Below are positions 1 through 64,000 of a DNA stretch of 64,000 nucleotides, piece by piece. The DNA comes from Dactylonectria macrodidyma (taxonomy: Eukaryota; Ascomycota; Sordariomycetes; Hypocreales; Nectriaceae). Position numbers and translations under genes: made by a program. Where the stretch lies: the NCBI GenBank assembly GCA_020744425.1, contig JAGMUV010000001.1, positions 5,580,001 through 5,644,000 on the forward strand, given 5' to 3'. Position 1 is the first letter of the stretch, and the number at the start of each line of letters is the position of its first letter. Under the pieces are notes generated by a model, which was not told the DNA's origin, ran no database searches, and saw nothing but the letters and a program-made list of their open reading frames with translations.

Positions 1-234
1 GAAGAGCTTGTGTTACGCGTCACCGATTGGCTACCGGGAGGGTCTCGTATTCAGGGGGTCCAAACGTGCCTCAAATTGTACATTCAGGGTCTCATCTTCC
101 TGATCCCCTTTGCCATTGTAACAAAACTTCACTGAAAACCTGGTGCTGTTCTGTCATCAAGAGGACTCGATTGGCTGTCCACCATTCATTCAGCTTGGGG
201 AGCTTTGCTGTAGAATTTTGCTTTGAACTTCACC

Positions 235-2620
235 ATGACACGGCCTAGTACTGAGCGCACCAGCGACTGGCTACGGCCTGTCGACGATGACGAGGACGAT
301 GGCTTCCTCTCTGGCCCTGACGATGCCGAAGCAAAGGCATGCCTCGACGATGGCAATAGATCGACTCTTAATCTCGTACCCGAGGCCCTCCCCGTGTACA
401 TGACGATCCACCGGTAAATCAGCCTGGTCTCCGACAACGCATCAGCTCGAGGCGTTGAACCCCTCAACGGCTAAGCGGCAGCTTGACACCATCTCAGAGT
501 CCGTGAGATGAAAATAGTGAACCAGCGTGCTAACACCTCTTGAGTTCAGAGTCCGGCGTCTCGTGCTTGCGAGTATCGGTACGTGTGTCTAAGGGAGATG
601 CAGCAGCCCAACCGTACTGCATGTCGAGAACGAATCGGCCGCTAACTGAATCCTTCAGATGATCCTTACACCTTGGAGCACTTCAGGGATCCCAAGATGA
701 ATGCCCTCGTTGTAAGACCCTTGGTGGATAGGCTCTACAACCCAAACGACATATCCACCGGTGAGTCTTCTTTGCTACATGAGATAGATGTCCGAGAGCC
801 TCGGCTGATTCCTGATCCCTCAAGTCTACTGCTTGCTGGCCAACCGCGTCTCCTTTCTGCGAGACCAGTCCAAAACGGTCCACCAGAGCGTCAACGTCGC
901 CCGCGCGACGCTGTGCGAGCTGCTTGCGAGCCGGGTCCTGCGCCGCTTCCACGAGGACAACCCGGGGCCCAAGGGCCTGCTGTTGCTTGCTCACATCCTC
1001 GTCGAGGGCTTCGATCCCTTCCAAGGCGCCCCGGACGTAGCCAAGCGCCGGAGCCGGGGCCGGAGGAGCCAGCCGTCTCGGTGGCCCGGCCAAGAGGACA
1101 GTGCCAACGAGAAGAAGGTGACGGCTCTTGAGCTCGCCATCCTGTCTGAGAGCAAGACCTTCATCAGCTCTTCGGCGTGCCAGCGCGCCGTCGATGCGGT
1201 CCACGATGGCGAGATCGTCTACACGCCGCAGTCCTTCATGGATATTCTCCCTGATCACTATAAACGCCGTCCCATCTCTCTTTACGACCCTCGCAAGGCG
1301 CCTCTGCTCAACCACCACCGCCTGATCGTCCCTCGGACCAGGAACCTCATCGAGTTGCTCCAGTTCGTCATCCTCCTCGGCCTGTACGTCATGACCATGG
1401 TCTCGCGGCACTCAGAGTTCAACCCGTGGGAATTCGCCTTCATCATATACTCGGCCGGATGGGTGCTCGAGAAGCTGGCGGCCATCATCGAGCACGGCTG
1501 GGAAGTCCACGCCCAGAACCTGTGGGCCTTTCTCGACATCACTTTCACATCTATCTTCGGTGCCTACCTGCTCGCCCGCCTGTGCGACCTGCTGCTCGAC
1601 CAGCTGCACAGCGGCTGGGGCTTGCCAATCCTCTGTATCGCGGCGCCCATTATGCTGACCCGTGTGGCCTTCAACCTGCTGCCCAACAACATCGTCTTCA
1701 TCTCGCTCCACGCCATGATGAGGGACTTCACCGTGCTCACCTTCCTGGCCACGTGGTGCTTCACGGGCTTCCTACTCGCGCTGCAGTGGCTTGTCGCTGC
1801 GGGCAACGACGGCCGTGAGGAGTTCAGCTGGGTCGTCGTGGGCAAGTGGATGCTCTGGATTTGGTTCGGCTTGGACGGTGAGGGCATCGAGGAGTCGGTG
1901 CGCTTCCACACTATCCTCGGCCCCGCGCTGATGATCTCCTTCGCCTTTCTAGGCAACACGCTGTTCTTGACCATCCTGATCGCCATGCTCACCAACACCT
2001 TCTCTAAGATCATCGCCGACGAGACGGCCGAGATCCAGTTCCGCCGCGCCGTGCTGACGTTTGAGGGCGTCAAGAGCGATTCCATCTTCGCCTACCCGCC
2101 ACCCTTCAACATCATCGCCCTTGTCGTCCTCCTGCCGCTGAAGCTCGTGGCCTCGGCGCGCGTATTCCATGTCATCAACGTGGCGCTGATCCGTACGCTC
2201 AACTTCTTCACGCTGCTGCTCATCAGCTTCTCCGAGCGTAGGCGCTTCGCCGCGCAGACGAGCAAGGCCAAGAAGCCGTCCAAGTGGCAGTTCATGAGCT
2301 TCTCGCCTTACGCCGACGTCCAGGCTGTGTTCAAGGCAGCACCGCCACCAGACATTGCCGACGTCATCGACCAGCTCGACCCGCTGTCTGAGGTGCCCAT
2401 TTTGGAGGATGATCTAATGCCGACGATGCTGGGAGACAACCCGAGGTCTAAGCTGCGCCGCTGGAGGCTGCTGAAGGAGGAGACGACAATGCCGGCGGAG
2501 GAATCGGTATTTGAGGGCGGAGAAGGGCGTCCTGGCCACAGCCGTGCTCCCAGTGTAGTTGTCAGCGCGTGTCCCAGTCCTAGGCCTTGTCCTAGCCCTG
2601 TTCCCAACAAAGAAGGCTGA
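235..2620 (+). CDS. YVC1: Vacuolar TRP-type cation/calcium channel, YVC1-like (TRPY1)
   Basis: Four exons (235-413, 550-578, 659-760, 825-2620) give 701 residues; every junction has GT-AG ends and the frame closes. Family role: the fungal TRPY channel of the vacuolar membrane releases stored Ca2+ in response to osmotic or mechanical stimuli. Seen: a soluble N-terminal domain to about residue 270, the fungal Yvc1 linker with LYDPRKAPLL just before the first membrane span (about 277-296), further hydrophobic spans, and a last long span ending in IAMLTNTFS near residue 490. The acidic, Ser/Pro-rich tail is presumably cytosolic. The start is the ATG at 235 (good context, CACCATGA); an upstream in-frame TTG is not a eukaryotic start. 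Exon 2 is only 29 nt, so automatic callers may miss it. Family assignment is firm; exact channel properties are inferred. Confidence 0.92.
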
Positions 2621-3253
2621 AGCGGCTCAGCCTGGTGTTTGTGGTTCCGGTAAAAGGGAGTTGTTGTTTCTAAATTATCAGCATCGTACAATTTTCTAAG
2701 TGTGTAAAATCAGCATAGTAGACAGCCTTTATATTAGACCAAGCCACTGCTTTTCTAAGACAAGTCGGGTTGCGTCTTCTCATACTAGACTTGCTGCGTT
2801 GACGAATTCCGCACAACCAGTAGCGTGTCAGCTCTGTGACTTTGTAGTATCTCAGGGCGTGCTTGCAACTTTTACGACCTTCCGAGTCTGTTCGTAAGTT
2901 CGTTTGGAAAATCTTTTTTTCTGGTGTCACATGTTGGTTCCTGCCTTTCTTTGAGTTGCAAGCTTCGAAGCAACTTCTGTGGGGCAACGCCACAGCCCGT
3001 GCCACCTTTGAGAGGGCCACCAACGAGGCTGAGCCTCGACTCAACTCCGAGCAACTTACATCAACCATCTCTTCAGACACAACGCAACAACAAACGATAC
3101 GTCACTCTGCGATACTGCTACTCACCTGCACGGCCCTCGAAGGCGCAACCTGCAGCTCGTAGCAATTTCTCGGATCAACAGCTCACACCCACAGCTCACA
3201 CCAACAAGTCGCATCACCAGCTCACATCCCAGCGAAATCGCCTGCTCGAAACC
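2621..3253. other. Intergenic, YVC1 3' side and MED17 promoter/leader
   Basis: No convincing coding or RNA gene. The last 150 bases before the MED17 start are rich in CAC/CTC runs (for example around 3180-3230), as expected of a fungal 5' leader. Confidence 0.5.
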
Positions 3254-5283
3254 ATGGCGTCCGGCGACGACGGCCCGCCGCTCTCCTTGCGGCCGTACCC
3301 CGTCGCCGACCGCAAACCCAAGAACCTCTCTGAGTTAATTGCCCGCGTCAACGCCCAGCCCGGCGGTTTCCGCGCTGTCTCCGAGGCCAAGCTGCGCGAG
3401 GAGATTCGCGCCCGCGACGAGAACAATCAGAAAGGCGATGCCGCTGATGATGACGTGGAAATGTCCGACGGCGGAGACGACGAGGACGATGAGGATGCGG
3501 CCAGGGACCCCAACGAGGCGCGCATAGATGTGTTGAGGAACATTGAGTATGCCCTGCCCTGCCCTGCCCTGCTCTGCGCGTAGCATCGATTCTAGGCTGA
3601 CACTGGGACCCAAAGCATCGCGGGCAACACGGCGCTTCTCACGCTCGACTTCCTCTCGCTCCTACTCTCTAAACAAAATCCGACGCAGGCCGGCGTCACG
3701 CTGTCCCAGGGCCTGCGCGATATGGTCGGCATCGGCACCATGGGCGCCGACAAGCTGGACGACTCTAACATTACTCCGGCCAAGGTCAAGGAGCAGGAAG
3801 AGGTGGCCATTGGCTGGACCCTCATGGAGATCAACAAGACGCGCGACGCTGCCGAGGCCGCCAGCTCGTTTCTGCAGCGCGAAATCGCCGCCGAGGGCAA
3901 GTATTGGGAGGAGATCGTTGCGGTCCAGAAGAGCGGATGGTCCATCTCCAAGGTTCCCCAGGAACGGCACAGCCTTGGTGTGCGATTTGGTTTCTCAGAA
4001 GGTAATTGCCGAAGTCATGTCTGTGGTGGATTGACGCTGACGTGGTGTATATAGCTGCACCAGAGTTTCGAAGCAATGGCCTCGCCCCCATGCGTCGAGG
4101 TATTGATGGCGCAGTCCAGCTTGATCTCGGTCGACTGGGCGGTGTCTCTGAGCGGCTCGTCGTCACGTACGAAAAGGACGGCCAGGTCACCGGCCGCTCT
4201 GCTTTGCCGGCGCACACCACCAATGGCGCTCCCCTGGAAGCGCGGGTGCTCGAGGCGCGAAACACTATCTTCTCGCAAGAACTGTGGCATGAGCTCACGC
4301 GAGAGGCCCGGACGCTCGCGGCATATGATGTCAAGCCAGACGGGTCTCGCCTGACCTGCATCATCGACCCGACGACCAAGATCACGGTGGAGTTGGTGCC
4401 TCTGGGTTCCCAGCCCTCGGGAGACGATCTGCCAGACAACAACATAGCCGAGTCGATCTCGCTCGCGTTGCACATCCTCCTTAGCTACGCTCACCGACAC
4501 AACGAGCTCATGAGGACCCGGCCCATGCCTGCTCATATCCCACGGAACCGTGGCCAGCAGACGTGCGCTCTCCTCCGGCCAATCATCGCGCGCCTGATGC
4601 ATATTCGCAACGTCCACGCCTGCACCAAACACATCGGCGCTCTCGTTCAGTCGCTACAAAAGGCCAGTGTGCCCGCGAGCTTCACCCTCTCCACGGCTTC
4701 GTCTTCGCCGGCCGAGACGGATGCCGCTACGCGTGGCCCCAACCAGCCATCATCTTCCCAGACGCTCATCCGCAACGCGCTCCAACCCATAGAATTCAAC
4801 ACCAAGCTCACTCTCTCTCCGGATATCACCCTCACTGTCCGTGGCCGTACATTCCTCTTCCCCGTCACTGCCACCTTGTACTACGTCATCCTACCGCCCT
4901 CCTCGCCCCTCGCTTCCATCTGCGCTCCGTACAAGGACGGATACCCAGACCTCAAGGCCCTCGCCGACTACCTCCGCACCGCCACTGCCCGCGTCCTCAC
5001 TGAGCACTTCCTCGACAAGCTCCCCGCCCCGCCGTCGGGCTCCGGGTGGGTCAAGACCGTTGGCGGCACCTCCATCATCGATGTCGAGAAGGAGGACTTT
5101 GAGCTGAGCTTCGGCGTCATCAACGTCAACGACATGCCCTCCCTCATCGTTGCGAGTTCTTCTATCGTCGACAGCAGGCCCTCTAGCAACAGGTGGACGT
5201 GGTCCGCGGACCCTTCATCCGCGAGCGAACCCGCTAGCTTGCACGACGTAGTCAGCCGCGTCATCAACCAGGCGGTCTCTTAG
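3254..5283 (+). CDS. MED17: Mediator complex subunit 17 (Srb4)
   Basis: Three exons (3254-3546, 3616-4001, 4055-5283), 635 residues. Family role: Med17 is the central scaffold of the Mediator head module and is needed for nearly all RNA polymerase II transcription. Seen: the typical fungal Med17 N-terminus (SLRPYPVADRKPKNLSELI), an acidic patch (about residues 60-90) and the conserved core with GLRDMVGIGTMGADKLD followed by KVKEQEEVAIGWTLMEIN. Intron 1 begins inside an ATT-GA codon and intron 2 after TCA-GAA-G; both restore the frame. Length matches filamentous fungal homologues. The ATG at 3254 (AACCATGG) has an excellent context. Transcribed in the same direction as the upstream channel gene, with its own leader. 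Confidence 0.93.
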
Positions 5284-6324
5284 GAAAGAGATCAATCGCC
5301 CATCACTTGTTATTCAGATGGAGGCATTTATTTAAACCCGTCGTCTCGCATCGGCACCTGGCTCCTGGACGTCGAGGGTGGGACACCTGTTGGCTTAAAG
5401 CAGGATATCGTTACAACACCAGACGCGCTCGCTTTTTTGGACCAAGCGGGAGTAAATTTAACCTGACTCGAGACTTCAAGCATTTGGGCATATGAAAAAA
5501 AACGGGCAAGGGGAAAAAATTATGGCGTTGCGTTGACAGGCAAAATAGTACCGATACACAGGATATACCCAAAACTCATTTCCACTGGCCATCGCTGCTG
5601 CTCAGTACAGTCTTGGGCCAAGAGCCTCCATACACTGCCACGTTTATACCATAAACAAATAAATGATATGCTAAGGAAATGATATTTAGGCACACTTATT
5701 TCACATGAACTATACCGTATTCTTACACTAAGGGCCTATGTTCTCTTCATTCTTCTGACTTCATTTATATCTAAAGTTATCAAAAAGATCCCAATATGAA
5801 GATGCTGAGTTAGGGGTAGAAGTGGGAGTGTTTGGAGGCTTTTGGCCCCAGGCTGTATCACATTCGTGCCTATGCAAGAGAGGCCTGACTTTTTGCATCG
5901 TGGTTTCGACGTCACTAAAATTGCAACACGCAACCTAACGAGACTTAGGTTCATACCATTTTCGCGTAGTCCTGAATCAATCATCTCATTGCTCGTCGTT
6001 CTCTTGGAACTTTGTCTCCTCTGCAGATACGCTACGAGAGGGAGACGTCCGTCTTCGTATCTCATCATCAAAACCGAGATATTCCTTCCATCATCACTAG
6101 CCGGTCAGTCAACCTGGCACCGCGAGGTGTGACTCTTCTTTTTAAGTAAAATGCGATCCCCTTGAACTCCGTCCATCCATGACCTATGATCCTGCGTCCA
6201 TAGACAGGCCATGGGCGATAGCAACAAACAAAAGTCCCTTTATGACCGTCATCTATCGTTTCATGGCTGACCTATCCTGTCTCTCTGGCTGAAGCCAATT
6301 TGAGACCTCGTCCTCAAACCCCAT
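5284..6324. other. Convergent intergenic region (MED17 / SNF2 3' ends)
   Basis: About 1 kb between converging genes. AT-rich and A-rich stretches near 5490-5520 and 5640-5710 fit 3' UTR and polyadenylation regions. No gene recognised. Confidence 0.5.
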
Positions 6325-9300
6325 CTAACCGCGTGCGTTAAAGAGGAACTTGAGTTCATTAGTGCTGAGCCGTCCAATCTTCATGCTCTCAGCTTCGTCC
6401 AAAGCGGCCTCCACTATCGACTTCTTCTTCTCCTGCAATGCAACAATCCGATCTTCGACCGTGTCCTTGGTGAGGATACGATACACCTTGACTTCCTTCT
6501 GCTGACCGATACGATAAGCGCGATCAACAGCCTGCATCTCAATATATGGGTTCCAGAAAGGATCCATGATGATGACTCGAGAAGCGGCTGTCAAGTTGAG
6601 TCCCGCGTTACCTGCCCGGAGAGAAACCAGCATCACCTTAACATCCTTGCGATCTCGGAACTGGTGAGCCGCGACGTTACGATTCGTAGCCGACATGCTG
6701 CCATCATACCTGACAGGCTTCTCCATCTTTTCGTGCCACATTGCCACCTCGAGGAGATCGAGCAACAGGGTCCACTGAGAGAAGATGATCGTTTTTTCTC
6801 CCGTTTCGGAAATCTGCTTCAGGAGCTGCATGCATTCAGTGACTTTTGCGGCAGGCATCCATGTCTTGCGCAAGTATCGCATGTACTTTTTGAACGCATC
6901 CCGATTCTTGTAGGCCTCCTTGCGGAGGGTTTTGAGCATAGAAGGCTTGATATCCGGTACCTTCTTCTTCCCCTTGCTCTTCTTCTTTTTCTTTTTGCCT
7001 TTATCCAGTAGTTTCTTGTGTGAGGTTTCGTCATCAAAACTGTCTTCGTCCGCCACAATGAACCCTTTCAGATTGCCTTGCTTGTCAACTTCGTCATCAG
7101 ATCTGTATGCGTCAGAGTCTGACTCGTCGTCATCGTCATCGTCATCGTCATCATCATCATCCGATTCCTCTTTGCCAACCTCTCCATTTTCGATGCGCTC
7201 CGGCATATGAATTTTCTGAAAGGTTTCATATGTGAAGCATTTGCTCGGATCGAATTGCCCACGGCAGACAGGGCACTTAGCCTTGCCGCCTTCGTTTCCC
7301 TCTTGCAAATTGAGCAAAGTAGCGTTTTCAGTCAGACGGCAGAGGCATTCGCCGCAGCTATCATGGCCGCATGGAATAAAGAAAGTAGGACATTGGACGG
7401 CGTCGTAGCAGATGGGACATTCGAAGGCCTCGATACCCTTGATTCTCTCCACAATTGCTGTGTCCAACGCCTTGACCAAATCCAGCTTTTCTTCATCAGA
7501 AACGTGGGCAACATCGTCAACATCCAGGTTGAGATGCGGGTGGCAGCATGCCTGTCGTAGTCGAAGCAGAAGAACTAGGATACTGGAGTAATTCTTGCCT
7601 ACACTCCCGTCTCGGAGGTACTTGTTAAACTGCACTTGAGACTTCTTCTCCAGTTGATTGTAAAAGTCGTGTTCGTCGGGGGAGAACTCGGCATAAACCA
7701 CCTCCTCTATCTTCTCGGGAAGTTTGAGAATTGGCTTGCCATCTAATTGTGAATTCTTCTTGCGTCGAAGCATGATAGCTTTGAGCAGAGCTCGCAGTCT
7801 GGACATGGCCACACTCTTTGGGTCGCCATTGCGGCCAAATAAGACACCAAATGACTAAGAAAATAAGCTTGATGCAAGTGAGACGTTGAACTTTGTAACA
7901 TACCTGACGGAACTGTTCCCATGTACTGTAGGGCTTGATCTGAAGAAAGTTGAGCAAGGAGTAGAGTTCTAGAACGCCATTCATCATTGGAGTTCCGGTC
8001 AAGCACCATCGATATGTTGCCCTCAACTTGGTGCATGCCTTTGAAGTCTTCGTATCCTTGTTCTTGATGCATTGTGCCTCATCGAGAACGACACGATAGA
8101 ACTTTGCCTTGGTCGGGTGGAGAAGGGGACACTTAACAGCAAAACTCTTGTCGTTAAAATCGATATTGCGGTCTTTATTGTCTTCGAGGTGCTTCTCGAG
8201 CCGCTTTAACTCTTGAGCGATGGTGCCGTACGTTGTCAAAACAACATCATACTTGAGTAGATCTTCCGTCGTTGCCTTCTTATTATGGTACAAGAAAACC
8301 GATAGCCTGTGGGACAGCTTTGTCTTCGTGGCGAGTTCTTCCTCCCACTGCCGAATGAGAGCAACTGGGCCCACGATCAAGTTCGTCTGCAAAGGTTAGC
8401 GTGGCAAGAACATGAGGCGGTGGTTTGAGACTTACCTTTGGGCGGCCGGCTGATGGGCGGGAAATAAGTAGTGCAAGCGTGGATATAGTCTTCCCAAGAC
8501 CCATGTCATCGGCAAGGATACCTCCCTTGTTCGTACCTTCTTCCATCTTCTTCATCCAGGTGAGGGCTAGTTCCTGATGGGGGTACAGTGGCCTCTTGAG
8601 TCCAGCTGGTGTCCCGTCCCTATTTCGCTCTGGAATGTCCATGTCAGGGCGAATGTTTTGTAAGAGATTATCCAAATCCTTCTCGGTCATTCTAGGATCG
8701 TGGTAAGCATCTTGGATAAAATTGGTCAAATGCTCGGGGAGAGCATTGCCAGCTCCATCCATGCCGAGTGTGTAGTCAAATGCGTTCGTTCTGTCGATAA
8801 TATCGGACAAGCTTGACATGCCATGGCCAGGGAGAACTGGAGGCATTAGACGAGAGCGGGGTAATCCAAACACTGACAGTCCTGGTGCAGGTTGGCCACC
8901 CAAAGTTTGGAAGCCTGGCATAGGAGTCGGGCCCCTGCTCGGACCTGGGACCTGGCCTGGTATCAAAACCCCATTAGGCAATGGCATTCCAGGTCGATAG
9001 TATGGGGGATTAACAGTCGCATCCCCAAAGTTGCTGACTGTCGGTCCTACCTGAGCCCTTGCAACTTGCCCATAGCCCCTAGGTATGGGGTTCGTCGCTG
9101 GTATCTGGGTGTTCGTGTGAAGAGGAATCGTGGCATCCCAACTGGGATCATAGCCTCCGGGCATTTGGTTTGTTGGTGGTTCTGGCAATGGTATTGGGTT
9201 AAGAACGGAGGCTCCAAAGGATGAATCCGATTCTCCATCAGTGAAGTCAAAGTCAACATTGCCGGTTGGCTGACTGTTCATCATTCGAGTGAAAGCATTC

Positions 9301-10626
9301 GTCTCAGTTGGGTGGACGACGGAAGGACCTGACACTGGAGATTCCTGACTGGAGAGAAGTCGAGCCAAGTCGAGGTCATCCCTCTCCTGCTTGCGCTCCT
9401 TCTCGGCCTTGATTTGCTGGGCAATGTAGAGGGAGCTGAGATCATCATCGTCCCTAGGACTCGAGAGTCAATGCACAGCTCAACGTTAGGTGTTGGAGGC
9501 GACTATGGCGGTAGACAAGGTCTGAAAAGTAAGATAGAGAACATACCCAGTAAGGTCGATGACATCAACTTGACTTCCGTTGAGATTGTCGATAGGTGAT
9601 GAATGGAAGAAGGGATTGCCAGCTGCGACAGGGGTTGTCCGTCGAGACTTGTTAGGTCCGATGGGGGCAAAGAGGCTAGCTGATTCAGAGTCCCGCTTGC
9701 GACTAGGCATAGAATGCGATCCTAAGTCATTCCATGCGTTATTACTCCTAAGAGGCGTCGACATGGCCACTGGGAGTTCCAGAGGGTCGATAACTTGTGG
9801 GAATAGGTCAGTGGGAAGACCTGAGGTTATGGAAAGAAAGTGGTCGTATGAGAGGGGCAGTTCAGGGAACTCAGCCATTTGCTGGAAGATGTAATCATTT
9901 TCGTAGGAGAACGACATCAAGCACGAGGGAGAGAGTTCTTAGGGGGTGGTGAATACGAGGAGGCAAATGCCAGGTGAATGTGGGAACGACAGTGACAGGA
10001 GCAGGCTGAGGGTTCAAGTAGTTGGATGAGCAAACAAGGGGAGTATGGGGATGGAGGCCTTTTTGATAGCGGCCCAAGGGTGAATGAAAAACGCACGAGC
10101 ACGGGCGAAAGTCAGAAATGTGATGAGAGAGGTGAGTTGAAAGAAGCAAGCTGAAGAGGGTCATGTGCGACAAACGCAGATCGAAGTGGGAGGAAACAAT
10201 GTGGGCAATAGCGATGAGGGAGGCGCAGAATCACCAAGCCACAGGACAGACTAAATGAAACACAAACGGCTCATACCTTGGGATGGTCCGGCAGGCGTTT
10301 GGTCGGCGAGAGGCCGTTGGGGGGTCGCAGCAGGGAGTGTCGGCTCTATCAGTCCGGTGAGCTTGAGCCCATCAGAGTTGGATGCATCCCGTCTTGGAGT
10401 AGGTACATGTAGCATTGGGGAACCGGGAAGCCTTACCATTGACATCAGCATCAGCATCAGCATCAGCCTCACCCCGCCTAGCAGTGCGCAGAAGCTTCTT
10501 TAAGCGATCAATCTCGTGGCCAATCTCGACACGCTCCTCTTCGACGCCCTCGAATGTCTCAAATTCAAGCGAATCGAGGATGACCTTTTGAATGGTCAGT
10601 TCCTCCGTCAACGCCGTCACGTCCAT
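6325..10626 (-). CDS. SNF2-family ATPase with RING finger (Uls1/Ris1-like)
   Basis: Six exons on the minus strand: 10626-10437, 10345-10277, 9937-9547, 9453-8436, 8386-7904, 7854-6325; total 1226 residues. Role by family: DNA translocase with an embedded RING E3 domain, like yeast Uls1/Ris1 (SUMO-targeted, chromatin and replication stress) and Rad5/Rad16. Seen: a charged helical N-terminus (ALTEELTIQKVILDSLE), a long disordered Pro/Gly-rich region, helicase Walker A DDMGLGKT at about 532-539, the DEAQ box at about 658-661, a C3HC4 RING from CPIC to CPVC at about 863-914, a run of Asp residues, then the C-terminal helicase lobe with QAVDRAYRIGQ. The four 3' exons are certain. The two 5' exons rest on phase-perfect joining and resemblance to other fungal N-termini; a shorter form from ATG 9917 (1133 residues) is the alternative. 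The intron 10276-9938 is long (339 nt). Confidence 0.85.
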
Positions 10627-11880
10627 CTTGCGGGCCGGTGGTGCGCCGAGGCGGCCGAGGCGTCCAAAGCGACACGAGGAGTCTTGGACACCAGGCACCT
10701 ACAAGCGGCAGCGGCAGCGTCAGTACCAGCAGCAGCGGCAGCGGTCAGTGCTGGGCGACAGCAGCAGGCAGCAGGGAGCCGCTGGCCTTGTCGGGGGTTG
10801 AGTGGATGTGCCTAAACGAGTGGATGGGGGTGGTTGAGTTGGTGATACCGAGCCCTGTGCTGCAGGCGATGTGTAATGAGTGAGAGATGTTTCTTTTGGT
10901 GGGAAGCGGCTTAGGTTCAGGTTAGTTTGAAATGAGATATCCTGAAGTACCCATTCGGGCAGTGTAGGTGTGTTAGTGCGGCGATGGTGGTGAGAAGGAA
11001 AGAGCCGCGTCACGCGTTGTGACGTTGTCGCGCTTTAAGCCTTTGAAATGCCGAAGGAAGGTTAAGTGAGGCAGGTGGCAACTGTACTCAGCGTGCCTTA
11101 CAATTAGGTACCTCCCACTGCCGCTGCAAGCAATGCGATAGGGTCTTCAGAGCCTTCCAAATTATTCAGTGGCGCTAGTCATCCTTCACGGGCGGCTGCA
11201 CCAAACCCCCCCCCCTAAGCAAACGGCCTAAAGCAAACGGCGTACAGAGTTGACTGTTTTTGAGTGTGTCCCCATCAGAGGTCTACCTGCACGTCGCACA
11301 CTAAAGCACACTAAAGCCGTCAAGACGATATCTCAACAACATCTAGGTTGTTTGCACGGGTGGTCGCCTTCAGAAAAATCAAACCAGTCATCTGTTCAAT
11401 TGCGAGGCGAACGAAAAGTGGCTTGCATACCTTGTCACCAGTACAGCCTAGATCCATTCAACGATGTGCACAATGTGCTTATCTTGGGCCGTAGTTCAAA
11501 CCCCTCCAAAACGAGGCAACGAATCATGTCGCACATCCCGGCAGTCCAGAATCAGCTGGAACAGACAACGCCTCTCCTTCTGAATGAGGCCACCCGCCTC
11601 AACGGACACGTCATTATTGGCTTGTGCATGATAAACGTGCAATCGAAAAATTGTATACCCCCCCGCAGCGGGATCCGCGATACTTTGCGGGCGGGTGGAT
11701 AATGTGCAATGTCAGGTCTCTTTGATACAAACTCGAAGCCACCACTCAGCCCGAACCAGGTGCTCAAACGCCGCTCAAACTGTCCGTATACCATGGCCCG
11801 CCGGAACTCCAAAGGAAAAACGCACACACAAACTCAAGTCGCACTCGCTGCTATTAACCATCTGGACACGTGTCCCGCAC
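10627..11880. other. Intergenic, upstream of the SNF2 gene
   Basis: About 1.25 kb. It includes CAG/GCA-rich leader sequence near 10700-10800, a run of ten or more C near 11209 and a near-repeat of TAAAGCAAACGGC at about 11216-11242. No gene recognised. Confidence 0.45.
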
Positions 11881-14317
11881 TCAGTCCGAGTCAGAACCCG
11901 TGATCTTGTGCCATGCCTTGTCCACCTGCTCTGTCAGCCAATCCCACCAGCCCTCGTCTTTGTCGTCGTCCTCGTCGTCGCTGTCCTCCTCATCATCCGT
12001 GTCGCCATTACCGCTAGAACCGTCGTTACCAGACGTCGGTTTGACTGACTTGGTGGGTTTCGCCGACTTGGTAGGCTCTGCCGACTGGGTAGGTTCTGTC
12101 GGCTTGGTAGGTTCTGCTTGCCCCGTTGGCTTCTCTGGCTCCTCTGGCTCCTCTGGCTTCTCCGGTGCAGTTGGGCGAGCTGGCTGCGACGGTGGGACGG
12201 GCAACGTCGGTCGTGCTGGTTGTGTCGGCTTCACATGGACCCCCGGTTGCTTCGTCGACTCATTTGGTACGCCTGAAGTCTCGGGATCTGCCGGTTCATC
12301 GGGGGACTCCTCTGGGTCATGGAGGCCCACGGGCACGAGTGGCAACCGCAGAGTTCCGTTGTTTGGGTGTGGCTCGATACCCAGTGAGTCGCACAGCATG
12401 TTGTACACTTCGATGTTTTCTGTGTAGTGTTAGTCAACTGATCATCGGCGCTCTTGCGGCGGCTTTAGACTTACGGAACACTTCGATTTGACTGTTTGCC
12501 GGGTGAGGGAACGCAGGACCGCGAGCAATGAAAATAGCCCGCATCAAGGGATGCTCATTGTCGTACCCATGCAATCCACGGGGATGGTACACTAAATTCT
12601 TCTCAAGCCCTTCCTTGACGTTGAACTCTTCTTCGGTGACAATTGCCCATCCTGTCTGCGGCACAATCCACAAGGGTGCAATACGCTTGTCTTTGGTGAA
12701 GTGATACCGCTCAGGCATGTTGACGTCGCGAAGATATACCTCAAAGTGGGAATTCGTCTTTGACTGCTCCACAAGCTCGTCATAGAGGCCTTGCAAGTCC
12801 TCAGGGTTCCTGGGGCGGAGGCCATACAATGGCCAGCCGTCAATGTGCTCAATCTTGCTTGTGTCAATGAGATCCTCGAGCTGGATCAACCTTGTAATGT
12901 CCGTTGTTGCCATGCCGTGGTCGGAAACAACGATGACATTGACGATGTCGGTCAGGTTGCGTTCCTCTAGGCCCATGAAGATCTGGTCCATCATCGTGTC
13001 CACCATAGTAATGGTGGAGCGGATTTCGGTGCTATTGGGACCATACTTGTGTCCGTCGGAATCAACATGGGGAACATAAGCGGCAATCAACTGGGGACGC
13101 GTATCCTTGAAGTCAGCCGTCTTGTCCTCCAGACCCGGCATATCTAGGAACTCGAGGATTCTAGCGACCTTGCCATCGAGCGAATCCTCCCGATCGAACT
13201 TGTCCATGATGCTCGGCTCCGTATGCAAGACGTGCGCCTCGCTTCCAGGCCACATGTGAATAGCACTGCGAACTCCCTGCTCCTCAGCCGTCACCCAGAA
13301 GGGCTCTCCGCCCCACCACTTGGGGTCGAGACTTCGCGCAGGGTCGGTGTAATAGAACTCCTCTCCAAGCTCAGGGTCCCAGAAGGTGTTTGAAACGATG
13401 CCGTGACTTTCAGGATACAGACCAGTCGCAAGCGTGTAGTGATTTGGAAAGGTCACGGATGGAAACGAGGGGTGCATCCACTTTGGCGAGACGCCCTCCT
13501 TGACGAAAGCGCTGAGCCTGGGGGTGAGGCCGCGCTGTAGAAAGTCGGCGCGGAAGCCGTCCAAGCTGATGATGATGGTGGTGGGTCCAAAGAGCGCAGT
13601 GCCATTGCTTACCATCGCCTGTACCTTTGGCTGCACCCTCTTGCGGTTGTTCGAAAGCTTCCATGCGATCAGGATCAGGATCGCAAAACCGATGGCGATG
13701 AGGGTATGGATAAACACCCACCGGCGCCAGCTCCGTCTTCGCTGGGCCTTTGCATCGGCTATCATGTTGAGTTTCAGTCGGTCCATTTCGTCGCTGTCAT
13801 CCCTCTCGCTGCTCTCCCCGGTCGAACTGCCCTCTTTCATGCCTCCCTCTTCCATTTCGTACATCAGCTCTCCGTCTTCGCCATGATGCGCATGTTCCAG
13901 CAATCGCTCCTTCTTCTTCTGTCTCCTCGTGCGCCTAGCGGCCCTCTTTTCCGTTACCAAGTCTTCAGTCGAACTGTTGGGATCCAGGCCTCGAGAAGAG
14001 CCTGGGCGGCGCCCGAACATCTTCAACGGGTTCGGAACGGCCAGTCCAGATCCCCGACGCTCTCGTTCCTGTCTCTTTCGACTATCGGTGATCAGCTTGT
14101 CCGTCTCCTCCTCCTCCATCAACACAATGCGATCGTGGGCGCGAAGCTCGCGGCTATTTCTTGCGCGAGAGAGAAGCTGGTCATCGTCGCTGTCGGTGTC
14201 TTGGTCGCTTCGAGAGTGGATGGACGAGGCATCGTCGTCGTATCCCATAGGGGATAGGAGGGAGGCGTTGTCTCGGCCCCCGCTTGGGGAATTCGTGTCA
14301 AGATTATGCAAAGGCAT
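11881..14317 (-). CDS. Type II membrane nucleotide pyrophosphatase/phosphodiesterase (NPP family)
   Basis: Two exons (14317-12475, 12419-11881), 793 residues. Family role: alkaline-phosphatase-superfamily ectoenzyme hydrolysing nucleotide pyrophosphate or phosphodiester bonds, with two metal ions. Seen: a long acidic and Arg/Lys-rich cytosolic N-terminus (about 1-199), one membrane span (about 200-220, HTLIAIGFAILILIAW), then the catalytic domain with IISLDGFRAD (metal ligand), the nucleophile Thr in PSVTFPNHYT (about residue 289), and the metal-binding HVDSDGHKYG and VVSDHGM motifs. The C-terminus after about 650 is low complexity, with Pro-Thr-Lys and Pro-Glu-Lys repeats and an acidic end. 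The start is the ATG at 14317; upstream in-frame TTG is rejected. A yeast Npp1/Npp2-like role in extracellular nucleotide or phosphate scavenging is inferred. Confidence 0.9.
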
Positions 14318-14805
14318 TTTCAAAACTCCTCGCAAGGCCTCTTAGACGCTTGGAATGGCACGCATCTAAACACGCGATCGCAGGAAAGGGGATAATTAGA
14401 ATTTAGAGTCGCGACATGGAACTCGATAAGCTCGAACTGATACGACGAGACCGGGGTAAATATCCACCGGCCTCCGGTGATGCCGTCTGACACATGGCCA
14501 TGTTCTAAAAATAGGACGACAGACTCGGGGGCACCTTTTGCATCGCTGGGCATGCAGGCGAACTTTTCAATCGAGTTACCTCATACGAGACGGAGGAATC
14601 CACGCAAAATCCTTTGTTTGAGATTGAAGATATTACATGTTGCTACAAGTGGATGCATTTCCGGCGTTTAAAGTTAACATCACACCACCAAAGATGATCC
14701 ACATCCTGGGAAGAGAGCAGGATGGAATGTTGGACTAAGACATGCCACCCCTGCTGCAGCCCATCAAGGTCAAACCAAGGCAACTGACAAAAGGGTGGAA
14801 AGGGC

Positions 14806-14810
14806 AAAAA
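14806..14810 (-). terminator. RNA polymerase III terminator of the tRNA-Phe gene
   Basis: On the minus strand a run of five T begins 10 nt after the last base of the tRNA (14821). This is the usual pol III stop signal and supports real transcription of the split tRNA gene. Confidence 0.6.
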
Positions 14811-14820
14811 GATATGTCTT

Positions 14821-14947
14821 TGCGGTTTATGTGGATCGAACACATGACCTTCAGATCTTCAGTCTGACGCTCTCTGCCAGTGAAGGTTAGTGATTTGCTT
14901 GAGTGAGGGATTAATGTGTTAACATACCCCAACTGAGCTAAACCCGC
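14821..14947 (-). tRNA. tRNA-Phe(GAA): tRNA-Phe (GAA) with a D-loop intron
   Basis: Read on the minus strand, segments 14947-14928 and 14873-14821 join into a 73-nt tRNA. The acceptor stem is GCGGGTT against AAACCGC (six pairs, one G-A mismatch at pair 5-68). The D stem is GCTC/GAGC around loop AGTTGGGA, the anticodon stem TCAGA/TCTGA is perfect with loop CTGAAGA (anticodon GAA, Phe), the variable loop is AGGTC, and the T stem ATGTG/CACAT encloses TTCGATC. The A box (TAGCTCAGTTGG) and B box (GTTCGATCC) are intact. The gene is interrupted inside the D-loop by 54 nt (separate entry), while the usual 37/38 intron site in the anticodon loop is uninterrupted. A T5 terminator follows. All arms are intact, so this is not an obvious pseudogene; whether it yields functional tRNA depends on removal of the insert. 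Confidence 0.85.
14874..14927 (-). other. 54-nt GT-AG intron-like insert in the tRNA D-loop
   Basis: The insert starts GTATGT, contains TCACTAACC (a textbook fungal branch site) about 10 nt before its end, and ends GGCAG. These are all the signals of a fungal spliceosomal intron, and the length is typical. Removal between 14928 and 14873 restores the D arm GCTC-AGTTGGGA-GAGC exactly. It is not at the 37/38 position used by tRNA splicing endonuclease and shows no obvious bulge-helix-bulge. Seen: motifs and exact restoration. Inferred: that the spliceosome removes it. Confidence 0.75.
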
Positions 14948-15295
14948 GTGTTTGATTGGAAATGGCTCCCACAATTCACTTCAAGTATGTGGTCATTTGC
15001 CTACTCAGTTCTGGAGCCTGAAAGTGGACATTGAGTTGCTCGCGGCAACAAATCAACATATTACCACCCAAGCACTCCATTGCGCCATGATTAAAGCTGT
15101 ATAGCCTAGTCTAAGCGGAAACATTCTCAGCACCAAAAGAACGACATCAGTATGGTCTAAAGAAGGTGTTCGGCGACTTTAGTTGAATCACAAAGAAAAT
15201 CCCATGTATATCATGCTGCTCATCCAACCATCAAGGTTGGTCACAATGGTCTTACTATGAGAAGTGACACTACGAAACCAATGGTTTGACATCGT
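14948..15295. other. Intergenic between tRNA gene and Zn2Cys6 gene
   Basis: About 350 bases of moderately AT-rich sequence. No gene or repeat recognised. It holds the 5' flank of the tRNA gene and the 3' UTR region of the regulator gene. Confidence 0.4.
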
Positions 15296-16595
15296 TCAAA
15301 GGCTGCCTCCCCTACTCGCGAACCACCCCTTTGCCTCATCGATCCCTACTAATGAGGTGATGAATATCTTCCCATATGTATCTATGTCATCTGCCATTGC
15401 GTCCTGAAGTGGGCCACCCAGGTCATTGAAACAAGCATTCGTCACCACAAAGTGTTTCTTATTCTTCCACACGTCCGCGAATTCCAATGGCGTCCGCGCC
15501 GCCCACAAATGCGCCGACACTGTCCACGAGTGACACAGCCCCAACTTCCCATCGCACTTCAACCCCTTCTGTAGCGAGATAATTCGGTACGCTTGAAGGA
15601 AATAAAAGGTGAAGAGGAGTGTGCGGCGGATCGACTCGTTTAGAATCCAATCTTGCCAGAATGTCTTAGTGGGTGCGATAGGGAACAGCGGCAACTCGGT
15701 TGACGGTGGGTAATGGTCAAACTTGGTGTGGGCGAAAAGGGCGATTCCAGACGACTCGACAGCCGGCAAGTCTCGCTCAGCAGAGACTCTGGCACTAATG
15801 TCACCGTCAAATAGACGGATGATCTGGTACAGGAGCAGCGCCTGGGTGTGTGCGAGGCAATCTATGGGCGTGTTGGGTGCAGGCGAACAGAGCAGGTCGC
15901 TAACGTGAGATTCGATAGAGCGGAAAATGATTGGTGAATTCACGCGATTCTTTGCTAGATACAATGCACAACAAGCATGAGCATCTGAATCATCGTTAGT
16001 TTACCTTGTTTGGAAAAGAGACGGGGTGCTTGCCTTGGATCGAACGCGGCATCGTATCCTTGTATAGCAAAGGATGACACCAAGGTGTCTGGTTCTCTAG
16101 AACCATGGTAGATGGTGCTGTGCAGATGGCATCAATGGACCATTGCAACCGATTCGCGATCACCTCCGGAATGGCATCGAACACGTGTACTGTTGGAGGA
16201 GCCAATGTTGAAGATGGCTGGAAGAGGTCCAACGTGTCTTCATCAATTGGTAGTTCGAACGCTTCCAAGTTTCCAAAAGTTGAGCCTAGAGCTGTCGCAT
16301 CGATGGTCGCCGGAACAGAGTTGAAGTTGTCGCCACCTCCCTCGAGCTGCCTCATTGTTCCTGGCGATAGGCACGGTGCATCCTCAATCAACAGACCCGG
16401 CATCGAGTCTAGCTGTGGTCTCACGAGGTTCTGGTCGCAAGCTCGTCGGTTCGGATACTGACAAGTAACACGTCGCTGAGAACACCTCAAACACGCGGGG
16501 AGGGCCATGTCACATCGCCGCTTGGCCTTGATGCAGGCGGCGCAGGACTTCCGCCGCGGCGGCGGATTTCCTCGTTCCCGCGCAGTAAGAGACAT
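15296..16595 (-). CDS. Zn2Cys6 fungal transcription factor
   Basis: Two exons (16595-16034, 15984-15296), 416 residues. Family role: sequence-specific DNA-binding regulator found only in fungi, often local to the pathway it controls. Seen: a complete binuclear zinc cluster at residues 18-45 (Cys 18, 21, 28, 35, 38, 45; spacing 2-6-6-2-6) followed by a basic linker; no clear full fungal_trans domain, but a helical C-terminal half (IDCLAHTQALLLYQIIRLFD) as in short secondary-metabolism regulators. The single intron uses a GC donor (GCAAGC) with branch ACTAAC and acceptor TTCAG; the only nearby GT donor would give an impossible 20-nt intron. The start is ATG 16595, since upstream in-frame codons are non-ATG. 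Divergent from the NmrA gene, with the minisatellite between them. Targets unknown. Confidence 0.88.
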
Positions 16596-16893
16596 GACGA
16601 ATATAATGTACGAGTGTCTCTGAGCCTTTGAATGACACGAGAAGATATGCAAGGGCGGAAATCCGATGGAGTGAGTCGTTAAAGATGATGGATGAAGTTA
16701 AGTAGCATTTCGCGGAGTGGAGTTGCGCCGGAAATATGGGGCTTGGGCGGAGTTCCGCCGGCGGACGACCGATTATTGGCAGCATGGAATCCCGGGATAG
16801 CGGAGGTCTGTTGACGGACTTCCACTGTGTAATCACTAGCTAGGCAACAATGTGAGACCTCAAAGAGTTTCGTTATGTCTGTAAGATGGACTA

Positions 16894-17268
16894 ATGTATA
16901 TATCTACGATGGTTAATCATCAATCATCAATCACCGACAACCGTAAAGCAGCCAACACATCCAAGCAACATACACATCCAAGCAACATACACATCCAAGC
17001 AACATACACATCCAAGCAACATACACATCCACGCAACATACACATCCAAGCAACATACACATCCAAGCAACATACACATCCAAGCAACATACACATCCAA
17101 GCAACATACACATCCAAGCAACATACACATCCAAGCAACATACACATCCAAGCAACATACACATCCAAGCAACATACACATCCAAGCAACATACACATCC
17201 AAGCAACATACACATCCAAGCAACCTACACAGCTTCATCAACACCCAACTAAATATTACTACACATAA
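16894..17268 (+). other. Upstream ORF through the minisatellite (124 codons)
   Basis: ATG at 16894 opens a reading frame that runs through all repeat units and stops at 17268, 24 nt before the NmrA start. Because the unit is 17 bp, three units (51 nt) encode a 17-residue period (containing SKQHTHPSNIHIQ). The absence of stops follows from unit composition and is not proof of coding. It could act as a uORF if the NmrA transcript begins upstream. Confidence 0.2.
16956..17227. repeat. Minisatellite: 16 tandem copies of a 17-bp unit
   Basis: Unit CACATCCAAGCAACATA repeated 16 times without a gap. Fourteen units are identical, unit 5 (17024-17040) has one A-to-C change (CCACG for CCAAG), and the last unit ends CCTA for CATA. 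The near-perfect homogeneity implies recent expansion or ongoing gene-conversion-like homogenisation. It lies 65 bp upstream of the NmrA start codon, in the intergenic region shared with the divergent Zn2Cys6 gene. Confidence 0.97.
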
Positions 17269-17292
17269 GCCACCTCCAACTATAAAGCCCAA

Positions 17293-18219
17293 ATGCCTTC
17301 CTCTCAAGTCTTCGTCTGCGGCGCCACTGGCACTCAAGGCGGTGCCGTCGCCCGCAGTCTTCTCGCAAAGAACGTCAAAGTTCACGCCTTGGCCCGAGAC
17401 CCAACTTCGGACAAGGCAAAGGCCCTCGAGGCTCTCGGCGTCAAGCTCTGGCACGGCGACTACGACAACAAGGAAACCATCAAGGCTGCCATCGGTGGCT
17501 GCGATGCTGTCTTCATCAACCTCATGCCTGACCTCCAGGATCTCACCCGCGAGCTGGTATGGGCCAAGAACATCATGGCAGCCGGCAAGACCGCTGGGGC
17601 CAAGCATGTCATCTACTCTAGCGGCTTCGGTGTTGATCGAGTCGAAGAGTTCAAGCTCCTAGACCAGCAAAGCATCGTGGCTACTGTCCTGCGCTCCAAG
17701 CAGAGTGTCGAGCGCGAGGTCCGAGACGCGGGCTACGAGCACTGGACTATCTTGCGCCCCGGAAACTTCATGGCCAACTTTCTCCAGCCGCTTGTCAGGA
17801 TGTACGCCGGGCTCGTCGAGAAGGGCGTGTGGACCACGGCCTTGACGCCGGAGACACAGCTACCGATGGTTGACACCAAGACAGTCGGGCTCTTCGCCAC
17901 TGCGGCAATCCTGGAGCCCGAGCGGTTCAGCGGCAAGGATATTAACTATGCGGATGAGATTATGCGTGTCGATACGCTTTTGGAGGAGCTCTCGATAGCA
18001 ACGGGACGAGACCTGAAGGCTGTGTATTTGACCGACGAGGAGATTGAGGAACAGAAGAAGACCAATATTTTCCTCCACGGGCAGCTTGCTATGCGAGACA
18101 TGGCTAAATTTGTAGACATGGATGAGGTCAAGAAATGGGGGGTTCCGCTAGGTACGGTCAGGGAATTCATGGTGAGGGAGAAGGAACGCGTTGATGAAAC
18201 TTACAACATCTCTGCTTGA
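17293..18219 (+). CDS. NmrA-like family NAD(P)-binding protein
   Basis: Single exon, 308 residues, with full family length. Family role: atypical short-chain dehydrogenases of the NmrA/HSCARG group, acting as NADP(H) redox sensors, transcriptional co-regulators or isoflavone-reductase-like enzymes. Seen: an N-terminal Rossmann fold with dinucleotide motif GATGTQGG at residues 10-17, strand-turn-Arg at ALARDP, a conserved HVIYSSGFG segment, and WTILRPGNFMANF typical of the family. No catalytic YxxxK is obvious, favouring a sensor role over an enzyme. The gene faces the flavin oxidase gene tail to tail (183 bp) and has the minisatellite in its promoter or leader. Substrate unknown. Confidence 0.92.
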   Translation: MPSSQVFVCGATGTQGGAVARSLLAKNVKVHALARDPTSDKAKALEALGVKLWHGDYDNKETIKAAIGGCDAVFINLMPDLQDLTRELVWAKNIMAAGKTAGAKHVIYSSGFGVDRVEEFKLLDQQSIVATVLRSKQSVEREVRDAGYEHWTILRPGNFMANFLQPLVRMYAGLVEKGVWTTALTPETQLPMVDTKTVGLFATAAILEPERFSGKDINYADEIMRVDTLLEELSIATGRDLKAVYLTDEEIEEQKKTNIFLHGQLAMRDMAKFVDMDEVKKWGVPLGTVREFMVREKERVDETYNISA

Positions 18220-18401
18220 GATGGTATATCCCGAAGCAGGCTAAACAGTTAGTTCAAGGTCAGCATACTTCGAGGATGAGAGCCAGATCATGCAAATTTA
18301 CAGCACCCCTTTACTGAGATTTGTTTCTTTAGGCTTCAGTGTATTGGCATAGCTACATAAAGGTAGACAGGTACTTTAACACCGTCGAAGCAGATGGATG
18401 C

Positions 18402-19924
18402 TCATTGAGACTCTGCCTTGGCCCCAAGCTTCCACATCTTATCAAACACGTTCTGAGGATCATACTTCTCCTTCAGCTCCCGCAAGCGCTGAACATTAGA
18501 CCCAAATGCCGACTTTGCCGTCAGCGTGTCGCCGTCGTAGTTGACATACCTCCCTACCCCGTCCTTGAACTCTGCATCGTTGTACCCGAGTTCGCGGATG
18601 CCTTTGTGGAACGCACGGTTCTGGTCGCGAATCTTTTGGTCAGACGAGGCCTGCTCCCACGTCCAGATAGTGCCAATGTTGAAGTAGTTGCCTCGGCTGT
18701 TGAAGGCCGTGGCGTCGGCCGGGACCTGGGCACTGACGCGGCCTGGGAAGCACTCGAACATGCACACACTATCCTGGCCTCCTGGAGTGTTGCCCACGGC
18801 GTTGAGAAAGCCGTCCCGACACGCCTCTGCTGTAGAGAGCTTCAACGGTGTGGTGAAGTTGCTGCCGCCAAACAGATAGCGCTTGCCCGAGCAAAAGATG
18901 TCGTCGGCGCCTTTGTTGATGGCGGGATAGGGCATGGGCCCGACCTGCTGCAACAGAGCCTCCAGCTTCAGCACCGGAGCATAGTACTCCGGCCCGGCCG
19001 TCTCCGAATCGGGTCCGGTGTGGATCGCGTTGAACAACAGGACCGGAGGCCGCGGCGCTTTGGGATCCGCTCCGGGAGCCGGGGGCGCGTAGGCGAAGGC
19101 GACAAGGAAGGATTGATAGCCGTCCGTAGTCTCAGCCCAGTGGTTGATGAAGTCGACGACGCCTGGGAGGTGATCCAGAGCGAGGACGATCATGCCACCC
19201 CAGATATCGCCCTGTGGGAAGACCTTGCTGGTAAACTTGGTGACGACACCGAAACTACTGCCGGCGCCGCGGAGGCCCCAGAACAGGTCCGTGTTCTCCT
19301 TCTCCGACGCCGTGACGATGCGACCGTCGGCGAGCACCACCTCGCAGGATATCAAGTTATCCAGGGCCATGCCACGGCGACCCGTCAGCACGCCGTAGCC
19401 ACCATGGAGGATGAGCCCACCGACACCTGTGTGAGAGACGGTACCGCCCACAGTCGCGAGGCCATGTGGCCAGAGAGCATCGTCGACGTCGCTCCAGAGA
19501 CAGCCTCCTTCAAACGACACTGTCTGCGCGGAAGCGTCCACCGAGACGTCCCGCATAAGTGCCAGGTCGAGAACCATGCCCTCAGGAGACGGCGCGCTCG
19601 ACACAGGCGAGGTGCTGTGCCCGCCGCCCTTCACATTGAAGGCGATGTCGTTGGCAGTAGCAAACTTGACAATCGCGCTGACTTCTTCAGCGGTTGCAGG
19701 CTGGGCTACGGCGGCCTGAGGAGCACATTAGCTGTGAGGTTCTGAAGCTGAAGCTGAAGCCCAGCGAGGGAATTGCCAGGTGTCCCTTGTCAACGACTTA
19801 CAGCTGGCTTCACGCAAGTGAGACTCCATCGTTCCAGACTCTCCCCAAAACCCTCGTCACCAGGGAGTAGAACCCGACCCTTTACAACTTCTCCTCTCAG
19901 AGCCTCGTACTTGCCCGCGGTCAT
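18402..19924 (-). CDS. FAD-linked oxidase, berberine-bridge (BBE) type
   Basis: Two exons (19924-19802, 19715-18402), 478 residues. Family role: PCMH/VAO-type flavoenzymes oxidising alcohols, sugars or alkaloid-like substrates with O2; common in fungal secondary metabolism. Seen: the FAD-binding domain with GGGHST (His about residue 74, the usual histidyl-FAD attachment position), TVGGTVSHTGVGGLILHGGYG, and the LFWGLRGAGSSFGVVT segment; the C-terminal BBE motif is RYVNYDGD followed by YDPQNVF. No signal peptide is seen, so probably intracellular, resembling 6-hydroxynicotine oxidase-like fungal proteins. Intron 19801-19716 (86 nt) lies between codons. Product unknown; association with the neighbouring regulator and NmrA gene is inferred from position only. 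Confidence 0.9.
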
Positions 19925-20873
19925 GGTTGTTCAGGTTGGAAATTGCGGTGCTGTAAATACAGTAGCAGAGTTCTAGTCGAGGTGAGATCAACAGTGCTGA
20001 CTCTGTTCCTCCGACGAGGGGATTCAATTACCTTTATCCTGCTCTATTGGCGACCGCCGCTTTCCGCCACATAATCAATCCCCGTCCTACTTCATGTGGC
20101 ACCAAATCAGCATCACGCTGGGCTCAGCTTTTGTTTGCGGGCGTTTCCCGCTACCATCAGCCACGCTTACGGGCGCCACTCAAAGCTGAATAAAGACCAC
20201 ATCACGTATGTGGGGTTGATGGCCAACATGGCTGTACAATGAGGAAAGCTGTGAGATCCCGTGGTAGCTTAGAAGAAAGAAGGCCAATAACACGCTCTAG
20301 TCTCGTGTGGAAAGTCTCATGTGGACGGTCTGGGCCTGAAATCGATCAGACCCTACCGCCCCTCGCCTCAGCTATATTTCAGGCGATATGCACTTGACGT
20401 CAATGGCGTCTCGGGCATGCTGTTACACTGAATGCAAAGACCCGACCAGACTTCTCTCTATGACATGACAGCAAAGTTGTTGTCGACGTATTGTCAACCC
20501 TGCTTGAACTAGGCTCTTAGGCCCACAAGGTCAATGATCAAATAAGTAGACTTCTATCAACCTGACAATTCACACCGAGATACCACGTCGAGGTCACACA
20601 AGCCCATTGGATGTATTGTATGTATGCATCGTTATGCTTCTGCCAAGTGGCCGTTAAGCTCTAGCCAGTGTCAGTTCCACGAAAACTTGTTCGTGCCAGA
20701 GGATCCATAGTAAAACTGTTACAGCCGATTCGTGCTGCCCCGTCAAACGCCACCCAGAAAGTTGCAACCCAACGCCCAGTAATGTCCCAAGCAATGTTTA
20801 ATGCCCCTAAGATTTCGTAAGATCCTATCCATATCGGGAAGCTGGTGACTTTTGTTCCAACTGGCTCCATCCA
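19925..20873. other. Intergenic between flavin oxidase and GH76 genes
   Basis: About 950 bases containing the oxidase promoter and the GH76 3' end. Short ORFs here have no coding character. No repeat or RNA gene recognised. Confidence 0.45.
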
Positions 20874-23201
20874 CTATTTCGTCCAAACCGGTGGTTCTGC
20901 AAGCGACTCTTTTTCCTTCAGTGCCGAGTCGGTATCCTCTTTGGGGCGCGTGTCCTCGATATGAGCTTCTTGCTCTTTAACCTGATCCTCTAAAGCAGCG
21001 CTGCTTTCCACGGAGCGATCCTTTGCTTCCGCATTCTGGCTGGTGTTCTCAGACGACTCCTGTTCAGTAGAACTGTTGGTGGTGTCCGTCACCAAGTGTT
21101 TATCCCAAGTCGACCCACTGGCTTCAGTGGAGTCGTAGAGGACCTCCACAGAGCGCCTCGGTTCCTCAGCCGGTTGCGTAATTTCAGACGTGTGGCTTCG
21201 TCTGTCCATCGAGTTCAGTTCCGGCCGAGAGAAGTTTGGCGTTTTGTAAACGCCGGCGAGGTCAGACCGAGACTGGGTTGCAGACACGGGATAGATGGCG
21301 TCAGGGTCATACATGACACTCCCTCTCATCGATGGATTGTGTGGCCATCCTATGGGCATGCTCGACACCCGACGCTGGTGGCCCGGCTCTCGGTTGCGGA
21401 CATTTCCAATCACAACCGGAGGAAGATCAGCGATGTCCTTTTCTCGAACGCCCTTAAGACTCCCGTCGCTTGACGAGTTAGCTCCTGAGACAGCCTTCTC
21501 CCTAACTCTTGTGGAGTCCTTCCGATGTAGAACTGCGGCAACAGCCCCAGCTCCTCCGATAGAAGCAAGCGTCGAAGCGCAGAAGCCATTAAACTGGTCT
21601 GCTGCACTCCTTTCCGACTGTTCGTCGACCATCAGCCAGCCAACGCCAAAGACGAGCAAACCAATAACCAGAGTGGTAAGAATAGCAGCTCCCGCTTTGT
21701 CGCCTGCAGTTATTTTCCGCCAATTGCGATTCGGCTCTGTCCGACCGATATCTTCAGAACCAGCACCCGAGTCGCCCTTGCTCGTACCTCCAGTGTCGGC
21801 CGTCAAGGGGGCCCCTCGTTGCCCGATCATACAAGACAGTGTAATTTCTATAGCTGCCATTTGTTGACCCACACCAGTCGATCCATCGTATTTGTCCTGG
21901 GTCCAAATCATGCCGCACATCTCTTCGTTGTCACCGCCAACACACTGCTTCGCAGCAGCGACAGCAGATGTTCTTAGGAGCGGCCTGATAATGTCGGCAG
22001 TGTGAGGAGCCCACTGTGTAGTAACAGCCAGCCAGCGAGTCAAATAAGCCTTGAAAGACTGCTGGTCGATGTTGCAGAGCTTGACAGGTTCGCATGCGAC
22101 TTCAGCCATGATGTTGTCGTCGGGACCAGTGAAGAACACTTTGACACCCTCAATCAGGTTATCGAGTCGATCTTTCCAAACCTCGCTCTCGGTATGATTA
22201 TACATGGCTGCCGCACCGAGGATGAAGCCTCCGACATTGTACGAGAATTGGTAGGGCACGATGTTGGTGCAGCCGGTTTCGATGTGGGCACCATCGTACA
22301 CAGCCCAATTCTTTTCCTCGTTGATGAATTCGACCTTTACCATCCAGTCCCATGTCTTGTCGGCCCAGTCGGCATATGTGTTGTTGCCGGTGAAGAGAGC
22401 GAGTCGAGCGCCAAGGGCGAAGAAGCATGCCTGGGAAATGGAATTTTTGTAGTTGTAGCCATTGTTCCACTGGAAAATCTGCCACCGCAAACCGCCACCA
22501 CAGTGTTCTGTATCCCATCGAGCAGCCTGAGTGTTGAAAACGGCCTGGGCCAGGGCGAGCCATTGCGGTTCGGATTCTTGCGGGTGGGGGAAGTTGTATT
22601 CTGCCGCGGACATGACAGCGAGACCCCAGAAACCCTGGTCATCGTTTCCTTCGGTTCTGGTCTGGTTGATGGGCATGTAGTCGTCGTATTCGCCCACCTG
22701 GAAAAGCAAAGCTTGTTTAGTGGTGTTGACATATTCATCGTCTCCAGTGTAGAACCAATATTCTGTACTGCAAGTCAATTGCCAGGTCTGTGCCCAAACA
22801 AGGCGAAAACATACCTATAAGTGTGCCCATCATGGCACCGGCCTCCCACCCTGTGAAGATGATTAGTCACGAAATCGATGACGATGGAGTCACGGAAAAG
22901 CAGCCGAGCAAGGACATACAGTAGTACGGGTCAGGAAGCAGGCCGGGAGTGTGACCTGGCTCGTCGCCATGGTAGAAGGTCATGAGGTTTTCAACCATGC
23001 TCTTTGCAATGGTCTTGACGGATTCTAAACGGCAATAATGAATCAGCGCGCATCCTCGTTAAGTGCGAATATGAGGTGCGACGAACCAGTCGAATTGGGG
23101 TTCAAGTCGTAGCCAGAGGCGACGCTGCTCAGAACGAGCAACATGGCAACGAATGGCCCGCCAAAGCCGCGCCTTGGCTCCAATCCCCACGTCGGGAACA
23201 T
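20874..23201 (-). CDS. GH76 endo-1,6-alpha-mannanase (DFG5/DCW1-like) with membrane anchor and cytosolic tail
   Basis: Four exons (23201-23087, 23024-22920, 22850-22815, 22762-20874), 714 residues. Family role: DFG5/DCW1 enzymes cleave and transfer mannan to cross-link GPI-proteins into the cell wall. Seen: a signal peptide or anchor at about 1-30, PYYWWEAGAMMG then EYWFYTGDDEY across the introns, and the catalytic Asp pair in EGNDDQGFW (about 126-127). Instead of a GPI signal there is a strong membrane span at about 444-464 and a tail of about 250 residues rich in Ser, Arg and acidic residues. For intron 3 the acceptor is GTACAG at 22763; the nearer GCAG would shift the frame. Intron 1 uses a weaker donor, GTTCGT. 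Family firm; tail function unknown. Confidence 0.88.
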
Positions 23202-26200
23202 GGTGATGGCTGAGGCTGGGCAATGATGAGCTCAGCGACGGGCGTTGGGCGACATGGAGAGAAACGAGAGGCGGCGAAGATTCGACAGTGGCGATAGTAG
23301 TAAGCGAGCGACAGCGGGAGAGGCGGAGCAGAACGATGGAGATGGCGGGTTGGAGACGGTAGGATGGAGATGCGGGATGGAGATGGCGGCAACGGGGAGT
23401 AAGTACTAGAGGCAGCAGGCGCCGACGGGGGTGGACTAAAGGATATCACGGATTTAACGGTACAGTCCCGCGATGGGTACGATGGAAAATACAAAGGAAG
23501 GGAGGAAGGGAGTACAGGAGATGAAGAACGAGGAAGCACGGGGATGGTGTGTGCCTGTAGGAGTGTGTGTGGGCTGAATTGGGCTACTGCTCGTGTTGTT
23601 GAGCCTCGTCTATCCCATTCTCACGCCGTCCGACAGACACGAAGATGGGACAGGCCAAAGTAAAAAGCCACCCAGAAGTACCTCTCGGAGACATATCATT
23701 GGGCCATCTGGGCCGTTTTACTGTGTACGAATCCACCAAACGTCGGTGGGAGGGGAAAAAGGGAGATCCTTTGGGGACTTTGCGGCTGACCTTGCCGTCT
23801 CATTCTGCGCCTACTGCTAGGTACACACGCAGTAGGTGTGCCTGTGCCTATGCCTGGGGAAGCTACCGGCCGACTGCGGAAGTATCGACCTCTCAAGTCT
23901 CAGAGTTGCAGCTCAATGGCGCCAAGGACTGGACATGGCGAGCTTGTTCGTTGCTGGCATGTTCGAGGGTCGCTGTGTTGTTTCGTAATTACACCGCGCA
24001 AAGGGAGATCGTGGCCGCTCCCTATACGCAGCGTTCATTTGATAACCGCCAGCTTCATTTTCCCCATCATTCCCGCCGGGTTCCTGGCCGTCTTGGCCCC
24101 TCTGGGATAGAAAACAAATACGAGCTTCGCTGAGCCCGGCCCATGGGCCAGCGCCGATACGGGCCACAGGGCTACAAAGAAGCCCCAGAAGAAGACAAGC
24201 TCGCTGGTGCGAGTGAGAATGTACTAACTGGGTACGGTTAAGCAGGCTTGGTCTTCCCCATGTTCCTAGGCCCATGTCCCAACGCCCATTGGTTACAAGA
24301 CGGAGGCCGACTCAAAAGACACGACCAGGCAACGGGTGACAAGGAAGCAGCCGAGACGAGGAGGTACCTGAGCCGAAGTGAGGTGAGGGTCTGGGGAGAA
24401 CAAGTGCAAAATACTACGTAGTGCATCTGCACAGTTCACACGATCCAACACAAGGAAGGAAGGTGGCGGGGCCCAGGACCTGTCTCCGTGTACGGAGTAC
24501 ATAGTAGACTTGTTCATCACTGGAGCCAGAATGGTGATGCTGGATGACATGGGCTGACCTGAGTGGCCGCCAAAAACATCCATGCGAGATTTGCAGCTCC
24601 AAATGTCCCCTTGCCCCAGCTGAACCCGCGCGCTATGAGACTGTGACGTAGGGCCTACACCGTCTAAAATTGTGTCTATTCTCGCCATTTGTTGCCCGTC
24701 GTTCTGGTTTCGCCGCCGAGTCGCGTGGAACGTGGAGCCTATGATCGACCTTGTTGGGCCTATGGTGCTGTCTTGAGGAGCTCGTTTGCTAAATTATCAA
24801 CTGTAAATTTTAAGCATTTGTCCCCTGGCAAGGGGAAAGGGCCTGGCATTCCCCGTGGCGAGACAAGGCTCATGGGCGGGTTCAGTGAGACCAAAACAAT
24901 ACAAAAGAAAGAAAGGAACAGCGAAGAGGAAATAGTATCGATTAGTCGATGGGATCCTGGCTATCAAGAGTGGTGAGCAGGCACAATAGGCACAGTAATA
25001 TCACTGTCAGCACTTGATGTGCAGAAGGCCAGCAGAAACTCGGGCCAGGTCTTCCCGAAATCGTTCATAGAACCAGACAAGGTCGCATGGAAACATCCCA
25101 GCCAGCTTACTCACTCTGGGGCGGGGAATCCGGGTTTAGCCTGTTTCGGTCCAGATTCCACCTCAGAGTTAAGTCACCAGATCCTCGCCGAAGACGGGTA
25201 GCCGACATCGTGGCTCTGTTCATCTGCCTGCATTTGTGACTCTCTTCATAATCATGTTGTTCCTCCGTTGCGAGCAACTGCTTTTAGGTCTACTGCGTTG
25301 AAACCTACAAGAGATCAACACCATCAACTTTCGTATCCTCATCGTAACGGCCACGTCATTCGCAAGCTTCTCATTCGTACAGACACGCAAGACACAAACC
25401 ATGATTGTATTGCATCTGCATGTTTCCGCCTCAAACTCTGCCCTTGCACCATAAGATTCTCGAGAGACATGACACAGCAGCCCGTTCCTGAGATGCAACA
25501 TGCAATATGTAACATGCAACTGGTCACGAAAGCATAAAGCGCCTTTTACTCCACATCTGCCGATGTCTTGGTGAGAAGCATAAAGTCTACGTCAAAACCT
25601 CATGATTGCGTGACTTTTTATGCTCCCCCCTCAGCACCGCCCAATCACTCTCAGTGGACCTTGCCACCATCGAGCTGGTCATACGAAGTACAACATTATC
25701 TACAAGAGGAGTAGAATAGTACTTCCTATATCTAAAATACGACATAGGACGCCGTGCCTATCAAGACTTAAATTCAATGTAGGGACGGTGTACAATTGTA
25801 TGTCACACCATGTGAGCAGAACAACATTGCGGCACAGTTTCCACGCGGGGAGGGGGGGATGACCGCATGACTGGCTCAATTCGGCTGTCAGTTGGATTCG
25901 GGGTTCATTCAACATGCCCAGAGGTGGTTCTGCTTTTTAATGGCTCAAGCAAGCGAAAACCCACAGGCGTTCATTGCAAATGTTAACTTTGTTACCGAGG
26001 AATCGATAACCCATCTGATACACTCTTTGTCGCTGAGTCGTCTCCCTTGTGTCCCCGTTACTGTTCCAGATTAACTCCCACGAAACCAGCATTCCTCATG
26101 GAGATGGCAAGATCGTGCCTTACGTAAGGTGACATCACCCGCCACATTTTCATGAGCCAGCAGGACCGAGATCACCGAACAAGCAAGACAGGGCATAGAG

Positions 26201-27002
26201 CGAAGCGACAGGGAATGGCTGTCACGTGCTTCCATCTCGCCAGCCATTGTGCCAAGGCAGCCGAGCCACCCATGACCCAAGGATTGATCCAATTGGGCTG
26301 GCTGGGGCGGCTGCCGGAGGTTGGGGAGCAACAGCGACGTAACCGGGCTAACCCCCAATCGCATTCCGTGCTGTCCGCCTTTCCAGGCGCCGAATAGTAC
26401 CTGAGGCAGCACCTGAGGCATGAACAGCGTCACCAGCCTCGTACTTGGGGCAACTTCAGACGCCTCGACGGCGGCTTCAGAGATATTGAAGCGACACTAC
26501 CTGAAGCAGAGGCCGTGTCGCATCAAATAGGCACATAATTCCTCGATACCTTGGTATCGATTCAATCAAATCTCTACTCTATGGAAAGCGCGGAGGTGCT
26601 AGTAGGACTGCAGTCGCTGAACATGCGCCAAAAATAAACCCAAATAGCAGGAGGCTTTGCCGTAGCACAGTAGCCTGTCCCCTCACTACAGTGCTCTCAG
26701 GTAGTAGTCAAAGGTCAGCAAGGGCCCCCGTCCCGCTGACTCCGTGCCTCGTCACCCCGTGCAGCGCCTCACTGCCAGCCCACCTTGGTCCCTTTAACCT
26801 GCTTGTTTCGCCCAGGCCAGCGCAACGTCTCACAACAACTTCCCACCTTCATCCTCCAGACTCGCTCGCCAACCTTCTACTTCCAACAAATCACCTCGAC
26901 ACAACCAGCGCGCCGTCTACCGTTCACCTATCGATCGCTCTTTTTACCACGCCGATCGACTACCGCCTTTCTCTCCCCGAATCTACCTAAACCACCAGCA
27001 AA
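23202..27002. other. Gene-free stretch upstream of the R-SNARE gene
   Basis: About 3.8 kb between divergent genes. I could not assemble any coding model with plausible introns or recognise an RNA gene. The last 200 bases (26800-27000) are C/T-rich and look like the SNARE 5' leader. Other short ORFs are compositionally random. Confidence 0.45.
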
Positions 27003-27892
27003 ATGCCTGAGCAGGACGCCCCCTATGACCCCTACATCCCCAGCGGCCAGCAGGGCGGCCAGCAGCAAGGTGGCGGAAATGCCAGGACACAAGCGCTACA
27101 GGCTGTAAGTCCATCATCTTGATGTTTTTTTTGGGCGCCGCGCGAGCGATGGAGAGAGATTTGCGGATTGCGAGGCCGACAGACGAGGACAATTCATGGC
27201 CACTTGGCATTTACCCGACCAACCAACGTCAGCGGACCAGGTGGGAATGGCGGCGATTTAAGCATTCTGCATGCAGCAACCACCATCCAGCACCCAGCCG
27301 CCCCTTCATGATGCGCCGCAAATTGACATCTCTCGACTGGGCTATTCACGGCCTGCGATGCTCGACTGATGCTCGGCCCACATGCGATAGCTCAATCGGT
27401 GAGGAGCTCAATTACGCACCGTCAGCAGCTTGCATTCTCAAGTCAACCCGTCTCATGGAAGCTCCGCCCAGCGGCGCCTTTTTGTCGCTCCGTCAAACGC
27501 CTCGAAATCCGCTCGCATTCCCGCTTAGTTTAGTTTATATGGGTTTCCGTGACAAGTGCTGACATGGTAGCTATAGCAAATCGACGACACCGTCGGTGTG
27601 ATGCGCGATAACATCAACAAGGTCTCTCAGCGTGGCGAGCGTCTCGATGCTCTCCAGGACAAGACGGACAACTTGGCCGTCTCTGCACAGGGTTTCCGTC
27701 GTGGTGCCAACCGAGTTCGCAAGCAGATGTGGTGGAAGGATATGAAGATGCGGATGTGCCTGATTGTTGGTATCATCGTGCTGCTCGTCATCATTATCGT
27801 CCCAGCCGGTATGTCATCCTTTCTCGAACCTCGCGCCACCAATTAGCCGCGCAAAATGCTGACCAACGATGGTAGTTGTTGCTACTCGCTGA
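27003..27892 (+). CDS. SNC1: Exocytic R-SNARE, synaptobrevin (Snc1/2-like)
   Basis: Three exons (27003-27104, 27577-27808, 27876-27892), 116 residues. Role: v-SNARE on secretory vesicles and endosomes, pairing with plasma-membrane t-SNAREs for polarised exocytosis at hyphal tips. Seen: a short Gly/Gln-rich N-terminus, the SNARE motif from about residue 35 ([15 protein letters not shown]) with the zero-layer Arg at about 53 in SQRGERL, the highly conserved [20 protein letters not shown], then a C-terminal membrane span ([16 protein letters not shown]) and a five-residue lumenal end. Intron 1 is long (472 nt). The last exon codes only the final five residues plus stop. Length and motif order match other ascomycete synaptobrevins. 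Confidence 0.95.
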
Positions 27893-30043
27893 TTCCTCCC
27901 ACCGTTTTGGGTAACCCGGTCCTCGCAATGATGCATGAGGACTTGACGACATCGAATATCGCAAAGCTACGACCATGGGAATGGGATCTTTGGCAACGGG
28001 CCATCATTGCACTGGGAATATGTTTTTGAGCAGGGTGGAATTTTCACGTAGGGTCCGGTCATGATATGCGGGCCACAGCTCTCAGGGCCGAGGCGCCGAG
28101 GCGCCGATTCTCTTTCGGCGTTGATCCTGGAGATGCAGACCGGGCCACATGTATGATTGAGGTTAGGCGTTCCCCGATTAATTGAGATGTGTACCTTTCA
28201 GTGTCGATTCCCTTGGGCCGGAAATTCCTTGGGACGTGGGGGTTCTAATGCCTTGGGTATGAAGCGAAGTGAAGCATTCCCGTCAGTGGTCTTCGACCCC
28301 CACGGCGATTGATGTGATGTCAAATTTGATGCTACACTTGACTCAGGGTAGGAAGGAAATGCTAACTAGGTACCTCCTCAGTCAGACGCGAGGCCATATA
28401 TATGCCTCTCCTCATGACAATACATTACCCAAAAGGGCATGAGAACCGGCCCAAGGTGCAGCCAAGTGCCACCTTCACCGTGGAAGCATGGCCAAGGTGG
28501 GACTCTTGTGCGTTCGCGGCTCTCGAGGACACCACAGGAAGACGCCATGGCCCGTCGTGACTCCATCGTAGTCCATCGTGGCCAGTCGTGGCCAGTCGTG
28601 GTCATGGGGTCTTTGGCCCTGGCGTCATTCCGATGTGGACTCGGACATTGGGTAGCCCCCAGACCATGTGCAGAGTGGGACAGATTGATAATGCCAGCTG
28701 ATTGATAATGCCTCACCGATCTGCACCTAGCTCGGGAGGGACAACCGACTACTCCCGGCACTTTGGGTCTTTGGATCCTGGATGGACAGTTGGATGTGAT
28801 GAGTTCGTAGCATGCTGAGTGGCGGGCGGGAAGCAGAGTGAGGGGAACAGAAAAGTGTTGGTTCGCGTCGACACCAACTACCGGCCCTACCACTAGTAGC
28901 ACATGGTCTATCTCAGCCAGGGACACAAGTTACAACGTCAGATGCCGTTCCGGGACCCGGACATGATGAAATGGGAACTGCCCGCAGCTCTAGCGAGTCG
29001 CGGCGACGAGGCTAGGAGCATGAATGATGAAAAATCCCACGCGTAGCTGAAAAGTTTGGTAAACTCATCCATGTCCGTCCACGAGTCTACTCTCCACCCT
29101 GCAAGAGAGGCTCCTCTACCGCATCCAGACAAGGGGAAAAAAAAGTACTTGATTTTTTTTTCTGCCTCGGCCTACCGGAATCCAGGTTAGTAGTGTTAAT
29201 AGCATGCGATATGCGTGCATTCTCCATACTGCGTACGTACCCATGAGAAGGAGGCGGGTGTGAAATTCCTGTGTGGCCGTCCAGTGCCACTGCGGCATCG
29301 CCAGTGCTCCGGTATGTATTGGTTGAGGCACCGGAGGCGGCCCTTATCAACACTGCATGCAGCACAATCACAGACGGCTTCTCAACAGGCCTGGTCCGAC
29401 GGGCGTGCCAGACCAGATTCACGAATTATTAGCCCGCCACTGAGTCAACCTGGCGGGGATCTGGTAGGCCTCTTACTATGGCCTCCAGAGGAGAAAATCA
29501 CCACACACCTATTGACCTATTCTATTCTGCTAAACCCATATACTCCTCTAGGGAATAAGTAATACCTATTATACTAGATTAACTAAACCAAACAATAGTG
29601 AATACTACAAAAAATTAGTTTGAACTACTTAGTATTTTTATCTTAATTTATTACTCAAGGTAGAGAGGAAGTTGATGCTTTTATTGTATGTGGTGTTTTT
29701 CTTACCCCCTTGTGTGCCAATGTGCAAATATTTGAACCGAGCCAAGTCATTACTTGCGACGGCCGCTACAACCCCTGCGATAGCGAGGTACTGCCGGCAC
29801 CTACCTGGTAGGTGTATGATTCCCGCTGTCCCGCAGCCTGCGAGCGGTCTTGGGGGAATGCCTGGTCATGTTTTTCTGCCCCTCCCCCACAGTTCGAAGT
29901 TACTTTAGGCTTGACCTTCCCGCCTCTTCTCGCCAACTGCCACCCACAGTCCTCCCTTAGACCAACCTTCACAGACTTCATCCTCCCACCGGCACTAGAT
30001 CATCCCCGCTGCCGAGCCAATTGGCCCTATAGCCCCGAGGAAG
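27893..30043. other. Gene-free stretch with an AT-rich patch
   Basis: About 2.1 kb. Short tandem duplications occur at about 28085-28105 (GAGGCGCC twice) and 28580-28605 (GGCCAGTCGT twice). From about 29500 to 29690 the sequence becomes strikingly AT-rich compared with its surroundings. No gene recognised. Confidence 0.45.
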
Positions 30044-31601
<1,558 letters not shown>

Positions 31602-31778
31602 TGGACCCCGCCCGCTGACCCGCCGTCCAGAAGGCTTTTGGGCCAAGCGGAATCTGAGGGAATCCGTACCATTCAATGGGCGTCAAACAGTGGGGTTTAG
31701 AAGGAGTTGTCCTGGGAGTTCATCGGGATTGTTATCAGTTACGCCAGAGCCTAGGGTTAGGCTCGCCTTTGTATATAA

Positions 31779-32052
31779 AGATTGCTATTTGCACACTAAA
31801 CCATTGCTATCTGCCCAGCATTTCTACATAAGCCCACTTTCCCTTGCCCAGTGACAGTGATCCTAACTGAGATCATAAGACTCTCGAAATATTAGGGATA
31901 AGTGAACTAAATGAGGGTGAGGGAACTAAATGAAGGCAATATAATGCTAATTTAGTGACGGCTTTGCCGCAGTTTGGCTTGCGGTCTATTGCGATATGTT
32001 GCGATATGTTACGCAGATAGTAACAGTCAACCGTGCGAATAACAAATACTCT
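31779..32052. mobile_element. Degenerate MITE copy (same family as 63135-63376)
   Basis: Aligns by eye end to end with the element at 63 kb: left end ATTGCTATTTGCACA, inner blocks ATTGCTATCTGC, AGTGATCCTAACTGAG, ATATTAGGG, CTAATTTAGTGA, TTGCCGCAG, and a right end close to the inverse of the left (GTGCGAATAACA). The terminal repeats have many mismatches, so this copy is old. It has no coding capacity. It lies between the arg-6 pseudogene and the P450 promoter. Confidence 0.75.
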
Positions 32053-32643
32053 TTTTCATCTGTGTGGTTACTGTGATGCGTGAACCCTTTGGTGTCATTT
32101 TGGTGGCTCGTCTAGGTAGTCCATCCTGGCACCTCCTTCATCTCAACGTGATGTCAGCGGGCAGCTTATTTCCTTCTCAATTCGTTGCCATGGGCGTTGA
32201 TGCGGTTCAATTGCCAGTAAACTTAGGTAGGGCTTCGCCCCTTGCGACCAGCAGACAAGGGACAGCGCTGCGCGTGGCAATGTTGGTATTCACATGTCAG
32301 CGGCGAGGTTTGACGTACATGGATTCGGAATGCTCCCAGTTTCGGTCAAGGCAATTCGCTTCGCTTTATTCGCTGGTTCAAAGGGTGATACGGTCGTCCC
32401 GACGGCAGCGAGTAAGCGGGGACCAACCGCTGTGTGATATTTAAGCTTAAGAGCCAGATTTTTGGCATGGATACAGCGCCAAATGGATGAATAGAGGCGA
32501 TGGAGGCGCTCCGGCCTCTTTTGAATGTGTGATGATTAAGGTTTAGCCGGCAAGGGTATAGGTAAGTATTTAAGGTAAGTACTAGGAACTCGAGTGGGCA
32601 ACTCCTCAACTCTTAAACTCAAAATGAATTGAGCTGTTGAAAC
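32053..32643. other. P450 promoter region
   Basis: Nearly 600 bases between the MITE and the P450 start. No TATA box is placed with confidence and no gene is recognised. Confidence 0.4.
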
Positions 32644-34424
32644 ATGTCTAATCTTGCGAATGAGGTCACCTACCTCCTCCTAGCTCTCGGTACTGGTGTA
32701 TCCACGGCCTTGGTTATCGGAGGACACTTCCTATCACGACTCACCAACAGCAGCCATGCTTTGTCACCTATCCCTCTTTGGACAGCTGTCCTCGTTGCGC
32801 CGATGGCCCTATACTTCCGCTCCAAGTACTACTGGCTTCACAAAATGCGCATTCACAACACGCAACCCGCAGCTGTTTACCCTCACCGTGACCCCATCCT
32901 TGGCACCGACTGGATCACCGACATGGTAAAGGCTGTGAGGTCACACAAGGTCCTGCAAGTTTGGGACTCGCTCTTCTATACTGTCGGGTCTACGTTCTGG
33001 GCGCAGAATGTTGGCACATGGATCGTCATGACCAACGAGCCAGACAACGTCAAGGCGCTGCTTTCGGGCCAGTTCGACAGATGGCAGATCCTCGGTATTA
33101 GACAAAAGGTCACCCAACTCGCCGTGGGGCCAAGGGGTATCTTCTCGGTCAATGGTGGAGAGTGGCATGAAGCAAGAGGAATGATTCGACCGAGTTTCAT
33201 GAGGAACCAGATCGCCGACATGGAGTGTACGGACCGGCATGTGGATAACTTCCTCAGGAAGATACCCCGTGATGGGGCCAGGGTTGATTTGCAGGAGTTA
33301 TTTTACCTGTTCACGATGGATGTTGCGACTGACTTCATGTAAGTGACACACACGAACACTTAGCCATCACTAATGGTCGACGACATCCAGGTTCGGATAC
33401 TCAACCAACACGCTGGTCAACCCAACGCCAGAGGCCCTGGACTTCATTGAATCCTTCGATTATGCGCTTCTCTCCGCCGCCAGCCGCGCACGACTCGGAT
33501 GGATCACCTTCCTGGTGCCTGACAAGAGGCTCGATCGGAGTGTGGCAACGTGCCAGCGCTTTATCGACCAGTACATCAAGGACGCACTAGCCGAGGACCG
33601 GGCCAAGGAGCGGCCATACGTCTTCATGAACGAGATGCTTGAGTCGGGAGTATCGCGTGAGTACGTCCGCGACCAACTTCTAGCCATGATATTGGGCGGA
33701 CGGGACACGAGCGCGAGCACGCTGAGCTCGTTGTTCTGGGCGCTGGCGAGGAGCCCAGACTTGGTGCGGAAGATGAGGACGGAGATCGCGTCGTTGGAGG
33801 GCAGGAAGCCAAGCTGGGAGGACCTCAAGGAATTGAAGTACTTGGGCATGGTACTGAAAGAAGGTGCGGCGGCGTTCTCCTAGCGCAATGAGCAAGAACG
33901 CGATGCTAATATACCCCCAAAAAAATAGCGTTGAGGCTTTGGGCGCCCGTCTCGACAAATATGCGAACGGCCACGGTTGACACCGTCTTACCTCGAGGTG
34001 GTGGACCAGATGGACAGTCACCCCTTTTCATCCCGAAAGGCACGGCATGTCGATGGTCTCTGCACAGTCTGCATCGACGGAAAGACATATTCGGCGACGA
34101 CGCGGACGATTTTCGACCTGAGCGCTGGGAAAAGCTTCGAACAACGTACGCGTCCCCTTCCCCGCCATCACTATGTTGTTATCTACCCCCTCTTGTGGCT
34201 AACAAATCGCTTCCTTTCCCAGTTGGGAATATCTGCCGTTCAGCGGGGGCCCTCGGATTTGTATCGGGCAGCAGTTTGCGCTAACGCAGATGTCGTATCT
34301 CGTGACGAGGTTGCTGCAAGCGTTTGAAGGAGTCGAGGCTGCGGATGACGAGCCGATGCTGCAGTCGGCGGGCACGACGATAAAGATTGTTGGAGGGTGT
34401 TGGGTGAAGATGCAACCGGTTTGA
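32644..34424 (+). CDS. Cytochrome P450 monooxygenase (CYP52-like)
   Basis: Four exons (32644-33338, 33391-33863, 33929-34145, 34223-34424), 528 residues. Family role: microsomal haem-thiolate monooxygenase; the closest style is the alkane/fatty-acid hydroxylase clan (CYP52 and relatives). Seen: an N-terminal membrane anchor, I-helix GGRDTS (about 334-339), ExxR as EALR at 389-392 (its codons span intron 2), PERW region [10 protein letters not shown], and the haem loop [10 protein letters not shown] with Cys475. All introns are GT-AG and the frame closes, so the gene appears intact. The intron 33864-33928 ends in a run of A before TAG and has no strong pyrimidine tract. Substrate is not deducible; fatty acid or alkane oxidation is inferred from motif style. 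Confidence 0.9.
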
Positions 34425-36167
34425 GCGAGCGGTGGGCGAGTTTGGGAACATACGGGTTATAAAGGGCACCCAGGCGGAAGAAGAGCCGGCTCCCCTTCCC
34501 CCCTGGCTTCACGATATCTCCGAGGACTTGACCTAGTTCGTCCGACCCGCTGTCCAACGAGGTCTTGTCTTGTCATGCTTATGTACTACGTCGTACGTAT
34601 TAGTTGTTTACCAGCAGTGATTGAATGAATAATTAGTCTTTTTAAACCTAGGCCAAAGAGCGGGACTAGGTAAACCCACTTGTTATCCATGGTGAGTTAA
34701 TTAGTGATTAGGCATCCACGGTGAGCCAACTGGCAGTTGACTCCCAATCCTCCCCTTGGGCACTTACGTAGTTGAGCCGCCAACAGAGGCTTCTAGTCGT
34801 CAACTAGCAATGATGCAAGGGGAATCTGACAAAAGACAAACGTCTTCGAGTTATCAATTTCTTCTAATCCAATCATTTGGCTGCGATAAGCTGTTGCCTC
34901 TCCTTTTCTTCTTATGTCCGTCTCACAACTTTGACCTTGTCAGCACCCTCCGCTTGATCGAAACCATCTCTAATTAAAGATTCCCCACAGAGTCTTGATC
35001 TTTCACGGCAAGAAATCCACCATGGCAATTAAACTCATGTCCTTGGAACCAGAGTAAGGCCACGGCCTAGAAGCTTTCTACTTGAAGACGACCTGAGACC
35101 TCGCTTCGCCTTAAAGACTCTTTTTTTTCTCATCATCGCTACTTGGATGAAGTAGTTACAGCTATTTTCGGCGCAGTTAGAATCTTGAACGTGCAGCGGC
35201 GAGCCGAGGAAGGTGGGGCCGGACGGATGGAAGAAAGGTCAGCTTCATCTGCAAGACTTGGGGGTTAGGACTGGTGCCGGACGACTCTCGGCGAGCGACA
35301 GTCAGAACAGAGCGTCGCCGGCTCGAGATACGAAGTCAACGAAGACGGTAAGTCGTATGTGAGTACACGTAGTAGAAGGATGAAGCGGGTACGATGCGTC
35401 ACCGCAAGTCAGCCCTAACCATGTCCAATACGGACCTGGAGAAGGGCAACGTGCCAACGAAGCAAACAATCATCACATGGATCACATCACTCCCCGAAAC
35501 ACGAGGGCAGACAACAAGAAAGTGTGGAGTTTCAACAGGCCAACGGGGTGTGGGGTCGGCACGAATCGAAGAGTGCATGAAGCATCTGGGCATGTAAGCG
35601 TAATACGATCGCAATATGATCGTCATGATAGCATGGTATGGTCAGGCTTGGTCAGGCTCCTCGTGAGCATGGGATCACACCTGCAGGAAGAGCCGCACAA
35701 CGTGACCCGGTGAGAGGGTCAGTCCCCATTTCGCAAGGGGGATCTGGTTCAAGTGGTTCCCTCCATGGCGCGGGAATCTACTTGTCCTTAAGGGGTAACA
35801 GCCTAGAACAACCCGGTTCATATCGGACAGATTTGGAGACGTGCATTGGTGTCTTGGGGAACCTGGGGGGTGTATCCGGGGTCCCAGGGGGTAGATCAAA
35901 GTAGATGCATGCCGGCCAAGTGCACGTTGCGGGACAGGCCGAGAATTAAGAGTTGCATCGAGCATCATCAGGCTTAGGTTCTCCAGAGGCGCAGTGCGAT
36001 TTACGGCCAAGTCAAACCGGCTTACCCTATACCCAGAAATCCAGAAAATCGGATGAAGGCTTGCTGCAGGTGCACGTGATCACCCGACAAGGCTACCCAT
36101 CCAGGGAGCTTGCTTTGGAGCTTTCTCCCAAATCACGACGTCACGCCCTCGCCACGCGCAAAATACA
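34425..36167. other. Intergenic between P450 and RRM genes
   Basis: About 1.7 kb. A short imperfect direct repeat is visible at about 34685-34735 (ATCCATGGTGAGTTAA / ATCCACGGTGAGCCAA, 27 bp apart). No gene recognised. Confidence 0.4.
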
Positions 36168-37229
36168 ATGGCATCGCCGTCACCTTCTCGAGGGCGCCAT
36201 CGCTCGCGCTCTCGCACGCGCACGCGCTCACCAACTCCACGGTCCAACGCCACTCGTTCGCCCGATCGCCGTCGCCGCTACGACTCGCGATCCCCTGCCC
36301 GTTCGCCTACGCCGAGCCGCCGCAACGACCGCTTCCGGAGCCGCACGCGCAGTTGGAGCAGAGGCCGTGACCGTGATCGCGACCGCCGAGATCGCGGCGA
36401 CTCCCCACCTACGAAGAGTACTAAGGTAGGGTAAACCTCCCGTTGGAAATGTGGACTTTGAGAGAACTGACGGGGTTGCGTCAGATTGTGGTGGAGCGCT
36501 TATCCAAGAACATCAACGAACAACATCTGTATGAGATTTTCGGCCAGTTTGGTCACATCAAGGATCTGGATTTGCCAATCAACCGAACATGTAAGCTGGT
36601 CCTGACTCAAGGTTGCTGAGTGGCCCTCGGATATCAACTAATCATCATCGTTGGTCACAGTTGGAACCAACCGCGGCACGGCGTATATCCTATTCGACTA
36701 CGAATCCGATGCCGAGGCGGCAATCGCACATATGCACGAGGCGCAGGTAGATGGCGCGACCATCAACGTCTCCATCGTGCTGCCCCGTCGCAAGCTCTCG
36801 CCTGCTCCCCCGATCGCGAGACGTGGTGCCAATATCGATCCTAGGATCCCTTTCGCGGGGCCACGTGGGGGTCTTCTCGGGGCGGGTGCTGGAGGCAGCG
36901 CGAACATCGCCAGCGGAGCTGGCCGTCGTCGTATGTCGCCAGGGAACAGGTATGGCCCAAGGTCGGACGTTTACCGGCCGGGATCCCGCTCGCCTTCTAG
37001 ATCACCCGGCGGACCGACTGTGTCGCGCGGGGGTGGAAGTCGCTACCGCAGCCACTCAAACGGCTCATACTCGTCGCGATCGCGGTCGAGGTCGCCGGTA
37101 GCGCCAAGACGCCGGGGCGGCGGCCGACCTGAGGAACACGAGGCGAGACGCCGCAGTGCGAGCCGAAACAGCTACAGCAGCGCTGGGAACAGAAGCCGGT
37201 CTCGCAGTCGCGGGAGGGGCTTCCGGTGA
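36168..37229 (+). CDS. RS-rich RRM protein, RNPS1-like splicing factor
   Basis: Three exons (36168-36425, 36485-36590, 36661-37229), 310 residues. Role by family: nuclear RNA-binding SR-type protein; RNPS1 joins the ASAP/exon-junction complex and promotes splicing. Seen: an N-terminal region of about 85 residues dominated by Ser-Arg and Arg-Asp repeats, one RRM from about 87 to 165 (IVVERLSKNINEQHLYEIF = RNP2 side; GTAYILFDYESDAEAAI = RNP1 side), then a Gly-rich segment and a second RS domain with many RSRS tracts ending RGRGFR. The RNP2 wording and the LxLP-type linker (DLDLPINR) resemble RNPS1 more than classical SR proteins. Expected nuclear and phosphorylated by SR kinases (inference). 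Introns lie at the RRM boundary and inside it. Confidence 0.9.
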
Positions 37230-40200
37230 AGGTACCGGCCGGCCAGGGCCAGAGTCTGAGCCTGACCAGCGACTGATCGGAGCTTTATGCCAAGGTGTAT
37301 TTTAAAAAAAGAACAAGCAAGGGATTGCGGGTGGCGTTCAACAAGGAAGACCAAACGAGGAAGGCCAGACAAGGAATATGGCCCTGTGGATTTTTATTTT
37401 AGCTCACGAACAAGTTTGTGGTCGCTAGCACACTTCCATCTTCGACTAGCTAACACTTTTCTAGATGGAGATTGATGCATGAGAATCCTCGATTGGGGGC
37501 CCTTCGATGGGGGAAGGCTTTTCCACAAGATGTTCCCGGAACCCTGGTCCATCCTAAATTCAGCTCGGACTTATTTCCTGTTGTGTTAGGTTCTGTTGCT
37601 CCAACGCCCCATCACTTCCCCTTTCAGCAAAGAAATGACCTTGCCTGCGTGAATTTTCCGTTGAACCGTCGTTATGGATATCTCCACTGGACTTGCAAGT
37701 GCTTGCTTCTCATCTTATCTGGCGTGGATCATCAACCACGCCTACCACTGCCGCGCCCTGCACTGCATGGTCACATCTCCTTTGTGCCGCGCAGCCGCAT
37801 TAGCCCCCCCAACGCTCAACTTACGAATGAGTATCGGCCCTTCCAGGATTCCAAGATCTCATCTGCTATTTGTCATTTCGCTCTCCACAACCAGGACAGT
37901 GGTGTGGGGATGTGGTACGTTGGCGGGTCTAGAACTGAAGCTGCCCTCAACGCCTGGCCACAACGGCTCGCGAGAGGCTGGCTACACTCTGAATAAGGAT
38001 AATATTGCATCAGTGACAAGACTAAGCGGCGTGACGCAAGCACCACGTGCAGCCTGCAGAGAAACATGACCTCAGCTCACCCGCGTTGGTGCTTGGGTTG
38101 GTCTTATAGGGCTGAGTGATATCCTCACCCGGCCGCGCGAACCTGCGACGGAGCCCGTGCGGCCAAGGCCAAGGGCCCAAGGATCACGACTCGGCCGATA
38201 GCTTTGGGAATGCGACTTTGGGGCGCCGGGGGCCTTTTGAGACGGGGCCGTGCCATGGACAGGAGTACCACTCATACCAAGACAATTCGTCATCACCCCG
38301 CCAGCGTGCCTTTTGGGGCTCTTCGGTCAAAGAAACCGCAAGCAGCTCTGGCCACCTCTGTGGAGGTTTGATGGATCATGGATGGATGATGATGGGAACA
38401 CTTTGGGTCACGGACATCGACGGGTCTGACGGCGTCGGTGATGGTGGCCTTCAGGGGTGCGCTTAAGGGTTGTTGCGATGCCACTGTCAATTGAGTCGCC
38501 ACCTGCCAGGACGCCCTTTTGGCAGGACGCCGTCATCACGTATCTCCAGGCGACTCAGAAAACGACCTTACTTTGCAGGTTGAGGTGCGGCCATCAGCTA
38601 CTACTGCATGTACGTACTGCACAGTACATACATCAGCCACGACGAAATACAGTACATGCTACATCAGCCATGACGAGATGCATCAGCTACTACTGCAGCC
38701 TCCATGGCATGTGATCCATCTGCATGGTAGCCAATGGCAGGCGCCGGGTTCAGGTATGACAGAAACATGTCTGGCCTTGTTCTCTCCAGCGTTGCAGGGC
38801 TAAGCTGCAGCTGTACAATAGAGCTCCTCCCTCCCCTCCACTCCCCCTCCCATCCCATCCCATCCCATCCCATCCCTCCCATCCTTTCAGCACGCAGCCC
38901 GCCAGGGATATTTGCGTCAACGGGGCTCAGTATGGAGCCTCAAGAGGTCGATGAAGCCTGAAGCGCAGGGTACGGTCCATTCTCGGCTTCTCCGAACCGC
39001 TTCCCCGTACTGCCGCTTCAGGACGGTCTTGCATGGTACGACCGAGGCAGGTAGGTGGCGTATATTGTTCGTGTGGGCTCGGCTGGTGCGGTAGCCGTAG
39101 GTGAACCAATATTGGAAGAGGGGGACGAATGGCCTCTTTTGTCGTCTCCCAACCAGGCTCGGGATGTCTCTCGACGTGGTAGCTCGGCGCCTGTCGCTTC
39201 TTACTGAACTGAACCCTAGGCTAGCGCTGCTGTCTTGCTCCCAGCCCAACCCATGGCAGCCCCACCACCAGCTGGGGGGATGGATTGGGATGGATTGGGG
39301 AGAGTTCGGCTGTGTGAACCACACCATCACGGGGCGACCTCAGCTCCGTGAGAACAGCAGCTATAGCCTTGGCGCATGTGCGGATAGACGCACGTCACAT
39401 CTCTGCCCCGTCCAACTACGTAGTAAGTCGGGGGAACGGTCTAGACGCTACAGGGCGCCACCCACACGCCTCGCCCGTCCTTCGAGACGTCCAAGGCCAA
39501 GACGGAAAACCAGCGGTGGTATTGTGGTGTCTCCCGAGAGGGCGGATACGCCAGTGAGCCTCAAGCACCATGATCGCAAGCCACTATGCACTCGAGCCTC
39601 TCATCACAATCACACCCAGCTGCTCGGGTCGGCTCATCCGGACGAAGATGGCATACTGCGCATCCCATCCCGCTGCTGCTAGCTGACACGCCCGCCGGCT
39701 CTCCGGGCCACATGACGGCGAACCCCCCGGGGGTGTTGGGATATCCTGAACCACGCCCTCGGGTATGGTATGGGAATCGGATCCCCCATACTACATACAG
39801 CCAGCAAGCATCCGTGGATCCGTGGTTTTCCAGGGTACGGTATAGCGGGTGTGTGGATGTGGATGCTGTAGGCTATAAGCCATGCGCGGCTGACCGCGTT
39901 CAGCAAAGGACGGGTAGGCGGGAAAAAGTAATCTCTGGATGGGCTGGGCTTTTGGGGCTTGGTACATACTTGGTGCTTGGGTTGCTTGGGGCTTGGGGCT
40001 TGGTCTCGAGGAGGGCATCCCTGGTCGAGCTGCGCGTCGTGCCATGATGCGGAGAGAGACGAAATGTGAGCCTCATTGGGAAGCGCGTAACATTCGGAAT
40101 TTGTCGATGCGATGCGATGCGATACGATGGCCTGGGACGGAGACGGAGAAGGAGGGTGGGCAGAACGAATATAACCTCACACGCCCGCAGGCGCGCATCT

Positions 40201-40427
40201 CATTCAGATCCTCACATCTTCGAGACAAGCGGGTGCGCGGGTGTACGCCTCTAGATGTGCATCGATCCCCCCTCCCCCCCTCCTTCTCGGTCCTTCATCA
40301 TATTTGCTGTCCCAACCTTGGTCATTTTTTGTTGTTGTTTCTGCCGCGGTCCCTTTGCTATTGCTATTGTTATCCCACCTATTTCAGTCACACAACATAC
40401 GCTCTCTATCCTCCTCTCCTTCCCTCC

Positions 40428-40434
<7 letters not shown>

Positions 40435-40487
<53 letters not shown>
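40435..40487. repeat. (TC)n microsatellite
   Basis: An uninterrupted TC dinucleotide run of about 26 units embedded in a longer C/T-rich tract (about 40255-40560). Confidence 0.95.
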
Positions 40488-40490
<3 letters not shown>

Positions 40491-42189
40491 CTTCTCCTTC
40501 ATCAAGCTCGCCATGCTTGCCGAGATAGCTCTCCCTCCCCTCATCCCTCGGCGACCGTTGACTCTTGAATCCCAAGATCCTGATCCTCCACCCACGCCTC
40601 CGGGAGGACCCCGCGTGCCTCCTCCGCAGCCGAATCCACCGCCTTCTCCTCCTCACACCTTCTTGCTGCATAGCCATCTCTGCGCCATAGGCTGGCCGTT
40701 GAACGACGAAGACCCTCGTCGGCAGCCACCTTGCGTACCAAGCTTCGAGCTCCCCGGACCAGCAAGGGCTTTATTCCTGTCACCAGGACCCTCGCCGAGG
40801 CTACGCCCCTGACTCCACCACCCGGAGACTTTGGGACCTTTTTTTGGGGAGGGGGGAGGATCTCAGAGGCTAGGGAATGGGGGAGGATAGGGATGGAGAC
40901 GGGGACGGGGACGGGACGGGTAGGGGTGGAAAGACAAAGGACGCTTCGCAAAGCCAAAGCCGCAGCTTTGCTTGTCCGTTTTCCCATGTCCATTTCCCTA
41001 TGCCATGGCCACCATGACCATGTTTCCCGTGGGGCGATCACGCCAGGGTTCGACGATGAGAGACCCCCCCCAGACGTCGTATCCCTCCCCCTCATGTCTT
41101 CAACCCCCTCATGGCTGATCAGGTCTACCCATGACTGATCAGGCCTGCCCCCCTCCAAAACGGAGGGTGGGATACGACCGCGGATCGAGCCCGTGATTGC
41201 GAGATCTGCGTGATTGGGGGGATTGCGGATGGGATGCCTGATGGGACTGTGGGGGGGGAGGAAGAAGGGGACCCATTCGACAGGCCCATCGACAGCCTAC
41301 AGGCCCATCGACAGACCCATTAGCAGACCCATTCACAAACCCATGGATGATGATGATGGGGGGAACTGCAACGACGGGCCACGGGCCACGGACTACGGGC
41401 TGCAGCTAGGTGAAAGGCTACCCAGGTGAAAGGCTTGGCGCATGAACGTTGCTCTATTCCCTGTAGCGCCAATTACCCGGCCTGCTATAAGCTGGGTTGG
41501 GCCTGGGGTACAGCGTAGGCGACTGCTATATCAGTGTGTATCTTGGGTGAGGGAGTGAGGGGCATCATGGGGGTAGAGGGGAAGGGAACAGGGCAGGCAG
41601 TTGGAGTTGTGTCTATTTTGCTCTTGGTTTTTTTGCATGTTTATTGCTGCTGGCTGCATCTTGGTTGTTCTTTTTTTGCTCTCTCTGAATGTGCTTACTC
41701 CACGGGGCTCAGCAAGAATACGCCCAAATACCCACCTCATCCGAGAGTGGTGGACCGTGGCTTCATGCTTCAAGGGTGTGAGATGGGGTGGGCTTCTTGG
41801 CTTGTTGGTTGGCTGGTTGGATGGATGGCTGGATGGCTAGCTAGGCTTTGGGTTCGGCGAAGGCTTGCATCTCATCAACCTCATTCCGAGGTGGGCATAG
41901 ACAGGTATGAATGAATGAACACATACGCATATCTCGCTCGATGGAGGCGCGCAGACAAATGACAAGCCATCGCCAACCTATTAATCAACTAATCTCTCGC
42001 GAAACCGTTCGGAAATGCGCCTCTCGGAGCAAGGTTGCCCGATATCCACGCTGATGTCCCACACGCGATTCAATTCCGAAGGAACACCACCCCAAGCCCA
42101 TCTCTCCATCGAAAGCTGCCTTAAGCCACCTCTCCATCTCCGAACGTCGTCCCACAAAGGGCCAAACATATCCAGGGTGCATCCGCATC

Positions 42190-42222
42190 AGCAGCATCAG
42201 CAGCAGCAGCAGCAGCAGCAAT
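42190..42222. repeat. CAG/CAGCAT trinucleotide repeat
   Basis: Imperfect (CAG)n, first with CAT interspersions and then seven uninterrupted CAG units. It is not inside a supported gene. Confidence 0.85.
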
Positions 42223-44352
42223 GAATCCTACGCAACCCCATACCCACTCGTATCACCATCACCGGTGGCCCCTCTCTGAGTGTGTCTGTATCTCACCACC
42301 TCATGTCGCTTTCCGGTTTCTCTCCATCTCGATCTCAGTCTCAAGTTTCAGTCCCTCCCTCTCTTAGAAACAAAACTCGTTTCTTCCCATCTCTTCTCAC
42401 CCTTTGGCTTTTCCGAGAACAGCCTACTTCCCCACAAACCATGGATGGGATGGGATGGAATGGATCATGGGAGGACCCTAGGATCATCAGGTTCCTTGTC
42501 GGGTTGCCCTCTCGCCAGACTAGGCCCATCTCCACGTCCCCCAACCCGCGGCTTTTCCCCCCCTCTCCCTATCATCATGACTCCACTATCCCTCGACCGG
42601 CCCCCCTCACTAATCCTATTCCTACCCTAGACCCGAGATGGGGTTCGTCCGGGCTGGCTACTAGTAGGCCGCCTAGTAGGCCGTCTCTAGTGAGCTTTTG
42701 ACGGGACCATCTTCCCTAATCTGGCCCTTCCCTTGGTCACTAAAGAAAGACGATTGCGCTTTGACGCCTTTCGATGTGGATGCTGGACGCCTTAACGCAT
42801 TGACGTCTTGTCGTGACCGGTGAACTCTGGCAAACTCTTGATTCGCGGCTCTGCGTCCTGAATCATGAATCATGGCCCATCTGCCTCGTCAAACGGCGCC
42901 AGTCATGCAATTTCCACCCATCCATCTCTCATTTAACTACCAAACTACTACGTAGTACGGTCCACGTACCCATTCGTTTTGTTCCACTTGCAAGCCTACA
43001 TCCGGATTGCATTTCCCAACGCGGCTGCGCCAGCGGCAGCGCCGGCCGAGTTGGAGCGTCTTTCGGAACGGTTTGGCCCTTTCGGAGCAGACTGTCCATA
43101 CGGAGCAGATTGGCCTTGCCGCGCTTATCGGGAAAGACGTGATTTCGGGCCCGGGTGCCGTTTGAAGGCCGATGCCCCGAAGACATGACTCGGCCGGAAT
43201 ACGCATATCTGGTGTGAATGTGTGCACGGGCTTTCAAATTGCTGGGAAGCAAGAAAGTCGGCACTCGCATATTGGAGGGGAAAGGGAGGGGAGAGGCGTG
43301 TACCTTACTGTACTATACACGTATACTGCTATGGTACACTTCTACTACGGCACGGATCCATCCGCCCAAGTTGATCACCCACGATGAAACCACAAAGGCG
43401 AATCAACCCGCCCCGTCCCAGAGCATGCAATGCAACCTCATCCGCTTACGACAACCCCGTGCCGACCCTCTAAGGCTCCACCAAGCCCAGTACTGCGCCA
43501 GACAAGTGCCTTGTGGCTAGGGCAGGGGCCATTGACAAGCTGAGCCTGGACGAGACGAAAGGACGCCGCCTCAGACGGGGAGGGTGTCATAAAGAGCCGT
43601 CGTGAGGGGGCATGCCGAGGTGAAAGAGGGAATTGCCGACCTAGAGGAGGTTCTTCCTCTACCTTGGGAGCGGGGAGCCGGGATATCACGGAAGGATTGT
43701 GCCATCTTCTGAGTTGTTGTCGTACGGGTTGAGGGACTTAGAGATGACATGCATGGTATCGTTGGTGAGGAGAATATCGGTCCGTTGTAAGATTGTCGAT
43801 TTGCCATACCTGCTTTTTACAACTGGCTAAACATATCCGGCTCGCCTCCTTGAATAATGTCACCAACTTCCTGTTCTGGCGAGTTGTGGCAATGTCATGG
43901 TTTGGTCGGCCCTATTACCGTAGCTCATGGATCTCTCCGAAGGGGCAAAAACCGCCGAGTTTCTACGTTTCGAGCGTTTATATGGGGTGAGTCGAGAATA
44001 AGCCTAAGAGCAAGGAAAGAAGAAAAGTACCCTGTCTATTCCAAGAACTGTGGGGGAGTGAAAATGTTGCCAATCATGATGCAGAGGCTGCCCCGAAATG
44101 GGATGTCTTTATCAACTAGGACGACGCCGTTGCAGATGCCAATGACTGAAATGACACCACGTTCATGATGAGCAGATTATGGTGTGATGTGGCCTTGGTG
44201 AAATTGGGGCTTGTCATGAATTTCGGCAAGGTCTAGATGAACCTCGTCTCGAGTTTGAACGCGTCACTTTGCCCGGGAAGGAAGATTTGGTCATGGATAG
44301 AGGTGTTGCGACGTCTTTCGTACTACTACCCTAGATATCATTCAGCAACTAC

Positions 44353-44732
44353 CTAGTACAGAAGATTTATCGAAAGGCTGGCCAATCGGGGCGGCAAACC
44401 ACCCGTATCAGACTGCAAGATGGCTTCATGTAATGGGTTCGCAACTGTGTTGAAGTGCCGATCAAGTTTACAATTAAGGTGATTTTGTGGTTTGAAGATA
44501 GATGTGGTAACTCACCGTGAACCACGTAACTTGGTGGGTCAACCGGGACTTGAGTGTATTTGAACGGATTTTTCCCCCATGGTTCCCGTACATGGAAATA
44601 CCTAAACATTCCACTTCTCTTGCCTTGATGAAGAATCTTGAACGTTTCGTGCTTGATTGAAACGGCTTCTAAGTCGTTCTTTGTTAAGTCGACGGTCCGC
44701 ACAAGACCGACAAGGTCGTAAGACAAAAGCAT
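44353..44732 (-). CDS. Possible small hypothetical protein (two exons)
   Basis: ATG at 44732 opens an exon to 44516. A GTGAGT donor and an ACACAG acceptor (71-nt intron) lead to exon 44444-44353, giving 102 residues in frame. The first exon looks compositionally coding (for example SIKHETFKILHQGKRSGMF) and the donor is strong, but the branch site is weak and I recognise no family. It could be a gene fragment. It is the only half-plausible coding model I found in the 10-kb gene-poor region. Confidence 0.22.
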
Positions 44733-47291
44733 TGTTTATTAGAGTGAGAGAGGTAAAGGGCATCAGGAAAGGAATATAGAAACAGTCTCTATGGAAGCAC
44801 TAGAGCCAACAATGCATGGGAGGAAGATGCGGGTATTGAGGCCCTAGATCTTACTACAGTCGTGGCCTAGCTAAATTGTAGAGAGCACTCGGCATCATAA
44901 GAGCGCTAGTGTAGTTGAGCGTTTAACATGACTTCGATTGTCTTTGCGTACGGGGATAGTAAGTATTTCACAGATGATGATAGGGTCGAGATAAGAAGCA
45001 GACGTGAAAGCAATGTTAAACCATGGCTCTGAGATAATCAAGGGCGAGAGATTGACAGATTTGAGTATTGTGCCAGTCATATTCTAAATGAGGGTCCGAA
45101 TACATAAGGAAAGTTCCCTCAGGTCACTGAATGAGAGGCTGAGTAGATAGTTTCTTCAGCTCGTAACCATCGTGGCGGAGGAGGTTAGAAGAGCCCTTGT
45201 GGCAATCACGGCACAAATGGCACGCCTCCTGAGTTCGCCAGATCGGAATTGCGAGATTACGGACAAACGACCTGTTGACAACTCTTCCGGAAAGTTGATT
45301 GAGCCCTGCTGAAGATTCAACTATGATTCAACTATGAACACGAGAGCCCACGGAATCGAAGGTGGCGCGATGGACGCCACCACGCGGCCAGCTGAATCCA
45401 AGGGGCCCGCGCCAAGCCTCCCATTCTTCCATGATCGAACCTTTAAGCGTTCCGCCTTCAGCATTCTGTGCCTAGAGATCGGGGCGAAGGATCCGAACCG
45501 CAACCCCTGAACCCTGCTAGCCGGCACCACTAAACCCATGTGTGACCGGGGTTGAGACCTCCAGATTGGTGACCTCCACGAGCCGCAAGCGGGAGCTGTT
45601 GGACGACAAGTCTCGCTCGTGTTTGTAGGATAGACTGGTTTAGAGGGTCAGTTGCGTCTGGCCAACGGGCGTAGGGATGCTTAAGCTGAGGTCTTCGGGA
45701 TCTAGATATGGTCTAGGGAGAGTAATACCAGATATAACAAGGATGCTGCTCAAGGGGATGGCGGTGAACCCTGTGACAGGGGAGACAATGCCAGCCACGG
45801 CTTGATTTGAGTTCACTCGGTTATGTCACCAATATTAAAACGCCTCCCGTGGCCGTCATGGCTTGCCTGCCCAGAAAAGCCTGCAGTTTCTGGCAAGTAA
45901 GTTGTTGTGCACAGATAAGTCGTCTTGGAACGGTAAATATCAATACAATCTTCTCTAAAAAAGGGCTGTACCGAAGTCGAGATCTCAACCCCAACGTCAC
46001 CAAGTTGTGCTGTGTCGCATGGCTGCGGTAGGGATAGAAAGTATATGGTGCTGGAAGATCCAAGCGTGAATTCTTGCATTGCCAACATAGCCGCCTCTTT
46101 TAAACGGCCTCGGATGTGACGGATCGCCGTCGTGGCGAATAAAGTACTGTTCTTGGTATATTTATATCCTGCTTCATGGAATCCAGTCAACGACGTTGGA
46201 TGTTAGACGGAGACTGGCTTTGTTGTTGACTTTCACGTTATGTCTCAAAGCACGCATCAAAGTCATGGTATTTCAGTCGCCAGTAATTTGGCGGGAAGAA
46301 ATATACCATAGCTGCAACAGATACACGACGGTTGAGCAACGTACATTATTGTTCGCGGGCTACCAATTCAATACGCCATGGTGTCGCGAACATTTGCTCG
46401 GACACAAGTGCTTACTTAAACTATGGCAACTGTTGCCTGATTTGTACACTCAAAAGAAGTGGGTTTGCGTCTTTGCGTCTTGTACGTGCAGGCCTAAATC
46501 TAGGTGTTCTTAGGTGAAGATCGAGACTCAGCAATCCAAAAGATCCGGTCTACTAATTAAGTGTTGAAGGAGGGACGGTCTCGCCGCTTGATGAGTTGGA
46601 ATGGGCTGGAACACTCTCCATGAGCCACTTCAGGGATTCAAGGGACACCAAGTAAACTCTACTAGTAGGCGGTAGGTGGCTTGACCGCTGTCGGCTGTTA
46701 GTTGGTGCTGTGGACCGAGATTCTAGTACACGATCTAGCCTCAGATATGGAAGCGAGACGCTGTTAATACGGACTGGAATGAAGAAATCAGCCGCGCTCG
46801 AGTTCTGTACCGAGCATGTAAACAAGTTGGCCGGTTGTAGACATAGTGTTCTTCTAAAAATGTGCACTGTATTTGCAGCCACCTACATCACTGTGGTGGA
46901 TCCAGTTTAGCGCCTACCCTGTGTAATTGGCCTCCGTCTAGCGGTTTGAGTTGGTCCCTTTGCACTGTGCACACTTGGTCACAGTCTCACTGTGCCAGCA
47001 TTCACCTCTCTCGAACCCGGAATATGAACTGTTCCTAATGTACCCTCCACAATCGACCCCCGCCGATCTAGACGGAATTCTTGCTCTCGTTTGCCTGTTG
47101 TTTGTGTCATTGAACTCTGTCTGTTTCATACACGTTCTCTGGCAACATCTTGCCTTCCTCACCGGCTGCCTTCGGTCCGAGAATCAAGCTGTCGCTTGGC
47201 TGCTCCCAACGGTCCAGTCTCTCGGAGATGGCATCTCGTTTCTCTTTCTTCTTACCTAGGTATATCCCCTGCCATAATTCCTAGTTTCTCA

Positions 47292-48849
47292 ATGGAAAAG
47301 CAGCATACTACATTGTCTCCCAGCAGGGCTAGGCGGCGACGCTCCAGCTCCTCCGGCAAGTTGCCCACAAACAGTCCTGTCCGTTCTCGCTCGCCCGTGT
47401 CAACAGCTCTAGAGAGACCAGAAAGGTCTCGGAGCGATTCTGTGGCATCTTTTGCAGAAGTCTTTGCCGCCTTTCAGATAGAGGAAGGCTCCAAAAATCG
47501 CCACAGCGGTGGCTCTTCATCGCGCCCAGGCTCATATTACGGATCTGCCGTGTCGCCAACCGCCACCACTGGAGGACGACAAGACATCAGGGCAGCGCGC
47601 TACTTTCACTCAAGGCGAGTTAAACCGGGTGAAGTCGAAAAACCCTGGCTTGACAAGACAGACTCCAAGGAGAAATGGTATACAATATTCCCCATCGTGG
47701 GCATTCTCATCGGTCTCGGTCTCGCCGGCTTCCTTATCTGGGACGGATTGAGAAGTGTCGCCCACCACAAGTATTGCCCTGTCTTGGATGAAACATTCGC
47801 GTCCGGTATCGATCCCAAGATCTGGACCAAAGAAGTTGAGCTTGGTGGTTTCGGGTAAGCTGGCCCGCACCATTCACTCTTCTCATTCACATTGCTGACA
47901 CTTGCGTCACAGGAACGGTGAGTTTCAGCAGACAACTTCTGAAGAAGAGAACGTCTACATAGATGGCAGCAACTTGGTCATCAAGGCCACGCTTCAGGAT
48001 ACCAACTTAATGGAGAAAAATAATGTTGTGAATCTCCTGGAAGATGGAACATGCACCTCAAAGAGCTGGAACAATTGTGTTGCCGCGACCAACGTCACGG
48101 CAAGAAACTCAAGCGTTGTCCCTCCCGCCAAATCCGGCCGCATCAACACCAGGAAAGGCGCCAGCATCACATACGGTCGCGTCGAGGTAACCGCGAAGCT
48201 CCCTGAGGGCGATTGGCTGTGGCCGGCAATATGGATGCTACCCGTCGACAGCGTCTATGGTGACTGGCCTCGTTCTGGAGAAATCGACATCGCCGAGTCC
48301 CGCGGAAACAACTACACCTACGCACAGGGTGGAAGCAACATCGTCTCCTCTGCCCTACACTGAGGCCCTAACTCGGGCGGTGATGCCTGGCACAAGATCA
48401 GCAATAAGCGCCAGGCCCTACGCACCACATACAGTGCCGGTTTCAACACGTTTGGTCTGGAGTGGTCTCAGAAATACCTCTTTACTTACATCAACAACCG
48501 CCTCCTTCAAGTCACCTATACCAACTTCAAGAAGCCCATGTGGAATCGTGGCGGCTTCCCAGAAAAGGACGCCAACGGTACGCTCCTGGTCGACCCCTGG
48601 ACCAAGACAGGACACAACAATGCACCGTTCGACCAAGCTTTCTACTTGGTCCTAAACGTTGCTGTAGGTGGCACCAACGGTTGGTTTGAGGACTTCAAAT
48701 CTGGCAAGCCGTGGATAGATGACTCGGAAACTGCTAAAAGGGACTTTTGGAACGCTCGCGACCAATGGTACCCCACCTGGAAGTCTCCTACGCTCGAGGT
48801 TTCTCGGGTGGTCATGTTGCAGCAGTGCAACGGCAACAAGGATCTGTAA
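47292..48849 (+). pseudogene. GH16 membrane glucanase-like gene with one in-frame TGA
   Basis: Two exons (47292-47854, 47913-48849) form 500 codons with stop TAA at 48847. Family role: GH16 enzymes cut or remodel beta-1,3(4)-glucans or transfer glucan chains in the wall. Seen: a Ser/Arg-rich cytosolic N-terminus, a signal-anchor span at about 132-152 (type II membrane protein), and the GH16 active site GEIDIAES (ExDxxE, near residue 311). Codon 338 (48361-48363) is TGA where GH16 proteins expect Trp in a SALHWGP-type segment; everything after it (SGGDAWHKISNK, FGLEWSQKYLFTYINN, FYLVLNVAVGG) is still good GH16 sequence in the same frame. Termination there would remove much of the catalytic jelly roll. 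One lesion only: recent nonsense mutation, sequencing error, readthrough or RNA editing are all possible. No intron removing the TGA keeps the frame. Confidence 0.85.
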
Positions 48850-50835
48850 TAAACATGGCATCATGCTTGCAGTCCTACATTTCAATTCATAATACATCAT
48901 TATGCGGGCGTTTTAATAGATACAGTCTTGCGACCATCTATTTGATGAATAATATTGTTGAGACTACGCCGGGGGCTCCTTGGGCCACTGTAACGTGAGT
49001 GTAGCAGTGAGTATGACAGCCGCAGACTATAGCATGGTAGCCGTATCTAAAGCTTGACGGCTCTTAGTGGCGCTGTACTTTCTTTCGAAACGACGGCACC
49101 GTTGCGTTTAGTCCACCTTTCTGAATGGTTGGCTTGTCTAGGCTTCATTCCTGATGTGGCCTTTCCAGTTTTGTTTCTACGTAGTCCCCGATACTGTCCG
49201 CTGGCTGGAAAGACGGCTGGAAAGCTTTGACTCCATAGGTAAGTCCGATTGGTGTAAGTGTCGAGAGTTGAGGAATGCGCCACTATCCTTGGCGGGCTCG
49301 ATGAAGAATCGTCTCCATTCGGGCTTACCAGTGCCAGCCGACTAGGGAAATAGGAGGCCAATAAACGGGAAATTGGTAGTATTCGATACGAGTTGAGCGC
49401 CAGTGTTCATGCCGGGCCGCAGTCTATTCCGAGACAAGGCAATAAATAGAAGGATGCAAGGTGCGCTGAACTCCCGTCAGCCCATGTCTGGAAGAGAAGC
49501 TCGATGAGGCTAACTGTGTCTCACGTACGCAGGACCTCAACATTGCCGAGCCGATTCTCATGAATTCCGAATAGCACGCTTACGGGTCACCGTAGCTGTC
49601 GAGGATGAGGAAGGAAGGGCGTGTTATTGTTTACTGTGGCTCTTGCCCCAAATCCACTTTCCATCCTTCAGCTGGGACGCTCCAGGCTGATAGGTAGGTA
49701 GGTAAGCACTCGCCCTGGTCGAAGCCTCAGGCCGATTTCGAGACCTGTTTGACGCCTCCTCTTATCCTCACCTCCCTCGCAAGTGTTCTACCTTACGTAA
49801 GTATTAGGATTCTCCAACCCCAGCTCTCAAGTCTAGACTCACCCATCTTGATCAATTCAGCTGTTGATGCCCACCATCAGCGGCCGTCTAGCTCGGCCGC
49901 CATAGTACTCTCACAAAGTGAGGCTGTTTGCTTCCCACTCCCGCTGGCTCCTCATTTACGTCCCTCTTCCCTGGTTCTCCAAACTTCTGCTCATGACTGG
50001 TGTCTATTCCATAGCTCCTACAATGCTTTCCCTCGCTTTGAGACATATCAGTCAACGAGGTGACATAATGAGGAGCAGCAGCCAGTGTGGCCTGCAGGGT
50101 TCGAATAACGATGCAGCCATCTACAATTTAACAGGCTATCCACCACCATATTGCGTATACATCCGATCAGCCCACACAGATCGCCTTTAGTAGGGCAACA
50201 GATCCCTTAGCCTTGGCCTCTCGCAAGATCCACGTAAGTCTTGCTTGTTAGTGTTCAAGGTGCCACCATAACATTTGCCTAGTCGCATTCGTCAGGGCTC
50301 AGTGTGTCTTGGCTCCAAGGACCTCCCCCGATCGATACCCGGACTGTGTCGCCGAATCCGTCTATCCTCACCCCTCCCGCCTCTCATGATGCTTGCTTAC
50401 GTGCCTTCAAGCCACACGCGTCCAACTTGGTTCTGATCTGGATCTCACACTAGACCTCGGTCCTGGTTCATCCGTCACTGGCTGCTCACGACGCTACTCG
50501 CGACCTGTTATCCACTGGACGCCCATACCCAATCCATCTTCGTACTCGCTTTGCCCGTTGCTGTGGCGTCGTATTCCGTGCTCATTACCTCTTCACGCCT
50601 TCGACTCACCTTCGCTGCAAACTCCTCCTCTTTGGGCTATACGTCTCTACTCAATCGACCTATCTTTCTGGACAGCACTTCGTCGTCCCCTACAACTCCC
50701 GATGTACAAGTTAACCATTACCTTTTGAGGAATCCGTCAGTCTTCCACGAGCTTCCCGCCTTAGAAGGGCCTGGGGCCGTGCCTGCCCCGAAAGCGAGAC
50801 TATCAGGTTCTGGCTTCTCGATATCAAACATCAAA
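48850..50835. other. Long upstream region of the GT2 gene
   Basis: About 2 kb. From about 49740 to 50830 the plus strand is C/T-rich with many short ORFs, like a long fungal 5' leader, possibly with a leader intron. The reading frame of the GT2 gene stays open upstream to at least 50551 but has no ATG there. No separate gene recognised. Confidence 0.45.
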
Positions 50836-53620
50836 ATGGGTATCGGAACCTACATCAAGGCTCCCTCTGTGGCAGAGTTGGAGGCCGAGGAGAATAAGAG
50901 GGCCAGCAAGCGACTGTCTCGAATGTCACACATATCACACCCACCACCTTCACCACTACCCTCAATAGATGATGGGAAGAAAGTCGCTCCAATCGTCAGT
51001 GCCGCAGATCTCCAGGCTCCTTTCCCAGAATGCCCTGAAAAATTCTATCATAAGCCCAGTTTCAACGGCAGCAAGCCGATGATTGACGAAATCAAGGACG
51101 AAGTCATGGTCAACTATATCTATCAACAGCAATGCGCCCAGCTTTGGGTTGGTGACGATAGTGGTGAACTTGAGGGCGTGCTTCTACGCAAGAGCCGTGG
51201 CGAGTATATGGCATGCCCACCACAGCTAGGTATCTCACATTTCGCCATTGCATGCTCCGCTCTCGATCTCCAGGTAAGACACACATTCGAGCTTAAGTCG
51301 ATCTCAAACTGATAAACTTCTAGTGTGCCATGACTGTCAACTCGCGAGTTATCAAGACCTTTCTTCAATGGTCTCCGGATGCAGTTGATGTCCCACTGAT
51401 GAATGGCCTTCGGGTTCAGATTCTTTCTACCATCTCCGATCTCCCGAGAGCACGCAAGCATCACTTCGGTGCTTTTATTGCTGATGTCGGTTTACTTGTT
51501 GTCTGGGATGATGAAGCCACAAATCTCATCGCTCAAGCTAGAATGATCGAAAATGAGCTCAAGGAGGTAGTGTCGAACTCAGACAACATGGATGATAATT
51601 GTGAGATACAAGAAGGCGTCGGGTACAAGATTGATGCGGAAAGCGGGGAGATCAAGCCTGAGGTTCGCCCAATTCACTTGCAGAACGCCCTCATGGTTTC
51701 TGCCACCCTGATTCTAGTCGCTACTGCCCTCGGTGCTGGTTGGAGGCAACTGGCCATCGAAGTGTCGATCGACGGAAACTACACCCGCCTCGCCTTTCTG
51801 TGTCTCACGCCTATTCAAATATTCTTCACACTCTTCATTAGCCAAGTCATCATCGGTTGCCTAGCTCAAATATTGGGCCCCATTTCTCAGTTGAACGTCA
51901 ACTCCAAGTTCTATTCGGCAAGACCTCCCCCAAGACTACAGAGCTCAACTCTGCCACATGTCACCATCCAATGCCCTGTATACAAAGAAGGCCTCAGGGG
52001 TGTTATTGAGCCCACCATCAAGTCGCTGAGGCAAGCCATGTCGACATACGAACTTCAGGGTGGCTCAATAAATATGTTTATCAATGATGATGCTCTTCAA
52101 GTCCTACCTGAGGAAGAGCGCGATGCCCGCATCAATTTCTACGCCGAAAACAACATTGGTTGGGTCGCTCGCCCAAAGCACGACGAGAACGGATTCCAGC
52201 GCAAGGGCAAGTTCAAGAAGGCTTCCAACATGAACTTTGCACTCATGATCTCTTGTCGCGTTGAAGGAAAGTTGTTGTTGGTCGAGCGCGCGCACGACTG
52301 GTCCCAGGCCGATGAGGCCTTGGCCTATGAGCAGGCCCTGAAAGAAGTGCTCGAAGAGGATGGCCGTGCCTGGGCAGATGGCAATATTCGCGTTGGCGAC
52401 TACATCATCCTAGTTGACTCTGATACTCGCGTACCCAACGACTGTATACTTGATGCTGTTTCAGAAATGGACCAGTCTCCCGATGTTGCCATTATACAGT
52501 TCTCTTCCAGTGTCATGCAGGTCGTTGGGACTTACTTTGAGAACGGAGTTACCTTCTTCACCAAACTTATCTACTCTGCAATCCGTTATGCCGTCGCCAA
52601 CGGTGATGTGTCCCCTTTTGTCGGCCACAATGCTATCCTTCGTTGGTCTGCTATTCAACAGGTTGCCTATCACGATGAGGATGGTTATGACAAGTTCTGG
52701 TCCGAGAGCAACGTGTCTGAAGATTTTGACATGTCTCTTCGCCTTCAGTGTAGTGGCTACATCATTCGCTTAGCGGCCTGGGCGAGTGAAGGTTTCAAGG
52801 AAGGTGTATCTTTGACTATGTACGACGAGCTGGCCCGCTGGGAGAAGTACGCCTATGGTTGCAACGAACTTCTCTTAAACCCTATTCGCACCTGGCTCTG
52901 GCGTGGCCCCTTCACTCCCCTCTTCCGCCGCTTTCTCTTTTCCAATATTCCCTTCAGCTCCAAGATCAACATCATCTCCTACATTGGAACATACTACGCC
53001 ATTGGTGCAGCTTGGATCCTGGCCTCTGTGAACTACTTCCTGGTGGGCTGGTACAATGGTTACCTTGACTGGTTCTATTTGGACTCATGGAAGGTTTTGT
53101 TGTCCATACTTATCGTCTTCAATGGCCTTGCAAACATTGCACTAGCCGCAATGAGATGTCGCGTTGGCGAGAGGAACATTCTCGGTTCTTTGTTTGAGAA
53201 CTTCAAATGGACATTGATGCTTGCCATCTTTCTAGGTGGCCTGTCATTACATGTTAGCCAAGCACTCTTGGCCCACATGTTTGAGGTCGACATGACATGG
53301 GGTGCTACATCCAAGGAGGCAGAAGACTCTAATTTTTTCATCGAGGTGCCCAAGGCCTTCAAGAAAGTGAGCCCTACTCTACCCTTATTGCACATCTCCT
53401 CAATAATTTTGCTAATTTTCACATTTAGTTCAAATTCTCGATTACGTTCTCCCTTCTGTTCATTGTCGGCATAGTCATACTAGCCATCGCGCCGTTTGTA
53501 CCCTACGACTGGCGTGTTACAAACTTCGTCGCCATTGTACCCATCGCCACTATCTTGGCTAGCCACTTCCTCCTCCCGTTGGCTCTCAACCCGGCTCTAT
53601 TAACTTTCGCCTCCAAATAG
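50836..53620 (+). CDS. Multi-pass family 2 glycosyltransferase (polysaccharide synthase-like)
   Basis: Three exons (50836-51273, 51324-53366, 53429-53620), 890 residues. Family role: processive GT-A synthases (chitin, hyaluronan, cellulose-like) polymerising sugar from UDP-sugars through the membrane. Seen: a soluble N-terminal region of about 280 residues, two spans (about 288-355: ALMVSATLILVATALGAGW and LTPIQIFFTLFISQVII), then the GT domain with VTIQCPVYKE, a first acidic motif FINDDA, DYIILVDSDTRVP (DxD), SEDFDMSLRLQ (ED motif), and a degenerate QxxRW region (ELARWEKYAYG), followed by at least five C-terminal spans. This differs from classical chitin synthases (no QRRRW). The first in-frame ATG is 50836, used here. 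The polymer made is unknown; wall or surface polysaccharide synthesis is inferred. Confidence 0.88.
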
Positions 53621-54303
53621 TTGAAGAGGTCTAAATCATGGGACTGATCTCTTGAATTTCTTCCTTCCCTTGTGTTAGATGAGAACATAGGTAAACTCCC
53701 TCGGCCATAGACATGATAAGAGCTTGGTGGTTGCTAAGAAGCAGACAGGGAGGGTTCCATATGTCTGTCGAAATTTATAGAACTCGCACCGAGAAGGTAC
53801 AAATTCATGCCATGATAGTTTCAACACAGAATTTAGTGTCCGATATCAGTCATTTTTTCTCGATTCACCGGCGAATAAACATGTCTAGAGCATAATGAAG
53901 CAGCAGGCCGTCATTCAAAGCGGGGATTAAATTGTGGTATGTAGTAAGCATGATTTTCATTCAAACATGTCTATGTAGGTAACAACTAACGCCTCTATAC
54001 CGGCCGGAGCAGTCTAAATGCCGTGGTCTGGTCTATCTACTTCTACGTACGCATCACAACCGTGTATGCTCTCATCAAACCCGCTATCTCGGGGTCATGA
54101 CGTATCAGGCCCGGGCACGTTGAGACTTCCAACATGATGCCTGCTACTCTATGATGCGACAAAAAGCATGCAAAATGCATCAAGATAAGTTATCCGCCAC
54201 ACACGACAATTCAACCCAGAAAATGAACCCCGAGAACCAAGACGGAAAAAATCCGACAAGAACCAAACAGAAATTCGAACTAGCTTTTAAGTCTTCCCCG
54301 TCC
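53621..54303. other. Convergent intergenic region (GT2 / eEF3 3' ends)
   Basis: About 680 bases of 3' flanking sequence for both genes; no gene recognised. Confidence 0.5.
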
Positions 54304-57300
54304 TTAGTTGTCCTCGTCATCGGTGTCGGGAGGGTGGGGTGTGCCCTTGGGGCTGTTGAGCCAGTCGATGTGACGGAGGCGGCGACGGACCTCACGCTCC
54401 TTGACCTCCTTCTTGGTCATCTTGCGCTTCTTCTTGGCGCGGAACTTCATCTCTGAGTTGTCCTCGACGCCCGAGTTGACGGCACTGCTGACGACCGAGT
54501 TGGCGGCGGTGCTGACGGCGGTACTGGTCACGCCGCTGCCGGGACGGCTGTCCTCGAAGCGGTCGAGGCTGATGGCAGCGTTGCCCTTCTGTGCGACGCG
54601 GCCATCGCGGACGTGCCACTGCTCGGAGCAGAGGGCGCCGACGAACTCCTCGTTATGGGAAATGAGGATGACACCACCCTTGAACTCGCGGATGGCGACA
54701 GCGAGGCCACCAAGGGAGTCACGATCCAAGAAGTTAGTAGGCTCGTCGAGCACCAGCAAATGGGGGTTGTTCCACATCGCGCCGGCAATGACGACCTTGA
54801 CCTTTTGGCCACCAGAAAGGGAGCCGATCTCATTGTGGTTGGCAATCTCGGGGTCGAGGCCGAGATCCTCAAAGTGCTTAGAGATGACCGAGGGCTGGAG
54901 CTCACGGTAACCCAAACCCTCGCGCGACGCCTCGTGATCGTCGAACTCCTGCACGAGCTTGTCGAAGCCCAGCTGGAGAAGGGTCTCACGAGAGATCTGG
55001 CTGTTGTGCTTGGGCAAAAGGCCGCGCCATTTACTACTTCATGTTAGCATCGCAAGCGAATCGCCAGGGGAATGGGGTCAGCTTACACTTCGTATTGGAA
55101 AGTCTTCTTGTACTTCTGTCGACCGACAAGGGCCTCGACCTGTCGAGAAGACTTGCCGTCCTTGAGGTCAACCCACTTGTCCATCTGAGCCTTGTCGGCA
55201 TCAGAAACCATGCGAGTCTGCTTCATGTGGACCTCTCGGTCATCACCATGGGCGTATCGCCATTGGAGGTACTGGTTAGGGGTCTTTTCGAGATGCATCT
55301 CGACGTGCTCCAGGGCGTGCTGTTTGATGTAGCCGATACGGAGGTTAGGGTGCTTCTCAACCCTTCCGGAGGAGGGAATGGTCTCTCCGGTGAGCAGCTT
55401 GATGAGAGTCGATTTGCCAGCACCATTGGGGCCGATGATGGCAACGCGGGATGACAGGGTAAGCTGGCATGAGACTTCGGAGAGGGAGGGCTTGGCAGCT
55501 CCGGGGTAGCTGAAGTCCACGTTGGTCATGCGGATGATGGCTCGGGTGTTCGACTTGACACCGGTGAGGATACCCGGAGGAGGGAACTTGAACTGAACGT
55601 TGGAGGCCGAAAGAGTGTAGTAGCTCTTGGCCTCGGGGCGGATCTTTACAAAGGCGTTCAGGTTGCCCTTGAAGCAGGCCAGCTTCTTACCAGGTTCGTA
55701 GTGGTAGATATCAGTCGTGACGTTGTCGAGGAAGCCAGAGTCGTGAGAGACGATCAGGCTGGTGATGTCGGGGTGGGTCTTGAGGTAATTCTCCAGCCAG
55801 GCAATGTTGGCAACATCGAGATGGTTAGTAGGTTCGTCCAGGAGAAGGACATCGGCGCGCTGTAGCATGGCTCGGGCCAGAGCCAACTTCATCTTCCAAC
55901 CACCAGAGAGGGAGCCAACTTTCTCGGCTTGTCGGCCCTCGGGGCCTGCGCTGAAACCGAACTCGGTCAGAACCTCAGAAATACGCTCCATACCCTGAGA
56001 AGCAATCTCGGGGTCCTTGGCAACGAACTCGAGGATGCTAATATCAGCATCCTCACCCTGGTTGTGCTCAACGAAGCAGGTTCTCAAAACGTCCTGGGGA
56101 GGGAAGCCCTCGAGCTTGCCGTTGGCAATGCTTCGCATCAGGGTCGACTTTCCAGCACCGTTTCGGCCGCAAAGACCGTAGCGGTGGCCCTTGAGCAGTC
56201 GCAGGTTGGTGTGAGAGAGGAGCAGCATACCGCCGTAGGCCAGGGAGAAGTCAGCGTTGACAATCTCAATCTCGCCATCATCCTCCTTCTCGGGGACACC
56301 GTAGCGCTTCTCATCCTCTTCGACGTAATGCTTCTGAACGGCATCAGCGACCTTCTGGGCAGCCTCAGGATCCTTCATCAGGCTCTTGAGGTAGGGGCTG
56401 ATACGCGCGGCGATGCGGGTAACAAAGCGGTAGTTGACGTCGATGGCAACCATTTCGGAAATGTAGGAGCGCAGAGACTTGTAGAAATCAACATGGCCGG
56501 CGAGACCTCGGTTCAGCTTGATCTGCTCATCAAGAACCTTGGCGACGTCGTCGCCAGAGGTGCGGGCAATAATATCCTGGTCGTTACCCATAGCCTTCTC
56601 CATGGTAGCGAGCGCCCGCTCGGCGAGCTCTCGGACCTCGGGGAGGGAGGCTCGGTCTGTGACGCCCTTGACACCAGGCGTCAGCTTGGGAAGGAAAGTT
56701 CTGGCCTCGATGGGATCGTGGACAAGCTTGGTCAAGTTCTCGACAATGACGACAGTCTGGCGCAGGACCTCCTGTGCTGTGCTGGGGTTGTTGAGGGATC
56801 GCTCGAGGAAGGGGGTCAACAGAGCGAGGACCGGAGAAGTGACGATGGCGACAAAGGTGGTCATGGAAAGGGCGTGGATGGCCTTCTGGAGGGTCTGGGT
56901 GGAGGGGTGCTGCATGGTGTCGATGAGGAGAGGGATTCGGGGGGCGACATCATCGTTGGAGAGCAGGGAGGTGATCGAGGTCATGGTCAGGACGGCCTGC
57001 TTCTCAACCTCAGCCTTGAGGTCGTGCATACCACCCTCGACGATAGGGATAAGGCCGGCGAGCTGGCCTCCCATGGCCTCGCGGAGTACATCCTTGTCGA
57101 GGGCCTCCTCCTTGGTGCCTCCGGCGGTGAGCTTGGCCTTGTCGGCCATCTTCTGCATCAGCTTGTAAGCACCGACAGTGCCCTGCCACTTGCCCGTCTT
57201 CTTAGACAGATAGGCGGTCAGGGCGGGCAGCAAGCCGACGACGAGAGCCTCGGAGCTCAGGTTAGTGAAGACGGCATCGAGGCCGTACTGGGCGGCATCG

Positions 57301-57701
57301 CGGACCACGGCGCCCTTGTCGGAGAGGGCATCGAGGGCACAAGCAACCATGCCGCCATCCTGGAGGACGAGGGCGACCTCGCTGACGGGCTGGCGGGGGA
57401 GGAAGCGCTCAAAGATGGCGCCAAGGAGGTTCTGGCTGGACTCGCGACGAAGTCCAGACTTCTTATCGGCGGCGGCCTTCTTGATCTCGGCCAGGATGCC
57501 GTAGTCGCTGAGGCCCGCAAAGCCGACCGAGGAGAGCAGGATCTCGCACAGGGCGTAGCAGGCGTCGATGGAGGCAGCCGACGTCTTGGCCGTGAAGATG
57601 GTGTTGAGCAGGTCGTTAACCGTCTCCTGCGACGGCGGGGGCGGGGCGTCCTTGGACACCATCGTCGGGTGCACCGACGGCGGCGAGACGGGGTGAGGCA
57701 T
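54304..57701 (-). CDS. TEF3: Translation elongation factor 3 (eEF3, ABC-F ATPase)
   Basis: Two exons (57701-55087, 55033-54304), 1114 residues, slightly longer than yeast eEF3 (1044). Role: fungal-specific ribosome-associated ATPase that drives E-site tRNA release during elongation. Seen: an N-terminal HEAT-repeat region (about 20-330), a four-helix linker, ABC1 with Walker A GRNGAGKST (about 512-520), signature SLSGGW (about 595) and Walker B LLLDEPTNHLD; ABC2 with GPNGAGKST (about 756-764), the inserted chromodomain (around VKWRGLLPK and after), signature SLSGGQK (about 940), and a Lys/Arg-rich then acidic C-terminus. The intron splits a Val codon of QYEVKW. ATG 57701 is followed by a Pro-rich extension; a second in-frame ATG 13 codons on gives MVSKDAP and could also be used. 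High-GC, strongly biased codons fit high expression and explain the long antisense ORF. Confidence 0.95.
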
Positions 57702-58796
57702 CGCTGCGGGATACAGCCTCAGATCTCGATGATTGTCTGTGAGAAAGGAAGCCTGGGGACGCTGGACGGAGGGGGAGCAAAACCAGCGACGCCCTTTGTG
57801 TTGCAAGACGAGATGCGAGAGCGAGATAACGAGAGAAGTGAGAGAAAGGAAGACGGCTCTCGCTTGTTGGTTTGGGTTGGGCCGCCGCCACAGCCTCCGT
57901 TCCAAACTAATGGTCAGCAAATTGTGGCAGCGCCTGAAATTTTTTTCTTATCTGACTGCCAAACCCAGCCGAACAATGCCTTATCGCCCCGGTATCCCCG
58001 CTTGCCCCTCGCCTGAATCCCTGACATGCTCCACCAAAGATCTAACCAATCCCTTTCCACGTGCAAATCCTGTCCAACGTCACTGGCGGCCGACACTTAC
58101 CCTACACTCGGCGATACGGATGAGGAAACGATGCAGGGCACCTTCTAATTGTAGCATAGAACTTGGACATCTTTACCATAAGGTATGTTATTGCTCTCGT
58201 TGGGGATGTTCTCTTCTTCTGTACTTTTCTCCTTTATTGTCGTTGTTATGTAGGTAAATTTAGTCGTACAGGTAGGTAATTTTGGACCTTAACTGAAGTA
58301 AGTAGTGTCCAAAGTGTAATATGGATCGTCAGCTGAGTGAGACATGCTCTGGGACGGCTTATGCTCAAACATATAATGCACCAGCACCGTATCGACTTGC
58401 GCGGCCAAGGAGAAAAAAAAACTGGATTCATCGAGCTGAACTGCAATGGGACAAGTATCTACAATAGCACAAGACAACGAAGTCCGACTTGTCTGGATTG
58501 AAATCTAAGTATTGCATACCAACCCAGTAGATAGGTAGCTCCATATCACCCCACTCCGTCCCCCAGCGTCAACGCCTTTTTGCTGGCAAAGCCCGCATTC
58601 CATCAAACATGATACAAGAAATAATACATGAGGTCAACTATCAAGGGTATAATAAAAAAGACATTACAGGGGAATCACCCCTCAGTGTTGTAGAAAAATC
58701 GTCGATGCTTCCCAGAAGTCACGCCGCTCATATCAAGAAAAGAACAAAGGGACAAAAGAAAAAGACGCGTTAAGCCCAATTCAAGTGCGCCATCCA
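57702..58796. other. Upstream region of eEF3 gene
   Basis: About 1.1 kb. On the minus strand the last 200 bases before the eEF3 start are C/T-rich, as expected for a strongly expressed leader. No gene recognised. Confidence 0.5.
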
Positions 58797-60831
58797 TCAT
58801 TGCGCATTGTTTTCGGATCTGAGTGAAACCGGGCCCTGGAAACTTGGCGCCGCGGGCTTCACGCTGTCCAACTCTAGAGAGTTGGATCGAGGGCGCTTGT
58901 CCCTTCGGACAGTGCCTAGTCGCTGGTCACCATCTTGGTATTGGCTCTTGAATTGGTAGTAGGTCGGTTGCCGGGGACGACACATCACGACCAGGAAGTT
59001 GCGTACAATGCCCGACTGAGTAAACGCCCTGAATCGCTCCTTCTTGATAAACTTATGCGAGTTCATATACTCTCGTGTGGTTTCGCCCCGGGCCGTGAGG
59101 AAGATGTGATACCCCATCAATGCAGCGGGGTAGAGGAAAAAGATGAATCCGAGAATGATGAGCGCAAAGGGAACTGGAAAATGCTTCATGCCCTTGCCGA
59201 ACGAGACCTTCTCGCGGTTCGTGTAGGTAATGATCTGGACGAGACTCGTGCCGATGAGGTAGGCGGCGAGAACTGTGGAAGAGGTAACAAATGTAAAGAA
59301 ATATCGGTAGTTGCGTTTTCCGACACAGTTATTGAGCCAGACACAGTGGTGGTCGTGGGTCTCGATACAGTTATCGCAAAGGCGACAGTGGTGGGCACGT
59401 GGAGGGCGCCAGATGTTGCAAGTTCGGCAGTGCTTAACGGGGACTTCCATGGCGGCCGTGTTGGACTCAGCAGATTTGATTAGAGCCCAGTCAGTAGTTG
59501 GCGGGCCGGGCCGGAGGGGGTCGTCCTCCTCGTCCAAGGGTGGGAACCTGTGAAGATTTCGTGGTAGGATCTATCAAACGTCAGTGCTTGCGGGCATTCA
59601 GTCTCGGAAGAATACTCACCCCTGGATCTGAAACGGAGGCATGAATGAATGAAGAGAAGCATATGTAAGCGAGGTAGGCGAAGGTGATTGGAATTGCAGG
59701 TGAAATGTTCTTCCACAACCATGGTGCTTCGAAAGCGAAGAACAGGGCACAGGGGATGACGATGGCGAAGCCGGTGGCAATGTTGATAGGTCGTTGCCTC
59801 GTATTCTGCCACCGGCCACCCAGGCAGAAGATAGTATTCCCGTCAAAATATTGGTGAACTCGGCCGAGAGCGGGCTGTTGAGTTTGCGGCTGGGGGGCCT
59901 TCTGCGGTCGTGGTTCCTGCGAGTCTAGCGGCCGAAGTTGCGGTGACGATGCAGACGAAGGTAACTTCTCGGCGCCCTCGGTACTTCGGTTTGGGAGGCT
60001 TTGTCCCGGGTCGTTTTTGCTAGGAATAAGGAAGCTAGATCGGAACGACCGTGGGGATTTCATGGGAGTAGGTGTATTCCCGATATCTCTGTAGCTCTTG
60101 TCGACGTCGATCCTGTGCTGCATGGTTTGCTTATGATCCAACTTGCCCTGCAGGGGGCGGACACTATCCGTCAAACTTCCAGCAGGATAGTGACCATGGG
60201 TTGGGCTCGTGTTTGCTGTGATCCTGTCTAGGGTTTCCTGCTCGGTCATCTCAGTGCCTCGAGAGGGAGGGGGTTGCATGTTCTCCTCGTCAGTCAGAGT
60301 GCGCTGAACCTGAGCAATCGGGTTGGAGTTCATGCTCTGCCGCGCTACACTGCCACCCAAATCGGTTGCGTTGTCGTCGAAAGTCGGAGACTGCTGGCTC
60401 ATAGTGGGTGGGCGCGGCGGGCCGCCTCGCTGGGCCTGCAGCTTTTGAGAGCTCATAGGGCGAAAGAAGGCGTGCGACGTGAGCGAAGGAACATGACTGC
60501 GGTTGGAAAGACTTGGCGTTTGGCTGGTAGATGCGGCGGCTGTGCTCGCGGTACTCCGACGCTTGGCTGCAACACCAGCTACGTAGTTCTTTCGTGGCGA
60601 TTGACCCTGCCAGGCGCCCCTGGAGGAGGCACCAGTACGAGCAGTGCCAGGTCGTGATCCCACATCTACGCTCCGCGGCAGGCTCATTCTCTGTCGGTTC
60701 GCGTCGTGTTCATCGCCATCTTCGCTGGCAATATCGGTCATGCGGGAGGAGATGATGCTCGGGGGACCGGGCACTTCGGAACGGGGGATTTGGGGCGTCG
60801 GAAAGCCATCGTCCTCTTTCTTCGAAGCCAT
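58797..60831 (-). CDS. ERF2: DHHC palmitoyltransferase, ERF2-like
   Basis: Two exons (60831-59620, 59570-58797), 661 residues. Role by family: Erf2 with Erf4 S-palmitoylates Ras and other proteins at the ER/Golgi. Seen: a long disordered N-terminus (about 1-310) rich in Ser, Pro, Arg and Gln; two spans before the catalytic domain (ATGFAIVIPCALFFAF, PITFAYLAYICFSSF); the Cys-rich DHHC domain starting KHCRTCNIWRPPRAHHC with active site DHHC at 477-480 followed by VWLNNCVGKRNYRYF; two further spans; and a basic, Ser-rich cytosolic tail. The intron falls after SDPG, a typical site. Filamentous fungal Erf2 proteins share the long N-terminus. Enzyme class certain; the ERF2 orthology is inferred from architecture. 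Confidence 0.9.
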
Positions 60832-62218
60832 GGCGACAGTTGGTAGTTGTGTTGGTGGTAGTGGCGGTTATTGCAAGTTGATCCGGATATGCTATGACGT
60901 CTTGCGGCCAGGAGCTTTGAAAGAGGTTTCGCGTTCAATTTGTAGATATTCAAGATCGCATAGGATTATCTCGCTTTCATCGATTTTCGTGGGTATTGAG
61001 TTCGTCGGGGGGGGGGGAGGCTGGCGCGTTGGTGATCCGTGAGGTCGGCAAGGTCGGCTGGTGGCTCGTGTTTTGCTGTAGTCTGGAACTCTGGATGACA
61101 AGTCTAAGGGGCGGACCAGAAAAAGGGACGTGGGCGCGTGGGCCAAGGGCTCGGAATTGGAGAGGGCGGAGGGAAGGAGAAAAGGAGAGAATGAGTGTGT
61201 CAGCTGGAGGGAGGGCTTGTCTGGTGTGTTACGGCTGCAAAAGAAAGGAATGAGGGGGCAAAGAAGGACAACGGGACCAGACGAGAACAAGACGACTCGA
61301 GAGGGTGAAGAAGAGACGAATGCGATGCTCGTTCCTTTTTTTGCGGACCTTTGGCTGGACTACTGCATCGGGGATAACGTGCCCACCCGCGTTCTCTCAC
61401 TTCTTTGGTTGGAGAGGCAGTTGGCCTGAGGTACCACCCGTCCATCCGGGCCCATGTAGGGGGTCAGACCTCGTCGAAAAACCAACCTAATCTGCTTTGG
61501 CTGCGCATAGGAGGTGTCCTAGCGCTCACAGACCAATGGAATTTGCTTTTCTCCTGGTGAGTTCCGGAACACTCCTGGACAGTACATATTGCTGCTGCGA
61601 CCTACTGTGCATCAAGGTGTGTGAGTGCTAAGGGGTTGTGTATGGTCTCTCGGCATTCATCTACTGTACTAACCCTCATGTACTCCAGATCGACGGCTCC
61701 TGTTGGTACAATGTAAACGTCACACTGCGCTCCTGCGGCCACGGAATCATCTGCAGCACTGCGGCCTGTGCCTGACGAATGGCGGTGCACATACGTAGAC
61801 GTCACTGCTGGAGGGGCTGGGTTCATTCCTCGAGTTGGCATTGACAAGTCTCCGCTCTGCATGACGGGTGACGGGACGGGCCAAAGTAGGACGGGCCAAA
61901 GTAGGGCGGTCCAAGCACCAACATGATCCACGCCATCGGAATTTCTTTCGGCCTTAAATATGAGGCCGCAATAACTCGCAGGTGACCCCCAGCTCCACAT
62001 GGAGGTGTACCACACCAAAGACGTCACTGTCATCCGATTAGAAAACGTGACTGAGCACGTGATAGAGCTCATGTCGCATTGGCCAATGGCGTGCCGTGCA
62101 AACTGGGCCGCTGATGCTGGCCGAAATCATACGAGAACTTCCAGCTTCAACTTCACCACCACCGAAACCCTCCTGCATTCTCGCACTTCCCGCTCGCAGA
62201 ACCGCAACTCCCGTCACA
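60832..62218. other. Divergent intergenic region
   Basis: About 1.4 kb between divergent starts. It includes a run of about 12 G at 61006 and a GGGACGGGCCAAAGTAGG near-duplication at about 61870-61910. No gene recognised. Confidence 0.45.
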
Positions 62219-62799
62219 ATGGCCTCCCAAGTCACCCGCCGCTTCCTCTCCACCACCGCCCGCCGCCTCCAGGATGCTCAGAAGGCCGAGCTCAAGAAGG
62301 AGACCAAGCGCAACCCCGAGACTCTGGTGCGTCATAATTCCTCGGCCCACCCGACAACGCCCGCGGCGTGGCCTGCTTCGATCCCAAGACGACGACCAAC
62401 AACCGCTTCATGGAGCATTGGCTAACGTGAATGCTTCAATTGCAGATCCTCGGTGGTGTTATGCTCGCTGCTCTCGGCGGTGCCGGCTACTACTTCGGTA
62501 TGACGATTCATTGACGATGACCTCGCAAAATGCACCAACGCAGATTGCTGACCTGATGCGAACCACCAGGCCGATCGCCCACCGGCGCTACCTCCGAGAC
62601 CTCCGTCAACATCGCCAAGGACGGTCACCCTTGGGAGTCCGATACTCTGGGCAAGTACAAGTACCACCCCGGTGGTGACGCCAGCGCCGCGCCCAGGGAC
62701 GCTCCCAGCGCCCTCAACGTCGTCGTTGTTCCCAACGTCACCCTCCCCGCCGAGCTTCACGACAAGTACAACAAGTGGGGCAAGGAGGGCTACCCTTAA
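62219..62799 (+). CDS. Small mitochondrial inner-membrane-type protein
   Basis: Three exons (62219-62326, 62446-62497, 62570-62799), 129 residues. Seen: an Arg/Ser/Thr-rich N-terminus (SQVTRRFLSTTARRL) typical of a mitochondrial import signal, a charged segment (KAELKKETKRN), one hydrophobic Gly-rich span at about 37-54 (ILGGVMLAALGGAGYYF), and a polar C-terminus with HPWESDTLGKYKYHPGGD and a Trp-Gly-Lys end. This layout is common among fungal respiratory-chain accessory subunits and assembly proteins, but I do not recognise the family and assign no reaction. Introns interrupt just before and just after the membrane span. The start context CACAATGG is good. Confidence 0.85.
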
Positions 62800-63134
62800 A
62801 GCGCGAGATTGGGCGGATAGCGAGGCTGTATACGCAAGTATGCAGTTGTGAATTGGCGAATCGAGAGGTAGAGGGGAGCTAGATAAACTAGGCCCTCGTC
62901 CTCGCTGTGTAGATGAAGGACGGACTGGGTTCGAGCATTGGATTACATATGTTCGACCTGACCATGGCGCACAACAATATTTTCTAGCATTGTGTCTGCA
63001 TTCTCGAGTTTCATGGTTTCCAATTGCTGTGCTGAATGCGTGCATGCCTCGGTTCTCAACCCGAACGCTCGGGTTACTGGCTGATGTCGAAGAAGTAGTC
63101 AATGGTTGCTCTGCATGCTTACCCATATAATGTA

Positions 63135-63376
63135 AGTATTGCTATTCGCACAGTTAACTATTGCTATCCGCATAGCATTTCTAGATGAGCCCACTTCCAC
63201 CTACCTAGTGATAGTGATCCTAGTTAAGGTCACAAGATTGTATAAATATTAGGGTTAAGGGTACTGAATGAGAGTAATGCTATGCGAATTTAGGGATGAT
63301 TTTGCTGCAGCTAAGCTTGCGGGCTATTGATGTGCTGTGCATATAGCAATAGTTAACTGTGCGAATAGCAACACTC
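63135..63376. mobile_element. MITE with 29-bp perfect terminal inverted repeats
   Basis: Left repeat 63139-63167 begins TTGCTATTCGCACAG; right repeat 63343-63371 is its exact inverse over 29 bp, with looser matching continuing outward (AGTA/AGTG) to TA dinucleotides at 63133-63134 and 63377-63378, a plausible TA target duplication. The interior is about 175 bp, AT-rich and noncoding. The copy at 31779-32052 shares its interior blocks. A TA-inserting (Tc1/mariner-like) origin is inferred. Confidence 0.9.
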
Positions 63377-63575
63377 TATAATATTGTGTAATGACTGGCT
63401 AAGAAAGGAGAGTCGACATAATAGTCTGAAAAGACAACCGTTCACGTCCTCAATCATGTTCATATTTCTGTTACCTGGTATCGTAACGGCCTAACACCTT
63501 GCTTGTTACATGTATTTTGAAGTATCCAAACACCTTCGTACTCTTCCCTTGCGGTTCCGTCTCTTCTTATCGCGA

Positions 63576-64000
63576 CTATGCAATCAACGCCTCGATCTCT
63601 TCACTCGTGAAACCGAACAAATGCAATAGGTCCAACAAACTCTCCCCGTTCAAGCGTGCGTTCGCCTCCATCTGCACCAGAGGCTTCGCGTTCCAAGCGA
63701 CTCCAAGCCCCGCCTTTTCTAACATCAGAAGATCATTGGCGCCGTCACCGATGGCCACGACTTGCGACAGGTCAATGCCCTCCTTCTTGGCAATTTCGAC
63801 GAGAAGGTCGCGCTTGCGCTCCTTGCCCACGATAAGACCATCAACATCTCCTGTCAGCTTGTCATTCTCGATGACGACTTGGTTCGCGTAGGCGTAGTCA
63901 ATGCCCAGCTCGCCGGCGAGCCAACCTGTCAGGGGCTGGAAGCCGCCAGAAAGTACGGCCGTTTTGATGCCTAGACGCTTCAAGGCCTTGATCAGCTGGG
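63576..64000 (-). CDS. SER2: Phosphoserine phosphatase (SerB/SER2), partial at window edge
   Basis: Only the C-terminal 141 codons are in the window; the 5' part lies beyond 64000. Role: HAD-family hydrolase making serine from phosphoserine, the last step of serine synthesis. Seen: the Ser/Thr motif region KTAVLSGGF, GELGIDYAYANQVVIENDKLTG, the conserved Lys in VGKERK, and motif III/IV VVAIGDGANDLLML followed by GLGVAWNAKP, a diagnostic SerB ending. Stop at 63576-63578. The ATG-first residue of the visible fragment is not the true start. Confidence 0.93.
   Translation of the reverse strand, partial: QLIKALKRLGIKTAVLSGGFQPLTGWLAGELGIDYAYANQVVIENDKLTGDVDGLIVGKERKRDLLVEIAKKEGIDLSQVVAIGDGANDLLMLEKAGLGVAWNAKPLVQMEANARLNGESLLDLLHLFGFTSEEIEALIA

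What the first reader, a model, noticed from the sequence alone, without database searches (positions are those of the whole stretch)
14821..14947. tRNA-Phe gene split in the D-loop by a canonical spliceosomal-type intron
Seen: an otherwise complete tRNA-Phe(GAA) is interrupted between bases 14928 and 14873 by 54 nt that begin GTATGT, carry CACTAAC near the end and finish GCAG. Excision restores D stem and loop exactly to a 73-nt tRNA; A and B boxes and a T5 pol III terminator are present. Known: nuclear tRNA introns are normally at 37/38, recognised by tRNA splicing endonuclease, and tRNA genes are transcribed by pol III, while spliceosomal introns belong to pol II transcripts, with rare cases reported in pol III RNAs such as U6. 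Inference: either the spliceosome processes a pol III tRNA precursor, or the gene is read by pol II, or it is a recently disabled copy. A spliceosome-dependent tRNA would be a new processing route.
Basis: partly seen in the sequence, partly recalled or inferred. Interest (0 to 1): 0.92.

Follow-up and report, generated by a model that had tools for sequence, protein, structure and literature searches.

The report
Spliceosomal intron in every tRNA-Phe gene
In this fungus every gene found for the transfer RNA that carries phenylalanine is cut by a short insert with the marks of a messenger-RNA intron, so the cell likely needs its mRNA-splicing machine to make this tRNA, which would be a new route of tRNA processing.

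Summary
The window is from the fungus Dactylonectria macrodidyma (Hypocreales). Its tRNA-Phe(GAA) gene (14947..14821, minus) has a 54-nt insert at position 20/21. The genome gave seven tRNA-Phe loci; 7 of 7 carry a 53-55-nt insert at that site and no uninterrupted copy was found. The 73 exon bases are identical in all seven. Among six distinct inserts the splice-signal columns (GTANGT, CTAAC, CAG) agree 13/13 in 15 of 15 pairs, while the rest of the C11 insert is no more like the others than chance. This fits selection for splicing and for a working tRNA, not a disabled copy. A neighbouring protein-gene intron has the same layout. A T5-T10 run, as at pol III gene ends, starts 6-11 bases after 7 of 7 copies. 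Both U6 genes found carry two such introns each. Domains of the usual tRNA-splicing endonuclease are present. Removal by the spliceosome is inferred; there were no RNA data. Other tRNA kinds and other fungi remain largely untested. Ten literature searches showed no spliceosomal intron in a tRNA.

The parts
14928..14947 (-). exon 1 of tRNA-Phe(GAA), mature positions 1-20
   Evidence: identical in 7 of 7 loci
14874..14927 (-). 54-nt spliceosomal-type intron at position 20/21 (D-loop)
14922..14927 (-). predicted 5' splice site GTATGT
   Evidence: GTANGT in 6 of 6 distinct inserts
14886..14890 (-). predicted branch site CTAAC (branch A at 14887, 13 nt before the end of the insert)
   Evidence: CTAAC in 6 of 6 distinct inserts
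14874..14876 (-). predicted 3' splice site CAG
   Evidence: 6 of 6 distinct inserts
14821..14873 (-). exon 2 of tRNA-Phe(GAA), mature positions 21-73
   Evidence: identical in 7 of 7 loci
14858..14860 (-). anticodon GAA
   Evidence: read
14928..14940 (-). box A region TAGCTCAGTTGGG (pol III promoter), intact upstream of the intron
   Evidence: read; box positions as in PMC3978253 (passages), consensus recalled
14832..14842 (-). box B region TGTTCGATCCA (pol III promoter)
   Evidence: read; box positions as in PMC3978253 (passages), consensus recalled
14806..14810 (-). T5 run, predicted pol III terminator, starting 11 bases after the tRNA 3' end
   Evidence: T5-T10 starting at +6 to +11 in 7 of 7 loci
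12420..12474 (-). comparison: 55-nt intron of the neighbouring alkaline-phosphatase-like (phosphodiesterase) gene, GTAAGT...CTAAC...CAG
   Evidence: with protein P0001

Best explanation
All seven tRNA-Phe(GAA) genes found in this fungal genome are interrupted at position 20/21 in the D-loop by a 53-55-nt insert with GTANGT at its start, CTAAC near its end and CAG at its end, which the spliceosome likely removes from a transcript predicted to be made by RNA polymerase III. Shown by sequence: the gene layout, its presence in 7 of 7 loci, identical exons, diverged inserts that keep the splice signals, a T-run after each gene, and the same type of intron twice in each of the two U6 genes found. 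Inferred: pol III transcribes through box A, intron and box B and stops at the T-run; the spliceosome cuts at GT, forms a lariat at the CTAAC adenosine and joins the exons at CAG; only then can the D arm fold and the tRNA be finished. As no uninterrupted tRNA-Phe gene was found, decoding of phenylalanine codons in the cytosol would depend on this step. The intron may have entered by reverse splicing into a tRNA-Phe transcript and spread to all copies, as has been proposed for the origin of the fission yeast U6 intron (passage of PMC10484740).
For: Spliced 73-nt query: 7 loci match exon 2 at 100%, none is contiguous across the junction. Exons 73/73 in 15 of 15 pairs of the 6 distinct copies; signal columns 13/13 in 15 of 15; other insert columns of the C11 copy 12/40, 12/41, 11/41, 11/39 and 16/41 against the other five. 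Insert length and signals agree with a protein-gene intron next door (55 nt, GTAAGT, CTAAC, CAG) and with two inferred SNF2 introns of 49 nt, one with CTAAC, one without, and with published Fusarium introns (median 57 nt, CTRAY in 91%, YAG|R in 94%; PMC5677156, passages). T5-T10 starting at +6 to +11 in 7 of 7 (T5 occurs in 1.0% of 20-nt stretches of the window). Two U6 genes have two introns each of 51-54 nt with GTGAGT or GTAAGG, CTAAC and CAG; no uninterrupted U6 was found. Flanks of the dispersed loci share no blastn similarity apart from the C45 tandem array.
Against: No RNA data: neither the spliced product nor the polymerase is shown. Pol III transcripts have no cap and are rarely spliced (recalled). 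Six of the seven loci also share about 18 nt at the 3' end of the insert that can pair with the anticodon arm, more than spliceosomal signals require. A half bulge-helix-bulge pairing is possible in all six distinct inserts. No other fungal genome could be examined. The assembly may be incomplete. The best plain energy fold of the joined tRNA is not the cloverleaf.
Confidence: 0.85

Rival explanations
1. The insert is an ectopic tRNA intron removed by the tRNA splicing endonuclease through a bulge-helix-bulge-like structure, as in some archaea and the red alga Cyanidioschyzon merolae.
For: 20/21 is a listed site of archaeal introns (PMC4090602, passages); in C. merolae a permuted tRNA gene is joined at 20/21 and other introns lie in the D-loop (PMC3978253, passages). 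Exon bases 15-18 could pair with insert bases -6..-3: 4 of 4 pairs in five inserts (2 or 3 of them G-U) and 3 of 4 in C11; shuffled inserts reach 4 pairs in 1346 of 12000 cases.
Against: With CAG kept, shuffled inserts reach 3 or 4 pairs in 5742 of 12000 cases, and five of the six inserts share this stretch, so the pairing is weak evidence; the second helix is missing (1 of 5 or 2 of 5 pairs). GTANGT and CTAAC have no known role in this route, yet they stay constant while the rest drifts. The genome has a Sen54-type domain (name recalled); an enzyme with such accessory parts is judged unlikely to act on pre-tRNAs disrupted elsewhere than 37/38 (PMC3978253, passages).
Confidence: 0.07
2. The genes are read by RNA polymerase II as parts of longer capped transcripts, and the tRNA is released after ordinary pre-mRNA splicing.
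For: The window copy ends 503 bp upstream of the start codon of the phosphodiesterase gene (14317), on the same strand.
Against: T5-T10 runs closely follow 7 of 7 copies; boxes A and B are intact by eye; three copies form a tandem array with 217-bp spacing; flanks of the dispersed copies share nothing.
Confidence: 0.05
3. The seven loci are pseudogenes or a tRNA-derived repeat, and a working uninterrupted tRNA-Phe lies outside the assembly.
For: A review notes that D- or T-arm insertions in eukaryotic tRNA genes are mostly found in one of many synonymous genes and taken for pseudogenes (PMC4090602, passages). The assembly could lack a copy.
Against: Exons are 73/73 identical across diverged loci, and 7 of 7 are interrupted. 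The query was sensitive enough to find a tRNA-Cys at 86% and 16-17-nt exon-1 pieces.
Confidence: 0.02
4. The insert splices itself or is processed by another, unknown route.
For: None found.
Against: 53-55 nt is far too short for group I or II introns (recalled); the inserts have little structure of their own (-0.4 to -4.5 kcal/mol).
Confidence: 0.01

Closest known systems
mRNA-type introns in U6 snRNA genes of fungi (fission yeast; also the two U6 genes found in this genome)
   Same: GT...AG introns with a branch site in a small structured RNA made by pol III; near the working core of the RNA
   Different: U6 is itself a spliceosome part; here the host is a tRNA, an RNA outside splicing
Canonical nuclear tRNA introns at 37/38
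   Same: Interrupt a tRNA gene and must be removed
   Different: Other site (20/21), other signals; not expected to be cut by the four-part endonuclease
Ectopic tRNA introns of Cyanidioschyzon merolae, cryptophyte nucleomorphs and some archaea
   Same: Introns in the D arm; 20/21 is a listed archaeal site
   Different: Those of C. merolae and archaea rest on bulge-helix-bulge motifs (many nucleomorph ones have no defined motif); this insert lacks the full motif and has spliceosomal signals
U3 snoRNA introns of fungi
   Same: Spliceosomal introns in a small structured RNA
   Different: A snoRNA; direct evidence of splicing reported for S. cerevisiae and N. crassa (PMC5832005, passages); not a tRNA
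Messenger-RNA-type introns in nuclear 18S rDNA of ascomycetes (recalled; one title seen in the reference list of PMC11782384)
   Same: Spliceosomal-type introns outside pol II genes
   Different: Pol I transcript and ribosomal RNA, not a pol III tRNA
Neurospora crassa tRNA-Phe (recalled, Selker and Yanofsky 1980; not looked up)
   Same: tRNA-Phe of the same class of fungi, with nearly the same body as I recall it
   Different: Recalled to have a short intron near the anticodon and none in the D-loop

Membership tests
U2-type spliceosomal intron | 5' splice site GTRNGT-like | tested here: met
   GTATGT, GTACGT or GTAAGT in 6 of 6 distinct inserts
U2-type spliceosomal intron | branch site CTRAY at usual distance | tested here: met
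   CTAAC, branch A 12-13 nt before the insert end, 6 of 6
U2-type spliceosomal intron | 3' splice site YAG | tested here: met
   CAG in 6 of 6
U2-type spliceosomal intron | length in the organism's usual range | tested here: met
   53-55 nt; three inferred protein introns of the window 49, 49 and 55 nt
U2-type spliceosomal intron | removal by the spliceosome with a lariat | not testable with these tools
   no RNA data
Functional nuclear tRNA-Phe gene | mature sequence under constraint | tested here: met
   73/73 identity in 15 of 15 pairs; 7 of 7 loci
Functional nuclear tRNA-Phe gene | cloverleaf fold | tested here: inconclusive
   stems read by eye with one mismatch, G5/A68, in all copies; the best plain energy fold was not the cloverleaf
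Pol III gene | box A, box B and T-run terminator | tested here: met
   boxes read by eye (consensus recalled); T5-T10 starting at +6 to +11 in 7 of 7
Pol III gene | occupancy by pol III | not testable with these tools
   no data
Canonical nuclear tRNA intron | insertion at 37/38 | tested here: not met
   insertion at 20/21; anticodon loop CTGAAGA uninterrupted
Bulge-helix-bulge tRNA intron | full motif: helix, bulge, 4-bp helix, bulge, helix | tested here: not met
   the 4-bp helix is possible (4 of 4 pairs in five inserts, mostly with G-U, 3 of 4 in C11); the second helix is absent; a half motif is not excluded
Group I or II self-splicing intron | catalytic core of hundreds of nt (recalled) | tested here: not met
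   53-55 nt; no Rfam match in the window at gathering score

The most novel reading that the evidence does not exclude
In this fungus the spliceosome is an obligatory tRNA-maturation enzyme: every cytosolic tRNA-Phe comes from a pol III precursor that the spliceosome must splice in the D-loop, so all protein synthesis hangs on splicing, while the spliceosome itself depends on U6 RNAs that each need two introns of their own removed.
Probability: 0.78. Interest if true: 0.92.

Novelty: new variant of a known kind. Interest (0 to 1): 0.87.

Why it matters
Nuclear tRNA introns are held to be removed by the tRNA splicing endonuclease and a ligase, and spliceosomal introns to belong to pol II transcripts, with U6 and U3 (and, as recalled, some ascomycete rDNA) as noted exceptions. 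A tRNA family with no uninterrupted gene found and with spliceosomal introns would make the spliceosome a tRNA-processing machine, tie translation to splicing in one organism, and give a natural test of whether cap or pol II are needed for splicing. It also bears on how introns are gained (reverse splicing into abundant small RNAs). ARAGORN and Rfam missed the gene here, and tRNAscan-SE 2.0 describes its search for noncanonical introns for archaeal tRNAs (PMC8450103, passages), so other fungal genomes may hold overlooked cases.

Tried and rejected
Disabled copy or repeat: rejected by seven loci with identical exons. Endonuclease route: tested with a bulge-helix-bulge pairing check and energy folds of the six distinct precursors; no full motif, half motif open. 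Introns in further pol III genes: 5S rRNA (47 scored of 3675 candidates; 47 of 47 match the full model 1-120) and SRP RNA (1 match over 1-293, 26 scored of 519 candidates) show none. RNase MRP was found as one 442-nt match to a 266-position model and not examined, so an insert there is not excluded. RNase P gave no match and no control rang, so this says nothing. The two U6 matches (43.2 and 41.4 bits) are just under the family cut-off of 44, because only the 3' exon fits the model; 7 of 14 prokaryote control genomes also gave matches under the cut-off. I take the two as U6 from the exon sequences; the third match (22.4 bits) I set aside as chance. Relatives: the exon-2 core pattern met 22 stretches in prokaryote genome contigs, 21 of them in archaeal records, 22 of 22 uninterrupted in the D-loop, and none in viral contigs; no fungal relative could be read. 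Whether other tRNA kinds carry such inserts is open: of 2246 candidates 63 were scored; 63 of 63 match the whole tRNA model; I fetched 53 of the 63, and ARAGORN reads a tRNA in every locus of them, with any intron it reports in the anticodon region. A first version of the intron-finding script printed nothing; the corrected one ran.

Literature: ten searches of open-licence papers; I saw the listings (in one search, 20 of 27 hits) and passages of eleven papers: PMC5832005, PMC6108506, PMC2441463, PMC3978253, PMC4494063, PMC5677156, PMC10484740, PMC4090602, PMC8450103, PMC3400036, PMC11782384; no paper was read whole. None showed a spliceosomal intron in a tRNA gene. One key paper on fungal U6 introns is not held.

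Full report
What is there. On the minus strand, 14947..14821, lies a tRNA-Phe with anticodon GAA, cut after mature position 20 by 54 nt (14927..14874) that begin GTATGT, hold CACTAAC and end GGCAG; TTTTT follows at 14810..14806. ARAGORN and Rfam at gathering score do not report it; a relaxed Rfam search gives a local 25.9-bit tRNA match, under the cut-off of 29.

Whose genome. The long frame next door (12434..14341, minus) matches an alkaline-phosphatase-like protein of Dactylonectria macrodidyma at 100% over 97% of the frame; the contig of that protein is 7,196,004 bases long, the exact length of contig C1 in which the window lies. The species is in Nectriaceae, Hypocreales. The genome held has 77.3 million bases in 77 contigs.

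All copies found are interrupted. A search with the interrupted gene found seven full-length loci, one each on C1, C10 and C11 and four on C45, plus a part match to a tRNA-Cys (named by ARAGORN). A search with the joined 73-nt tRNA found the same seven loci, each matching exon 2 at 100% and none continuing into exon 1. The same search picked up the tRNA-Cys at 86% and three single exon-1 pieces of 16-17 nt, so an uninterrupted tRNA-Phe in the assembly should have been seen; one outside the assembly would not. Three of the C45 copies form a tandem array spaced 217 bases apart.

Selection on exons and signals. Exons are identical in 7 of 7 loci. The inserts are 53-55 nt and of six kinds, two array copies being identical. 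In the 15 pairs of the six kinds, exons agree 73/73; the 13 signal columns (GTA, GT, CTAAC, CAG) agree 13/13; the other insert columns range from 40/41 (C1 with one C45 copy) down to 11/41. The five pairs with C11 give 12/40, 12/41, 11/41, 11/39 and 16/41; by my estimate from the base composition, chance gives about 0.28. Outside the gene the dispersed loci share no blastn similarity. So these are diverged copies in which the tRNA body and the splice signals were kept and the rest was free to change.

Likeness to the fungus's own introns. In the window the phosphodiesterase gene has a 55-nt intron, GTAAGT...TGACTAACACTACACAG; a SNF2-type gene has two of 49 nt, one GTAAGT...GCTAACCTTTGCAG, the other GTATGT...CTTATTTTCTTAG without CTAAC (the SNF2 introns rest on a protein that is only 87% identical). 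In four Fusarium species introns have a median of 57 nt, CTRAY branch sites in 91% and YAG|R ends in 94% (PMC5677156, passages).

Pol III features. Box A (14940..14928) and box B (14842..14832) lie on either side of the insert and are intact by eye (consensus recalled). A run of 5-10 T starts at +6 to +11 after the tRNA in 7 of 7 loci, against 1.0% of 20-nt stretches with T5 in the window.

A second pol III gene with the same trait. Rfam U6 matched only the 3' part of two loci, at 43.2 and 41.4 bits, just under its cut-off of 44. Reading upstream shows each U6 gene in three pieces...ACGATAC, AGAGAAGAT, TAGCATGGCC..., parted by introns of 52 and 54 nt (L070) or 51 and 53 nt (L071), each with GTGAGT or GTAAGG, CTAAC and CAG. 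A search with joined exons found only these two interrupted genes. The first intron falls inside the ACAGAGA box (name recalled). Some introns hold stretches like the tRNA B box, such as TTCGAACC and TCGATTCC (consensus recalled). [quoted passage not shown] So this genome's spliceosome should already handle pol III transcripts, if these U6 genes work.

The usual tRNA route is there too. A Sen54-type domain (PF12928, name Sen54 recalled) and two catalytic-type endonuclease domains (PF01974) are present. ARAGORN gives anticodon-region introns to several other tRNAs, such as Lys, Ile, Ala and Glu. Of 2246 tRNA candidates 63 were scored; 63 of 63 matched the whole model. I fetched 53 of the 63; ARAGORN reads a tRNA in each locus. 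tRNA kinds outside these were not tested.

Rivals. 20/21 is a listed site of archaeal introns (PMC4090602, passages), and in the red alga C. merolae a permuted tRNA is joined at 20/21 and introns occur in the D-loop (PMC3978253, passages); there the tRNA endonuclease cuts bulge-helix-bulge motifs. Here the central helix can be drawn with 4 of 4 pairs in five inserts, with 2-3 G-U pairs, and 3 of 4 in C11; shuffled inserts that keep CAG reach 4 pairs in 1346 and 3-4 pairs in 5742 of 12000 cases, and the second helix is missing. In the energy folds C1 and one C45 copy look alike and the others differ around the 5' junction. I put this route at 7%. Pol II reading is possible for the window copy, which lies upstream of a gene on the same strand, but not easily for an array with a T-run after each unit. 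Against my reading, six of seven loci share some 18 nt at the 3' end of the insert that can pair with the anticodon arm; the C11 copy does not. This may be shared descent, gene conversion from the exon, or a real structure; I cannot tell. The best plain energy fold of the joined tRNA is not the cloverleaf, and the acceptor stem has a G5/A68 mismatch in all copies; I recall the same 3' end in Neurospora tRNA-Phe, not checked.

What is known. A 2017 paper calls U3 and U6 the only small structured RNAs known to be often interrupted by an intron (PMC5832005, passages). A review says D- or T-arm insertions in eukaryotic tRNA genes are mostly in one of many synonymous genes and taken as pseudogenes, with algae and nucleomorphs as exceptions (PMC4090602, passages); here 7 of 7 loci carry the insert. 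Ten searches of an open-licence library showed no spliceosomal intron in a tRNA gene (listings, and passages of eleven papers); papers outside it, among them a survey of fungal U6 introns, could not be read.

Verdict. The most likely mechanism is spliceosomal removal of a D-loop intron from a pol III pre-tRNA-Phe. What works like it: the U6 introns. What it is a member of: by every sequence feature tested it is a U2-type spliceosomal intron; lariat splicing itself was not testable. It is a known kind of intron in a host for which I found no precedent, hence 'new variant of a known kind'.

Noticed in passing
L070 1388-1502 and L071 1390-1502 (G000:C34 near 3697181, G000:C56 near 1255336): Both U6 snRNA genes found carry two spliceosomal-type introns each (52+54 and 51+53 nt), the first inside the ACAGAGA box, with a 9-nt middle exon AGAGAAGAT; introns hold B-box-like stretches.
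   Followed up: yes
G000:C45:2457295-2457856: Tandem array of three tRNA-Phe genes spaced 217 bases apart; two have identical inserts, the third has nearly the insert of the window copy.
   Followed up: partly
window 14821-14947 and the six other tRNA-Phe loci: The acceptor stem has a G5/A68 mismatch in all seven copies.
   Followed up: no
inserts of L001-L006 (last 18 nt): Shared ACTAACCTTCACTGRCAG can pair with GTCAG and TGAAGG of the anticodon arm, enclosing the 3' splice site; the A/G difference in two loci keeps a G-U pair; the C11 copy lacks it.
   Followed up: partly
L093 6375-6500 (contig PBGD01000032.1): A contig filed under a Flavobacteriales bacterium holds a eukaryote-like uninterrupted tRNA-Phe with the same anticodon and T arms; possibly a misbinned contig.
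   Followed up: no
window 6325-9467, minus: SNF2-type helicase gene; the closest named protein is another D. macrodidyma protein at only 87% identity on a 531,289-base contig, though the next gene is 100% identical to its record: a paralogue or a missing gene model.
   Followed up: no
L050 (G000:C3:1365743-1365874): A 132-nt tRNA match with a long anticodon-region insert; ARAGORN calls it Arg(gcg) with a 39-nt intron, by eye it looks Ser-like with a longer one; no spliceosomal signals seen by eye.
   Followed up: partly
L103 (G000:C67:1073376-1073817): The RNase MRP RNA match spans 442 nt for a 266-position model; whether the extra length is an expansion loop or an intron was not looked at.
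   Followed up: no
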